Shown here piece by piece: positions 1 through 64,000 of a stretch of 64,000 bases of DNA. Every line of letters begins with the position of its first letter. The stretch's first letter is position 1. Made by a program: the position numbers and the translations under genes. The stretch is from Citrobacter enshiensis (GTDB lineage Bacteria; Pseudomonadota; Gammaproteobacteria; Enterobacterales; Enterobacteriaceae), in contig NZ_CP119862.1 in NCBI RefSeq assembly GCF_029338175.1, positions 4,310,839-4,374,838 on the forward strand, given 5' to 3'. The notes below the pieces were generated by a model. The model saw nothing but the letters and a program-made list of their open reading frames with translations, was not told where the DNA came from and made no database searches.

Positions 1-4311
<4,311 letters not shown>

Positions 4312-4463
4312 TTAACAAAAATTCAACAATCAAGGTTGAAAAACAGACGACAACCCAAATATTTCTTATGTTTACTTTAGACACATTCACAATAGTTATT
4401 GTGTGCAAAGAAGCGTCTTGTTACAACCTTAAACCAAATGACAGTTTTTGGGAGGACCGCACC

Positions 4464-5102
4464 ATGAGCATATTTGATAAAAAGCATCTGGTTACTCAAG
4501 CAGATGCACTGCCCGGACGCAATACCCCGATGCCGGTAGCCACTCTGCATGCGGTAAACGAACACTCCATGACAAATGTGCCCGAAGGGATGGAAATTGC
4601 CCTCTTTGCCATGGGCTGCTTTTGGGGCGTTGAACGCTTATTCTGGCAATTGCCGGGGGTTTACAGCACGGCGGCGGGGTATACCGGCGGCTATACGCCA
4701 AACCCCACCTACCGGGAAGTCTGCTCCGGGCAGACCGGTCATGCTGAAGCCGTTCGTGTGGTCTACGATCCCCAGGTTATCCGCTATGAGCAGTTGCTAC
4801 AGGTCTTCTGGGAGAATCACGACCCGGCGCAGGGTATGCGTCAGGGCAACGATCAGGGGACACAGTACCGTTCCGCTATCTATCCGCTCACGCCGGAACA
4901 GGACGCCGCCGCCCACGCCAGTCTTGAACGCTTTCAGGCGGCCATGGCCACAGCGAATGACGATCGCCACATCACCACCGAGATTAGCCGCGCCAGCCCG
5001 TTCTACTACGCCGAGGATGACCACCAGCAGTATCTGCACAAGAATCCCTACGGCTACTGCAGCATTGGCGGAATTGGGGTATGTCTGCCGCCTGACGCAT
5101 GA
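4464..5102 (+). CDS. msrA: Peptide methionine-(S)-sulfoxide reductase MsrA
   Basis: Reduces methionine-S-sulfoxide in proteins and free methionine in the cytoplasm with thioredoxin. The catalytic motif GCFWG places the nucleophilic cysteine at residue 52. The two C-terminal recycling cysteines are at about 199 and 207 ([10 protein letters not shown]), as in E. coli. I chose the ATG at 4464 because it has a strong GGGAGGA ribosome site 9 bases upstream and gives 212 aa, the E. coli length. The frame stays open upstream to 4242 but that extension does not resemble MsrA. Transcribed divergently from tamAB, across 215 bp of AT-rich DNA. Confidence 0.97.
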
Positions 5103-5456
5103 TTTTATTCGCAGGCCGGCGTTTTGACAGCCCCCTGCCACGCCTGATGGCGCGACGCGTATCAGACCTCCGGGACTGTCGAAATCTGACCCTCTGGCGG
5201 CATTACAGTACCTTACGCTATACTAGCGACTGAAATTACCGGCTCACTTCCTTCGGGCCGGTTTTCAATGTGTATTTCATATGGATTTATACTCTATGGA
5301 TTTCGAGTTGCAGGAAGGCGGCAAGCTCGTGAATCCCCAGGAGCATAGAAAACTATGTGACTGGGGTGAATGAGTGCAGCCAACGTACCTGTAAATTGAA
5401 AGACGACGAGTATCAACTTCTCCCTTCCGAGGATCTGGCGTAACGCTGGATAAGAT
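5103..5456. other. Intergenic region msrA-ytfL with ERIC element
   Basis: 354 bp without a gene. It holds a short hairpin at about 5240-5263 (ACCGGC...GCCGGT, followed by TTTTC), a plausible msrA terminator, and an ERIC repeat at 5289-5413 just upstream of the ytfL start. A promoter for ytfL must lie here or inside the ERIC, but I cannot place it with confidence. Confidence 0.6.
5289..5413 (+). repeat. ERIC (enterobacterial repetitive intergenic consensus) element
   Basis: A 125-bp imperfect palindrome beginning ATACTC and ending GAGTAT. It carries the diagnostic ERIC core GTGAATCCCCAGGAG followed about 12 bases later by GTGACTGGGGTGAA. ERIC elements are non-coding miniature elements found in intergenic, usually transcribed, regions of enterobacteria. 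This copy ends 43 bp before the ytfL start and so would be in its 5' leader if the promoter lies upstream. Confidence 0.93.
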
Positions 5457-6794
5457 ATGTTAAACAGTATTTTAATCATACTCTGCTTGATCGCTGTGAG
5501 TGCGTTCTTCTCGATATCCGAGATCTCGCTTGCCGCCTCACGTAAAATTAAACTTAAGTTGTTAGCGGATGATGGCAATATCAACGCGCAGCGCGTTTTG
5601 AAAATGCAGGAAAACCCGGGGATGTTCTTTACCGTGGTGCAAATTGGCCTGAACGCGGTCGCCATTCTCGGCGGTATCGTGGGCGACGCCGCATTTTCTC
5701 CGGCATTTTATTCCCTGTTCTCTACCTACTTCTCAGCGGAACTGTCCGAGCAACTGAGCTTTATTCTCTCTTTCTCGCTGGTCACCGGTCTGTTTATTTT
5801 GTTCGCGGATTTAACCCCGAAACGCATCGGTATGATTGCGCCAGAAGCTGTTGCTTTGCGTATCATCAACCCGATGCGCTTCTGCCTGTTTGTGTTTCGC
5901 CCATTGGTGTGGTTCTTCAACGGTCTGGCGAACATCATCTTTCGCATCTTCAAACTGCCGATGGTGCGTAAAGACGACATTACCTCTGATGATATCTATG
6001 CCGTCGTCGAAGCCGGTGCGTTAGCAGGCGTGCTGCGTAAACAGGAACACGAACTGATTGAAAACGTGTTCGAACTGGAATCTCGTACCGTGCCATCTTC
6101 CATGACCTCGCGTGAAAACGTGATCTGGTTTGATCTGCATGAAGACGAACAGAGCCTGAAAAACAAAGTCGCAAAGCATCCGCACTCGAAATTCCTGGTC
6201 TGTAACGAAGACATCGACCACATCATTGGCTACGTTGACTCAAAAGACCTGCTCAACCGCGTGCTGGCGAACCAGAGCATGGCGTTAAACAGCGGCGTCC
6301 AGATCCGCAATACGCTCATCGTTCCGGACACACTAACCCTCTCGGAAGCGCTGGAAAGCTTCAAAGCCGCGGGCGAAGATTTTGCCGTTATCATGAATGA
6401 ATACGCGTTGGTGGTGGGTATTATCACCCTCAATGATGTGATGACGACATTAATGGGCGACCTGGTGGGCCAGGGTCTGGAAGAGCAGATCGTCGCCCGT
6501 GATGAGAATTCATGGCTGATTGATGGCGGTACGCCTATCGACGACGTCATGCGCGTGCTGGATATCGACGAGTTTCCACAGTCGGGTAACTACGAAACCA
6601 TCGGCGGCTTTATGATGTTTATGCTGCGAAAAATCCCGAAACGTACCGACTCGGTGAAGTTTTCCGGCTACAAGTTTGAAGTAGTGGATATCGATAACTA
6701 CCGTATCGATCAGTTGCTGGTCACGCGACTCGGCACGAAACCCACGACGCTGGTGCCGAAGCTGCCCGATGCCAAAGAAGAGAACGCGGCATAA
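5457..6794 (+). CDS. ytfL: YtfL (PaeA), CNNM/CorC-type inner-membrane protein linked to polyamine export
   Basis: A 445-aa membrane protein (E. coli 447). Residues 1-190 form the DUF21/CNNM transmembrane domain with about four hydrophobic segments. A CBS-domain pair follows at about 205-325, then a CorC_HlyC domain at about 345-425. E. coli and Salmonella YtfL (PaeA) protects stationary cells against cadaverine and putrescine and is thought to export them; the family also includes metal-ion transporters. The ATG at 5457 has a weak GGATAAG ribosome site and matches the E. coli N-terminus. An ERIC element sits directly upstream and a strong terminator follows. Confidence 0.93.
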   Translation: MLNSILIILCLIAVSAFFSISEISLAASRKIKLKLLADDGNINAQRVLKMQENPGMFFTVVQIGLNAVAILGGIVGDAAFSPAFYSLFSTYFSAELSEQLSFILSFSLVTGLFILFADLTPKRIGMIAPEAVALRIINPMRFCLFVFRPLVWFFNGLANIIFRIFKLPMVRKDDITSDDIYAVVEAGALAGVLRKQEHELIENVFELESRTVPSSMTSRENVIWFDLHEDEQSLKNKVAKHPHSKFLVCNEDIDHIIGYVDSKDLLNRVLANQSMALNSGVQIRNTLIVPDTLTLSEALESFKAAGEDFAVIMNEYALVVGIITLNDVMTTLMGDLVGQGLEEQIVARDENSWLIDGGTPIDDVMRVLDIDEFPQSGNYETIGGFMMFMLRKIPKRTDSVKFSGYKFEVVDIDNYRIDQLLVTRLGTKPTTLVPKLPDAKEENAA

Positions 6795-6815
6795 GTTACG
6801 CGCCTTAGAAACATC

Positions 6816-6846
6816 AACGGCTCCTGTTTCAGGAGCCGTTTTTTTA
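6816..6846 (+). terminator. Rho-independent terminator of ytfL, convergent with ytfK
   Basis: Perfect stem AACGGCTCCTG / CAGGAGCCGTT with a TTT loop followed by seven T. It lies between the ends of ytfL and ytfK and can also act on the minus strand because A residues precede it. Confidence 0.88.
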
Positions 6847-6876
6847 TACTGCTTTAACTATCGCATAGCACTTCAG

Positions 6877-7083
6877 TTAAGCCATCTCAGTTTGCAGACG
6901 CAAAACCTGACGGTTAACTTCGGACATCACAGAAAAATGCTGTTTGTCCTTCACTTTTGGGACAAGAATCTTACCCTTATCAAACTCAAAAGCGCCTACG
7001 TCCTTGATATATAACCGTCCACGAAACAGGATCTTCACGTACTTCGCCACCTGCAGCGGGTTGTACCGTTGGAAAATTTTCAT
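6877..7083 (-). CDS. ytfK: YtfK, small DUF1107 protein that stimulates SpoT-dependent (p)ppGpp accumulation
   Basis: A 68-aa basic protein beginning [20 protein letters not shown], nearly identical to E. coli YtfK. The family protein binds SpoT and shifts it toward alarmone synthesis under phosphate or fatty-acid limitation. The ATG at 7083 is preceded by CAGGAGACAACA, a good ribosome site. The frame is open further upstream to 7149 but the extension lacks similarity. Convergent with ytfL and divergent from ytfJ, so it is a single-gene unit. Confidence 0.94.
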
Positions 7084-7404
7084 TGTTGTCTCCTGCTGAG
7101 CATTACGCCTTTGCGGTGCCACAATCAGCCCAACTGTTCTAAGGCGCAAATTTTAATGCCATATGACTATAGACTATCTCGACGATGTTTCCAGCGTGTA
7201 TAAGTTTATTTACCTTTTCATTACACTTATTCAGAATTATCTCTTCACTGATGCGCTGGATTCAGTATAAGCCTTCATTTTTCGCAGGATTTGTGCGCCC
7301 GTCCGCAAACTGGCATCGCGCTTGCGGGAAAAAGCATTATTCGCACATATGATTAAATCTCAGACCCAAGTGGTCGGATCACCTGCAAATAATAAGGAAA
7401 CACC
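7084..7404. promoter_or_regulatory. Divergent ytfK/ytfJ intergenic region
   Basis: 321 bp, AT-rich in the middle, with no ORF of note. It must hold the divergent promoters of ytfK (minus) and ytfJ (plus). The ytfJ ribosome site AAGGAA lies just before its ATG. I see no clear operator or repeat. Confidence 0.4.
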
Positions 7405-7962
7405 ATGACTTTACGTAAGCTTCTCGCGCTCTCATGCCTGTTACTGCCGATGATGGCCTCCGCACATAACTTCGAAACGCACCAGCGCGTGTCGCCAGTG
7501 GGGATCGCCGACCGCGGTGAATTGATTCTTGATAGTGATAAGTTTAGCTATAAAAGCTGGAATAGCGCGCAGTTGCCAGGGAAAGTACGCATTCTGCAAC
7601 ACATCGCCGGACGCACTTCTGCCAAAGAGAAAAACGCGACGTTGATCGAGGCAATCAAAGCGGCAAAACTGCCGCACGACAAATACCAGACCACCACTAT
7701 CGTCAACACGGATGACGCCATTCCTGGCTCCGGTATGTTCGTGCGCAGTAGCCTTGAGAGTAATAAGAAGCTCTATCCCTGGTCGCAGTTTATTGTCGAC
7801 AGCGACGGCATTGCGCGTAAAACCTGGCAACTGGATGAAGAGAGTTCAGCTATCGCCGTACTCGACAAAGATGGCCGTGTTCAGTGGGCAAAAGATGGTG
7901 CATTAACGCAGGAAGAGGTGCAGCAGGTGATCGCCCTGCTGCACACATTGCTCAGTAAATAG
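7405..7962 (+). CDS. ytfJ: YtfJ, periplasmic thioredoxin-fold protein of unknown function
   Basis: A 185-aa protein with a clear Sec signal peptide ([20 protein letters not shown], cleavage before HNF). The mature part resembles the YtfJ family of thioredoxin-like proteins and has no CXXC redox motif. The predicted location is the periplasm. AAGGAA at 7396-7401 is the ribosome site. The last 11 bases overlap convergently with the 3' end of cysQ, a gene arrangement shared with E. coli. The function is not established. Confidence 0.92.
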
Positions 7963-8692
7963 AGACCCGGAAGCCGGGGTTGAGGAATGATTCGCGCGGG
8001 GTGTAATTCAGTGGTTTACCCTGCCAGTCGTAAACATGCGCCCCGGCAGCAGCGGCAACAGCATGGCCCGCGGCGGTATCCCAGACGTTCGTGGGGCCAA
8101 AGCGCGGATACAGTTGAGCCTGCCCTTCTGCCACCAGACAGAACTTGAGGGAAGATCCAATCGAGGTTGTCTGGTGCTCGCCCAACTGCTGCAAATATTC
8201 TTTCATTTCGCTGTCTGCATGCGAGCGGCTAATCACCACCAGCGGCGGGCGGGCGTCGCGTACCTGAATTTGTTTGCGTATACCGCACTCTTCTTTCCAG
8301 GCTTTCCCTTCTGCCGCGCTGTACATCACCTTCATGACGGGTGCATAAACCACGCCCAATACCGGCTTACCTTTGTCGATCAGCGCAATATTAACGGTGA
8401 ATTCTCCGTTACGTTTAATGAACTCTTTTGTGCCATCCAGTGGGTCTACCAGCCAGTAGCGCTGCCAGTGCTGGCGCACGTCCCAACTCTGCGGGTCTTC
8501 CTCCGAGAGCACCGGAATATCCGGCGTCAGTGCCTGTAATCCTTCGAGTATCACGACATGCGCGGCAATATCCGCCGCAGTGACCGGAGAATCATCCTGC
8601 TTGCTGGTGATCTCCATCGGTTTGACTCCATCGTAAATTTGCATAATGGCATCACCCGCATTCCGTGCAAGCTGGCATACATGTTCTAACAT
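7952..8692 (-). CDS. cysQ: CysQ, 3'(2'),5'-bisphosphate nucleotidase
   Basis: Hydrolyses 3'-phosphoadenosine 5'-phosphate (PAP), a product of sulfate assimilation, to AMP; Mg-dependent and lithium-sensitive in the family. The 246-aa sequence (E. coli 246) shows the metal and phosphate-binding motifs [22 protein letters not shown] and WDTAAG of the inositol-monophosphatase superfamily in order. The ATG at 8692 is preceded by a GGTGGAG ribosome site. Convergent and overlapping with ytfJ, divergent from cpdB. Confidence 0.97.
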
Positions 8693-8880
8693 TCTCCACC
8701 TCGTTTGTGGCCGTGGCGTTAACTCGTTGTTTTACTTATACCCGATCGTCAGGGGATCCGCCAACTGTGATAACGACTGCGGTTTTGGCGGGTAAATTCA
8801 TGGCATGATTCACGATTCTGTAAGCAAGAAGATATAGATACATTTTCTTTTGTGGCTTAGATCTTAAAAGGATGCCCCTG

Positions 8881-10824
8881 ATGATTAAGTTTAGCGCAAC
8901 GCTCCTGGCCACGCTGATCGCTGCCAGCGTGAATGCGGCGACCGTCGATCTGCGAATCATGGAAACCACTGATTTACATAGCAACATGATGGATTTCGAT
9001 TATTACAAAGATACCGCGACGGAAAAATTCGGTCTGGTACGCACGGCAAGTTTGATTAATGCCGCCAGAAATGAAGTGAAAAACAGCGTGCTGGTCGATA
9101 ACGGCGATCTGATTCAGGGGAGTCCGCTGGGCGATTACATGGCAGACAAAGGGCTGCAAAAAGGCGACATTCATCCTGTCTACAAAGCACTGAATACGCT
9201 GGATTACGCCGTCGGTAACCTTGGCAACCATGAATTCAATTATGGTCTGGATTATCTCCACGCGGCGCTGTCTGGCGCGAAATTCCCCTACGTTAATGCC
9301 AATATCATCGACGTTAAAACCCAGAAGCCGCTGTTTACACCTTATTTGATTAAAGAGACTGACGTCATCGATAAGGACGGTCATAAGCAAACGCTCAGGA
9401 TTGGCTATATCGGTTTTGTGCCGCCCCAAATCATGACCTGGGATAAAACCAACCTCAGCGGCAAAGTGACGGTGAATGACATCACCGAAACCGCCCGCAA
9501 GTATGTACCCGAAATGCGCGCCAACGGCGCCGATGTGGTGGTCGTGATTGCGCACTCCGGTCTTTCAGCCGATCCCTACCAGAGCATGGCGGAAAACTCG
9601 GTTTACTACCTCAGCGAAGTCCCGGGTGTGGATGCCATTATGTTTGGTCACGCGCATGCCGTCTTCCCGGGCAAAGATTTCGCCAGCATTAAGGGCGCGG
9701 ATATCGCCAAAGGCACCCTTAACGGTGTACCGGCCGTCATGCCGGGCATGTGGGGCGATCATCTGGGCGTGGTGGATCTGGTGCTCAACAACGACAGCGG
9801 GAAATGGCAGGTGACGCAGGCGAAAGCCGAGGCGCGTCCGATTTATGACGCGGCGGCGAAAAAATCGCTGGCAGCGGAAGACCTTAAGCTGGTTGATATC
9901 CTGAAAGCCGATCATGACGCTACGCGCAAATTCGTCGGCAAGCCGATTGGTCAATCCGCAGATAACATGTACAGCTATCTGGCGCTGGTTCAAGATGATC
10001 CGACCGTTCAGGTCGTGAATATGGCGCAAAAAGCCTATGTTGAACACTTTATTCAGGGCGATCCGGACCTGGCAAAACTGCCTGTGCTTTCTGCCGCCGC
10101 ACCGTTTAAAGTCGGTGGTCGTAAAAACGATCCCGCCAGCTTTGTTGAGGTGGAAAAAGGGCAACTCACCTTCCGTAACGCCGCCGATCTCTACCTTTAT
10201 CCCAATACCCTGGTGGTCGTCAAAGCCAGCGGCAAAGAGGTGAAAGAGTGGCTGGAATGCTCGGCAGGACAGTTCAACCAGATTGATATCCACAGCAGCA
10301 AGCCGCAGTCGCTGATTAACTGGGAGGGATTTCGCACCTATAACTTCGATGTGATTGATGGGGTCAATTATCAGGTGGATGTTTCGCAGCCCGCTCGCTA
10401 TGACGGCGAATGTCAGACCATCAACCCCAACGCAGAACGTATCAAGAATCTGACCTTCAATGGCAAACCGATTGACCCGAACGCAACGTTCCTGGTCGCC
10501 ACCAATAACTATCGCGCCTACGGTGGTAAGTTTGCGGGCACCGGCGAAAACCATATCGCGTTTGCTGCACCGGATGAGAACCGTTCGGTGCTGGCCGCCT
10601 GGATAGGCGCAGAAACGAAGCGTGCAGGCGCAATCCATCCGGCAGCGGACAATAACTGGCGTCTGGCCCCCATCAGCAGTAAGACGACACTGGATATCCG
10701 CTTTGAGACATCCCCGACCGATAAGGCCGCCGCGTTTATCAAAGAGAAAGGACAATATCCGCTGAAGAAAGTCGCCACCGATGATATCGGTTTTGCGATT
10801 TATCAGGTGGATTTGCGTCAATAA
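8881..10824 (+). CDS. cpdB: CpdB, periplasmic 2',3'-cyclic-nucleotide 2'-phosphodiesterase/3'-nucleotidase
   Basis: A 647-aa precursor (E. coli 647) with signal peptide [19 protein letters not shown] cleaved before ATVD. The N-terminal calcineurin-like metallophosphoesterase domain shows [27 protein letters not shown] and GHAH metal ligands. The C-terminal 5'-nucleotidase domain (about 370-600) forms the nucleotide pocket. The enzyme salvages extracellular cyclic nucleotides and 3'-nucleotides. I chose the ATG at 8881 over the one at 8872: it matches E. coli and has AAAAGG upstream. A BIME follows the gene. Confidence 0.97.
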
Positions 10825-10837
10825 CGCTCCCTTCATT

Positions 10838-10915
10838 GCCGGATAGCGACGCCAGAGCGTCTTATCCGGCCTACGCAATCTCCAGGCCGGATAAGGCGTC
10901 AGCCGCCATCCGGCA
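10838..10915. repeat. BIME: pair of inverted REP sequences
   Basis: Two head-to-head REP palindromes: GCCGGATAGCGACG...CTTATCCGGCCTAC followed by AGGCCGGATAAGGCGT...ATCCGGCA. They lie between the convergent ends of cpdB and ytfH. REP pairs of this type stabilise mRNA 3' ends and can bind gyrase or IHF. Confidence 0.9.
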
Positions 10916-10920
10916 AATAC

Positions 10921-11301
10921 TCACGCCGCACGCTCATCCCGTCCCGCCAGGACCTGCGGCAAATTCAGTTCTATCCAGTCCGCCAACGCGGCCACTTTAT
11001 CGCTGACCTGCTCACCCAGCGGCGTCAGACTGTACTCTACGTGCGGTGGAACCACCGGATACGACACCCGATTGACAAAACCGTCCAGCTCCAGCGCCTG
11101 TAACGATTGCGCCAGCATCTTTTCGCTCACGCCGCCCATCTTGCGTCGTAAATCGCTGAAGCGATGCGTTCCGTCACGCAGCGCCACCAGAATCAATACC
11201 CCCCAGCGGCTGGTCACGTGCTTTAACACATCACGGGACGGACACTGTTCGGCAAACAAATTCCCCTCGCGCAATTGCTGAGAAAGCGTTGAGTTTGTCA
11301 T
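10921..11301 (-). CDS. ytfH: YtfH, HxlR-family (DUF24) MarR-like transcriptional regulator
   Basis: A 126-aa winged-helix protein (E. coli 126). The HxlR core is recognisable: CPSRDVLKHVTSRWGVLIL, then FSDLRRKMGGVSEKMLAQSLQALE as the recognition helix region, then the wing (PPHVEYSLTPLGEQ). The single cysteine near residue 20, right before the core, is typical of redox- or aldehyde-sensing HxlR proteins. It is divergent from qorB with only 89 bp between, and a perfect palindrome at 11326-11342 is a likely operator, which suggests that it regulates qorB and itself. Confidence 0.93.
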   Translation of the reverse strand: MTNSTLSQQLREGNLFAEQCPSRDVLKHVTSRWGVLILVALRDGTHRFSDLRRKMGGVSEKMLAQSLQALELDGFVNRVSYPVVPPHVEYSLTPLGEQVSDKVAALADWIELNLPQVLAGRDERAA

Positions 11302-11325
11302 TTTTATACTTACCTTTTTGTACGT

Positions 11326-11342
11326 ACTTACTAAAAGTAAGT
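11326..11342. promoter_or_regulatory. Putative YtfH operator between ytfH and qorB
   Basis: A perfect 17-bp palindrome with 7-bp arms, ACTTACT-AAA-AGTAAGT. A related half-site ACTTAC occurs at 11308-11313, and GTACGTAC lies just before the palindrome. The position in an 89-bp divergent promoter region next to an HxlR regulator gene supports an operator role; no binding is demonstrated. Confidence 0.6.
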
Positions 11343-11390
11343 TTAGGTGTTAGCGTAATTAAACACAAGACAAAGACGAGGAGTCATCCC

Positions 11391-12239
11391 ATGATCGCAA
11401 TTACCGGCGCCACTGGCCAACTGGGTCAACACGTTATCGAATCCTTACTGAAAGCCGTTCCTGCCAGCCAGATTGTCGCTATCGTCCGTAACGCGGCGAA
11501 AGCCACGGCCCTGCGTCAGCAAGGCATTACCGTGCGTGAGGCGGATTACAACAACGAAGCGGCATTCACCACCGCGCTACAGGGTATCGATAAACTGCTG
11601 CTGATCTCGTCGAGCGAAGTTGGGCAACGTAGCGCGCAGCATCGCAATGTGATTAATGCTGCGATGGCAGCCGATGTAAAATTCATCGCGTACACCAGCC
11701 TTCTTCATGCCGACAGCTCCCCGCTGGGACTGCATGTCGAGCATGTTGAAACCGAAAAAATGCTGGCAGACTCAGGTATTCCCCACGCCTTGCTGCGTAA
11801 CGGCTGGTATACCGAAAACTACCTGGCCAGTGCGCCCGCAGCCCTTGAACACGGCGTGTTTATCGGTGCCGCAGGTGAAGGCAAAATCGCCTCCGCCACC
11901 CGTGCTGATTATGCCGCCGCTGCCGCACGCGTGATTAGCGAAGAGGGCCATGCCGGTCAGGTTTACGAACTGGCGGGCGATGAAGCCTGGACGCTCAGCC
12001 AACTGGCCGCCGAACTGGCAAAACAGAGCGGAAAAAACGTGGTGTATCAGAACCTGAGCGAAGCGGATTTTGCCGCGGCGCTGAAAGGTGTAGGTCTGCC
12101 TGCGGGACTGGCGGATATGCTGGCGGATTCCGATGTGGGTGCCTCAAACGGCGGCCTGTTTGACGACAGCAAGACATTGAGCAAACTGACTGGACGTTCG
12201 ACCACCACATTGGCAGAGAGCGTCAAAAGCATCCTGTAG
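11391..12239 (+). CDS. qorB: QorB (YtfG), NAD(P)H:quinone oxidoreductase 2
   Basis: A 282-aa NmrA-like short-chain reductase. The N-terminal Rossmann motif ITGATGQLGQHV binds NAD(P)H. The family enzyme reduces quinones with NADPH in the cytoplasm. The ATG at 11391 with GAGGAG upstream matches E. coli QorB (286 aa); the frame is open to 11289 but that stretch overlaps ytfH and has no similarity. Probably controlled by the divergently encoded YtfH. Confidence 0.95.
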   Translation: MIAITGATGQLGQHVIESLLKAVPASQIVAIVRNAAKATALRQQGITVREADYNNEAAFTTALQGIDKLLLISSSEVGQRSAQHRNVINAAMAADVKFIAYTSLLHADSSPLGLHVEHVETEKMLADSGIPHALLRNGWYTENYLASAPAALEHGVFIGAAGEGKIASATRADYAAAAARVISEEGHAGQVYELAGDEAWTLSQLAAELAKQSGKNVVYQNLSEADFAAALKGVGLPAGLADMLADSDVGASNGGLFDDSKTLSKLTGRSTTTLAESVKSIL

Positions 12240-12290
12240 GTGTTAAAAATAAGTTAATTGCAGTGGCATCCCCGGGAGTCATCTCTGATA

Positions 12291-13145
12291 ATGAAACGAT
12301 GGCCCCTGGGGAGAGACAGCGTGCAAGGCGTACCCGAACAGTTTATTGATGAGAAAGACAGCGCCCGTTTTCGCCATCTGGCACAGGTTCCCGGCGTTGA
12401 ACTTTATCATGCCCACATTTCGCGCTACGCCTTTGAACCCCACACCCATGAAGCGTTCGGTATCGGTGCGATAGAATCCGGGGCCGAACGTTTTCGCTAT
12501 CGCGGTACGCAATATGTTGCCCCCGCCCAATCCGTCGTCACGATGAATCCCGATGAGCTGCATACCGGCGAGGCCGACACGGCCGACGGCTGGCGCTACC
12601 GTATGATCTATCTCGAACCCGATCTGCTGGAAGAGATGACAGGGATCCGTCACTGGTGGTTTCAGGACGTTACGCGCCACGATCCGTTACGATCGCGTCA
12701 GATTTGTACGCTGATCCAGGGACTCTGGCACGCGGACGATCCGCTGGCGCAAAAAGGTCTGCTGCTCTCTCTTATCGACACTTTCCAGCCATTGGCGCGT
12801 CATGCGCCGACGCTGCGCGAAGGCGCACACCGTTTTGATCGCATACGCGAGTATCTGCATGATAACTATATGCATCCTGTCACGCTGGAGGAGCTGGCGG
12901 GCGTCGCGTCGCTAAGCCCCTGGCACTTTCAGCGCCAGTTCAAAGCCCATTTCCACGTGACGCCGCATCAGATGCTGATGGCGATTCGGCTGTGGCGAGC
13001 AAAGACGTTTCTCACCCACGGTATGCCCGCCGCAGAGGTGGCAGCGGCCACCGGGCTGACCGATCAATCCCATCTCACCCGTACCTTTACCCATCGCTAC
13101 GGCATCACCCCGGTACGCTACCAAAAGCAGGTGTTCTCCGGTTAA
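12291..13145 (+). CDS. AraC-family transcriptional regulator with N-terminal cupin sensor
   Basis: About 285 aa. The N-terminal part is an AraC-binding cupin (YAFEPHTHEAFGIGAIESG, with the HTHE metal/ligand motif), and the C-terminal 100 residues are a double helix-turn-helix (VTLEELAGVASLSPWHFQRQFK and AAEVAAATGLTDQSHLTRTF). I prefer the ATG at 12291 or the GTG at 12321 (GGGGAGA upstream) over the TTG at 12258, which has no ribosome site. It is absent from this place in E. coli, where qorB adjoins ytfF, so it is a lineage-specific insertion. It lies 75 bp upstream of ytfF on the same strand and may regulate that permease. The effector is unknown. Confidence 0.88.
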   Translation: MKRWPLGRDSVQGVPEQFIDEKDSARFRHLAQVPGVELYHAHISRYAFEPHTHEAFGIGAIESGAERFRYRGTQYVAPAQSVVTMNPDELHTGEADTADGWRYRMIYLEPDLLEEMTGIRHWWFQDVTRHDPLRSRQICTLIQGLWHADDPLAQKGLLLSLIDTFQPLARHAPTLREGAHRFDRIREYLHDNYMHPVTLEELAGVASLSPWHFQRQFKAHFHVTPHQMLMAIRLWRAKTFLTHGMPAAEVAAATGLTDQSHLTRTFTHRYGITPVRYQKQVFSG

Positions 13146-13220
13146 TCAGCAACCTCATACAATACGGGCGCGGATTCCCTGCCTACACTTCTCACTACGT
13201 TCAATAATGTGGATGTAAAA

Positions 13221-14186
13221 ATGATTAGCGGTGTGTTGTATGCCTTGCTGGCGGGGCTGATGTGGGGACTGATTTTTGTTGGGCCGTTGATCGTGCCGGA
13301 ATACCCGGCGGTATTGCAGGCGATGGGGCGTTACCTGGCACTGGGGTTGATCGCGTTACCCATCGCCTGGCTTGGTCGCGTGCGACTTCGCCAACTGACG
13401 CGTAAAGACTGGCTGACCGCGCTGGCGCTGACGATGATGGGCAATCTGATTTATTACTTCTGCCTGGCGAGCGCGATTCAGCGTACCGGCGCCCCCGTGT
13501 CAACGATGATCATCGGAACGCTACCGGTGGTGATCCCGGTATTTGCCAACCTGCTTTATAGCCAGCGCGACGGCAAATTATCCTGGCTACGCTTAACGCC
13601 CGCACTGGTGCTGATCGGCATTGGACTGCTCTGCGTGAATGTTGCGGAGCTGGATCAGGGAATGCCCGATTTTAACGGCTGGCGTTATGGTTCAGGTATC
13701 GCACTGGCGCTGATTTCTGTGGTGTGCTGGGCATGGTATGCACTGCGTAACGCCCGCTGGTTGCGCGAGAATCCGGATAAACACCCGATGATGTGGGCAA
13801 CGGCGCAGGCGCTGGTCACTCTACCGATTTCTTTGCTTGGGTATATCGCTGCCTGCCTCTGGCTGAAGGGGCAAACACCCCTGTTTGATCTGCCCTTTGG
13901 GCCACGCCCGGCGGTGTTTCTCTGCCTGATGGTGGCCATTGCGATCCTCTGTTCATGGGTAGGCGCGTTATGCTGGAACGTGGCCAGCCAGCGTTTGCCA
14001 ACGGTTATCCTCGGCCCCTTGATTGTCTTCGAGACGTTAGCAGGTCTGCTTTACACCTTTATTCTGCGTGAAGAAATGCCCCCACTGCTGACGTTGAGCG
14101 GGATTGCATTGCTGGTGATGGGAGTGGTGATTGCGGTGCGAGCGAAACCGGAGAAGCCAAGCGTCGTCGCAGTTTCAGAGTCGTGA
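13221..14186 (+). CDS. ytfF: YtfF, DMT-superfamily inner-membrane permease
   Basis: A 321-aa protein with ten hydrophobic segments in two EamA-like halves, same length and sequence pattern as E. coli YtfF (MISGVLYALLAGLMWGLIFV at the start). The drug/metabolite transporter superfamily exports small metabolites; the YtfF substrate is unknown. I chose the ATG at 13221, which matches E. coli, over the in-frame GTG at 13209. It is preceded by the AraC-type regulator. The stop is followed by a REP-like hairpin shared with the convergent chemoreceptor gene. Confidence 0.92.
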   Translation: MISGVLYALLAGLMWGLIFVGPLIVPEYPAVLQAMGRYLALGLIALPIAWLGRVRLRQLTRKDWLTALALTMMGNLIYYFCLASAIQRTGAPVSTMIIGTLPVVIPVFANLLYSQRDGKLSWLRLTPALVLIGIGLLCVNVAELDQGMPDFNGWRYGSGIALALISVVCWAWYALRNARWLRENPDKHPMMWATAQALVTLPISLLGYIAACLWLKGQTPLFDLPFGPRPAVFLCLMVAIAILCSWVGALCWNVASQRLPTVILGPLIVFETLAGLLYTFILREEMPPLLTLSGIALLVMGVVIAVRAKPEKPSVVAVSES

Positions 14187-14206
14187 TGTTGCAGGAGGTG
14201 CGGCGT

Positions 14207-14245
14207 TTATGCGGCCTACGACATCATCGCGCGTAGGCCGCATAA
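14207..14245. repeat. REP-like hairpin between convergent ytfF and chemoreceptor gene
   Basis: Perfect 14-bp arms TTATGCGGCCTACG and CGTAGGCCGCATAA separated by 11 bases. The TGCGGCCTACG core is typical of enteric REP variants. It may serve as a bidirectional 3' end stabiliser; there is no T-tract. Confidence 0.75.
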
Positions 14246-14250
14246 GATGT

Positions 14251-15822
14251 TTACGCCGCCGTCCGGCGCGAGACGTTAAACACCGCCACCGTCTGGTTCA
14301 GACGCGCAGCCTGCTCTTCCAACGCCGCGGCAGCGGAGGCCGATTCTTCCACCAGCGAGGCGTTCTGCTGCGTCACGCGATCCATTTCTGCAACCGCCTG
14401 ACCGACTTGATCGATGCCCCGGCTTTGCTCATCGGAAGCAGAAGCGATTTCGCCCATGATGTCGGTAACACGGGTGACCGCACTCACAATCTCCGCCATG
14501 GTTTCACCGGCTTCATTCACCAGCGCCGCGCCTGTGCTTACCCGATTGCCCGAGTCATCAATTAACGCCTTAATCTCTTTTGCCGCCTGCGCGCTACGCT
14601 GCGCCAGGGTACGCACTTCGCCTGCAACCACGGCAAACCCACGCCCCTGCTCTCCCGCCCGCGCCGCTTCCACCGCCGCATTCAACGCCAGAATATTGGT
14701 CTGGAATGCAATGCCGTCAATCACGCTGGTGATCTGGGCAATTTTGCTGGAACTGGTGGCAATTTCGTCCATGGTACGCACCACCCCATCCACCACCTTA
14801 CCGCCTTTCTGCGCCGTCTCAGAGGCATTTCGCGCCAGATTGGTCGCCTGACGCGCATTGTCCGCATTTTGCTTCACGGTCGCCGTAAGCTGCTCCATAC
14901 TAGCAGCCGTTTCTTCCAGTGATGCCGCCTGTTGTTCTGTCCGTGAAGAGAGATCGTTGCTGCCCGCTGAAATTTCCCCTGCGCCGGTGTAGATGGTATC
15001 GGCCCCGTCACGTACTACACTGACCGTGTTCGCCAGCGCCTGCTGCATCTCGTGAAGATTGCGCGCCAGCAGCGCCATTTCATTGCTACCGTCCGTGTGA
15101 ATGCTGTGCGTCAAATCACCCGCCGCAATATGGCGAATATGCGCCATCACATCGTGCAGCGGTTTCAGCAACACGCGCTGCATGGCAATCCAGCTGATGA
15201 CGATCACCGCCACGACCGCCAACATAATGAGGGTCAGGATCCACATGATACGCTGATAGTCATTTTCGTTATCCCGCATCCCCGCATTCGCCAGTTCTGC
15301 CTGCGCGGTACGCCACTCATGGTAAACTGCCTGCATAGCCGTCTGTTTTTGCTCGGCATTCTGCCTGAACATCTCTTCCAGCTTGCCTTCAGCCAGCAGT
15401 ACGTTCATTTTCGCCAGGGTTGCCGAGTAGAGGCCATATTGCTCTTCCAGTTTGTCAGCCAGTTGTTCATCCAGACCCGGCGTTTCCGGCAATGCGTAGT
15501 AATTGTCGTAATGGCGCTTTGCGTCTGCCAGCATGCGGTTCGCGGCGTTCACCAGTTCATTCAACTGCCCGCCATTAATCTGGTTTGCCATGTTACCTTG
15601 CAGTCGCAGCATACCCCGGTTGAGCGTCACGCGCGCCTGGTTCAGGCTGATCCACGCATCGGTAAATTCAGCCACGTTCTGACTGGAAAGTTGTGACACG
15701 GTGAAGTTTTGTTTGTCGTGGTTGAGCGCGCCGATAAAAACGCCTGCGGAAATGATCTGCATCGCGCCCAGGGTGAGTAGCACGATAATCAGTAAGGTGA
15801 TGACTTTGATCCGTTTGAACAT
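14251..15822 (-). CDS. Methyl-accepting chemotaxis protein, Tsr-like, without C-terminal NWETF
   Basis: About 523 aa. TM1 is near residues 7-30 and TM2 near 190-212. They enclose a periplasmic four-helix Tar/Tsr-type sensor that keeps the TLNR motif region and nearby arginines used for amino-acid ligands. A HAMP domain (about 215-265) and a full signalling hairpin follow, with methylation helices ([20 protein letters not shown]) and the tip [28 protein letters not shown]. The protein stops shortly after the second methylation helix and lacks the NWETF tether for CheR/CheB. I chose the ATG at 15822, preceded by AAAAGG, over the one at 15843. There is no receptor gene here in E. coli. The ligand is unknown. 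Confidence 0.9.
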
Positions 15823-16018
15823 CTGTTGCCTTTTCTTATGCAAGTATTGCCTGAGGTCTAACTATCGGCAGTGCCGCCAGCTTATTTAATCCAGCCCCAG
15901 GCAACTCATGCGGATTTTCAGTTCTTTTTAATAAGATTCAGCACCTTAAGAGAATAAGAAAATTTCGTGACAATCATCACATTTCGTTCTGACTCGAAAG
16001 AGGTATAGCTTCGACTTA

Positions 16019-16041
16019 AAGATGCATTTAAAATACACCTT
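16019..16041. promoter_or_regulatory. NsrR operator upstream of ytfE
   Basis: Inverted repeat AAGATGCATTT-A-AAATACACCTT, the 11-1-11 layout of the enteric NsrR site (AAGRTGYATTT arms). It lies 26-49 bp upstream of the ytfE start, in the promoter, as in E. coli where NsrR represses ytfE until nitric oxide destroys its Fe-S cluster. nsrR itself is encoded at 36275-36700. Confidence 0.85.
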
Positions 16042-16067
16042 ATATTATTGAGAATGAGGTAACAGCT

Positions 16068-16730
16068 ATGTCTTATCGCGATCAACCTTTAGGTGAACTG
16101 GCGCTCTCGATCCCTCGCGCTTCAGCACTGTTTCGTAAGTACGATATGGATTACTGCTGCGGCGGTAAGCAGACGCTGGCGCGCGCCGCCGCGCGTAAAG
16201 AGCTGGATGTCGACGCTATCGAAGCGCAACTGGCAGCGCTTGCTGAACAGCCGATTGAGAAAGACTGGCGTACCGCAAAACTCACCGAAATCATCGACCA
16301 TATTATCGTGCGTTATCATGACCGCCACCGTGAGCAACTGCCGGAACTTATTCTGCAGGCGAGCAAAGTCGAACGCGTACACGCAGATAAACCCAGCGTT
16401 CCGAAAGGTCTGACGAAATATCTGACCATGCTGCATCAGGAACTTTCCAGCCACATGATGAAAGAAGAGCAGATCCTGTTCCCGATGATCAAACAGGGAA
16501 TGGGAAGTCAGGCGATGGGCCCGATAAGCGTCATGGAAAGCGAGCACGATGACGCCGGTGAACTGCTGGAAGTGATCAAGCACACCACCAACAACGTGAC
16601 GCCGCCGCCGGAAGCCTGCACGACATGGAAAGCGATGTACAACGGTATTAACGAACTGATTGACGATCTGATGGAACACATCAGTCTGGAAAACAACGTA
16701 CTGTTCCCGCGCGCGCTGGCCGGGGAATAG
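16068..16730 (+). CDS. ytfE: YtfE (RIC), di-iron protein for repair of iron-sulfur centres after nitrosative stress
   Basis: A 220-aa cytoplasmic protein identical in length to E. coli YtfE. The N-terminal ScdA domain carries the Cys-Cys pair at 30-31 (MDYCCGG). The hemerythrin-like domain carries all expected di-iron ligands: His84, His129, Glu133, His160, His204 and Glu208. The family protein restores damaged Fe-S clusters and may release NO. An NsrR operator overlaps the promoter. The gene is followed by strong terminators facing cycA. Confidence 0.97.
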
Positions 16731-16753
16731 AAAAAGGCGCCCGAGAGCGCCTT
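16731..16753 (-). terminator. Rho-independent terminator of cycA
   Basis: On the minus strand: GGCGC-TCTCGG-GCGCC followed by TTTTT, about 45 bp beyond the cycA stop, directly against the end of ytfE. Confidence 0.75.
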
Positions 16754-16770
16754 CCATGATGTCCAAACTC

Positions 16771-16798
16771 GGCCACAGATTCTGTGGCCTTTTTTATT
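16771..16798 (+). terminator. Rho-independent terminator of ytfE
   Basis: GGCCACAGA-TTC-TGTGGCC followed by TTTTTTATT on the plus strand. It overlaps the last bases of the convergent cycA stop. Confidence 0.82.
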
Positions 16799-18206
16799 AA
16801 CGCACGCCAGCCATACGTTTCTTGCCAATAAACAGCCAGCCGAGACCCAGCACGATGAACCACAGCGGCGTGACGATCAGCGCCTGACGGGTATCATCTT
16901 CCAGCGTCAGCAGTACCAGAACAAACACGAAGAACGCCATGCACACCCAGCACATCATCTTGCCCCACGGCATCTTGTAAATCGATTTCTCATGCAGATG
17001 CGGACGCTGTTTGCGGTACACCAGGTACGAGCACAGAATGATGGTCCAGACGAACATAAACAGAATCGCCGACACCGTGGTGATCATAGTGAATGCACCA
17101 ATCACGCTCGGGTTGACATACAGCATCACCACACCGCCCAGCAGGCAGATACAGGAGAAGGTCAGCCCTTTCGCCGGAACGGCACGTTTAGACAGCTTCG
17201 CAAACGCACTCGGTGCAACCCCTTCCTGCGCCAGGCCGAATAACATACGGCTGGTGGAGAACACGCCGCTGTTCGCGGAAGATGCGGCAGACGTCAGCAC
17301 CACAAAGTTGATCAGACTGGCGGCAGCAGGCAAACCGACCAGCACAAACAGTTCCACAAATGGGCTCTTGGTCGGTACGACCGAGCTCCACGGCGTTACG
17401 GACATAATCACGATCAGCGCGAAAACGTAGAACATGATGATACGGATTGGAATCGAGTTAATGGCGCGCGGCAGGGATTTCTCCGGGTCTTTGGTTTCCG
17501 CCGCAGTGGTACCCACCAGCTCAATGCCCACGAAGGCAAAGACGGCAATCTGGAAACCGGCAAAGAAACCGCTTATGCCTTTCGGGAACCAGCCGCCGTC
17601 ATTCCAAAGGTGGGTGAACGAGGCTTCAACGCCCGTCGGCGATTGAAAGTGCATCATAATCATCACCAGTCCGACCACAATCAGGCCGACGATGGCGACG
17701 ATTTTGATCATCGCAAACCAGAACTCCATCTCACCAAACATTTTCACGGTGGCGAGGTTGAGGCTCAGCAGCAGGACGATCACCGCCAGCGATGCCACCC
17801 AGTCAGATAGCCCAGGGAACCAGAATTGCGCATAAGCCGTAATGGCGACGACGTCGGCCATCCCGGTAACCACCCAGCAGAACCAGTAGGTCCAGCCGGT
17901 AAAGTACCCGGCCCACGGTCCGAGCAAATCGGAGGCAAAATCACTAAATGATTTGTACTCGAGATTCGAGAGCAGCAATTCTCCCATTGCGCGCATCACG
18001 AAAAACAGCATAAAACCGATGATCATATACACGAAAATGATCGACGGCCCAGCAAGGCTGATGGTTTTACCGGAGCCCATAAACAGGCCGGTACCAATAG
18101 CACCACCAATTGCAATAAGTTGAATATGACGATTTGTGAGATTGCGCCGTAGCGACTGTTCAGACGGAGCCTGTTCCTCGGCAACGACTTTTACCTGATC
18201 TACCAT
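16797..18206 (-). CDS. cycA: CycA, D-serine/D-alanine/glycine:proton symporter
   Basis: A 469-aa amino-acid permease of the APC superfamily (E. coli CycA 470), with about 12 transmembrane helices. The first begins at the signature IAIGGAIGTGLFMGSG near residue 32. It imports glycine, D-alanine, D-serine and D-cycloserine across the inner membrane. The ATG at 18206 is preceded by AGGAAGAAAAA. In E. coli cycA mRNA is repressed by the small RNA GcvB, with Hfq (also in this window); I did not verify pairing here. Convergent with ytfE. Confidence 0.96.
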   Translation of the reverse strand: MVDQVKVVAEEQAPSEQSLRRNLTNRHIQLIAIGGAIGTGLFMGSGKTISLAGPSIIFVYMIIGFMLFFVMRAMGELLLSNLEYKSFSDFASDLLGPWAGYFTGWTYWFCWVVTGMADVVAITAYAQFWFPGLSDWVASLAVIVLLLSLNLATVKMFGEMEFWFAMIKIVAIVGLIVVGLVMIMMHFQSPTGVEASFTHLWNDGGWFPKGISGFFAGFQIAVFAFVGIELVGTTAAETKDPEKSLPRAINSIPIRIIMFYVFALIVIMSVTPWSSVVPTKSPFVELFVLVGLPAAASLINFVVLTSAASSANSGVFSTSRMLFGLAQEGVAPSAFAKLSKRAVPAKGLTFSCICLLGGVVMLYVNPSVIGAFTMITTVSAILFMFVWTIILCSYLVYRKQRPHLHEKSIYKMPWGKMMCWVCMAFFVFVLVLLTLEDDTRQALIVTPLWFIVLGLGWLFIGKKRMAGVR

Positions 18207-18525
18207 GTTTTTTTCTTCCTGTACCTGTCTGTGTTGTTAGGCTCTACGGCCTTTAATGCGTCTGTCGTACATCTATGCTACGACGAACCCGTTATCGGGA
18301 CTCATCGATATTAGGTAAGAATCGGCGGGATGAATACTAAGATTTAAATATAATGTTAATTTTATGTTTAAAGTGAGTGTCATATCACTCTGACAACGAG
18401 AATCAGTTCACAAAAATACACGCGGCGGGCACATTTGCAAGATAAAATATCGACTTCTCGCTAACTATAGGTTTTTCACTCTTTATTCTGCCCCCCTCAA
18501 TAAAGAGGGGAACAGAAGTCACTGC
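18207..18525. other. Intergenic region between fklB and cycA
   Basis: 319 bp upstream of cycA and downstream of fklB, both on the minus strand. It should contain the cycA promoter and 5' leader. A short hairpin CCCCTC-AATAAA-GAGGGG at 18494-18511, close to the fklB stop, may end fklB transcription but lacks a T-tract. Nothing else is recognisable. Confidence 0.4.
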
Positions 18526-19146
18526 TTACAGAATTTCCAGCAGTTCAACATCGAAGACCAGCGTGCTGAACGGAGGGATGGACGCGCCTGCGCCACGCTC
18601 GCCGTACGCCAGTTCCTGAGGAATAGTCAGTTCCCATTTGGAGCCAACTGGCATCAACGTCAGCGCTTCGATCCAGCCTGGGATCACGCCATTTACCGGG
18701 AATTCAGCCGGTTCGCCACGCGCAACAGAACTGTCAAACACGGTACCGTCAATCAGTTTGCCGGTGTAATGTACGCGTACACGGTCGGTACGCGCCGGGA
18801 TAGCGCCTTCACCCTGGTTGATCACGCGGAATTGCAGACCGGACTCGGTACTGTTCACGCCGTCTTTCTCACGGTTTTCTTCCAGGTATTTCACACCATC
18901 AGCGGCCATGGCCTGGAAACGTTCGCGACGTACCGCATCAGCACGTTCGTGGATCTCACGCAGCGCGCGGTGAACCACATCAACAGGCACTGCCGGGTGT
19001 TTGCCTTCCAGCGCGTCAGCAATACCTGCAACCAGCGCTTCAGGCAACAGCCCTTCCAGACCAGATTCGCTCAGTTGCTGGCCTACCTGCAAACCAATGC
19101 CGTAGCTTGCTTGCGCTTCGATAGTGTCAAAAGTCGGGGTTGCCAT
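18526..19146 (-). CDS. fklB: FklB, FKBP-type peptidyl-prolyl cis-trans isomerase (FKBP22)
   Basis: A 206-aa protein, as in E. coli. The N-terminal half is the helical FKBP dimerisation domain ([13 protein letters not shown]). The C-terminal half is the FKBP fold with [16 protein letters not shown] and [10 protein letters not shown]. It catalyses proline isomerisation and has no signal peptide, so it is cytoplasmic. I chose the ATG at 19146 because it matches the E. coli start; an ATG directly before it and longer upstream starts are possible but less likely. Confidence 0.95.
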
Positions 19147-19365
19147 CATATTTCCTTTCATCGGATATAAAGAAGCGGGAAGCATATCAGCCACGCTGCA
19201 TCGGGTAAAACTTTGTCTCGGGAAGAGATGACAAATCGCAGGGAAACATAAACAATAGGTGTATCCCGCGCTGAGGTCACGAAAGCGGGCATTATGACGA
19301 ACATCATAGCGTTAGCCATCTATACTCTATGATCGAGGAACGATACGCGGAGCAGGAGGAAAGCC

Positions 19366-20019
19366 ATGCCCGGGCGCTTTGAACTAAAACCAACCCTGGC
19401 GAAAATCTGGCATGCACCGGACAATTTTCGCATCATGGATCCACTGCCACCCATGCACCGTCGTGGCATTATCGCCGCGGCCATTGTGCTGGTGATTGGC
19501 TTCCTGCTTCCTTCCAATGACACCCGCGAGGCGCCAGTCGTCACGCGAAACGCCCAGTTGGATCTCCAGTCGCAGTCGCAACCGCCCACGGAAGCTCAGC
19601 TTCAGGCGCAGCTGGTTGCCCCGCAAAATGATCCTGGGCAAGTCGCACCCGTCGCCCCTGAACCTATTCAGGACGAGCAGCCAGAGGAACAAACGCCGCC
19701 GCAGACACAAGCACCGACGCAATCCCAACCCTTCCAGCAGGATAGTGGGATTGACCAACAGTGGCGTTCCTATCGCGTGGATTCGGGTAAAACCCTGGCA
19801 CAAGTGTTTCGCGACCATGGACTGCCGCCAACGGATGTGTACGCCATGGCGCAGGCAGAGGGCGCAGGTAAACCGCTCAGCAACCTTAAAGATGGTCAGA
19901 TGGTACAGATCCGCCAGAACGCTAACGGCGTGGTCACAGGCTTAACCATTGATACCGGCAATAACCAGCAGGTCCTGTTTACCCGTCAGCCAAATGGGAG
20001 TTTTATTCGCGTGCGGTAA
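19366..20019 (+). CDS. ytfB: YtfB, OapA-family cell-envelope/division protein
   Basis: 217 aa. It has a cytoplasmic N-terminus, one transmembrane segment (GIIAAAIVLVIGFLL, about 34-49), a Gln/Pro-rich linker (about 55-125) and a C-terminal OapA domain (about 130-217) with a LysM-like glycan-binding character. E. coli YtfB localises to the division site. The ATG at 19366 has AGGAGGAAAG upstream. Divergent from fklB. Confidence 0.9.
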   Translation: MPGRFELKPTLAKIWHAPDNFRIMDPLPPMHRRGIIAAAIVLVIGFLLPSNDTREAPVVTRNAQLDLQSQSQPPTEAQLQAQLVAPQNDPGQVAPVAPEPIQDEQPEEQTPPQTQAPTQSQPFQQDSGIDQQWRSYRVDSGKTLAQVFRDHGLPPTDVYAMAQAEGAGKPLSNLKDGQMVQIRQNANGVVTGLTIDTGNNQQVLFTRQPNGSFIRVR

Positions 20020-20025
20020 CATAGT

Positions 20026-20053
20026 GCCCGGTGGCGCTAACGCTTACCGGGCC
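20026..20053. repeat. REP-like hairpin between ytfB and EamA transporter gene
   Basis: GCCCGGTGGCGCTAACGC-TTACCGGGCC, an imperfect palindrome of the short REP type, between two convergent genes. Confidence 0.7.
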
Positions 20054-20061
20054 AACGATGT

Positions 20062-20994
20062 TCAGACCTTGCGAATCTTATTCACCCACCAAATCCCCGA
20101 GCACACCAGCACCAGCGCCAGTGCGTATTTCCACTCCAGGATATTTTCGCCGAGGAAAATCGCCGACAAGACCGCGCCGGAGACGGGGATCAGAAAATTA
20201 AACGGTGCAATCATCCCCACGCGGTTGTATTTGAGCAAAATGCTCCACAGTGCAAACGCCACCGAGGAGAGCAACGTCAGATAGCCCAGGATCGCCACGG
20301 AAGAGAGTCCGTGTACGGTCAGTGAGCCACCGCAGGCATAACCACCAATGACCAGCGCCAGGCCGCCTATCCCTAACTGATAGCCAGTCATGACTGTCGG
20401 GTCTACCGTCTGAGAGATACGTTTACCGTAAAGCGTCGCGGCGGAAAGAATAAAGGCCGCCATCACCACCGAGCCATCCCCTAACAAACTAAAGTTAAAG
20501 TCCATCAGGCCGTTGTTGAAGTTGACCACCATCACGCCAGCAAAACCCAGGATGCAACCGAGCGTTTTGTTGTAGCTGAGTTTGTCATTCTGATAGATAA
20601 AGTGGGCCAGCAGCACGCTAAAAAAGGTGCCTGTCGCATTCATGATCGAGCCTTTTACCCCTGTCGTGAAGGCGAGGCCGATATAGAAAAAAATATATTG
20701 CAGCGACGTTTGCGTCAGCCCCAGCAGGGTTAACTGACCAAACTGTCGCGGGCTTAAGCGGGCGATGGGTTTTCGCTGCATCATCGCCAGCAACAGCAGT
20801 AACACGCCCGCAAATAAAAATCGGTATCCAGCAAAAACAATTTTTGAGGGGATATCATCCGTTGCGATCTGGAAGATCTCATACCCGCTCTTTATCGCCG
20901 GGTAAGCGCTTCCCCATAGCAAACAACAAAAGGCGGCACTCAGGTAAACAACATTTTTCCGGGCAAACAGAGGCTGTTGATGGGTAACGTCCAT
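20062..20994 (-). CDS. EamA/DMT-family transporter
   Basis: A 310-aa membrane protein with ten predicted transmembrane segments in two EamA repeats (CCLLWGSAYPAIKSGYEIF at the start, GAVLSAIFLGENILEWKYALA near the end). The DMT superfamily exports amino acids and other metabolites; the substrate is unknown. It occupies the position between rplI and ytfB where E. coli K-12 has yjfZ and ytfA, and is not the orthologue of YtfF, which is at 13221-14186. The ATG at 20994 is supported by the conserved start of the first helix. Confidence 0.88.
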   Translation of the reverse strand: MDVTHQQPLFARKNVVYLSAAFCCLLWGSAYPAIKSGYEIFQIATDDIPSKIVFAGYRFLFAGVLLLLLAMMQRKPIARLSPRQFGQLTLLGLTQTSLQYIFFYIGLAFTTGVKGSIMNATGTFFSVLLAHFIYQNDKLSYNKTLGCILGFAGVMVVNFNNGLMDFNFSLLGDGSVVMAAFILSAATLYGKRISQTVDPTVMTGYQLGIGGLALVIGGYACGGSLTVHGLSSVAILGYLTLLSSVAFALWSILLKYNRVGMIAPFNFLIPVSGAVLSAIFLGENILEWKYALALVLVCSGIWWVNKIRKV

Positions 20995-21083
20995 TCCAGT
21001 ATCACTTTGAAATTATGTTTTATTTTTTGATTATCCCGAAAAGGATAAAGAATAGCCAGAGAGAAACAGGGGGAGCAGAAAAG

Positions 21084-21109
21084 CAAAACGCCGGCACAAG
21101 GCCGGCGCT
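21084..21109 (-). terminator. Terminator of the rpsF-priB-rpsR-rplI operon
   Basis: On the minus strand: GCGCCGGC-CTTGT-GCCGGCG followed by TTTTGCTTTT, 23 bp beyond the rplI stop. Confidence 0.85.
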
Positions 21110-21132
21110 TCGTCGTGGTGATGAGTAATTAA

Positions 21133-21594
<462 letters not shown>

Positions 21595-21621
21595 TTAAAG
21601 TCGTTAATAGACAGCGGCCGA

Positions 21622-22168
<547 letters not shown>

Positions 22169-22174
22169 CAGAAA

Positions 22175-22588
<414 letters not shown>

Positions 22589-22610
22589 TTATTCAGCCTC
22601 CTGTCTGGGT

Positions 22611-22654
22611 CAGCCGAGGCCCATGGAGGCAAGGAACGTGTTAAAGGTCGGCTG
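22611..22654 (-). promoter_or_regulatory. Candidate S6:S18 ribosomal-protein leader stem-loop upstream of rpsF
   Basis: On the minus strand, CAGCCGA pairs with TCGGCTG across about 30 bases, and the structure is CC(C)-rich near its stem ends. It lies 41-84 bases upstream of the rpsF ATG, where the family of S6:S18-binding autoregulatory leaders occurs in proteobacteria. Not checked against a covariance model. Confidence 0.5.
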
Positions 22655-22725
22655 AAAAATGACGCGTCATAATACTGGCGGTAGCCGGTAAACTCAAGGT
22701 GATTGTACGATTATTTATCAAACCG

Positions 22726-23493
22726 TCATTGGTACATATCCAGCAGCATCTTGGCGCTGATGCAGATGGAGACAATCACAATCATCGGCCTGATGACTTT
22801 CTTACCGCGTGTCAGCACGACCGTTGCGCCCAGGCGAGCGCCGAGAGACTGCCCGACAAACATCACCAACCCAAGTGACCAAATCATTTTCCCTCCCGCG
22901 ATGAAGAACATAATGGAGGCAATGTTAGAAGCAAGATTGATGAAATTAGAGTGGATCTGCGCCTTATCAATGCTGTATCCCCACATCAGGATGTAGCACA
23001 GCGTATAAAACGAACCGGCCCCCGGCCCGAGAAAGCCATCATAAAATCCGACACCGACACCACAAACCAACGAAAAGAGAAACAGCGAGACCTTCTGCCG
23101 CTTTTTCGGCTCACTCAGGTTGGGGGCAAAAATGAAATAAATGGCAACGGCGATAATTAACACCGGCAACAGCTTTTTCAGTAACTCAGGCTCAATAAAT
23201 TGGATCAGCGTGGTCCCCACTGCTGAACCGGCAAAAGCGGATAGAAACACATATTTATGTTGTTGAACGTTAATATGACCCTGACGCAAAAAATAAATAC
23301 CAGAGGTCAGTGAACTGCCCAGTGCCTGAAGTTTATTCGTCGCTAATGCATTGGCAGGCGGCAAACCGGAAATCAGTAGCGCACCGATGGAGAGAAAACC
23401 ACCGCCGCCCGAAACCACATTGATAAAACCTGCTATTAGCGCAACCATAAACATGATCGTGAAATAGCTGAAATCCATGAATGAAGTATCCAT
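22726..23493 (-). CDS. TSUP-family (TauE/SafE, YfcA-like) inner-membrane transporter
   Basis: 255 aa with about eight hydrophobic segments. It carries two copies of the family pattern: AGFINVVSGGGGFLSIGALL near residue 20 and FYDGFLGPGAGSFYTL near 150. It resembles E. coli YfcA throughout (NALATNKLQA; GARLGATVVLTRGKKVIRPMI). TSUP proteins move sulfite, sulfoacetate or similar anions; the substrate is unknown. I chose the ATG at 23493 with AAGG 9 bases upstream over an earlier start at 23514. No such gene lies here in E. coli, where rpsF is next to yjfY. Confidence 0.88.
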   Translation of the reverse strand: MDTSFMDFSYFTIMFMVALIAGFINVVSGGGGFLSIGALLISGLPPANALATNKLQALGSSLTSGIYFLRQGHINVQQHKYVFLSAFAGSAVGTTLIQFIEPELLKKLLPVLIIAVAIYFIFAPNLSEPKKRQKVSLFLFSLVCGVGVGFYDGFLGPGAGSFYTLCYILMWGYSIDKAQIHSNFINLASNIASIMFFIAGGKMIWSLGLVMFVGQSLGARLGATVVLTRGKKVIRPMIVIVSICISAKMLLDMYQ

Positions 23494-23796
23494 TAGTTTT
23501 TGCCTTAATATCATAAAGTTATCTTTATGTTAGCGATCACTATAAGGGGCGGATTTCGGCATTAAAATTGATTATTGCGTAAGAGTTCATTCGCAAAAGA
23601 CAGGTATTTTTTTTAGCGCAACGGCATACGCAAGTGACTTATAAATGAAGATGAAGTGGGTAATGCGGTAATTTTTTGAACAACTGCATCAGAAATGGTC
23701 GCTATCCCCTTTTCATCTAGCGATTAGAATTAAATCAGAAGCAATCCATTCACAGGAGATATCGCCGACCAGACACAGCAGTCGAGGAGGTACAGT
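23494..23796. promoter_or_regulatory. Divergent region between TSUP transporter gene and yjfY
   Basis: 303 bp with AT-rich stretches and no ORF. It must contain promoters for both divergent genes. The yjfY ribosome site GAGGAGG is at about 23782-23790. No operator or repeat is recognised. Confidence 0.4.
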
Positions 23797-24072
23797 ATGC
23801 GAGCCCGTGTTTTGACCTTTCTGGCTGCACTTTTGCTCAGTGCAAATGCGACGGCAGCCATTAAAATCGATAACCAACAAGCCAGGAATATGGATGATGT
23901 GCAGAGCTTAGGCGTGATTTACATTAATCATAACTTCGCCACTGAAAGTGAAGCAGATCAAGCTCTGAACGAAGAAACAGATGCGCAAGGTGCAACGTAC
24001 TACCACGTCATCCTGATCCGGGAGCCGGGTAGCAACGGTAACATGCACGCCAGCGCAGACATTTATCGCTAG
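23797..24072 (+). CDS. yjfY: YjfY, small periplasmic DUF1471 (YhcN/BhsA-McbA family) protein
   Basis: A 91-aa precursor with signal peptide (ARVLTFLAALLLSANATAA) and a DUF1471 domain that ends, like its paralogues, in ADIYR. Members of this family are stress-induced periplasmic proteins that affect biofilm, permeability or proteolysis. There is a strong GAGGAGG ribosome site. Two paralogues, bsmA and yjfN, lie 1.2-1.6 kb downstream. A terminator follows. Confidence 0.87.
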   Translation: MRARVLTFLAALLLSANATAAIKIDNQQARNMDDVQSLGVIYINHNFATESEADQALNEETDAQGATYYHVILIREPGSNGNMHASADIYR

Positions 24073-24115
24073 CCATTCAGAAACAACCAACGAAAACATT
24101 GCCATAGTTTGATTT

Positions 24116-24140
24116 GCCCCCTCTTCAGGGGGCTTTTTTT
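24116..24140 (+). terminator. Rho-independent terminator of yjfY
   Basis: GCCCCC-TCTTCA-GGGGGC followed by seven T, 44 bp after the yjfY stop. Confidence 0.88.
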
Positions 24141-24167
24141 GGGCACTGTCACCCCGGAATCCGACCC

Positions 24168-24315
24168 GAACGGGTCGGCTGCCGTAAAATGGGCGAACAC
24201 GCGGGGATGTTGTTCAACCGCGCCATTCAACGCGATATGCTGATTACGGGTAAACGACTCCCCCATGATCCTGCAACAACCTGGAGGGCAAGCGGTTAGC
24301 GTTCTGCGTGTTTAA
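24168..24315 (+). pseudogene. ulaR: Remnant of ulaR, the L-ascorbate utilisation repressor (3' end only, frameshifted)
   Basis: The first frame reads RKMGEHAGMLFNRA..DMLITGK, which aligns with the E. coli UlaR C-terminal stretch [23 protein letters not shown]. After a frameshift near 24250 another frame reads MILQQPGGQAVSVLRV and stops at 24313-24315, matching the UlaR end EILQQLEAQGVSILRV. Upstream of about 24168 nothing resembles UlaR. The fragment is convergent with yjfP exactly as ulaR is in E. coli. The rest of ulaR, ulaG and ulaABCDEF are absent, so this is the scar of a deletion. The alignment is from memory of the E. coli protein. Confidence 0.85.
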
Positions 24316-25061
24316 AGGTGCTGGCGAAAAAAGGAGACCGTGGCTGCCAGGGCTTCTGGCGTAATACGGTGGCGTACTCCCACCTCCCATAAACAGGTCA
24401 GATTCTTATCCAGTCCCCGTTGGCTCAACGCTTGCTGCAAGCGTAATGATTCCGTGGCAGGAACCACATCATCTGCCTGCCCATGCCACAGCAGCAGCGG
24501 TCGATTTGCCACATGAGTCAGTTGCTCCGTCACTTCCCACTCGGCCAGCGGGGCAAGTATCTTGTCGAATTCAGCCTGTTGCGAAGGTGTTTCCAGTGAG
24601 GACGGGGGAAAGAGCGTCTGTGCCAGTTGGGTGAAATACCCCGATCCCATCAGACTGGCGACGCATTTCACCTCTGGATGACGCGTCATAATGCCCAACG
24701 CGGTCATGCCGCCCATCGACGCCCCTCCTACTGCCAGGCGTTCGTTCAGAATCCAGTTTTCCGCCTGCGCTGCCGCACGTAACGCAGCGAATTCCTGCAT
24801 ATTTTGCTGCAGAATTTGCCAGAATTGCCAGGTTCGCCACTGTGCATCACCGGTAAATCGTACGCCGTGCTCCGGCGCATCAGGCATAATAACCCGATAC
24901 CCGGCCTGTGCCAGTGCAACAGCGAAGTAGCTATACACGAGGCTGGAAGAGGTGAACCCATGATAAAAAATGAGACAAGGCAGCGGTGCCTCACGTTTTC
25001 CCTGCGGAAACGCATGAAGGACGGGATTCTCTGCCAGATACCGTGTTTCAATCTCTATCAT
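24312..25061 (-). CDS. yjfP: YjfP, alpha/beta-hydrolase esterase
   Basis: 249 aa, the E. coli length. It has the alpha/beta-hydrolase oxyanion and nucleophile motifs: FYHGFTSSS near residue 30, GGASMGG (Ser nucleophile near 115) and a late Asp/His pair (GQADDVVPA; VRHRITPE). In vitro carboxylesterase activity is known for the family; the physiological substrate is not. I chose the ATG at 25061 (AGAGGTG upstream), which matches E. coli. The stop overlaps the ulaR remnant by 4 bases. Confidence 0.93.
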   Translation of the reverse strand: MIEIETRYLAENPVLHAFPQGKREAPLPCLIFYHGFTSSSLVYSYFAVALAQAGYRVIMPDAPEHGVRFTGDAQWRTWQFWQILQQNMQEFAALRAAAQAENWILNERLAVGGASMGGMTALGIMTRHPEVKCVASLMGSGYFTQLAQTLFPPSSLETPSQQAEFDKILAPLAEWEVTEQLTHVANRPLLLWHGQADDVVPATESLRLQQALSQRGLDKNLTCLWEVGVRHRITPEALAATVSFFRQHL

Positions 25062-25244
25062 TTTTACACCTCTTTTATTCTGGTATGCCACGGCAAAATT
25101 CATAGCGCAAGTTTATGAGTTCGACAATGATTCACAATGTTGAGAACTGGGTTACGCTTTCGCAACATTTTCATTCGAAAATCGCGTGAGAGATAACAAT
25201 TCGGGAACATTCCCCCTAAAGGGAAATTAATAAGGCACTACACT

Positions 25245-25574
25245 ATGGCTATCAGGAAACGAGATAGAGTTATGCGCCGGTTTGCCTCTTTGATGCTGGT
25301 TTTATTCTTAAGCGGCTGCAGTGTACTTCAGGGTACTCCGCAACCTGCACCACCCGTCACTGACCAACCTCAGGAAATTCGCCGCGACCAGTCACATGGG
25401 TTGCAACGACTGGGGACGGTGAGCGCCCTGGTTCGGGGTTCCCCGGATGATGCCGTGGCGGAAATCAGAGCGAAGGCCATCGCCGCTAAAGCAGATTATT
25501 ACGTTATTTTGTTGGTCGATGAAACCATCGTGACAGGTCAGTGGTATTCGCAGGCCATTTTATATCGTAAATAA
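25245..25574 (+). CDS. bsmA: BsmA (YjfO), DUF1471 lipoprotein, biofilm and stress protein
   Basis: 109 aa with a lipoprotein signal: hydrophobic stretch LMLVLFLSGC with lipobox LSGC (Cys about 26). The DUF1471 domain ends WYSQAILYRK. In E. coli BsmA is involved in biofilm stress resistance and peroxide response. The ATG at 25245 gives the E. coli length; an internal ATG at 25272 is possible. Divergent from yjfP. Confidence 0.92.
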   Translation: MAIRKRDRVMRRFASLMLVLFLSGCSVLQGTPQPAPPVTDQPQEIRRDQSHGLQRLGTVSALVRGSPDDAVAEIRAKAIAAKADYYVILLVDETIVTGQWYSQAILYRK

Positions 25575-25720
25575 CAGTAGATTGATTTTTAGTCAGTTTT
25601 ACATTGCTTTGCGTGCCTATGCGTTTACCTGTGCACAATGAACCGATAGCAGGGTGCTGGAGGTTTATTACCGCGACGGAATGCCCTACCCAGGTGGGGA
25701 AACGTAAAATGGAGCTGACG

Positions 25721-25996
25721 ATGAAACAATCTATTGCCTTATCCTCACTGCTGGTTCCAGCCGGACTGGTGAGTACCACGGCACAGTCTGCCGAATTCGC
25801 CAGTGCTGACTGCGTCACAGGCCTGAACGAAATTGGCCAGATTTCCGTCAGCAATATTGCAGGAAACCCGCAGGATGTGGAACGTATCGTGGCGTTAAAA
25901 GCTGATGAGCAAGGCGCCTCCTGGTACCGCATTATTCAGATGTACGAAGATCAGCAGCCTGATAACTGGCGCGTACAAGCCATCCTGTATGCCTGA
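25721..25996 (+). CDS. yjfN: YjfN, small periplasmic DUF1471 protein, DegP activator family
   Basis: A 91-aa precursor (E. coli 91) with signal peptide ending TTAQSA before EFA. The DUF1471 domain ends WRVQAILYA, with the small hydrophobic C-terminus that in E. coli YjfN lets it activate and be degraded by the protease DegP. The ATG at 25721 has GGAG upstream; an in-frame ATG at 25709 would add four residues. It lies 146 bp after bsmA on the same strand. Confidence 0.9.
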   Translation: MKQSIALSSLLVPAGLVSTTAQSAEFASADCVTGLNEIGQISVSNIAGNPQDVERIVALKADEQGASWYRIIQMYEDQQPDNWRVQAILYA

Positions 25997-26004
25997 TTCT
26001 TCGC

Positions 26005-26043
26005 GTAGGCCGGGTGACAGCGTTTGCGCTTAACCCAGCCTAC
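26005..26043. repeat. REP-like palindrome between yjfN and aidB
   Basis: GTAGGCCGGG...CCCAGCCTAC, an imperfect REP palindrome between the convergent 3' ends of yjfN and aidB. Confidence 0.7.
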
Positions 26044-26054
26044 GAGCCTGGCCT

Positions 26055-27677
26055 CTAGCGTAATCCCCCTGTCGCTCTCAGGAGCAAATCGTTCTGCACC
26101 TGAGCGGACAAACGCGCCACGCCGCGCGTGTCCAGCATCATCTGGCACCAGGCCTGCGCCACCGGCGGAGATGCATACCGCAGCATTTGCGCCCCACACC
26201 CGAGCAAGAAGAGTTGCTGCGCTACCTCCCGCCCTTGTTCCTCAGAAGGCTTGTGCAATCGCTGCTGTAGTTGACGCACTGCGCGATCGTAATAGCGATC
26301 CTGGCCTTTGACTTCGGCAAAGGCGTCGGCCAGCAACGCGTAAACACCGCTTTGTTTGCTCAACACCCGAAGCACGTCCAGGCACATGATGTTGCCAGAG
26401 CCCTCCCAGATACTGTTCACCGGCATTTCCCGGTACAAACGTGGCAACTCGCTCTCTTCGCAGTAGCCCATTCCGCCAAGCACTTCCATCGCCTCGGCAA
26501 CAAACGGAATACCGCTTTTACACACCGCGAACTTCGCTGCAGGGGTGAATAAACGCGCCCAGAGCGCTTCTTTCTCATCGCGGCGACGATCCCACGCACG
26601 AGCCAGTCGAAACAACAGCGCCGTCTGGCCTTCAAGTTGTAACGCCATACGGCTCAGCACCTGACGCATCATCGGCTGTTCAACCAGCGGTTTGCCAAAT
26701 ACCTGCCGTTGATGGGCGTGATAGATCGCCACAGAAAATGCCCGGCGCATCATCCCATGACTGCCCAGCGCGCAATCAAAACGTGTCATCCCACCCATCT
26801 TCAGGATATGCCTGATCCCCTCGCCTTCTTCGCCTAACAGCCAGCCAATCGCATCCTGAAACTCCACTTCGCAACTGGCATTAGAACGGTTGCCCAGCTT
26901 GTCTTTCAGCCGTTCAAAACGGATGGCATTTCGCTGCCCATCAGGTAAAAAGCGCGGTACGAAGAAGCAAGAGAGTCCGCCTTTTGCCTGCGCCAAAACA
27001 AGATGCGCATCGCTTTGCGGAACGGAGAAGAACCATTTATGCCCCACCAGCCGGTATGCGCCATCGTCAAGGCGTTCCGCAAAAGTGGTATTGCTCAGAA
27101 CATCAGATCCGCCCTGCTTTTCCGTCATTCCCATGCCAATCAGTAGGCCACGCTTTTGCCCGCCAGGGAGAAGATGAGAGTCGTAGCGATCGCTACCAAG
27201 AGGCGTCTGCCAGTTATGGAAAGGAGTGGGTAACATCTGTCGCAACAGCGGCGTCGCCGCAAAGGTCATCGTGATGGGGCAAAGCGTTCCCGCTTCCACC
27301 TGAGCATGCAGCATAAAGCGCGCCGCACGGGCAACAAACGACCCTGTGCGGGCATCGTCTTCCCAGGCCAGATTATGTACGCGGTTCGCGCACAACCCCT
27401 GCATCAGCAGGTGCCAGGCAGGATGAAAACGCACATCATCCAGGCGCTGTCCCTGTGGGTCGTAGCGCAATAATTCAGGGGGACACATGTTGGCCAGACG
27501 CCCCAATTCCAGCGATTCTGCGGTGCCTAACTGTTGGCCAATACTGGCGAGCAGATCGCTATCCCAGCCAGCGCCTTCCCGGGCGACGGCTTCGTACAGC
27601 GCGCCATCAGACAGAAATAAATTGCTGTTATTGAGTGGAACGGGTTGGTTAAAAACGGTATGCGTTTGCCAGTGCAT
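26055..27677 (-). CDS. aidB: AidB, acyl-CoA dehydrogenase-like DNA alkylation-response protein
   Basis: 540 aa (E. coli 541). It has the acyl-CoA dehydrogenase fold with FAD-binding stretches (MGMTEKQGGSDVLSNTT; GHKWFFS) and the NSIWEGSGNIM motif near residue 430, then a C-terminal DNA-binding extension. In E. coli aidB is induced by Ada and binds DNA and FAD to protect against alkylation. The ATG at 27677 has GGAGGGAGAC upstream. Convergent with yjfN; 84 bp separate it from yjfC upstream. I did not recognise an Ada box. Confidence 0.95.
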   Translation of the reverse strand: MHWQTHTVFNQPVPLNNSNLFLSDGALYEAVAREGAGWDSDLLASIGQQLGTAESLELGRLANMCPPELLRYDPQGQRLDDVRFHPAWHLLMQGLCANRVHNLAWEDDARTGSFVARAARFMLHAQVEAGTLCPITMTFAATPLLRQMLPTPFHNWQTPLGSDRYDSHLLPGGQKRGLLIGMGMTEKQGGSDVLSNTTFAERLDDGAYRLVGHKWFFSVPQSDAHLVLAQAKGGLSCFFVPRFLPDGQRNAIRFERLKDKLGNRSNASCEVEFQDAIGWLLGEEGEGIRHILKMGGMTRFDCALGSHGMMRRAFSVAIYHAHQRQVFGKPLVEQPMMRQVLSRMALQLEGQTALLFRLARAWDRRRDEKEALWARLFTPAAKFAVCKSGIPFVAEAMEVLGGMGYCEESELPRLYREMPVNSIWEGSGNIMCLDVLRVLSKQSGVYALLADAFAEVKGQDRYYDRAVRQLQQRLHKPSEEQGREVAQQLFLLGCGAQMLRYASPPVAQAWCQMMLDTRGVARLSAQVQNDLLLRATGGLR

Positions 27678-27761
27678 GATGTCTCCCTCCGCCAATGGCA
27701 GTAACTGTAAGTATGGTCAGTACTGCGCCACCGGCTGCGGAGGGAGATCACAAAAGCCGGA

Positions 27762-28928
27762 TCAACCCGAAATATAATGCGGGACGTAACGTGAAGTATC
27801 TTTCGTAATCAAGGTATTATCTTCTCTGATACCCATGCCTGACGCCTCATCATCAACAATCCAACTGCCGATCAGCGTGTAGCTCTCGCCAAAACGCGGC
27901 AACGGCTGAAACGCCTGGTAGATCATCGGCTCGTCGGCATAATCGCCATCAGCGTGTTCAAGCACATTGTTCTTGCCATCAAAGAGGGTGACATTACCGC
28001 CTTCACGGGAGTAGATGGGTTTGCGCACATAGCTTTCACCGGGCTGAATACACGGCTTTTCACCGTCAAACCAGGCGGGTAACAGATTGGGATGGTTGGG
28101 GAAAAAGCGCCACAGTAGCGGCATCAGCCCTTTATTGCTGAGAACACTCTTCCACAGCGGCTCAATCCACTGTTCACGGCGTTTACGCAGGAGTGGGCCA
28201 TTATCATCACGCATCATCCACTCCAGTGGATACAGCTTAAATGCGCGACGAATCACGTTGTCGTCAAGATCGGTCAGCACGCCGCCGACGCCAAGGCCAA
28301 GATCCTCAATATAGATAAACCGCGTCTCCTGCCCCGCCTGCTGTGCGCAGTCCTGCAAATACAGCACCGTGGAGCGATCTTCATCGCTTTCTTCGCAACA
28401 ACAGAAGTAGAGCGGCTCCTGGCTGTACAGCTCGCCAAAGCGGGAGATTAGGCGTTCCTGTATCGCATTATATTGATCGGCATCGCGCGGAATCATACCG
28501 CTGCGCCGGGCATCTTCCAGCCACAGCCACTGGAAATAGGCAGACTCATATAGCGAGGTGGGCGTATCTGCGTTGTATTCCAGCAGTTTGACCGGCGCAT
28601 TGTTACCGCACCAGACGAAATCCATCCGTCCGTACAGGGAAGGATCGCGGCTGCGCCAGCTTTCTGCGATAACATCCCAGTACAGCGGCGGGATCGCCAG
28701 TTGCTGCATAATATGTTCGTCCTTCACCGCCCGCTCGACCACGTCCAGGCACATCTGATGAAGTTCAGCGGTCGGTTTTTCGATCTGCTCTTCAATCTGT
28801 CGCAGCGTAAACCGATATGCCCGGCTCTCGTCCCAGTAAATTTCGTTGTCGATAATATGAAAATCGAAGCCGTGATCGCAGGCGATCTTATCCAGATCTC
28901 TGCGCACAGGTACGTCATGTCGCAACAT
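27762..28928 (-). CDS. yjfC: YjfC, glutathionylspermidine-synthase-like ATP-grasp protein
   Basis: 388 aa (E. coli 387). It is a stand-alone GSP-synthase ATP-grasp domain without the amidase half of Gss. Conserved stretches include LLEYNADTPTSL (substrate carboxylate loop, about 115), ESYVRKPIYSREGGNV (ATP-binding, about 295-310) and IGSWIVDDEASGMGIRED near the end. By family it should ligate a carboxylate to an amine using ATP, but the substrate is unknown. Last gene of the yjfI-yjfC operon, 2 bp after yjfM. Confidence 0.92.
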   Translation of the reverse strand: MLRHDVPVRRDLDKIACDHGFDFHIIDNEIYWDESRAYRFTLRQIEEQIEKPTAELHQMCLDVVERAVKDEHIMQQLAIPPLYWDVIAESWRSRDPSLYGRMDFVWCGNNAPVKLLEYNADTPTSLYESAYFQWLWLEDARRSGMIPRDADQYNAIQERLISRFGELYSQEPLYFCCCEESDEDRSTVLYLQDCAQQAGQETRFIYIEDLGLGVGGVLTDLDDNVIRRAFKLYPLEWMMRDDNGPLLRKRREQWIEPLWKSVLSNKGLMPLLWRFFPNHPNLLPAWFDGEKPCIQPGESYVRKPIYSREGGNVTLFDGKNNVLEHADGDYADEPMIYQAFQPLPRFGESYTLIGSWIVDDEASGMGIREDNTLITKDTSRYVPHYISG

Positions 28929-28930
28929 GA

Positions 28931-29572
28931 TTATCCTCCCCAGGAGCCGCGCGCACTGGACGAGCGCCCATATCCGCCGCGAGAAACCGTTGACGCTTTC
29001 TTCGTGCTATAGCCATGGCTGGTTGCGGTATCGCTTTTGCCGGAGCCAGAACGCCAGGAGTAGTCTCCTGATGTCGTGCGCCAGACGGGACGCGAGGCGT
29101 AAGACGACCCACCGCTGCTGTATGCATATTGATCATCCCGGTCTTTGCGAATAGCTCTGCTGAGCAGAAAGCCAGCAACAACGGGGATCCAACTCTGGCT
29201 GGTTGTGTCAAGATAGCAATTGCCAAACTGCGACTGACAACGCTCCTGATTCATCTCCTTGGGTAAATTCGCATAAAAGTCATTCTTCGCGTTGTTCCAG
29301 CCTTCTGCGCAAATGGCCGCACCATTACCATCATCAATGCAATCCTGCACCGATGAGTAAAAGACGCCATCGCCGTCGTTATCCGCATTGCTGTCATCAC
29401 TGCATCCCTTAAGGATAAAAAATGCAGCGCCGCCCATGATCGCCAGCGTCAGGTATTTACCGGTATACCGGCTGCGTTTAGGTTCAAAAGGATTGACCGG
29501 GCGATCAATTCGGGTGATTGCAGAATGCCCAACCCCTGTTTTTTGCTGTCTGGAACTTTGTTTTTTTGCCAT
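28931..29572 (-). CDS. yjfM: YjfM, DUF1190 membrane-anchored protein
   Basis: 213 aa. It has a basic N-terminus, one transmembrane segment (YLTLAIMGGAAFFILKGC, about 40-57), a region with an acidic Asp-rich patch (SNADNDGDGVFY) and several cysteines, and a low-complexity Gly/Ser/Arg-rich tail ending GRSSSARGSWGG. A lipobox-like KGCS is present but too far from the N-terminus to be convincing. The function is unknown. In the operon between yjfL (9-bp gap) and yjfC (2-bp gap). Confidence 0.9.
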   Translation of the reverse strand: MAKKQSSRQQKTGVGHSAITRIDRPVNPFEPKRSRYTGKYLTLAIMGGAAFFILKGCSDDSNADNDGDGVFYSSVQDCIDDGNGAAICAEGWNNAKNDFYANLPKEMNQERCQSQFGNCYLDTTSQSWIPVVAGFLLSRAIRKDRDDQYAYSSGGSSYASRPVWRTTSGDYSWRSGSGKSDTATSHGYSTKKASTVSRGGYGRSSSARGSWGG

Positions 29573-29581
29573 GATCGTCCA

Positions 29582-29980
29582 TTACCATGTCATACAGGCG
29601 GCGTTGAAAATACCCCCTGCCAGCGCGGCAGTGCCCATAAACATTCCCGCTGCTGTGTTGTGATTAATAATTTTTTCGCTCAGTGTCGGCATATACAACC
29701 GCACACCACCGTAAATCATCAGTTGGATCACCAGCGCAATTCCGCCCCAGGCAAAATAATCCGGTATGCTGACCGAATTGATTGCCGCGCTGGATAATGG
29801 AATAGCGTAGCCCAACAATGTGCCGCTAAAAGCCAGTGATGCTGCCGTATTATTGTTTTTAATCAATTGCCATTCATTGTGAGGCGTAATTTTTGAATAG
29901 ACAAAAAGGAACAGTATCACCATGGCTGCACCGATAAAAAAATAGGAGCAAAAAGCCACTAATGAATCCAGTATATGCAT
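29582..29980 (-). CDS. yjfL: YjfL, DUF350 four-helix inner-membrane protein
   Basis: 132 aa (E. coli 132) with four hydrophobic segments: about 6-28, 50-68, 75-95 and 112-130. It contains the DUF350 pattern NNTAASLAFSGTLLGYAIPLSS and ends NHNTAAGMFMGTAALAGGIFNAA. I chose the internal ATG at 29980 because it gives the E. coli protein; an upstream start overlaps yjfK. The function is unknown, but DUF350 genes recur next to PspA-like and ATP-grasp genes. Confidence 0.93.
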   Translation of the reverse strand: MHILDSLVAFCSYFFIGAAMVILFLFVYSKITPHNEWQLIKNNNTAASLAFSGTLLGYAIPLSSAAINSVSIPDYFAWGGIALVIQLMIYGGVRLYMPTLSEKIINHNTAAGMFMGTAALAGGIFNAACMTW

Positions 29981-29997
29981 CTCTTTCTTCCCTGTGT

Positions 29998-30657
29998 TTA
30001 ACCAATAATATTCAGTGACGTTAATGGGATATCCACTCCCAGCGCGCGGGAAAATACCCACTCCGGTTCACCTTGATCATTAAACGACTCTTCACCGTTT
30101 AACAGCAGATATTCCCAAGTCCCTTCTGCAACCTGACGCTGGTATCCCATCGTAAAATTATGGACATCCCACTTCGCATTCTGCTCATTTTCTACCTTCT
30201 CTAACATGTATACCGGTTCAATATTGCCAGGTTCTTCACGATTAAAAAAACGCTGCCAGTGCCGATGCTCCCAGGATAACGTCGGAGTACCGATGGATTC
30301 CGGACTGATTACCGAACGCCAGTGTTTTTCCTGATTGATACCATAACTCTCTGCATAAACAAGGAGTTTAATATCCTCAATATCATCAGTATCCATGCCG
30401 CCCGTCGTACTGATTTGCAAGAACTCATCACCCGAAGTGTAGTACCGAAAGATCTGACTACCGCCGCCAAGGTCTATATGACTGATGGCAGCCACAGTAT
30501 ATTCTTCTCCTGGCAGCGTCACTAATAGCTCATCGTCTAATAGCCGAAATGCTAACGTATCGAGGGTAAAACCACAGTTCAGATGCAATCCCAGCGGCCC
30601 CCGAACAGGCACACACGTATTATCCTTACCAAATAAGCGCTGTAAAAAACTGGTCAT
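29998..30657 (-). CDS. yjfK: YjfK, DUF2491 cytoplasmic protein of unknown function
   Basis: 219 aa, the E. coli length, with no signal peptide or membrane segment. It belongs to the DUF2491 family and has no recognisable catalytic motif. Its ATG overlaps the stop of the upstream K+ channel gene by 4 bases (ATGA), and yjfL follows 17 bp later, so it is part of the same polycistronic unit. Confidence 0.92.
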   Translation of the reverse strand: MTSFLQRLFGKDNTCVPVRGPLGLHLNCGFTLDTLAFRLLDDELLVTLPGEEYTVAAISHIDLGGGSQIFRYYTSGDEFLQISTTGGMDTDDIEDIKLLVYAESYGINQEKHWRSVISPESIGTPTLSWEHRHWQRFFNREEPGNIEPVYMLEKVENEQNAKWDVHNFTMGYQRQVAEGTWEYLLLNGEESFNDQGEPEWVFSRALGVDIPLTSLNIIG

Positions 30658-31724
30658 AAACTTCCCTCTATATTTTGCCAGTTAACGTCTTCCGCCAAAA
30701 TGCGGCTATTGCCAATCAGATGCAGCCACATACCTCCCTTTACTTCCGTCGCGACGACTGGATTAAGTTCTATTCCCCGTCCGTTTTTACAGCAACTAAT
30801 TCCCAGCACGGTGGCATCATGATGAAGTTTCATATAACGCATCAACGCCCCATAACGCACAGGCGTCACCCATTCAGGGATAGGTAAGGCAAATCCGGTA
30901 TCACCCAGCATCGGATTCATTATGGATACAACAGACTGGGACGAACCAGGATCCTGAATAGAACGAGAAAGCTGCTCAGCAGAAATATTTCTTACTATTT
31001 CAATACGCTGGCAGTGCGTCTCCAGTAATCTTGCGTAACGTTCATCTTCCAGATAGGCAACTATATGGCATCTTTCAGGAATAAAATCCGCCAGAGAAAG
31101 CGCAGCAGTAAACGTCTGTTCATCGGTACGCGCAAAAATGATAACACTCTGACAATTCGGCAGTCCCATTCGGGTATGTTCATGAGGATCGTTAAAATTA
31201 CTGACCCGAATAAAATCTACCCAGTTATTACCAGGCATAGGATGTTGAATATCCTCCCGCTCACATAAAAGTACCCGCCCAAACGCTCTTCGGGTATCGT
31301 ACAGCAATAATGAGATCATTTTTTCGGTCTGATGACCGCGCCACCCGACAACCAACATATGGTTGTGCAAATTATGATAATCGCCCATTCCCGTCATTCC
31401 TTTCGCGAGCATTCCTTGCACTAACGCGATGACTTTCCCCATTAACGCACCGAATAATCCGACACTGACTGGAATTTGCCAAAGCGCAGTAAAAACTCGT
31501 CCTCCTGCCGTCTGGGGGCTTAGATCGCCAAATCCAGTCGTTGAGCCAACAACTGAGCAGTAATAAATGAAATTGCTCAATCGTCCCACTAGCGTTTCTT
31601 CATCCAGTAGTACAAAAACCAGGTAACACAACAGGTATTGCCCTGCAAATAACCCCGCTAACGCAGGCCAGGTCAGTCTGGAGAGATGACGCTGAAAGGT
31701 CCTGATAATCCAATAGAAAGGCAT
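30654..31724 (-). CDS. Two-helix potassium channel-like protein with RCK/TrkA-N domain
   Basis: 356 aa. It has a basic N-terminal cytosolic segment, TM1 about 21-40, a pore helix and selectivity filter STTGFGDLSP (62-67 being TTGFGD in place of the usual TVGYGD), TM2 about 78-104, then an RCK-like Rossmann domain starting NHMLVVGWRGHQTEK (121-135). The second half may carry a degenerate RCK_C. This layout is that of ligand-gated K+ channels. The ATG at 31724 overlaps the yjfJ stop by one base (TGATG) and the stop overlaps yjfK by four bases, so it is fully embedded in the yjf operon. E. coli K-12 has no gene between yjfJ and yjfK, as I recall. Confidence 0.88.
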   Translation of the reverse strand: MPFYWIIRTFQRHLSRLTWPALAGLFAGQYLLCYLVFVLLDEETLVGRLSNFIYYCSVVGSTTGFGDLSPQTAGGRVFTALWQIPVSVGLFGALMGKVIALVQGMLAKGMTGMGDYHNLHNHMLVVGWRGHQTEKMISLLLYDTRRAFGRVLLCEREDIQHPMPGNNWVDFIRVSNFNDPHEHTRMGLPNCQSVIIFARTDEQTFTAALSLADFIPERCHIVAYLEDERYARLLETHCQRIEIVRNISAEQLSRSIQDPGSSQSVVSIMNPMLGDTGFALPIPEWVTPVRYGALMRYMKLHHDATVLGISCCKNGRGIELNPVVATEVKGGMWLHLIGNSRILAEDVNWQNIEGSL

Positions 31725-32422
31725 CACTCACCTTGCTGACGCTGTAGCCTTGCCAGCACATCCTGTGCACTGCTTTTCGTGTTTGTGCCAATCCCTGCTT
31801 CTGCCAGTTTTTCGTCCAGATCGCGGCCATCAGCCACTTTTTCCAGTTGTGCCGCCGCATCCAGACGAGCCTGACGTTCGGCCTGACGGGTTTGTAAGCG
31901 TTTGAGAGACTCCGCCGCCGTCGAGACGTTAGAAGACGCGCCGAGGGTGGAAGTCGTAACGGCCTGCTGCGCACGCTGCATCGCCTCCGTCGCTTTAACA
32001 ACTTCAAGCTGTTGCTCAAACTGCGCGATACGCTGGGCCGTAGCCGTTACAGCTCTTTCCACACCATCACGCGCAATTTCAAGGTTAGCAAGCACTTGCT
32101 CTTCCGCCGCGATGAGGTTTTCCAGACGCGCAATCTCACTAGCCACTTCATTAATTAAAGAGGCATCGATATTTTTATTGAGCGCTTCAAGCGCACGCTT
32201 CTCAAGATTGGATTGACGCTCATGCAAATCTTTCAATTTGTCATTGCTGAGTTTTACCCGAGCAAGCAGGTCTACGCGTGACTTTCCGGCTTTATCAAGC
32301 TCACCTTTCGCATCACGAATATGCTGTTCCAGCATTCGCACTCCCTGAGCCTCTTCAATGGACTCTTCTGCCTGAGAGATCATAGATTTGCCAAGCGTAA
32401 ATAAACTTTTCAGAATTCCCAT
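31724..32422 (-). CDS. yjfJ: YjfJ, PspA/IM30-family membrane-associated coiled-coil protein
   Basis: 232 aa (E. coli 232), almost entirely helical coiled coil and beginning MGILKSLFTLGKSMISQAEESIEE, the amphipathic N-terminal helix plus helix 1 of the PspA/Vipp1 fold. PspA-family proteins assemble on the inner membrane and respond to envelope stress. There is a 13-bp gap after yjfI and the stop touches the start of the channel gene. Confidence 0.93.
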   Translation of the reverse strand: MGILKSLFTLGKSMISQAEESIEEAQGVRMLEQHIRDAKGELDKAGKSRVDLLARVKLSNDKLKDLHERQSNLEKRALEALNKNIDASLINEVASEIARLENLIAAEEQVLANLEIARDGVERAVTATAQRIAQFEQQLEVVKATEAMQRAQQAVTTSTLGASSNVSTAAESLKRLQTRQAERQARLDAAAQLEKVADGRDLDEKLAEAGIGTNTKSSAQDVLARLQRQQGE

Positions 32423-32435
32423 TATGCGTTCCTTA

Positions 32436-32840
32436 TTATTCCTGTACGTATTCTTCAGTCACTTCAGCAAGATCTAATGCATTTTCGACCAGTGTTATGA
32501 TTTCGAGCATGATGTCTTCCAGCGAAGAATTCAGCGACAATGCCCCAAACGCGACGTAATACTCTTCGTTCTGCACCAGCGAAATACCCACGGATGAGAG
32601 CGGCAGAATTTTTTGGTTGCGCAATAAGAAAACGTTAAATTCAGCTTGATTATCAATACAATTTAGCGGGCAAATCAGGGTTTCAATAATAATCTGGCGG
32701 GAAGTGAATAATATAGCAAGTTGCAGGTCGCCATAATCATTCATATTAACAATTAAAGATTTTTCATTATACTTTATTTCAATATTTAAACCGTCAATCT
32801 TTTGTAACGCTTCGGCAAGCGTCAGCGGAGTCCATGACAT
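32436..32840 (-). CDS. yjfI: YjfI, DUF2170 protein of unknown function
   Basis: A 134-aa cytoplasmic acidic protein of the DUF2170 family (E. coli 133), secretion-chaperone-like in size and in composition of its beta/alpha core. It is first in the yjfI-yjfJ-channel-yjfK-yjfL-yjfM-yjfC operon and lies downstream of rlmB beyond a terminator, so a promoter at 32841-32930 is expected. The function is unknown. Confidence 0.9.
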   Translation of the reverse strand: MSWTPLTLAEALQKIDGLNIEIKYNEKSLIVNMNDYGDLQLAILFTSRQIIIETLICPLNCIDNQAEFNVFLLRNQKILPLSSVGISLVQNEEYYVAFGALSLNSSLEDIMLEIITLVENALDLAEVTEEYVQE

Positions 32841-32928
32841 ATATTATTCCATGTGTTATTTATTTAAATATAAACCAAATGAATGTTTATTTTTCTTTAT
32901 TATATTACTCACTTTGGATAAAAAAAAA

Positions 32929-32954
32929 CCACCCCAAAAAGGATGGTTTTTTTC
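32929..32954 (-). terminator. Terminator after rlmB
   Basis: Minus strand: AAACCATCC-TTTTT-GGGGTGGTTT followed by TTTTTTATCC, 13 bp after the rlmB stop. It separates the nsrR-rnr-rlmB unit from yjfI. Confidence 0.8.
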
Positions 32955-32966
32955 TGAAAATTAAAA

Positions 32967-33698
32967 CTAACTGCGTTGGCGTACGGCCTCAAACAGGCAG
33001 ATCCCCGTCGCAACGGAAACGTTAAGCGACGAAACGCTACCCGCCATTGGGATGCTGATCAGCTCATCACAGTGTTCACGGGTCAGGCGACGCATACCTT
33101 CGCCTTCCGCGCCCATCACCAGCGCCAGACGGCCGGTCATTTTGCTCTGGTACAACGTATGGTCGGCCTCACCGGCCGTACCCACGATCCAGATGTTCTC
33201 TTCCTGTAACATGCGCATGGTGCGCGCCAGGTTGGTCACACGGATCAGCGGCACGTTCTCGGCAGCGCCACAGGCGACTTTTTTGGCCGTCGCATTCAAC
33301 AGCGCGGAGCGATCCTTCGGCACAATCACCGCATGGACGCCAGCCGCATCGGCGCTACGCAGACACGCACCCAGGTTGTGCGGGTCGGTCACGCCGTCAA
33401 GAATTAACAGAAACGGTTGATCGAGTGAGGCAAGCAGATCCGGCAGATCGTTTTCCTGATACTGGCGGCCAGGCTTCACACGCGCAATAATTCCCTGATG
33501 TACCGCACCCTCACTTTTCTCATCCAGGAACTGGCGGTTCGCCAACTGGATGACAACACCCTGCGCTTCCAGAGCATGGATCAGCGGCAGCAGGCGCTTG
33601 TCTTCACGGCCTTTCAAAATAAAGACATCCTGAAAACGCTCAGGAGCACGCTCCAGCAGGGCCTGCACCGCATGGATGCCGTAAATCATTTCACTCAT
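32967..33698 (-). CDS. rlmB: RlmB, 23S rRNA (guanosine-2'-O-)-methyltransferase (G2251)
   Basis: 243 aa, a SPOUT-class enzyme with an N-terminal substrate-binding domain (about 1-75) and the C-terminal knotted methyltransferase domain. Motifs seen are [29 protein letters not shown] and [16 protein letters not shown]. It uses S-adenosylmethionine to methylate G2251 in the peptidyl-transferase loop. It follows rnr by 87 bp containing a REP. Confidence 0.97.
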
Positions 33699-33743
33699 GA
33701 ATATACTCGTTAATGGTTAATGTTGCCGTCATCGGCATGTAAC

Positions 33744-33773
33744 GCCGGGCGGCGATGCTCGCGCCCGGCCTAC
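33744..33773. repeat. REP element between rnr and rlmB
   Basis: GCCGGGCGGCGATG-CTCGCGCCCGGCCTAC, a typical REP palindrome with the CCTAC tail, in the intergenic part of a co-transcribed pair. Confidence 0.85.
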
Positions 33774-33785
33774 AGTGTCATGTCG

Positions 33786-36236
33786 TTATTCAGCGACTTT
33801 CTTCTTTGCCACGCGTTTTGCCTTTGTAGCAGCCGCGATTTTAAGCGTTTTTGCCGACGGCTTTTTCGCTTTTTTATCGCCTTTTTTCTCAGCTTTAGGT
33901 TTAGCCGCTTTGCCTTTCTTCTCACCACGGAAGGCGCTGTCCGGCTCGAAATTCACCTTTTTGCCAGCCTGACGGCGTTTGCCAGCGGGTTTCCCGTTAT
34001 CGCCTTTTTTCGTTTTCTCACGCGCCGTTTTCCCGACGTTGCGCGGCGCGCGCTCGCTGGAGATCAGGCTAAAGTCGATTTTACGCTCATCCATGTTGAC
34101 CGCTTCGACCTTAACTTCCACGCGATCGCCCAGACGATACATCTGACCACTGGATTCGCCGGTCAGACGTTGCCCAACCTGATCGAAACGATAATAGTCG
34201 TTATCCAGGGAAGAGACGTGGACCAGACCATCAATAAACAGTTCATCAAGACGGACGAAGAACCCAAAGCCTGTCACGCTGGCAATCACGCCCTTAAAGA
34301 CGTTCCCCACCTGATCCAGCATAAAGTCACACTTCAGCCAGTCAGAAACGTCACGCGTGGCTTCATCAGCACGGCGTTCGGTCATGGAACAGTGCTGGCC
34401 CAGTTGCAGCATCTCTTCCATCGAGTAGTGGTAGCCGCCTGTCTCGGTGCTGTTACCTTTATGGCCCTGCTCTTTCGCCAGCAAATATTTGATCGCACGG
34501 TGCAATGAGAGATCCGGATAACGGCGGATAGGCGACGTAAAGTGCGCATATTGCTGCAGTGCCAGACCAAAGTGCCCACGGTTTTCTGGATCGTAAATCG
34601 CCTGCTTCATTGAGCGCAGCAGCATGGTTTGCAGCATTTCTGCGTCGGGTCTGCCCTGGACCGACTCCAGTAGCTCCGCGTAGTCACGCGGTTCTGGTTT
34701 GTTACCGCCCGGCAGTTCCAGCCCCAGTTCTGCCAGTACCGAACGGAAGGAGGTGATCGCTTCCGTCGTCGGCTTGTCGTGGATACGGAACAGCGCAGGC
34801 TCTGCAGCTTTCTCAACAAAGCGTGCCGCTGAGATATTTGCCAGAATCATGCACTCTTCAATCAGTTTGTGCGCGTCGTTGCGCTGCGTCTGCTCAATGC
34901 GTTCGATACGGCGTTCGGCGTTGAAAATAAACTTCGCTTCTTCGCTCTCAAAAGAGATACCGCCACGTTCTTCACGCGCGGTGTCCAGCACCTTGTAAAG
35001 GTTGTGCAGCTCTTCGATGTGTTTCACCAGCGGCGCATACTGCTCACGCAGATCCTGATCGCCCTGCAGCATATGCCAAACCTTGGTATAGGTCAGTCGC
35101 GCATGAGAGCTCATCACCGCTTCATAGAATTTATAGCCGGTCAGACGCCCTTTGGTAGACACGGTCATTTCACAGACCATACACAGGCGATCAACCTGCG
35201 GGTTCAGTGAACACAAACCGTTTGAGAGCACTTCCGGCAGCATTGGCACAACCTGCGACGGGAAGTAAACCGACGTCCCGCGATTGCGCGCTTCCTGATC
35301 CAGCGGTGTCGGCGGACGCACGTAATAGCTAACGTCAGCAATCGCGACCCATAAACGCCAGCCACCGCCGCGTTTTTTCTCGCAATAGACGGCATCGTCA
35401 AAGTCACGCGCATCTTCACCATCGATAGTCACCAACGGCAAGTCCCGCAGATCGACGCGGCCTGCTTTCGCCTCTTCCGGCACTTCTTCTTTCAGCCCGG
35501 CAACTTGTTTTTCAACCGCTGCTGGCCAAATGTAAGGGATTTCATGGGTACGCAGCGCCATATCGACAGCCATGCCGGTGCCCATATTGTCACCCAGAAC
35601 TTCGACAATTTTACCCACGGCTTTGGTGCGACGGGTCGGGCGTTGGGTGAGTTCCACCACCACCACAAAGCCCATACGCGCACCCATCACCTCTTCAGGT
35701 GGGATCAGAATGTCAAAGCTCAGGCGGCTGTCGTCCGGCACCACGAATCCCACGCCAGCATCGGTGAAGTAACGACCAACAATCTGGCTGGTTTTCGGAA
35801 CCAGCACGCGCACGATACGCGCTTCACGACGACCTTTACGGTCAGCACCCAACGGCTGCGCCAGCACCTGATCGCCATGAATGCAGGTTTTCATCTGCTC
35901 GCTGGAAAGGTACAAATCATCTTTGCGACCTTCGACGCGTAAAAAACCGTAGCCATCACGATGGCCAATAACGGTGCCTTTCAGTAAGTCGAGACGTTCC
36001 GGCAGCGCATAACACTGGCGGCGAGTGAAGACCAGTTGCCCGTCACGCTCCATGGCGCGCAGACGACGGCGCAGGGCTTCCAGCTGCTCTTCGCCTTCAA
36101 TATTCAGTTCAACGGCCAGTTCATCACGGTTGGCCGGTTTTTCGCGTTTCGTTAAATGTTCGAGGATATATTCCCGGCTCGGGATAGGGTTCGCGTATTT
36201 TTCAGCTTCGCGTTCCTGGAAAGGATCATGTGACAT
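33786..36236 (-). CDS. rnr: Ribonuclease R, 3'-5' exoribonuclease
   Basis: 816 aa (E. coli 813). Domain order: N-terminal helix-turn-helix, two OB cold-shock domains (about 85-225), RNB catalytic domain (about 260-590) with the acidic metal motif [12 protein letters not shown], an S1 domain (about 640-725) and a Lys/Ala-rich basic tail ending AKKKVAE. It degrades structured RNA and takes part in mRNA and rRNA quality control and in cold and stationary-phase survival. It follows nsrR by 38 bp and precedes rlmB. Confidence 0.97.
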
Positions 36237-36274
36237 CTCGGTTCCTCCGTAGTCAGCTCCAGTGGAGTTTTACG

Positions 36275-36700
36275 TCACTCCACCAGCAATAATTTATAAA
36301 GTGGCTGATTCTCTTCAACCAAATCGGCAAGCGTATAGTTGTCCAGTTCCGTGAGAAAACTGTGCACTGCCTTAGAAAGTGCCTGCTTGAGTCGACAGGC
36401 TGGGGTTATGTGGCAAAATTCGCTGCTGCAGTTCACCAGCGACAGGGGCTCCAGCTCGCGCACCACATCACCAATACGAATTTTATCAGCGGGTTTGCCC
36501 AAGCGTATACCGCCATTTTTTCCTCGAATAGCAGTAACATAGCCCGCCCGGCTAAGTTGATTAATTATTTTGACCATATGATTACGGGACACGCCGTAGA
36601 CTTCTGTCACCTCAGAAATACTGGTCATACGTCCATCCGGTAGCGACGCCATATAGATTAGCGCGCGTAATCCGTAATCGGTGAAACTCGTTAACTGCAC
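36275..36700 (-). CDS. nsrR: NsrR, Rrf2-family nitric-oxide-sensing repressor
   Basis: 141 aa with an N-terminal winged helix ([31 protein letters not shown]) and three cysteines at 91, 96 and 102 ([12 protein letters not shown]) that hold the Fe-S cluster. NO nitrosylates the cluster and lifts repression of hmp, hcp, ytfE and others. Gene length and context (nsrR-rnr-rlmB) match E. coli. An NsrR-type operator is present in this window before ytfE. Confidence 0.97.
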
Positions 36701-36835
36701 ATCAACCTCAGGAAAAGGGGAAAACGGGATATACCTGGTAGTATTAATTATATTGATGATAAACCAGCCAACAGCCAGGTCGCTAATTTATTTCAGTGCG
36801 GGAAGGAAAAAAACGAGGATCTTGCGAATGATTAA

Positions 36836-36916
36836 GCCGGATGGCAGCGCTTTGCGCCTTATCCGGCCTGGAATAACGGACAAACCGTAAGCCCGGTCAG
36901 CGCAGCGCTACCGGGC
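36836..36916. repeat. Two REP-type palindromes between purA and nsrR
   Basis: GCCGGATGGCAGCGC...GCCTTATCCGGC at 36836-36867 and GCCCGGTCAGCGC...GCTACCGGGC at 36891-36916, separated by 23 bp. They form the 3' region of purA on the minus strand. Confidence 0.82.
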
Positions 36917-36927
36917 ATTACCATAGA

Positions 36928-38229
<1,302 letters not shown>

Positions 38230-38328
38230 TCAAAATCACCGTTTGCTTAAAAATGGATTCTACCATCGCTTTTTCAGATATACAGCACTTTTTGCGGGCT
38301 AAAAACAGGTAATCAGCCCACTTTTTGA

Positions 38329-38526
38329 TCAGCCAATCGTTTTCCTCAACATGTAGTAGACAACAATGCCCGCAACCACAAGACCTCCACCAAAACGGCG
38401 TAAAATATTTTCAGGCAATTGCGTCATGGCAGAGATCATTTTCTTCCAGGCCCTGGGATAAAGCATCGGACCCAGGCCTTCAAACACCAAAACCAGGGCG
38501 AGCGCCAGCCAAATTGTTGAGTTCAT
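38329..38526 (-). CDS. yjeT: YjeT, small DUF2065 inner-membrane protein
   Basis: 65 aa with two hydrophobic segments (about 4-20 and 46-62), belonging to the DUF2065 family. The function is unknown. It lies between hflC and purA as in E. coli, immediately after a strong terminator structure, so it has its own start or depends on read-through. Confidence 0.93.
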   Translation of the reverse strand: MNSTIWLALALVLVFEGLGPMLYPRAWKKMISAMTQLPENILRRFGGGLVVAGIVVYYMLRKTIG

Positions 38527-38540
38527 CCGTTGTCCTTATA

Positions 38541-38582
38541 AAAAAAGAAAACCACCGCATCCCTGGAGATGCCGGTGGTTTT
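38541..38582 (-). terminator. Terminator after hflC
   Basis: Minus strand: AAAACCACCGGCATC-TCCAGG-GATGCGGTGGTTTT followed by CTTTTTTT, 25 bp beyond the hflC stop and 15 bp before the yjeT start. Confidence 0.87.
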
Positions 38583-38606
38583 GCTCATCTAAAACCTGAC
38601 GTTATT

Positions 38607-39611
38607 TTAACGTGCTGTGGTGCTCGGTGTCTTCATGTAGCGGAAGAAATCGCTGTCCGGACTCATCACCATGACGTCCTGATTTCCTTCAAAGCTCGTC
38701 TCGTAAGCACGCAGGCTACGGATGAACGCGTAGAAATCGGGATCCTGGCTAAAGGCATCCGCAAACAGCTTCGCAGCTTCGGCATCGCCTTCACCGCGCA
38801 TAATGCGGCCCTGGCGCTCGGCTTCCGCCAGCGTTTTCGTCACTTCATAATCCGCTGTCGCGCGCAGTTTTTCCGCTTCTTCCTGGCCCTGTGAACGATG
38901 ACGACGCGCTACCGCTTCACGCTCGGCGCGCATACGGTTGTAAATCGCCTCAGACACTTCAGCAGGCAGGTTGATCTGCTTGATACGCACATCGACCACT
39001 TCGATACCCAACGCCGCCATACTGTTCGGGTTAATGACTGGCACTTTACCGTTGGTTTCAGCGGTTACGCGCTCAGCAGCCTCGGCAATCGCGTTATCCG
39101 CGGCTGGCGTCGCTACTTCATCATCGGTGCCTGCTGTACCGGAGTTCAGCGCATCACGCACTTCCAGGGTCAGACGACCACGAGAATCGGTGACGATATC
39201 TTTCACGTCCAGACGACCAATCTCAGAACGCAGACGGTCAGAGAATTTACGTTTCAGCAGCACTTCGGCCTGAGAAACGTCACCACCGCCCGTTGCCAGG
39301 AAGTAGCGGCTGAAATCACTGATACGCCACTTGATGTAAGAGTCGACGATCAGGTCTTTCTTCTCTTTGGTGACAAAACGGTCGGCCTGGTTGTCCATGG
39401 TCTGGATACGCGCGTCGAGCATTTTCACCGACTGAATGAACGGAACCTTGAAGTGCAGGCCCGGCTCATAAATCAGCGGTTTCTTGTCGCTGTCGCGCAC
39501 AACGCTGCTGAACTGGAACTTGATCCCGCGCTCGCCTTCTTTGACAACAAAGAGAGACGTGTACAGCACTACCAGCACGATGATGATAATCGCAATAACT
39601 GACTTACGCAT
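38607..39611 (-). CDS. hflC: HflC, FtsH protease modulator subunit
   Basis: 334 aa (E. coli 334) with an N-terminal transmembrane helix (VIAIIIIVLVVLYTSLFVV) and a band-7/SPFH domain (about 20-250) followed by a coiled coil rich in Ala/Glu/Arg. HflC and HflK form a large periplasmic cage around FtsH and modulate its proteolysis of membrane proteins and lambda CII. It is 2 bp after hflK, last in the superoperon, and followed by a strong terminator. Confidence 0.97.
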   Translation of the reverse strand: MRKSVIAIIIIVLVVLYTSLFVVKEGERGIKFQFSSVVRDSDKKPLIYEPGLHFKVPFIQSVKMLDARIQTMDNQADRFVTKEKKDLIVDSYIKWRISDFSRYFLATGGGDVSQAEVLLKRKFSDRLRSEIGRLDVKDIVTDSRGRLTLEVRDALNSGTAGTDDEVATPAADNAIAEAAERVTAETNGKVPVINPNSMAALGIEVVDVRIKQINLPAEVSEAIYNRMRAEREAVARRHRSQGQEEAEKLRATADYEVTKTLAEAERQGRIMRGEGDAEAAKLFADAFSQDPDFYAFIRSLRAYETSFEGNQDVMVMSPDSDFFRYMKTPSTTAR

Positions 39612-39613
39612 CG

Positions 39614-40876
39614 TTATTCCCCCTGACGCTGGTAGTCGTTACGCTGCGCGTTAGCGCGGCGTTGGTCCATAATATCGCCCTGGCTGGTGGACGAGGTGTT
39701 GCTTGCTCCGCTGTTGCTGGAGGAAGACGCCGGCGGCAGACGCAGCAGGTTATTCGCCCCGCTGTTATCGCTCTTTGCCCCGGAGGTGTTCCCACCTTTC
39801 AGCATCTGATCCAATGGCAGAACCATCAGATTACCGCCTTTGTCATTGACCAGAACTTTGCGGGTATGGCTCAACACTTTTTCCATCGTTTCGATATACA
39901 GACGCTCGCGAGTAATTTGCGGTGCGGCTTTATATTCCGGCAGAAGCTTGGCAAAGCGAGCCACTTCACCCTGCGCTTCCAGGATGGTTTGGGTCTTGTA
40001 AGCACGCGCTTCTTCAAGAATACGCTGCGCCTGACCGTTTGCACGCGGCTGAACTTCGTTGATGTACGCTTCTGCTTCACGGATGTATTGCTGCTCGTTT
40101 TCACGTGCTGCGATAGCATCGTCAAACGCGGCCTTCACCTCTTCCGGCGGACGTGCAGCCTGGAAGTTGACGTCCAGCAGAGTGATACCCATGTTGTAAG
40201 GACGAATCGTCTCTTCCAGTTCACGTTGGGTATCGCTACGAATCACGGTACGGCCTTCGGTCAGAATGCGGTCCATGGTGTACTTACCGATAACCCCACG
40301 CAGGGCGCTGTCGGTTGCCTGACGCAAACTGTCATCGGCGCTGGTCACGCTAAACAGGTAACGCTGCGGATCGGTCACGCGGTACTGCACGTTCATCTCA
40401 ACGCGTACGACGTTTTCGTCAGACGTCAGCATCACGCCGGACGCAGCAAGTTCACGCACCGCTTCAACGTTCACCGGGGTGACGACATCGACAAATGTCG
40501 GTTTCCAGTTCAGACCCGGCTCAACCAAATGGCTGAATTTACCGAAGCGTGTCACCACGCCGCGTTCCGCTTCTTTAATGGTATAGAAACCGCTGGCCGC
40601 CCAAATAATGACGATAGCTGCCGCTGCGATGGATACGACACGACCACCCAACTGCGGGCGTGGGCCTTGCGATGAGCTGCCGCCGCCAGAGCCAGTACCT
40701 TTACCGCCACCCAGACCACCGAGTTTTTTACTCAGTTTGCGGAAGATATCATCCAGATCAGGAGGCCCCTGATCGCGGCCACCTTTGTTTCCATTTCCCT
40801 CAGGGTTGCCGCCAGGTTTGCTGCTTCCCCACGGGTCGCGGTCTTGTCCGTTATTACCGGGCTGATTCCACGCCAT
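39614..40876 (-). CDS. hflK: HflK, FtsH protease modulator subunit
   Basis: 420 aa (E. coli 419). A cytoplasmic Gly/Asn/Pro-rich N-terminus (MAWNQPGNNGQDRDPWG...) precedes a transmembrane helix about residues 79-97, then an SPFH domain and coiled coil to about 350, and a Ser/Asn-rich low-complexity tail. It partners HflC (2-bp gap). The first 70 residues are unusually Gly-rich, which is normal for the family. Confidence 0.97.
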   Translation of the reverse strand: MAWNQPGNNGQDRDPWGSSKPGGNPEGNGNKGGRDQGPPDLDDIFRKLSKKLGGLGGGKGTGSGGGSSSQGPRPQLGGRVVSIAAAAIVIIWAASGFYTIKEAERGVVTRFGKFSHLVEPGLNWKPTFVDVVTPVNVEAVRELAASGVMLTSDENVVRVEMNVQYRVTDPQRYLFSVTSADDSLRQATDSALRGVIGKYTMDRILTEGRTVIRSDTQRELEETIRPYNMGITLLDVNFQAARPPEEVKAAFDDAIAARENEQQYIREAEAYINEVQPRANGQAQRILEEARAYKTQTILEAQGEVARFAKLLPEYKAAPQITRERLYIETMEKVLSHTRKVLVNDKGGNLMVLPLDQMLKGGNTSGAKSDNSGANNLLRLPPASSSSNSGASNTSSTSQGDIMDQRRANAQRNDYQRQGE

Positions 40877-41001
40877 GTTTGTGCTCCATATTTGTTATGC
40901 GGTGAGATACCCCGTTTTTTGCACTACAGGGGCGTTGCCGCCGTCCTGCACCCCAAAATCCGATAAGTATTGGGCAAAAATCCTCAGGCCTTTCTTCCTG
41001 G

Positions 41002-42282
41002 TCAGACTACGTAATCCACCAGGGTCGGTTCTTGTTTACAGAGGCGACGCCAGTCAACGATCGGCATGCGAACTTGCAGACTTACGCTGCCGTCCTCCTC
41101 CATCCACTCTTTTTCTATTGCCTGAAGTTGATAAAACCGGCTTCTCAGGCGCCCTTCCTGTGGCGGCAAACGCAACGTGTGCTGCGCCACCTCACCGGAA
41201 AGCCGTTCAGTCAAAGCCTGAAAAAGTTGTGGTATGCCAACACCGGTCTGTGCGGAAAGCCAGACACGGATTGGTTTATTCTCTTCATCTCTGTCGATAC
41301 GCGGCGCAAAGTCGTCCAGCATGTCGATCTTGTTCATCACCATCAGGGTCGGGATCTCGTGAGCATCGATCTCTTCGAGCACCGTATCCACTGCGTCGAT
41401 GTTTTCCTGTACGCGTACGTCAGCAGCGTCCACAACATGCAACAACAGCGTGGCCTGACGTGTCTCCTGCAAGGTAGCCTTAAAGGCGGCCACCAGGTCA
41501 TGCGGTAAATGACGGATAAAACCAACGGTATCCGCCAGCACAGTTTCACCGACATCCGCCACATCAATGCGGCGCAGCGTCGGGTCCAGGGTCGCAAACA
41601 GTTGATCTGCTGCGTATACCCGGGCTTCGGTTATCTGGTTGAACAGGGTGGATTTTCCGGCGTTGGTATATCCCACCAGTGATACGGTTGGGACATCCGC
41701 TTTCTTGCGCGACTGCCGCCCCTGCTCACGTTGCTTTTCAACTTTTTCCAGGCGCGACTGTATCTGCAAAATGCGGTTACGCAGCAAACGACGGTCGGTT
41801 TCGAGCTGGGTTTCACCCGGACCACGCAAACCAATCCCGCCTTTTTGCCTTTCAAGGTGGGTCCAGCCACGGACCAGGCGTGTGGCCATATGACGCAACT
41901 GCGCCAGCTCAACCTGCAACTTACCCTCATGGGTACGCGCACGTTGGGCAAAAATATCTAAAATAAGACCGGTCCTGTCGATAACAAGACACTGGCACAA
42001 CTGTTCCAGGTTACGTTCCTGGGCAGGACTTAAAGCATGATCAAAAATCACCACTGCAGCGCCAGTCGCTTTCACGGCTTCCGCAATTTCGATTGCCTTA
42101 CCTTCACCAACAAAATACTTCGGGTGCGGTGCTTTACGGCTACCGGTAATCACCTGCATTGCTTCGACACCGGCGGAAGAGACAAGAGATTCAAACTCTT
42201 GTAGATCTTCCATATCTTTGTCTTGCGAAAAATAGATGTGTACCAGTACCGCCTGCTCACCGGCATCATAACGGTCAAACAA
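41002..42282 (-). CDS. hflX: HflX, ribosome-splitting GTPase
   Basis: 426 aa (E. coli 426). N-terminal HflX domain, a helical linker ([16 protein letters not shown]) and a G domain with G1 [10 protein letters not shown]3 DTVGFI and G4 NKID. It splits stalled 70S ribosomes during heat stress. It follows hfq by 73 bp and precedes hflK by 125 bp in the superoperon. Confidence 0.97.
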
Positions 42283-42355
42283 GCGTAAACCCTCATAAAT
42301 AACCAGCGGGGGCCGCTATTATGGCGCCCCCGACATGGATAAACAGCGACAAACC

Positions 42356-42676
<321 letters not shown>

Positions 42677-42747
42677 TTATATGCTTATTTGTACTTTGAA
42701 CCTTTCGATTCTGAAAATTGCGCACGATACGTCTCAATTGTACACAT

Positions 42748-43698
42748 TCAGTCTGCGATAGCACCAACAACCTGTAATACTTCGTTTCGCGCCTGGTCAG
42801 GCTTTTCACTGTCAAGCCAGTGCACGCCTTCCCAGCCTCGTAACCAGGTTATCTGCCGCTTCGCCAACTGCCTCGTGGCGCAAACACCTCTATAAACCAT
42901 TTCATCGTATGAAATTTCGCCTTCAATGTATGACCACATCTGGCGGTACCCCACGCAACGAATGGAAGGCAAATCCGTATGCAAATCTCCACGGGCAAAA
43001 AGCGCCCGCACTTCTGCTTCAAAACCTGAAGCCAACATCTGATGAAAACGCTGCTCAATTCGCTGATGGAGCAGTTCACGGCTCGCCGGGGCGATGGCGA
43101 ACTGATGCACCTGGTACGGTAGAGCGTCTCCTGACGTTTGCGTCAGTTCCGTTAAAGTTTTACCCGAAATGAAAAAAACTTCCAGTGCCCGGGAAAGTCT
43201 TTGCGGATCATTTGGATGAATTCGCGCGGCCGCAACAGGATCAATCTCCTGAAGCTGTCGGTGCAACGCGTCCCATCCCTGCTCTGCCGCCTGTTGCTCA
43301 ATTCTGGCTCTGACCTCAGGATCCGCCGACGGTAATGGCGACAATCCCTCAAGCAACGCCTTGAAATACAACATCGTACCGCCCACTAGCAGCGGAATAC
43401 GTCCCGCCGCAGTGATGTCAGCCATCTCCGCCAGGGCATCACGACGAAAATCCGCCGCAGAATACGCCTGCAAAGGATCGCGAATATCCAGCAATCGGTG
43501 CGGAGCGACCTTTAACTCTTCAGCGTCTGGCTTGGCCGTACCGATATCCATCCCTTGATAAATAAGGGCGGAATCAACGCTTATCAACTCTACTGGCAAA
43601 ACTTTACGCAATTCAATTGCTAATGCGGTCTTGCCGGAGGCCGTCGGCCCCATCAAAAAAATCGCCTTTGGCAGGCTCGCCTTACTGATATCACTCAT
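42748..43698 (-). CDS. miaA: MiaA, tRNA dimethylallyltransferase
   Basis: 316 aa (E. coli 316). It transfers dimethylallyl from DMAPP to A37 of tRNAs reading UNN codons. The P-loop GPTASGKT is at 17-24, followed by [18 protein letters not shown] and the [14 protein letters not shown] segment. The start overlaps the mutL stop by 8 bases. Confidence 0.97.
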
Positions 43699-45550
43699 GT
43701 TTCAGGGCGTTCATCGCCGAATGTAAATCAACAGGTTGTAACAGACCACCCGGCGGCGCCTTCACAAGTTGCGGACATAACCGCTCGACATCAGCCAACA
43801 GGGTAATGGCCTGCGCCATAGTCCACTGCGGATGTTCACTCATCAGATTACGCGCAATCCACTGGGCAATATTGTCGGCCTCATAGCCAGATTGCTGCGC
43901 CAGGTAGCCTATCAGTTCAGGAATCAAGATTTGTAAATTTTGTTGGCGTAAGGGTAAAGGCACAGCTCGAATGGTCACATGCTGCGCATCCAACTGGAAT
44001 TCAATCCCTAAATCCGCCAAACAGGGGAGCGCATTTTGCAGCGCCGTCTTTTCGTCAACCGCCACTTTTAAGCGTAGCGGAATCAGCAACGGCTGGGCAC
44101 ACACCGGCGCTTTTCCGGGCGTCAGTTGCGCCTGTCGCAACCAGCGTTCTGCCACCGGCAGCGACAGTAACTGGATGCGGCCATCGCTTTCGAGTAACGC
44201 ACAATCGGCGCCAATAATAGTGAGTACGCGACCAAAACTCTGGCTGTGTCCGGCCAGCGCAGGCTCGACAGCATCAGGACGTTGTTTTTTTTGCGCCGGA
44301 GCCGGCGTCTGTAGCAACTGACGATAAACGTCTCCCTCCTGCTTTTGATAGCCCGGTTGAGCCTGCGGCCACTGTGCGGTTGCCTGACGACCAGAGTGAC
44401 TCACCGGAGAAGGAGAAGAATAACGCGGTGTCGCCGGTTCACGTGCGACAGCAGGTTCAGCAAAGTGATTGCGTCCGGCTGCCACACGGTTTTCCGGAAT
44501 ATGTCTTGGCGTCGGCTCATCGTCTTCTGCCAACGGCAGCGATGTCTCAAGCTGCTGTTGCAGCACACTGAGAACGCCCTGATAGATAAAATCATGCACC
44601 AGGCGCGACTGGTGAAAGCGCACCTCGTGTTTGGCAGGATGCACATTGACATCAACCTGATGAGGGTCGATTTCCAGATACAACACAAACGCGGGCTGCT
44701 GATCGGCGCCGAGTTTGTTTTCACAGGCCTGACGAATGGCATGATTGATCAACCGATCGCGCATCATACGTCCGTTCACATAGCAGTACTGAATTTCCGC
44801 CAGCGCCGCCGTCGTATGACGAGGGTCAGCCACCCAACCGTGCAGCAGCAAATCGCCATGCTGCCACTCAATCGCCAGCGCCTGTTCCAGAAACGGAGCG
44901 CCGCAAATCGCGCCCAGCCGACGCTCTTTCTGCCCATCCTGCGCCACCGCGCGATACTGACGCACCATTTTGCCGTTGTGCGACAAATTGATCGTGACGT
45001 CAAAACGCGCCAGCGCAATGCGCCGGATGATCTCATCAATATGGTTAAATTCGGTTTTCTCGGTACGCATGAACTTGCGCCGCGCCGGGGTATTGTAGAA
45101 CAGATCCAGCACTTCCAGCGTCGTGCCCACCGGATGCGCGGCGGGTTTAACCGTCACGTCCATGTCACGCCCTTCGGCATACGCTTGCCAGGCTTCGGGC
45201 TGTTCTGCAGTGCGGGAGGTGAGCGTTAACCGTGACACCGAACTGATACTTGCCAGCGCTTCACCGCGAAACCCGAGGCTGATAATGGCCTCAAGATCGT
45301 CGAGCGTGGCTATTTTACTGGTCGCGTGACGCGCTAACGCCAGCGCCAGTTCGTCCTTTTTAATGCCACAGCCGTTATCGCGAATACGGATAAGCTTTGC
45401 GCCGCCGCGTTCAATATCGATATCAATTCGCGTCGCGCCAGCATCAAGGCTGTTTTCTACCAGCTCTTTGACCACCGACGCAGGTCGTTCCACCACTTCA
45501 CCTGCGGCAATTTGGTTCGCCAGTTGCGGCGGAAGAACCTGAATCGGCAT
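43691..45550 (-). CDS. mutL: MutL, DNA mismatch repair protein
   Basis: 619 aa (E. coli 615). It has the N-terminal GHKL ATPase with [13 protein letters not shown] (Glu29 region), DNGCGI and [10 protein letters not shown]; a Pro/Gln-rich linker (about 345-430) that is the variable part of the family; and a C-terminal dimerisation domain. There is no endonuclease motif, as expected for Dam-dependent enterobacteria. It links MutS to MutH. A 9-bp gap separates it from amiB; it overlaps miaA by 8 bases. Confidence 0.97.
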
Positions 45551-45559
45551 GCATATTCC

Positions 45560-46894
45560 TTAGTTTGTTAGCATCTCGCCCGGCGCAGTCGCGCTGGCAG
45601 TTTGCGCAGGCGTCCCCTGCGGCCCAGATTGCATAGGATGCGCCAGGAAGTAGTTACGTACGCCCTTATAGATGGCATCAGCCAGCCGCTGCTGATAATC
45701 ATCGCTTGCCAGCAAACGCTCTTCGCTGTGGTTACTGATAAAGCCCGTTTCAACCAACACCGATGGGATATCTGGTGAGCGCAACACGCCGAGGCTGGCG
45801 TGTTCAGGACGACGCTTATGCATCGAACCAATACGCTGTAACTGACTGATCATGCTGGTCGCCACATCATACCCTACGCGTTGTGAATGACCGAATTGCA
45901 AATCCAGTACCGCCTGACTCAGGTAAGGGTCAGACTGGCTGTTTGCCAGTACATCGCCCGCGCCGCCTAGCAGTTCGGACTGCTTCTCATGCTGCTCCAG
46001 CCAGCCCGCCATTTCTGTGTTCGCACGTCGGTTTGACAATACCCACACCGAAGCCCCTGTCGCATCACGATTCGGCGCGGCATCCGCATGGATCGACACC
46101 AGGAAATTGGCATTTTGCTTACGAGCGACGTCCGAACGCCCCATCACCGAGATAAAATAGTCTCCGTCACGCGTTAAGACGCCTTTGAACATCGGATCGT
46201 CGTTGAGCAGCGTACGCAGCTTACGGGCGACGGCGATAGTGACATTCTTCTCACGGACACCGCCGGGACCAATAGCGCCGGGGTCCTGACCGCCGTGACC
46301 AGCATCAATAGCAATAACGACCTTGTCGCTATTACTCACCGGAGTTCGTGCCGCAGGACGCGTCGCCGTGTTGCTGCTAACAACCGCCGTCGTGCGATCG
46401 TTACTGGATTTAAATGGATTACGTGCAGGCTCGCTCGGGCGCGGCGCGATCTCCGGCGTCTCAACGCGTTTCACTACCACCGGCGGCGGGGGTGGTGGCG
46501 GAGGCGGGGCATCGGCGTTAATCGTAAAGACGACGGTATAATTACCGCCGTTTTGCCGCTTCACAGCTTCGGTTTTCCCGTTCTCGGTTAAATCCACGAC
46601 CAGCCGCAGCGACTGAGCATCCTTCGGCGTTCCCGAGCGGATCGCCTTCACCAGGTTATTTCCGCTAAACAGCAGTGGCAATCCCTGGATCACACCGCTC
46701 TGTTGGATATCCAGCGCAACGGTACGTTTACTGTCCTGCGAAAAGGTATAATCCGGATCGCCGATAAAACTCAGCGTAATCCGCGCCTGTTGTTCGCCAT
46801 TGGAAACCTGAATATCGGAGAGGCTGGCGGCCCCGACCTGCGCGCACAGCAGGACCAGTGTTGCCACCCACCAATTTCTGATGCGAAAAATCAT
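45560..46894 (-). CDS. amiB: AmiB, periplasmic N-acetylmuramoyl-L-alanine amidase
   Basis: A 444-aa precursor (E. coli 445). Signal peptide (about 1-22), AMIN domain (about 25-125), a polyproline stretch near 130, and an Amidase_3 zinc domain beginning [16 protein letters not shown] near residue 195. It splits septal peptidoglycan during division after activation by EnvC. It ends in a short tail without LysM. Between tsaE (16-bp gap) and mutL (9-bp gap). Confidence 0.96.
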
Positions 46895-46910
46895 CCCGTC
46901 ACCCTTAAGG

Positions 46911-48889
<1,979 letters not shown>

Positions 48890-48891
<2 letters not shown>

Positions 48892-50029
48892 GTCAGAGCC
48901 CCTCGATCTCAATCAGTTAGCGCAAAATATCAAACAGTGGGGGCTGGAACTGGGCTTTCAGCAGGTTGGTATTACCGATACCGACCTCAGCGAAGCCGAA
49001 CCCAAACTGCAGGCATGGCTGGACAAACAATACCACGGCGAGATGGACTGGATGGCCCGTCACGGCATGATGCGCGCCAGGCCACACGAATTATTGCCCG
49101 GTACTCTGCGCGTGATCAGCGTACGCATGAATTATCTGCCCGCTAACGCTGCGTTTGCCAGCACGCTGAAAAATCCCCGGTTGGGCTACATCAGTCGTTA
49201 TGCGTTGGGCCGCGACTACCACAAACTCTTACGTAACCGCCTAAAAAAACTGGGCGAGATGATTCAGCAACATTGTGGCTCGCTGAATTTTAGACCGTTT
49301 GTCGACTCTGCGCCCATTCTTGAACGTCCGCTGGCTGAAAAAGCCGGTCTCGGCTGGACAGGTAAGCACTCACTTACCCTTAACCGCGAGGCAGGTTCGT
49401 TCTTTTTTCTTGGTGAGCTACTGATCGATTTGCCCCTGCCCATCGACGTCCCTCAAGAAGAGGGGTGTGGAAAATGCGTGGCCTGCATGACAATTTGTCC
49501 GACTGGTGCGATTGTGGAACCTTACACTGTCGATGCCCGCCGCTGTATCTCGTATCTCACCATTGAGCTGGAAGGCGCGATCCCTGAAGAACTTCGCCCG
49601 CTGATAGGAAACCGAATCTATGGTTGTGATGACTGTCAGCTTATTTGCCCGTGGAATCGCTACTCGCAGCTGACCGTCGAGGATGATTTCAGTCCGCGCA
49701 AACCGCTACACGCCCCGGAACTGATTGAACTGTTCAACTGGAGCGAAGCAAGATTCCTGAAAGTCACGGAAGGTTCAGCCATTCGGCGCATTGGTCACTT
49801 ACGCTGGTTGCGAAATATTGCTGTCGCACTCGGAAATGCGCCGTGGGATGACGCGGTGATTCAGGCGCTGGAAAGTCGCCGAGGTGAGCACCCACTTCTT
49901 GATGAGCACATAGAATGGGCGGTTGCCCAGCAAATTGAGAGGCGCAATGCTTGTGTGGTAGAAGTGCAATTACCGAAGAAACAGCGGCTGATCAGAGTGG
50001 TTGAAAAGGGTCTGCCGCGAGACGCCTGA
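48890..50029 (+). CDS. queG: QueG, epoxyqueuosine reductase
   Basis: 379 aa, as in E. coli. It is a cobalamin and Fe-S enzyme that performs the last step of queuosine synthesis on tRNA. Two 4Fe-4S cluster motifs are visible: CGKCVACMTICPTGAI (about 190-205) and CDDCQLICPWN (about 245-255). The ATG at 48890 matches E. coli and overlaps the divergent nnr start by two bases. The longer upstream start at 48821 would run deep into nnr and is unlikely. Confidence 0.96.
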
Positions 50030-50298
50030 ATCATCCACAGCTTGTGTATAAAAATAAAAATGCATTGTGATTCAAGAGGGAAAAAATCGTCAAGTGATCG
50101 CATTAACATTTCGAAATGATAATTAATCTAATGTTTTCAACAAATTGTAAAGTTACTATTCACCCGGCGAAGTTTTTCGCATTCCAGGAATAATACCCTG
50201 ACCTGTGGATAAGTCTGTTTACAAGAGTGTGTCAGAAGCAAAAGAAATCGTCCCCAACGTGATAACGCGTTGTGGATAATTTTATTGAGATAAGAATT

Positions 50299-50374
<76 letters not shown>

Positions 50375-50409
50375 TTGGGTGGTGCGTATCTTGCGATACT
50401 TTCAAATTT

Positions 50410-50485
<76 letters not shown>

Positions 50486-50520
50486 TTGGGTGGTGCATAT
50501 CTTGCGATACTTTCAAATTT

Positions 50521-50596
<76 letters not shown>

Positions 50597-50645
50597 AAAT
50601 TTGTTGCTGTCGTAATTTGCATTTCTGCGTCGTTACGGGAGGCGC

Positions 50646-50673
50646 ATTATACGAGAAATCCTTCCAGCTGCAA
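50646..50673 (-). promoter_or_regulatory. Sigma70 promoter of the tRNA-Gly operon
   Basis: On the minus strand a perfect TATAAT (50651-50646) and TTGCAG (50673-50668) are spaced by 16 bp, followed by a GC-rich discriminator (GCGCCTCCC). That is the pattern of stable-RNA promoters under stringent control. Confidence 0.78.
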
Positions 50674-50771
50674 CCCCCCTAAAAGCGATTTTTTTATTTT
50701 TTTGTTCAAGTGCCGAATTATTCGCCAAAGCGCACAATTTAGCGGCAAAACAGCCATGACGCAAGTTCGTT

Positions 50772-50796
50772 GGCCGGATATCTGCGTTATCCGGCC
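50772..50796. repeat. REP-like hairpin downstream of orn
   Basis: GGCCGGATA-tctgcgt-TATCCGGCC, a perfect 9-bp stem just beyond the orn stop. It may act as a 3' end stabiliser or weak terminator. Confidence 0.65.
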
Positions 50797-50803
50797 CACA
50801 CAA

Positions 50804-51352
50804 TTACAGCTTAATAAAATGCTCGCGGTAGTACGCCAGTTCCGCCACCGACTCACGGATATCATCCATCGCCTGGTGTGTGCCCTGCTTGGTAAAGCCA
50901 TCCAGAATTTCCGGCTTCCAGCGGCGCGCCAGCTCTTTCAACGTACTCACATCCAGATAACGGTAGTGGAAGTACGCCTCCAGCTCCGGCATGTATTTAA
51001 ACAGGAAGCGGCGATCCTGTCCGATACTGTTACCGCAAATGGGTGATTTTCCGGCGGGGACCCACTCTTTCAAAAATTCAATCGTCGCCAGTTCCGCTTC
51101 ACGGTCGCCCAGGTACTTGCCTTCACACGATCTACCAGGACCACTTCCGGTATGGGTACGGCACGTTCCAGTCATCCATCAACGCCCAGTTGTTCATTCG
51201 GACTGATGCACTGCAATCGTCGGCCCTTCTGCCAGGATGTTCAGGTTGGCATCGGTCACCAGTGTCGCGATCTCAATGATGCGATCGCGCTCGGGATCGA
51301 GCCCCGTCATTTCAAGATCTATCCAAATGAGGTTGTTTTCATTGGCACTCAT
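50804..51352 (-). CDS. orn: Oligoribonuclease Orn, reading frame broken by four single-base insertions
   Basis: Degrades 2-5 nt RNA and pGpG; essential in E. coli (181 aa). The N-terminal part from the ATG at 51352 reads [20 protein letters not shown] (DEDDh motif I) and runs to about 51198. The C-terminal part from about 51137 reads [20 protein letters not shown] to the stop. Between them are four extra bases on the plus strand: T at 51197-51198, C at 51184-51186, G at 51160-51161 and G at 51138-51139. Removing them restores the protein, so these look like sequence errors. This is the first damaged gene of the error-rich tail. Confidence 0.9.
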
Positions 51353-51458
51353 GCTATTTTCCACCCTTCAGAGGTCACGTTCAGTGTGACTATATTCATC
51401 TAAAATAGCGTGTATCATAGATGTTTTGCCCACAATGGGCGACCAGGAGCCAGTACGA

Positions 51459-52512
51459 TTGAGTAAAAATAAACTCTCCAAAGGCCAACAGCGCCGCGTG
51501 AACGCCAATCACCAGCGTCGTCTTAAAACGTCCACGGAGAAGGCCGATTACGATGACAATCTGTTTGGCGAAACCGCTGAAGGTATTGTCATCAGCCGTT
51601 TTGGTATGCATGCCGACGTCGAATCCGCCAACGGTGAAATTCACCGTTGCAATATTCGTCGAACCATCCGTTCACTGGTTACAGGCGATCGCGTGGTCTG
51701 GCGTCCAGGAAAAGCGGCGTCGGAAGGGCGTAAACGTCAAAGGCATTGTCGAAGCGGTGCATGAACGTACCTCGGTGCTGACACGCCCTGACTTTTATGA
51801 CGGCGTAAAACCCATCGCTGCTAACATCGACCAGATCGTCATTGTCTCCGCCATTTTGCCGGAGCTGTCACTCAATATTATCGACAGGTATCTGGTGGCC
51901 TGCGAAACGTTACAGGTTGAACCGATTATCGTGCTCAACAAAATCGATCTGTTAGACGATGACGGCATGGCCTTCGTTAACGAACAGATGGATATCTATC
52001 GCAACATTGGCTATAGCGTATTGATGGTATCAAGCCATACAAAAAATGGGCTGAAACCACTTGAAGAGGCATTGACCGATCGTATTAGCATTTTTGCCGG
52101 TCAGTCGGGCGTAGGTAAATCCAGTCTGCTCAATAACCTGCTCGGCCTGCAAAAAGAGATCCTGACCAACGATGTCTCCGATAACTCCGGTCTTGGACAG
52201 CACACGACCACCGCCTCACGCCTGTACCACTTCCCGCACGGCGGAGATGTCATCGACTCCCCCGGCGTACGAGAGTTTGGGCTGTGGCATCTTGAGCCGG
52301 AACAAATCACGCACGGCTTTGTCGAATTCCATGACTATTTAGGGCACTGCAAATACCGCGACTGCAAACATGATGCGGATCCTGGCTGTGCTATCCGTGA
52401 AGCCGTAGAGAAAGGGGCAATAGCCGAAACTCGGTTTGAAAATTATCACCGTATCCTCGAAAGCATGGCGCAGGTAAAAACGCGTAAAAACTTTTCTGAT
52501 ACGGACGACTGA
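51459..52512 (+). CDS. rsgA: RsgA (YjeQ), circularly permuted ribosome-assembly GTPase, one frameshift
   Basis: About 350 aa once corrected. It has an N-terminal OB fold, then a permuted G domain with G4 NKIDLL, G1 GQSGVGKSS and G3 DSPG, then a zinc site [14 protein letters not shown]. It matures the 30S subunit. The start is TTG at 51459 ([14 protein letters not shown]) with CAGGAG upstream. One extra G in the run near 51727-51730 breaks the frame between [12 protein letters not shown] and [12 protein letters not shown]; the remaining part is intact. Confidence 0.93.
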
Positions 52513-52607
52513 CAACTAAGCTAAGCGTCGCTAGAATCGTCCCCCTTTTTCAGGATCCGGCATGTATGCCGGATCAGGAACGACAAAACAATGGCCTGGA
52601 GGCTACC

Positions 52608-53567
52608 TTGTTAAACTCATTTAAACTTTCGCTACAGTACATTCTGCCGAAACTATGGCTCACTCGCCTGGCGGGTTGGGGCGCAAGCAAACGAGCAGGC
52701 TGGCTGACTAAACTGGTTATCGACCTGTTTGTGAAGTATTACAAGGTCGACATGAATGAAGCACAGAAGCCGGACACCGCCAGCTATCGTACGTTTAACG
52801 ACTTCTTTGTACGTCCGCTGCGTGACGATGTGCGCCCGGTGGATACCGACCCGAACATTCTGGTGATGCCGGCAGACGGCGTGATCAGCCAGTTAGGTCG
52901 CATCGAAGAAGACAAAATTCTGCAGGCCAAAGGACATAACTACAGCCTCGAGGCGCTGCTGGCCGGTAACTATCTGATGGCAGACCTGTTCCGTAACGGT
53001 TCGTTTGTCACCACTTACCTCTCCCCGCGCGACTATCACCGCGTACACATGCCGTGTAACGGCATCCTGCGTGAAATGATTTATGTACCGGGCGATCTGT
53101 TCTCCGTCAACCATCTGACCGCGCAAAACGTCCCGAACCTGTTTGCCCGTAACGAGCGTGTCATTTGCCTGTTCGATACCGAATTTGGCCCGATGGCGCA
53201 GATCCTGGTCGGCGCAACCATCGTCGGTAGCATTGAAACCGTGTGGGCCGGAACCATCACGCCGCCACGTGAAGGTGTGATCAAACGCTGGACCTGGCCT
53301 GCGGGTGAAAGCGAAGGTTCTGTTGCGCTGTTGAAAGGCCAGGAAATGGGTCGCTTTAAGCTGGGTTCCACCGTCATCAACTTGTTTGCACCAGGTAAAG
53401 TGAATCTGGTAGAGCAACTGCAAAGTCTGTCCGCGACCAAAATTGGTCAGCCGCTGGCAACGTCCACCGAAGTTTTCGCTCAGTCAGACGCGGAAACGGC
53501 GCCAGTGGAGATCGCCGCAGAACACGACGCCAACCCACCGGTTGACGACAAGACAGAACAAAGCTAA
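52608..53567 (+). CDS. psd: Phosphatidylserine decarboxylase proenzyme
   Basis: 319 aa (E. coli 322). It makes phosphatidylethanolamine at the inner membrane. The autocleavage motif LGST near residue 252 generates the alpha-chain pyruvoyl group. I chose the TTG at 52608, preceded by TGGAGGCTACC, because it gives the E. coli N-terminus [17 protein letters not shown]. The frame is open to 52566 but the extension lacks similarity. The acidic C-terminal tail varies in the family. It is one of only two genes (with frdD) intact in the error-rich tail. Confidence 0.96.
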
Positions 53568-53585
53568 CAACAAAGGTAGACTGAC

Positions 53586-56500
53586 GTGCGCCTGATTATC
53601 ACTTTTCTGATGGCCTGGTGCCTCAGCATGGGGGCGTACGCCGCGACAGCTCCCGACGCCAAACAAATCACCCAGGAACTGGAGCAGGCAAAAGCGGCGA
53701 AACCCGCCCCAGCCAGAGGCCGTCGAGGCGCTCCAGTCTGCGCTGAACGCGCTTGAGGAACGTAAAGGCTCCCTCGAGCGCGCCCAGCAATACCAACAAG
53801 TTATCGACAATTTCCCGAAGCTGTCCGCGACATTACGCGCCCAGCTTAATAACCTGCGCGACGAACCACGTAACGTACCGCCGGGGATGTCCACCGAGGC
53901 GCTGAACCAGGAGATCCTCCAGGTCAGCAGTCAATTGCTGGATAAAAGCCGCCGGGCCCAGCAGGAACAGGAACGCGCCCGGGAAATTGCCGACTCACTG
54001 AGTCAACTTCCGCAGCAGCAAACCGATGCCCGTCGTCAGTTGAATGATATTGAACGGCGACTCGGTACCGTTAGCGGCAATTCCCCGCTGAATCAGGCGC
54101 AAAATTTTGGCATGCAGGCCGAATCCGCCAAACTCAAAGCCCAGGTGGATGAACTCGAGCTGGCGCAGCTTTTCAGCAAACAACCGTCAGGAACTGGCGC
54201 GTATGCGCTCTGAACTGGCGGAAAAGCAGAGCCAACAGCTTGACGCTTATCTGCAAGCCTTACGCAATCAATTAAACAGCCAGCGCCAACGCGAAGCCGA
54301 ACGCGCGCTGGAGAGTACCGAACTGCTGGCGGAAAACAGCGATGGTCTGCCAGCGGGCATTGTCGATCAGTTCAAAGTAAACCGGGAATTGTCTCAGGCG
54401 CTCAACCAGCAGGCGCAGCGTATGGATCTGGTGGCCTCGCAGCAGCGTCAGGCGACCAGCCAGACACTGCAGGTACGCCAGGCGCTCAATACACTGCGGG
54501 AACAGGCACAATGGCTGGGCGTCTCCAATATGCTTGGCGAAGCGCTACGCGCCCAGGTTTCGCGCCTGCCGGAAATGCCCAAACCGCAGCAGTTAGATAC
54601 GGAAATGGCGCAGCTACGTGTGCACCGTATGCGCTATGAAGACCTGCTCAATAAGCAGCCTCAGCTGCGTCAGATCCATCAGGCTGACGGCAAGCCGCTC
54701 ACCGCTGAACAAAACCGGATTCTGGACGCGCAGCTGCGCACCCAGCGCGAACTGCTGAATTCCCTGCTACAGGGAGGAGACACGCTGATCCTTGAGTTGA
54801 CCAAGCTGAAAGTCTCCAATAGCCAGTTGGAAGATGCGCTCAAGAGGTCAACGAAGCGACGCACCGCTATCTGTTCTGGACATCCGATGTGAGTCCGATG
54901 TCACTCTCCTGGCCAATTGAGCTTGTTCAGGATCTGCGCCGGCTAATTTCACTGGATACCTTTAACCAACTTGGCAAGGCCAGCATTATGATGCTGACCA
55001 GTAAAGAGACGCTGCTGCCGCTGTTTGGCGCGCTGATCCTGGTCGGTTTTAGTCTTTACTCGCGTAAGCACTTCACCCGTTTTCTGGAACGTTCATCCGC
55101 CCGGGTTGGAAAAGTCACGCAGGATCACTTTTGGCTAACATTACGCACCGTATTCTGGTCAATATTAGTCGCTTCACCGCTTCCGGTGCTGTGGGCCACA
55201 TTAGGGTTTGGACTGCGGAAGCGTGGCCTTACCCGCTGGCTGTTGCGATAGGCGATGGCGTCACCGCCACTGTCCCCCTGCTTTGGGTGGTGATGATTTG
55301 CGCCGCCTTCGCGCGTCCAAACGGGTTGTTTGTGGCGCACTTTGGCTGGCCACGTCACCGCGTGGCGCGCGCGATGCGCTATTACCTGATGAGCATCGGA
55401 TTCATCGTTCCGCTCATTATGGCATTGATTATGTTTGATAATCTCAATGACCGGGAGTTCTCCGCCTCGTTGGGACGCCTGTGCTTCATGTTAATTTGCG
55501 GGGCGCTGGCGATAGTGACTCTCAGCCTGAAACGTGCCGGTATCCCGCTGTATCTCGACAAAGAGGGCAGCGGCGAAAACATGGTCAACAGAATGCTGTG
55601 GAACCTGCTGATGGGCGCGCCGCTCGTCGCGATTTTTGCTGCCGTCGTGGGCTATCTGGCGACCGCGCAGGCGCTGCTGGCGCGACTGGAAACCTCGGTC
55701 GCCATCTGGTTCTTGCTGCTGGTGATTTATCACGTCATCCGCCGCTGGATGCTGATCAGCGCCGACGGTTAGCGTTTGATCGCGCCAAACATCGCCGGGC
55801 TGAAATGCTGGCGCAGCGTGCGCGGGGTGAAGAAGAACAAGCGCATTCAACCAGCCTTGAGGGGAGCGTTGAGGTCGATGAAAGCGAAGTGGATCTCGAC
55901 ACCATCAGCGCCCAGTCGCTGCGCCTGGTGCGTTCGATTCTGATGCTCATCGCACTGTTGTCGGTCATCGTGCTGTGGTCGGAAATCCATTCCGCCTTTG
56001 GGTTCCTTGAGAACATCTCGCTGTGGGATGTCACGTCCACGGTTCAGGGCGTAGAGAGCCTGGAGCCAATCACGCTGGGCGCCGTATTAATTTCGATTCT
56101 GGTGTTCATCATCACCACCCAGCTGGTCCGTAATTTGCCTGCGCTGCTGGAACTGGCGCTGCTCCAGCATCTGGATTTAACGCCGGGTACGGGCTACGCC
56201 ATCACCACCATTACCAAATATCTGCTGATGCTGATTGGCGGGCTGGTCGGTTTCTCAATGATTGGGATTGAGTGGTCAAAATTACAGTGGCTGGTTGCGG
56301 CACTCGGTGTTGGTCTGGGCTTTGGTTTGCAGGAAATTTTCGCCAACTTTATCTCAGGCCTGATCATTTTGTTCGAAAAGCCGATTCGTATTGGCGATAC
56401 GGTGACTATTCGTGACCTGACGGGCAGCGTGACGAAAATCAATACCCGCGCGACTACCATCAGCGACTGGGACCGCAAAGAGATCATCGTGCCCAACAAA

Positions 56501-56911
56501 GCGTTTATCACCGAACAGTTTATTAACTGGTCACTCTCTGACTCCGTGACGCGTGTGGTGCTGACCATTCCGGCGCCTTCCAGCGCGAATAGCGAAGAGG
56601 TCACGCAAATTCTGCTGACGGCGGCGCAACGCTGCTCGTTAGTGATCGACAACCCGGCACCGGAAGTGTTCCTGGTCGATCTCCAGCAAGGTATTCAGAT
56701 CTTCGAACTGCGTATCTATGCTGCAGAGATGGGACACCGTATGCCGCTGCGCCATGAAATCCATCAGTTGATTCTGGCGGGCTTCCATGAACATGGCATT
56801 GATATGCCATTCCCACCGTTCCAGATGCGTCTGGAAAGTTTGAACGGTACGAGGACAGGTAAAACGCTGACGTCTACTGGTAAAAGGGGTCGTCCGGCGG
56901 GGAGTTTGTAA
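53586..56911 (+). CDS. mscM: MscM (YjeP), miniconductance mechanosensitive channel, five frameshifts
   Basis: E. coli MscM is 1107 aa. It has a GTG start at 53586 (MRLIITFLMAWCLS, signal peptide), a long periplasmic coiled coil (Gln/Leu/Arg-rich, to about 54880), about eleven transmembrane segments, and a C-terminal MscS domain (VGLGFGLQEIFANFISGLIIL; VPNKAFITEQFINWSLSD). The frame is broken by an extra C at 53707-53710, an extra T at 54170-54173, a missing A at about 54843, a missing G at about 55217 and a missing C at about 55757. All coding content is otherwise present and follows E. coli, which points to sequence errors. Follows psd by 18 bp, as in the E. coli psd-mscM operon. Confidence 0.92.
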
Positions 56912-56922
56912 GCGTTAACTAT

Positions 56923-56949
56923 GCCGGGCGGCACCAATGCTGGCCCGGC
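56923..56949. repeat. REP-like palindrome between mscM and yjeM
   Basis: GCCGGGCGGCACC-AATGCTGGCCCGGC between two convergent genes. Confidence 0.7.
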
Positions 56950-56956
56950 ATCCCTA

Positions 56957-58460
56957 TTACTCCGTCACCCACTGCGGCAGTTTTGCCATCCGACGGGTGT
57001 AGTTCTGGTAAATCATCATCGCCAGTAACGAGAAGAACACCGGGCCGCCTGTCATCCATAAGGCGCTATTCCAGTCCCCTGCTTCAATCACTGGCTGAAT
57101 GACGGTGAACACATTGGCAAACGTCACCACCAGCACAACCGTCCCGGTAGCCAGTAGCGTAGAAACCTTCGTTTTGAAGATCACAAACGGACGTTCCAGC
57201 CCCTCTCGGAGCTTGAAGAATGGGAATGCCAGCGCGAGGAACAGATAGGGCAGCGTCATCGACACATTGGCCATCAGCGTCAGTTTGTTATAAAACGCCG
57301 ACGCGGTGTCACCGCCAAAAGAGACCAGCAGAATAAACAGACTGACCAACAGACACTGCATCCACATGGCTGTGGCGGGCATTCCCGTCGAATTCAGTTT
57401 CGTGACTGGCGCAGGCCACAGCGCTTTCGGCGTCCCCTGAATAATGGCTTTCAGCGGTGAGTAGCTTAATGTGAAGAAGGCACCGGTATAGGCAAGAAAC
57501 ATCGAGAGTCCGGTAATACGGGCAAACCAGACGCCCAGCGTCATTGCCGCCTCCGGTGAGAGATGCAGCGCATTGCCCAGCGTTCCCCCCAGGCTCTTCA
57601 TCAGAATATAAGTGATATTGCCGAGGTTCACAGAACCATTACTTAATACCTGCTGCCAGTTCGTGCTGACACCCCACAAGAATTATCGCCAGGGAATAGC
57701 CGATTGAAATCACAATGGCCGCAAAGACAATCCCTTTGGCAAAGTTTTTTTCCGGCTTTTCTGTTTTATCGACCAGGCCGCCGACGGCTTCAATACCGCC
57801 ATAAGCAAAAATAGCGAAAACAACAAACGACAACATCGCCAGGCCGGACTGATATCCAGGGTTCGGTGAGGCGACAAAATGAATATCTTGCGCAAAATGC
57901 CCACCATTTAATAACAAAATAGCGAGGCTCACTAACAGAAAGACTAAATTGAGGCACATGACGGCAATACCGCCCACTGCCGTAATACGCGCAATCTTAT
58001 TAATGCCTCTGGCGGCAATACCCGTCACCAGAATCATCCATCCCACCGCGAGCAGTCCAACCACCTGTGTAGGCTCAAGGCCGGCGAACTGCCAGTGCTT
58101 GCGTCATATCTGCGCCAAACAGGAATGTCGAAAAGGGACCCAGATTTTGGCTGCGGTACTTACCATCCAGATAATATAAGAGGAGAACCACATAAAGGTG
58201 CCGATAAATGCGTAGCGCGGTCCAACGCTATTATTCATCCACGAGTAAATCCCCCCCTCTTCTTTTCGATAAGCGGAACCCATCTCTGCCATCATTAATG
58301 CAAAGGGAATAAAGAATAAGAGTGCAGAAAAAATATACCACGGGATGGCGCTATACCCCATTAAATAAAAAGCGGAGGGGCTATTTGCAAAACCAAAAAC
58401 TGACGTAAATATCATCAGAATGAGCCCAATCAGGCTCATTTTTTTTATTGTTTGGGGCAT
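56957..58460 (-). CDS. yjeM: YjeM, APC-superfamily amino-acid permease-like protein, three frameshifts
   Basis: About 500 aa with 12-13 transmembrane helices. The N-terminal MSLIGLILMIFTSVFGFANS and the AIFAYGGIEAVGGLVDKTE segment match E. coli YjeM of the glutamate:GABA antiporter-like subfamily; the substrate is unknown. The frame is broken by a missing base in the A-run at 58131-58134, an extra C at 58098 and an extra A at 57678-57679 (plus-strand bases). With these corrected the protein is continuous. Convergent with mscM. Confidence 0.9.
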
Positions 58461-58625
58461 TAAAGTCTTCCTTACCTGGGAGAACGTTTTTCAAACGTCG
58501 CTCACCCATTTGCGCTGCCCCCTGTAGAGGTCAGCAATACGTAAATCAAAACAGGATTAGGGCCGCAACGATAGCAGATATCCAGGGCAAAATTGTGGCT
58601 ATTAGAGGTAAAATGAACATAGAGG

Positions 58626-58655
58626 CTGCAAAGCGGCAATTTAGCCGCCTTGCAG
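58626..58655 (-). terminator. Possible terminator of epmA
   Basis: Minus strand: CTGCAAGGCGGC-TAAATT-GCCGCTTTGCAG, a 12-bp near-perfect stem 8 bp after the epmA stop. The T-tract is weak. Confidence 0.45.
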
Positions 58656-58663
58656 AAAGGTCG

Positions 58664-59644
58664 TTATGCGCGGTCGACGGTGAAAGCAATCACGTCGGCA
58701 AGGCTTTCAGCCCCTAATGCCAGCATCACCAGACGATCCACACCCAACGCCACACCGGAGCAATCCGGCATACCTACTTTTAAGGCTTCGAGTAAGTTAG
58801 TGTCGATAGGCTGCTGCGGCAGTCCCCGCGCCGCGCGTTTACGGTTGTCTTGTTCAATAGCGTTGCTGCTGCTCGCGAGCATCCGTCAGCTCATGGAAAC
58901 CATTCGCCAGCTCAATACCTTTGAAATACACCTCAAAACGTTCAGCCACGCGATGATCTTCAGTGCTGATTTGCGCCAGAGATGCCTGACTTGCCGGGAA
59001 ATGGTACACAAACGTGGGCTTATCTTTACCAATATGCGGCTCGACCCCCATGGCAAACAGCAGTTGCAGCAGCGTGTCCCTGTCTTCTTCTGTATCCGCG
59101 ATATTGCTTAAATCCAGTTTAGCCGCGGCTTCACGCAACTGGGTTTTATCTGCTGACAACGGGTCAAGTTCGAGATGGCGTTGAAACGCCTGCTGATAAG
59201 AGAGGCTTTCTGCGGGCTGGCAATCAAGTACCTGCTGTAGCAGGTCATCCACTTCATTCATCAGGCGGTACATATCGTAGTGAGGACGATACCACTCAAG
59301 CATGGTGAATTCCGGGTTATGGTGGCGCCCCATCTCTTCATTACGAAAACTACGGCATAGCTGAAAGACCGGACCGCATCCCGCCACCAGCAGGCGTTTC
59401 ATGTGGTATTCCGGGCTGGTCATCAGGTAGAGGTTCATCCCCTGCGAATGACCAGGTCCAACGAAACGCGTCTCAAACGGGAACAAATGAATGTCTGTTA
59501 CCGTCGCCTGACTCATGCAAGGCGTCTCAACCTCAAGCACTCCGCGATCGGCAAAGAAACGACGAATTTCCGTCATAATTGCCCGCACGTTTCAACAGAT
59601 TGGGGATGGACGCGCTCGGCTGCCAGGTGGGCCGTTTCGCTCAT
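58664..59644 (-). CDS. epmA: EpmA (GenX/PoxA), EF-P-(R)-beta-lysine ligase, three frameshifts
   Basis: E. coli EpmA is 325 aa: a class II lysyl-tRNA-synthetase paralogue that attaches beta-lysine to Lys34 of elongation factor P. Class II motifs visible are [37 protein letters not shown] and the C-terminal [17 protein letters not shown]. Frame breaks come from an extra base in the G-run at 59629-59631, one in the C-run at 59582-59584 and one A at 58856-58857. The start at 59644 reads MSETA. Divergent from frdA. Confidence 0.92.
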
Positions 59645-59965
59645 GGTTCTTTCTCCGATATATGACAAGGGCACGAAGTCTACTCGTAACCCGTCAGGGA
59701 GACAAATTTTGTGCGGGAGTGCTTTATGTTGAATCGAGGGTTAAAAAACTGAAGATTGATGGTTTAGTAATTAATTTAATCAGAATCAATGATAATTACC
59801 GCCACTGATACGCTAAAAAAATCGAACACGTCAAATTTCCCTTCTATACCTGCGACTATACTACGATACCTATAAAGGAGCAGTGGAATCGCATTCGTCA
59901 TCCGCATATCTCAGAGACTAAACTGACTGCGTGAGGGCGAAATAACAACAATCTGGAGGAATGTC
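59645..59965. promoter_or_regulatory. Divergent epmA/frdA promoter region
   Basis: 321 bp. It holds the frdA promoter with an FNR site at 59821-59834 and a TATACT -10 at 59857-59862. The epmA side has no clear element. Short AT-rich stretches around 59740-59800 may bind NarL or IHF but I cannot support this. Confidence 0.5.
59821..59834 (+). promoter_or_regulatory. FNR-binding site of the frdABCD promoter
   Basis: ATCGA-ACAC-GTCAA has the same half-sites as the E. coli frdA FNR site. Its centre is about 41.5 bp upstream of a start point predicted from the TATACT -10 (59857-59862), the class II activator spacing. This implies anaerobic induction. Confidence 0.75.
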
Positions 59966-61757
59966 GTGCAAACCTTTCAAGCCGATCTTGCCATTATAGG
60001 CGCCGGTGGCGCGGGATTACGTGCTGCAATTGCTGCCCGCACAAGCAAATCCCAACGCTAAAATCGCACTGATCTCAAAAGTGTACCCAATGCGCAGCCA
60101 TACCGTTGCTGCCGAAGGTGGCTCTGCTGCTGTCGCGCAGGATCATGACAGCTTCGACTACCATTTTCACGATACGGTAGCGGGCGGAGACTGGCTGTGT
60201 GAGCAGGATGTCGTGGATTACTTTGTCCACAACTGCCCAACTGAAATGACGCAACTGGAGCAATGGGGTTGCCCGTGGAGCCGCCGTGAAGACGGTAGCG
60301 TCAACGTACGTCGCTTCGGCGGCATGAAAATCGAGCGTACCTGGTTTGCCGCGGATAAGACCGGCTTCCATATGCTCCACACCCTGTTCCAGACTTCCCT
60401 GCAGTTCCCACAAATTCAGCGTTTTGACGAACACTTCGTTCTGGACATCCTGGTAGACGACGGCCATGCCCGTGGTCTGGTCGCGATGAACATGATGGAA
60501 GGCACGCTGATGCAAATCCGTGCTAACGCGGTGGTGATGGCAACGGGCGGCGCTGGCCGTGTATACCGTTACAACACCAACGGCGGCATCGTAACCGGTG
60601 ACGGTATGGGCATGGCGCTGAACCACGGCGTTCCGCTGCGCGATATGGAGTTCGTTCAGTATCACCCAACCGGTCTGCCAGGTTCCGGTATCCTGATGAC
60701 CGAAGGCTGCCGTGGTGAAGGCGGTATTCTGGTCAACAAAAACGGCTACCGTTATCTGCAGGACTACGGCATGGGCCCGGAAACCCCACTGGGTGAGCCG
60801 AAGAACAAATACATGGAACTGGGTCCGCGCGACAAAGTTTCTCAGGCGTTCTGGCACGAATGGCGTAAAGGTAACACCATCTCCACTCCGCGTGGCGATG
60901 TGGTCCACCTCGACCTGCGTCACCTCGGCGAGAAAAACTGCTCGAACGTTTACCGTTCATCTGCGAACTGGCAAAAGCCTATGTCGGCGTCGATCCGGTT
61001 AAAGAGCCAATTCCGGTTCGTCCGACCGCGCACTACACCATGGGTGGTATTGAAACCGATCAAAACTGCGAAAGCCCGCATCAAAGGTCTGTTTGCCGTT
61101 GGCGAATGTTCCTCTGTCGGTCTGCATGGCGCCAACCGTCTGGGCTCTAACTCCCTGGCAGAACTGGTGGTCTTTGGCCGTCTTGCTGGTGAGCAAGCGA
61201 TGGAACGTGCTGCTACGGCAGGTAACGCCAACAGCGCCGCGCTTGATGCGCAGGTTGCAGGCGTTGAACAGCGTCTGAAAGATCTGGTGAACCAGGAAGG
61301 TAACGAAAACTGGTCGAAGATCCGTGATGAAATGGGTCTGTCCATGGAAGAGGTTGCGGTATCTACCGTACGCCTGAACTCATGCAGAAAACGGTTGATA
61401 AGCTGGCTGAGCTGCAGGAACGCTTCAAGCGCGTGCGTATTACCGACACTTCCAGCGTCTTCAATACCGACCTGCTGTACACCATCGAACTGGGCCACGG
61501 TCTGAATGTTGCTGAATGTATGGCGCACTCCGCTCTGGCGCGTAAAGAATCGCGCGGCGCGCATCAGCGTCTGGACGAAGGTTGCACCGAGCGTGACGAC
61601 GTCAACTTCCTCAAACATACCCTCGCCTTCCGCGATGCTGATGGCACCACACGCCTGGACTACAGCGACGTGAAAATCACCACTCTGCCCGCCAGCGAAA
61701 CGTGTATATGGTGGCGAAGCGGAAGCAGCCGATAAGAAGGAGAAGGCGAATGGCTGA
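59966..61757 (+). CDS. frdA: FrdA, fumarate reductase flavoprotein subunit, five frameshifts
   Basis: About 600 aa when corrected. FAD-binding [11 protein letters not shown] near residue 12 and the covalent-FAD histidine in [15 protein letters not shown] (His45) are present, with GVGECSSVG-like and [18 protein letters not shown] downstream. GTG start at 59966 with GGAGGAATGTC. Indels: extra C at 60036-60038, missing A at 60933-60937, extra C at 61075-61077, missing G at about 61352, extra C at 61688-61690. Between the second and third the frame stays open but reads about 47 wrong residues. The catalytic subunit reduces fumarate with menaquinol in anaerobic respiration. The stop overlaps the frdB start by 8 bases. 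Confidence 0.93.
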
Positions 61758-62487
61758 GATGAAAAATCTGAAAGTTGAGGTGGTGCGCTATAACCCAGAA
61801 GTGGACACCGCACCCCACAGTGCTTTCTATGATGTACCTTATGATGAAACTACGTCGCTGCTGGATGCGCTGGGCTATATCAAAGATAACCTGGCGCCAG
61901 ACCTGAGCTACCGCTGGTCTTGCCGTATGGCAATCTGCGGTTCTTGCGGCATGATGGTCAACAACGTACCAAAACTGGCGTGCAAAACCTTCCTGCGTGA
62001 ATACACCAACGGCATGAAGGTTGAAGCGCTGGGCAACTTCCCGATTGAGCGCGATCTGGTCGTCGACATGACGCACTTTATCGAAAGCCTGGAAGCCATC
62101 AAACCGTACATCATCGGTAACCCGCCGCACACCGGATCAGGGTCCTAATACCCAGACTCCGGCGCAAATGGCGAAGTATCACCCAGTTCTCCGGTTGCAT
62201 CAACTGTGGTCTGTGTTACGCCGCGTGCCCGCAGTTCGGACTGAACCCTGAGTTCATCGGTCCGGCGGCGATTACGCTGGCGCATCGTTACAACGAAGAT
62301 AGCCGTGACCACGGTAAGAAAGAGCGTATGGCTCAGTTGAATAGCCCGAACGGCGTTTGGTCCTGTACTTTCGTGGGCTACTGCTCCGAAGTTTGTCCGA
62401 AACACGTCGATCCGGCCTGCGGCCATCCAGCAGGGTAAAGTAGAAAGTTCGAAAGACTTTCTTATCGCGACCCTGAAACCACGCTAA
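61750..62487 (+). CDS. frdB: FrdB, fumarate reductase iron-sulfur subunit, three frameshifts
   Basis: 244 aa when corrected, as in E. coli. The 2Fe-2S motif [15 protein letters not shown] is near residue 57; the 4Fe-4S and 3Fe-4S motifs [15 protein letters not shown] and [17 protein letters not shown] are in the C-terminal half. It carries electrons from FrdCD to FrdA. Extra C residues at 62125-62126, 62182-62184 and 62416-62417 break the frame. The C-terminal half is therefore readable only in other frames. Confidence 0.93.
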
Positions 62488-62497
62488 GGAGTGCAAC

Positions 62498-62894
62498 ATG
62501 ACGACTAAACGCAAAGCCTATGTGCGGCCAATGACGTCCACCTGGTGGAAAAAAGCTGCCGTTTTATCGCTTTTACATGCTGCGCGAAGGCACAGCTGTG
62601 CCGGCAGTCTGGTTCAGCATTGAACTGATTTTCGGCCTGTTTGCCCTCAAACACGGCGCAGAATCCTGGATGGGATTCGTTGGTTTTCTGCAAAACCCAG
62701 TAGTGGTGATCCTCAACCTGATCGTACTGGCAGCAGCATTGCTGCATACCAAGACCTGGTTTGAGCTGGCGCCAAAAGCTGCCAATATCATCGTAAAAGA
62801 CGAAAAAATGGGGCCAGAGCCGATCATCAAAGGTCTCTGGGCGGTTACTGCGGTTGCGACCGTAGTTATTCTGTATGTTGCCCTGTGCTGGTAA
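62498..62894 (+). CDS. frdC: FrdC, fumarate reductase membrane anchor (15 kDa), one frameshift
   Basis: 131 aa when corrected (E. coli 131), with three transmembrane helices (about 30-50, 65-85, 108-128). It binds menaquinol and anchors FrdAB with FrdD. One extra A in the run at 62549-62554 shifts the frame after STWWKK. The remainder ([15 protein letters not shown]...) is continuous to the stop. Ten bp after frdB. Confidence 0.93.
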
Positions 62895-62904
62895 GGAGTC
62901 CGGG

Positions 62905-63264
62905 ATGATTAATCCAAATCCAAAACGCTCTGACGAACCCGTATTCTGGGGACTGTTTGGTGCAGGTGGTATGTGGGGCGCGATCATTGCGCCGGTCGTG
63001 GTTCTGCTGGTCGGCATTATGCTGCCACTGGGACTCTTCCCGGGCGATGCCCTGAGCTATGAGCGCATTCTGGCCTTTGCGCAAAGCTTTATTGGCCGCG
63101 CGTTCATGTTCCTGATGATCGTTCTGCCGCTGTGGTGTGGTTTACACCGCATGCACCACGCGATGCATGACCTGAAAATCCACGTGCCGGCTGGCAAGTG
63201 GGTGTTCTACGGTCTGGCTGCAATTCTGACCGTTGTGACGCTGATTGCTATCGTCACGCTCTGA
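62905..63264 (+). CDS. frdD: FrdD, fumarate reductase membrane anchor (13 kDa)
   Basis: 119 aa, as in E. coli, with three transmembrane helices (about 20-48, 60-85, 98-118). The start at 62905 reads [19 protein letters not shown]. It closes the frdABCD operon and the complex FrdABCD that transfers electrons from menaquinol to fumarate. No indel is seen. A strong terminator follows. Confidence 0.96.
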
Positions 63265-63283
63265 TTAGCGCCATCGTTATTCC

Positions 63284-63310
63284 GGCCCGCCACTGGCGGG
63301 CCGTTTTATT
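63284..63310 (+). terminator. frd terminator / ampC leader attenuator
   Basis: GGCCCGCCA-CT-GGCGGGCC followed by GTTTTATTT, 20 bp after frdD. In E. coli the equivalent hairpin ends frd transcription and attenuates ampC. Confidence 0.85.
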
Positions 63311-63407
63311 TCTACCGTCTCTTCTCCCTGCTCTACTCGCAAATAGTGTAATCTACTGCCGCAATCTGTCCCGGACATCCCCTGGTACTCTGTTACGGAA
63401 ATACGTC

Positions 63408-64000
<593 letters not shown>

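Follow-up and report, generated by a model that had tools for sequence, protein, structure and literature searches.

A peptide-spermidine ligase orthologue and its RGGFG-tailed, anchored neighbour as the near-constant core of the yjfI-yjfC gene set of Citrobacter enshiensis

GspS joins spermidine to the C-terminal glycine of glutathione. Two E. coli proteins, YjfC and YgiC, have been reported as peptide-spermidine ligases (Pederick 2023), and four structures of the pair are available (7uk6, 7uk7, 7uk8 and 7uka), of which 7uk6, 7uk8 and 7uka are apo or ADP-bound by title. No native substrate of YgiC or YjfC was found in the passages searched, and Pederick 2023 may itself name or exclude YgiB or YjfM in this role. 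YgiC, annotated as cytoplasmic, turns up in an inner-membrane proteome (PMC4858940). A CesT/Tir-PspA operon with a GspS-like ATP-grasp enzyme has been described as the third group of Ravi et al. 2024 (PMC11237479), combining a DUF2170-type CesT/Tir protein, PspA, a K+ channel, DUF2491, DUF350, DUF1190 and the GspS-like ligase. DUF1190 is presented there as a metal-chelating lipoprotein, and the passages of that paper covered here mention neither a conserved C-terminal tail, nor a link of this protein to the ligase, nor a role as substrate.

The locus considered here lies in a window of 64,000 nucleotides (the whole stretch of DNA analysed) and belongs with the operon of Ravi et al.: DUF2170 and PspA_IM30 form an adjacent dyad, and the GspS-like ATP-grasp enzyme, DUF350, DUF1190, DUF2491 and an MthK-type channel are all present (Table 1). 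All seven open reading frames were confirmed on the minus strand between 27762 and 32840, with the overlaps and gaps given in the original prediction, and the families assigned (DUF2170, PspA_IM30, Ion_trans_2, DUF2491, DUF350, DUF1190 and GSP_synth) all score above the curated Pfam cut-offs. From yjfI onwards, 13 bases separate yjfI from yjfJ, yjfJ overlaps the channel gene by 1 base (by 4 if the upstream GTG is used), the channel gene overlaps yjfK by 4 bases, and gaps of 17, 9 and 2 bases follow between yjfK and yjfL, yjfL and yjfM, and yjfM and yjfC. The ATG start of the channel matches the annotation in one channel-bearing E. coli strain, and the earlier description of a two-helix RCK channel is borne out by Ion_trans_2 and by a match to MthK over residues 52-287, which comprises pore and RCK-type domain. 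Promoter-like matches (7 versus 8.0 expected) and terminator-like matches (7 versus 5.6 expected) in 27600-33000 are at chance level, so that the set predicted to be one operon bears no sequence sign of internal units; a single transcript is not proven thereby. Beyond yjfC, aidB begins 84 bases away (ATG 27677) and is present at 3 of 129 annotated loci. An Rfam scan of 25000-34000 gave no RNA element at gathering score, and the locus is not a classical Psp (pspF-pspABC) system, as PspB, PspC and PspF are absent among the eight locus proteins scanned with Pfam. A role in anti-phage defence was rejected, PADLOC having given just three weak matches, all to the coiled-coil YjfJ (E 0.003-0.009).

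Table 1. Features of the yjfI-yjfC locus, in window coordinates
Feature	Coordinates	Strand	Basis
yjfI: DUF2170, relative of P. aeruginosa BacA	32436..32840	-	Pfam E 9e-41
yjfJ: PspA/IM30-family coiled coil	31724..32422	-	Pfam E 1e-51
Two-helix K+ channel with RCK-type domain	30654..31724 (ATG; GTG 31727 possible)	-	Pfam Ion_trans_2, MthK match
yjfK: DUF2491	29998..30657	-	Pfam E 2e-62
yjfL: DUF350 small membrane protein	29582..29980 (ATG 29980)	-	Pfam E 2e-34
yjfM: DUF1190 membrane-anchored protein, predicted YjfC substrate	28931..29572	-	Pfam DUF1190
yjfC: standalone GspS-like ATP-grasp, peptide-spermidine ligase by orthology, 388 aa	27762..28928	-	Pfam GSP_synth E 4e-148
YjfM C-terminal tail codons (R198-GGYG through SWGG-COOH): putative motif for recognition, with the acceptor end	28934..28981	-	Tail conservation; pattern match, genome 4339806-4339819
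Hairpin and T-run in the rlmB-yjfI interval, probably the rlmB terminator	32922..32953	.	13-nt arms, 92% complementary

The yjfC product is a direct orthologue of the E. coli enzyme. Its AF2 model (pLDDT 93.2) superposes on E. coli YjfC 7uk6 with Z 59.7 and rmsd 1.1 over 387 residues, at 91% identity, on GspS (2io9) with Z about 46.4-46.5, the fold being common to the whole model, and on trypanothione synthetase with Z 37.4. GSP_synth is its sole Pfam domain, the N-terminal amidase domain being absent, and against the NCBIfam model of the bifunctional enzyme (PRK10507.1) it reaches 157.9 bits where the cut-off is 882; YjfC is thus placed, by orthology and by its standalone GspS-like fold, in the YjfC/YgiC class. 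The amide formation foreseen by the original prediction was therefore right in kind, given the activity reported for the E. coli proteins, and its statement that no function is established was out of date as regards the ligase (Pederick 2023).

The distribution of this ligase among genomes points to a near-constant companion. Across the order (197 genomes), each of 49 loci with a standalone ligase has a DUF1190-like gene beside the ligase, which lies directly upstream on the same strand in 48 cases and divergently in one (GSP_synth frames above about 600 aa, that is, the bifunctional enzyme, and the fragments G174:C2 and G547:C228 were excluded before counting). The standalone ligase occurs in 46 of these genomes, 41 of which carry DUF1190 by Pfam, with ligase and DUF1190 copy numbers at 1:1, and the other five a diverged tailed relative; DUF1190 was found in none of the 151 genomes without standalone ligase, including the 17 that have only the bifunctional GspS-amidase. 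The survey also took in a wider sample of the phylum and 80 further loci, mostly of other phyla, which were chosen from at least 590 as the most similar to a single query, not drawn at random; ORF starts were uncurated throughout. A strict form of a C-terminal tail was present in the ligase-adjacent ORF at 160 of 194 loci versus 53 of 3426 other ORFs, and the exact motif RGGFG at 128 of 194 versus 12 of 3426, a background that may include a few displaced partners. Among the 34 loci missed by the strict pattern, 31 have a relaxed or displaced tail by eye, a call made post hoc, after looking, and no tail partner is visible at three of the 194 (L236, L242 and L262); altered tail ends occur at L154 and L184. 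The strict tail is rarer in the wider phylum sample (44/65) than in the order (47/49), and 19 hand-picked DUF350 loci without ligase yielded no ORF with an RGGFG tail. Shuffling of the tails produced RGGFG 0.23 times on average and three times at most, against the 128 observed, which, since the 160 tails used had been preselected for the motif, means only that RGGFG is not a product of composition. The near-constant unit is the ligase together with a small anchored protein (YjfM or YgiB, DUF1190, and diverged relatives) that carries the R-G-G-F-G motif, and gene set, ligase orthology, tail and tail-ligase link alike are read from sequence. DUF4247 was considered as an actinobacterial partner and discarded, being present in one of seven ligase-bearing genomes with a tail that is Gly-rich (RGGG), not RGGFG.

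The motif lies 7-27 residues from the C-terminus in 152 of the 160 strict tails, and 125 of them end in G-G or G-S. The last residue is G in 94, S in 54, E in 7, A in 2, and T, W and L in one each, and the motif is more constant than this residue; that the end is not fixed, whereas GspS uses Gly, sits uneasily with a reaction between YjfC and YjfM. A Gly-Gly end was found in 46 of 51 DUF1190 proteins in a first annotation and in 76 of 92 scoring above 60 bits in a second (six relatives, L158-L163, scored below 60 bits and were left out of the 92), and after removal of redundancy in 52 of 65 DUF1190 sequences versus 23 of 1817 background ORFs. Within these 65 sequences the motif glycines G200 and G202 and the cysteines 78, 88, 112 and 119 of YjfM are invariant, and the lipobox-like Cys57 is kept in 86%. 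The present genome has 19 motif places, and the only ones near a C-terminus ending in Gly-Gly belong to YgiB and YjfM, which are its two ligase partners. As to a ubiquitin-like, beta-grasp nature, YjfM does end in Gly-Gly, its only Pfam match is DUF1190, and its AF2 model, with a mean pLDDT of 49, is too low in confidence to have been used as evidence.

As the ligase sits beside an anchored protein with a Gly-rich tail in many phyla, this tail is the best candidate for the missing natural target, and we favour, with moderate confidence, a reaction in which YjfC attaches spermidine to YjfM at the carboxyl of its last residue. The peptide-spermidine ligase activity is taken here as reported; the tail as native substrate, the timing of the modification and its physiological role are what we infer. 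The core of the operon would be a two-part protein-modification system, with YjfM as a one-anchor membrane protein or lipoprotein that has cysteines in one region and a tail rich in Gly and Ser. The cytoplasmic ATP-grasp enzyme would recognise the RGG[FY]G motif of the tail, convert the C-terminal carboxyl into an acyl phosphate and link it to an amine of spermidine; the C-terminal spermidine amide so formed has a predicted shift of +127.15 Da. Orthology and fold shared with YjfC/YgiC and GspS favour this reading, and so does the recovery of YgiC with inner-membrane proteins (PMC4858940). The anchor of YjfM and its N-terminal charges suggest a tail outside the membrane, so that spermidine would be added prior to export or while it proceeds. 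That the ligase needs cytoplasmic ATP and the tail is apparently outside is an observation that speaks against the pairing, and it implies that modification must precede export. The product would be a polycation tethered at the envelope, and its spermidine-capped C-terminus may be hidden from proteases that read C-terminal ends. YjfL (DUF350) would be a frequent companion of the pair, and YjfI-YjfJ(PspA)-YjfK and the K+ channel would be added modules.

The tail could instead be a docking or recruitment signal, by which YjfM draws the ligase to the membrane while spermidine is joined to another peptide (for instance glutathione-like or wall-derived). The greater constancy of the motif relative to the last residue agrees with such a role, as does the recovery of YgiC with inner-membrane proteins (PMC4858940), but we regard it as unlikely, because docking needs neither a motif held so close to the C-terminus nor a G-G or G-S end, and because, in a comparison within the operon families, none of the five others tracks the ligase as constantly as YjfM. 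Less probable still is a role of YjfM as receptor or carrier and not substrate, its tail holding or displaying a small polyamine made by the ligase; the metal-chelating lipoprotein of Ravi 2024 (PMC11237479) and the four invariant cysteines would fit this, whereas the residue bias at the extreme C-terminus is left unexplained, as is the fact that diverged partners retain little beyond anchor, cysteines and tail.

Around the pair of YjfC and its presumed substrate YjfM, the remaining genes come and go. Of 114 loci with the ligase in this phylum, 36 have PspA, 25 the K+ channel and 77 YjfL; yjfI, yjfJ and yjfK stay together, and the channel occurs only alongside them. At the 80 further loci there was no match (E 1e-4) to YjfI, YjfJ or YjfK, and the channel is found in 13 of 5426 E. 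coli genomes. The existence of ligase loci without PspA, channel, yjfI, yjfJ or yjfK indicates that ligase and partner persist without these parts. YjfI matches the NCBIfam BacA model below cut-off and a solved DUF2170 protein (8q8o) with E 2e-16, and a sequence search of the PDB gave no solved relative of YjfK. A conserved-neighbourhood search, which the original prediction had proposed for the set, thus yielded a near-constant ligase and tailed partner and otherwise optional parts across the 194 loci, and its membrane connection survives as likely for YjfJ, YjfL and YjfM. Its one membrane-stress machine does not: that all seven proteins form an obligate assembly centred on PspA and the channel, in keeping with the tight spacing without sign of internal promoters or terminators, the cohesion of yjfI, yjfJ and yjfK with their dependent channel and the joint rise of yjfIJKL in heat-evolved E. 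coli (PMC12492005), is improbable and was rejected on account of the nested, optional nature of the parts.

The seven-gene set (Ravi 2024) and the ligase activity (Pederick 2023) were known already; what is added is the ligase with its RGGFG-tailed partner as the core. With this tail at the C-terminus of a neighbour across many phyla, the gap over the substrate of YgiC and YjfC becomes one direct mass-spectrometry question. We see an even chance that many bacterial phyla possess a dedicated system for protein polyamination. It would tag C-termini with one enzyme and no ubiquitin: the ATP-grasp ligase would recognise the RGGFG tail and cap the membrane-anchored protein with spermidine ahead of its export, so that polyamine is covalently fixed at the envelope, and the tail would serve as a portable tag. 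If so, polyamine would be a widespread modifier of bacterial proteins, its supply would be tied to the envelope, and C-terminal amidation could be directed by a sequence tag that can be moved between proteins.

GspSA and trypanothione synthetase share their fold with the whole YjfC model and carry out the type of reaction proposed here, between a C-terminal carboxyl and spermidine. Unlike GspSA, YjfC is standalone, without amidase domain, and has as its constant neighbour a protein with a conserved end, and genomes with GspSA only are those noted above as lacking DUF1190. The PEARL enzymes are, to our knowledge, a family unrelated to the YjfC ligase. They likewise carry out an ATP-dependent C-terminal extension of a dedicated scaffold peptide, but add an amino acid in a tRNA-dependent manner, and not spermidine as would be the case here (PMC10979984). 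In eukaryotes, SUMO/ubiquitin-spermidine conjugation (PMC12270671) likewise modifies a protein with spermidine at the carboxyl of its terminal Gly-Gly, as proposed for YjfM, by means of E1 and E2 enzymes, whereas here a single ATP-grasp enzyme and an anchored protein would be involved.

The core of the operon is the ligase and its DUF1190 neighbour. In the window, a seven-gene operon on the minus strand spans 27762-32840, with spacings from yjfI to yjfC of 13, -1 (or -4), -4, 17, 9 and 2 bases; the original prediction of its position and spacings was borne out by the ORF coordinates and by Pfam names for all seven genes. The MthK alignment of the channel covers the pore and an RCK-type domain. 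A terminator-like hairpin lies just ahead of yjfI, and promoter-like and terminator-like matches around the operon showed no excess over the chance level. The yjfI gene is AT-rich (GC 0.39 vs 0.532 for the window), and aidB, found at 3 of 129 annotated loci, follows yjfC in the same direction after 84 bases (27677-27762). The same genome encodes a second partner-ligase pair, YgiB-YgiC (674305-676010), and likewise a bifunctional GspS-amidase.

Genes of the operon in the window
Gene	Family	Position	Strand	Support
yjfI	DUF2170	32436-32840	minus	Pfam above cut-off
yjfJ	PspA	31724-32422	minus	Pfam above cut-off
channel	K+ channel	30654-31724 (31727 if GTG start)	minus	Pfam above cut-off; MthK alignment
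yjfK	DUF2491	29998-30657	minus	Pfam above cut-off
yjfL	DUF350	29582-29980	minus	Pfam above cut-off
yjfM	DUF1190	28931-29572	minus	Pfam above cut-off
yjfC	GSP_synth	27762-28928	minus	Pfam above cut-off

Among 197 genomes of the Enterobacterales, standalone GSP_synth proteins are encoded by 46, with 49 loci between them; at all 49 a DUF1190-like gene adjoins the ligase gene, 48 times directly upstream and once divergently. Pfam DUF1190 was found in 41 genomes, all within these 46, with copy numbers of ligase and DUF1190 matching one to one; the remaining five hold a diverged relative, and DUF1190 was found in none of the 151 genomes of the order that lack a standalone ligase, including 17 with the bifunctional enzyme only (Fisher's exact test for co-occurrence, 3e-37, relatedness ignored). 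In a small-genome family (L158-L163), the ligase stands beside a DUF1190 relative that escapes the Pfam model in five of six genomes and keeps RGGF...GG.

In the DUF1190 proteins of the order and of two further gammaproteobacterial loci, RGGF or a close form precedes an end that is GG in 46 of 51, GS in four and RA in one. With 65 further loci of the Pseudomonadota added, and only matches above 60 bits retained (n=92), the ends were GG (76), GS (9), SS (4), GT, AT and RA (one each). Once sequences more than 80% identical had been dropped, 52 of the 65 left ended in GG, vs 23 of 1817 background ORFs; no column is invariant in these 65 except those of four Cys, one Pro and, within RGGFG, the second and third Gly. 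The same kind of end, RGGYG...WGG, is found in two YjfM proteins of E. coli. In a close relative (L184, 3642-4298) the YjfM end reads SWGANHAAT, not SWGG, the last Gly being gone and the protein five residues longer. At L154 (G226:C8), which holds a second ligase copy, a divergently placed DUF1190 protein has lost GG from its end (RRGGFGGTARRTMISVRA), as if selection had been relaxed or specificity changed.

The tail extends beyond DUF1190. A profile search of genome contigs with the ligase alignment was followed for the best 80 of at least 590 loci, ranked by similarity to one query; these 80 represent Bacteroidota, Actinomycetota, Acidobacteriota, Planctomycetota, sphingomonads, deltaproteobacteria and others; the YjfM profile matched at 13 of these best 80, most partners falling outside it and most of them still tailed. 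A strict tail (R-x-G-[FLYW]-x within the final 60 residues encoded by an ORF next to the ligase gene) occurs at 47 of 49 loci of the order, 44 of 65 further loci of the phylum and 69 of those best 80, or 160 of 194 overall, with exact RGGFG at 128 of the 194; among 3426 other ORFs of at least 150 residues, 53 have the strict tail and 12 exact RGGFG. On inspection, 31 of the 34 loci missing the strict tail have a relaxed or displaced one, for example with HGGFG or SGGFG for RGGFG or with the partner gene elsewhere in the locus; the tail is degenerate at L154, 5.2 kb off at L195 and GFG only at L292, and no tail partner was found among the 34 at L236, L242 and L262. Of the 160 strict tails, 152 carry the motif 7-27 residues from the end, and [TS][VI][ST] is favoured ahead of it; G is the penultimate residue of 84%, and the final position is G in 59% and S in 34%.

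At 19 DUF350 loci without a ligase, ten of them with PspA/YjfI, there was no RGGFG-tailed ORF; a relaxed pattern picked out five ORFs in four of the 19, none with RGGFG. A lone DUF350 locus (L164) has no RGGFG-tailed ORF. Two motif searches of the window's genome gave 19 places, and YgiB and YjfM alone have theirs close to a GG C-terminus; in four other ORFs of this genome (L329, L330, L332 and L338) the motif or its Ser form stands 14-28 residues from a non-GG end. From these controls, therefore, the tail tracks the ligase and not DUF350 or PspA. A Micromonospora DUF4247 protein (L363, 1432-1857) ends RGGGPGAGK, which is Gly-rich and not an RGGFG tail; the ORF after its gene looks, by eye, like DUF350.

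The seven genes had also been read as one machine. Since PspA, the channel and yjfI-yjfK are often absent beside the ligase, this reading gives way to one of nested optional parts around a near-constant pair: at 114 ligase loci of the phylum (49 of the order and 65 further), yjfL occurs at 77 and PspA at 36; the channel occurs at 25, in each case together with yjfI, yjfJ and yjfK. At the best 80 of at least 590 other loci, yjfI, yjfJ and yjfK gave no match at E 1e-4 and the channel only four weak ones of 32-50 bits. DNA like yjfC occurs in 5375 of 5426 E. coli genomes, at a median of two places, so that the paralogue ygiC is probably counted too; the channel occurs in 13 of the 5426. E. coli NCTC9064 lacks the channel and has, from yjfJ to yjfK, a gap of 50 bases (L364, 3225-3274) with a GCCAGCC/GGCTGGC inverted repeat; an E. 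coli strain with the channel, compared with it (L365, 4495-5565), shows the gene order of the window.

GspS attaches spermidine to glutathione at its C-terminal Gly, and E. coli YgiC and YjfC are reportedly peptide-spermidine ligases. Modelled with AF2 (mean pLDDT 93.2), YjfC aligns with E. coli YjfC (Z 59.7), YgiC (48.4), GspS bound to glutathione and ADP (46.4) and trypanothione synthetase (37.4). By analogy with GspS, YjfC would couple a C-terminal carboxyl to spermidine; a candidate acceptor is the tail of YjfM, a peptide end conserved beside the ligase. Anchors vary, with a lipobox-like Cys in 118 of the 160 tail ORFs (starts uncurated) and single hydrophobic segments in others. Basic residues precede the anchor, which suggests that the tail lies outside, and joining would thus have to precede or accompany export, the weakest step of the mechanism. 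The bound polyamine could, at a guess, bridge anionic envelope polymers or block proteases that read C-terminal ends. An excerpt of PMC12270671 gives 127.147 as the mass shift when spermidine is attached to a terminal Gly.

Excerpts of Ravi 2024 (PMC11237479) assign the gene set to one CesT/Tir-PspA operon group that also has a GspS-like ATP-grasp enzyme, a K+ channel, DUF350, DUF1190 and DUF2491. Ten loci that pair DUF2170 with PspA, with a long DUF350 and neither ligase nor tail (L344, L345, L346, L349, L351, L352, L354, L356, L357, L358), resemble the second operon type of that study. Pederick 2023, which by its title reports the ligase activity of YgiC and YjfC, is cited in PMC10948618, PMC12568646 and PMC12270671, the first of which describes a P. 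aeruginosa bac operon with DUF2170/PspA. YgiC is without glutathionylspermidine synthase activity according to an excerpt of PMC12506659, citing Sui 2012, and strong upregulation of yjfIJKL in heat-evolved E. coli is ascribed to a promoter deletion in that of PMC12492005. Neither the operon nor the activity of the ligase is new, both being already in print (Ravi 2024, Pederick 2023). The original prediction stands as an observation and in part as an interpretation. Excerpts of the literature on YgiB/DUF1190, YgiC and peptide-spermidine ligases, a check that excludes Pederick 2023, state no such tail or substrate. What is new beside these published systems is the RGGFG tail linked to the ligase, together with its prediction as substrate.
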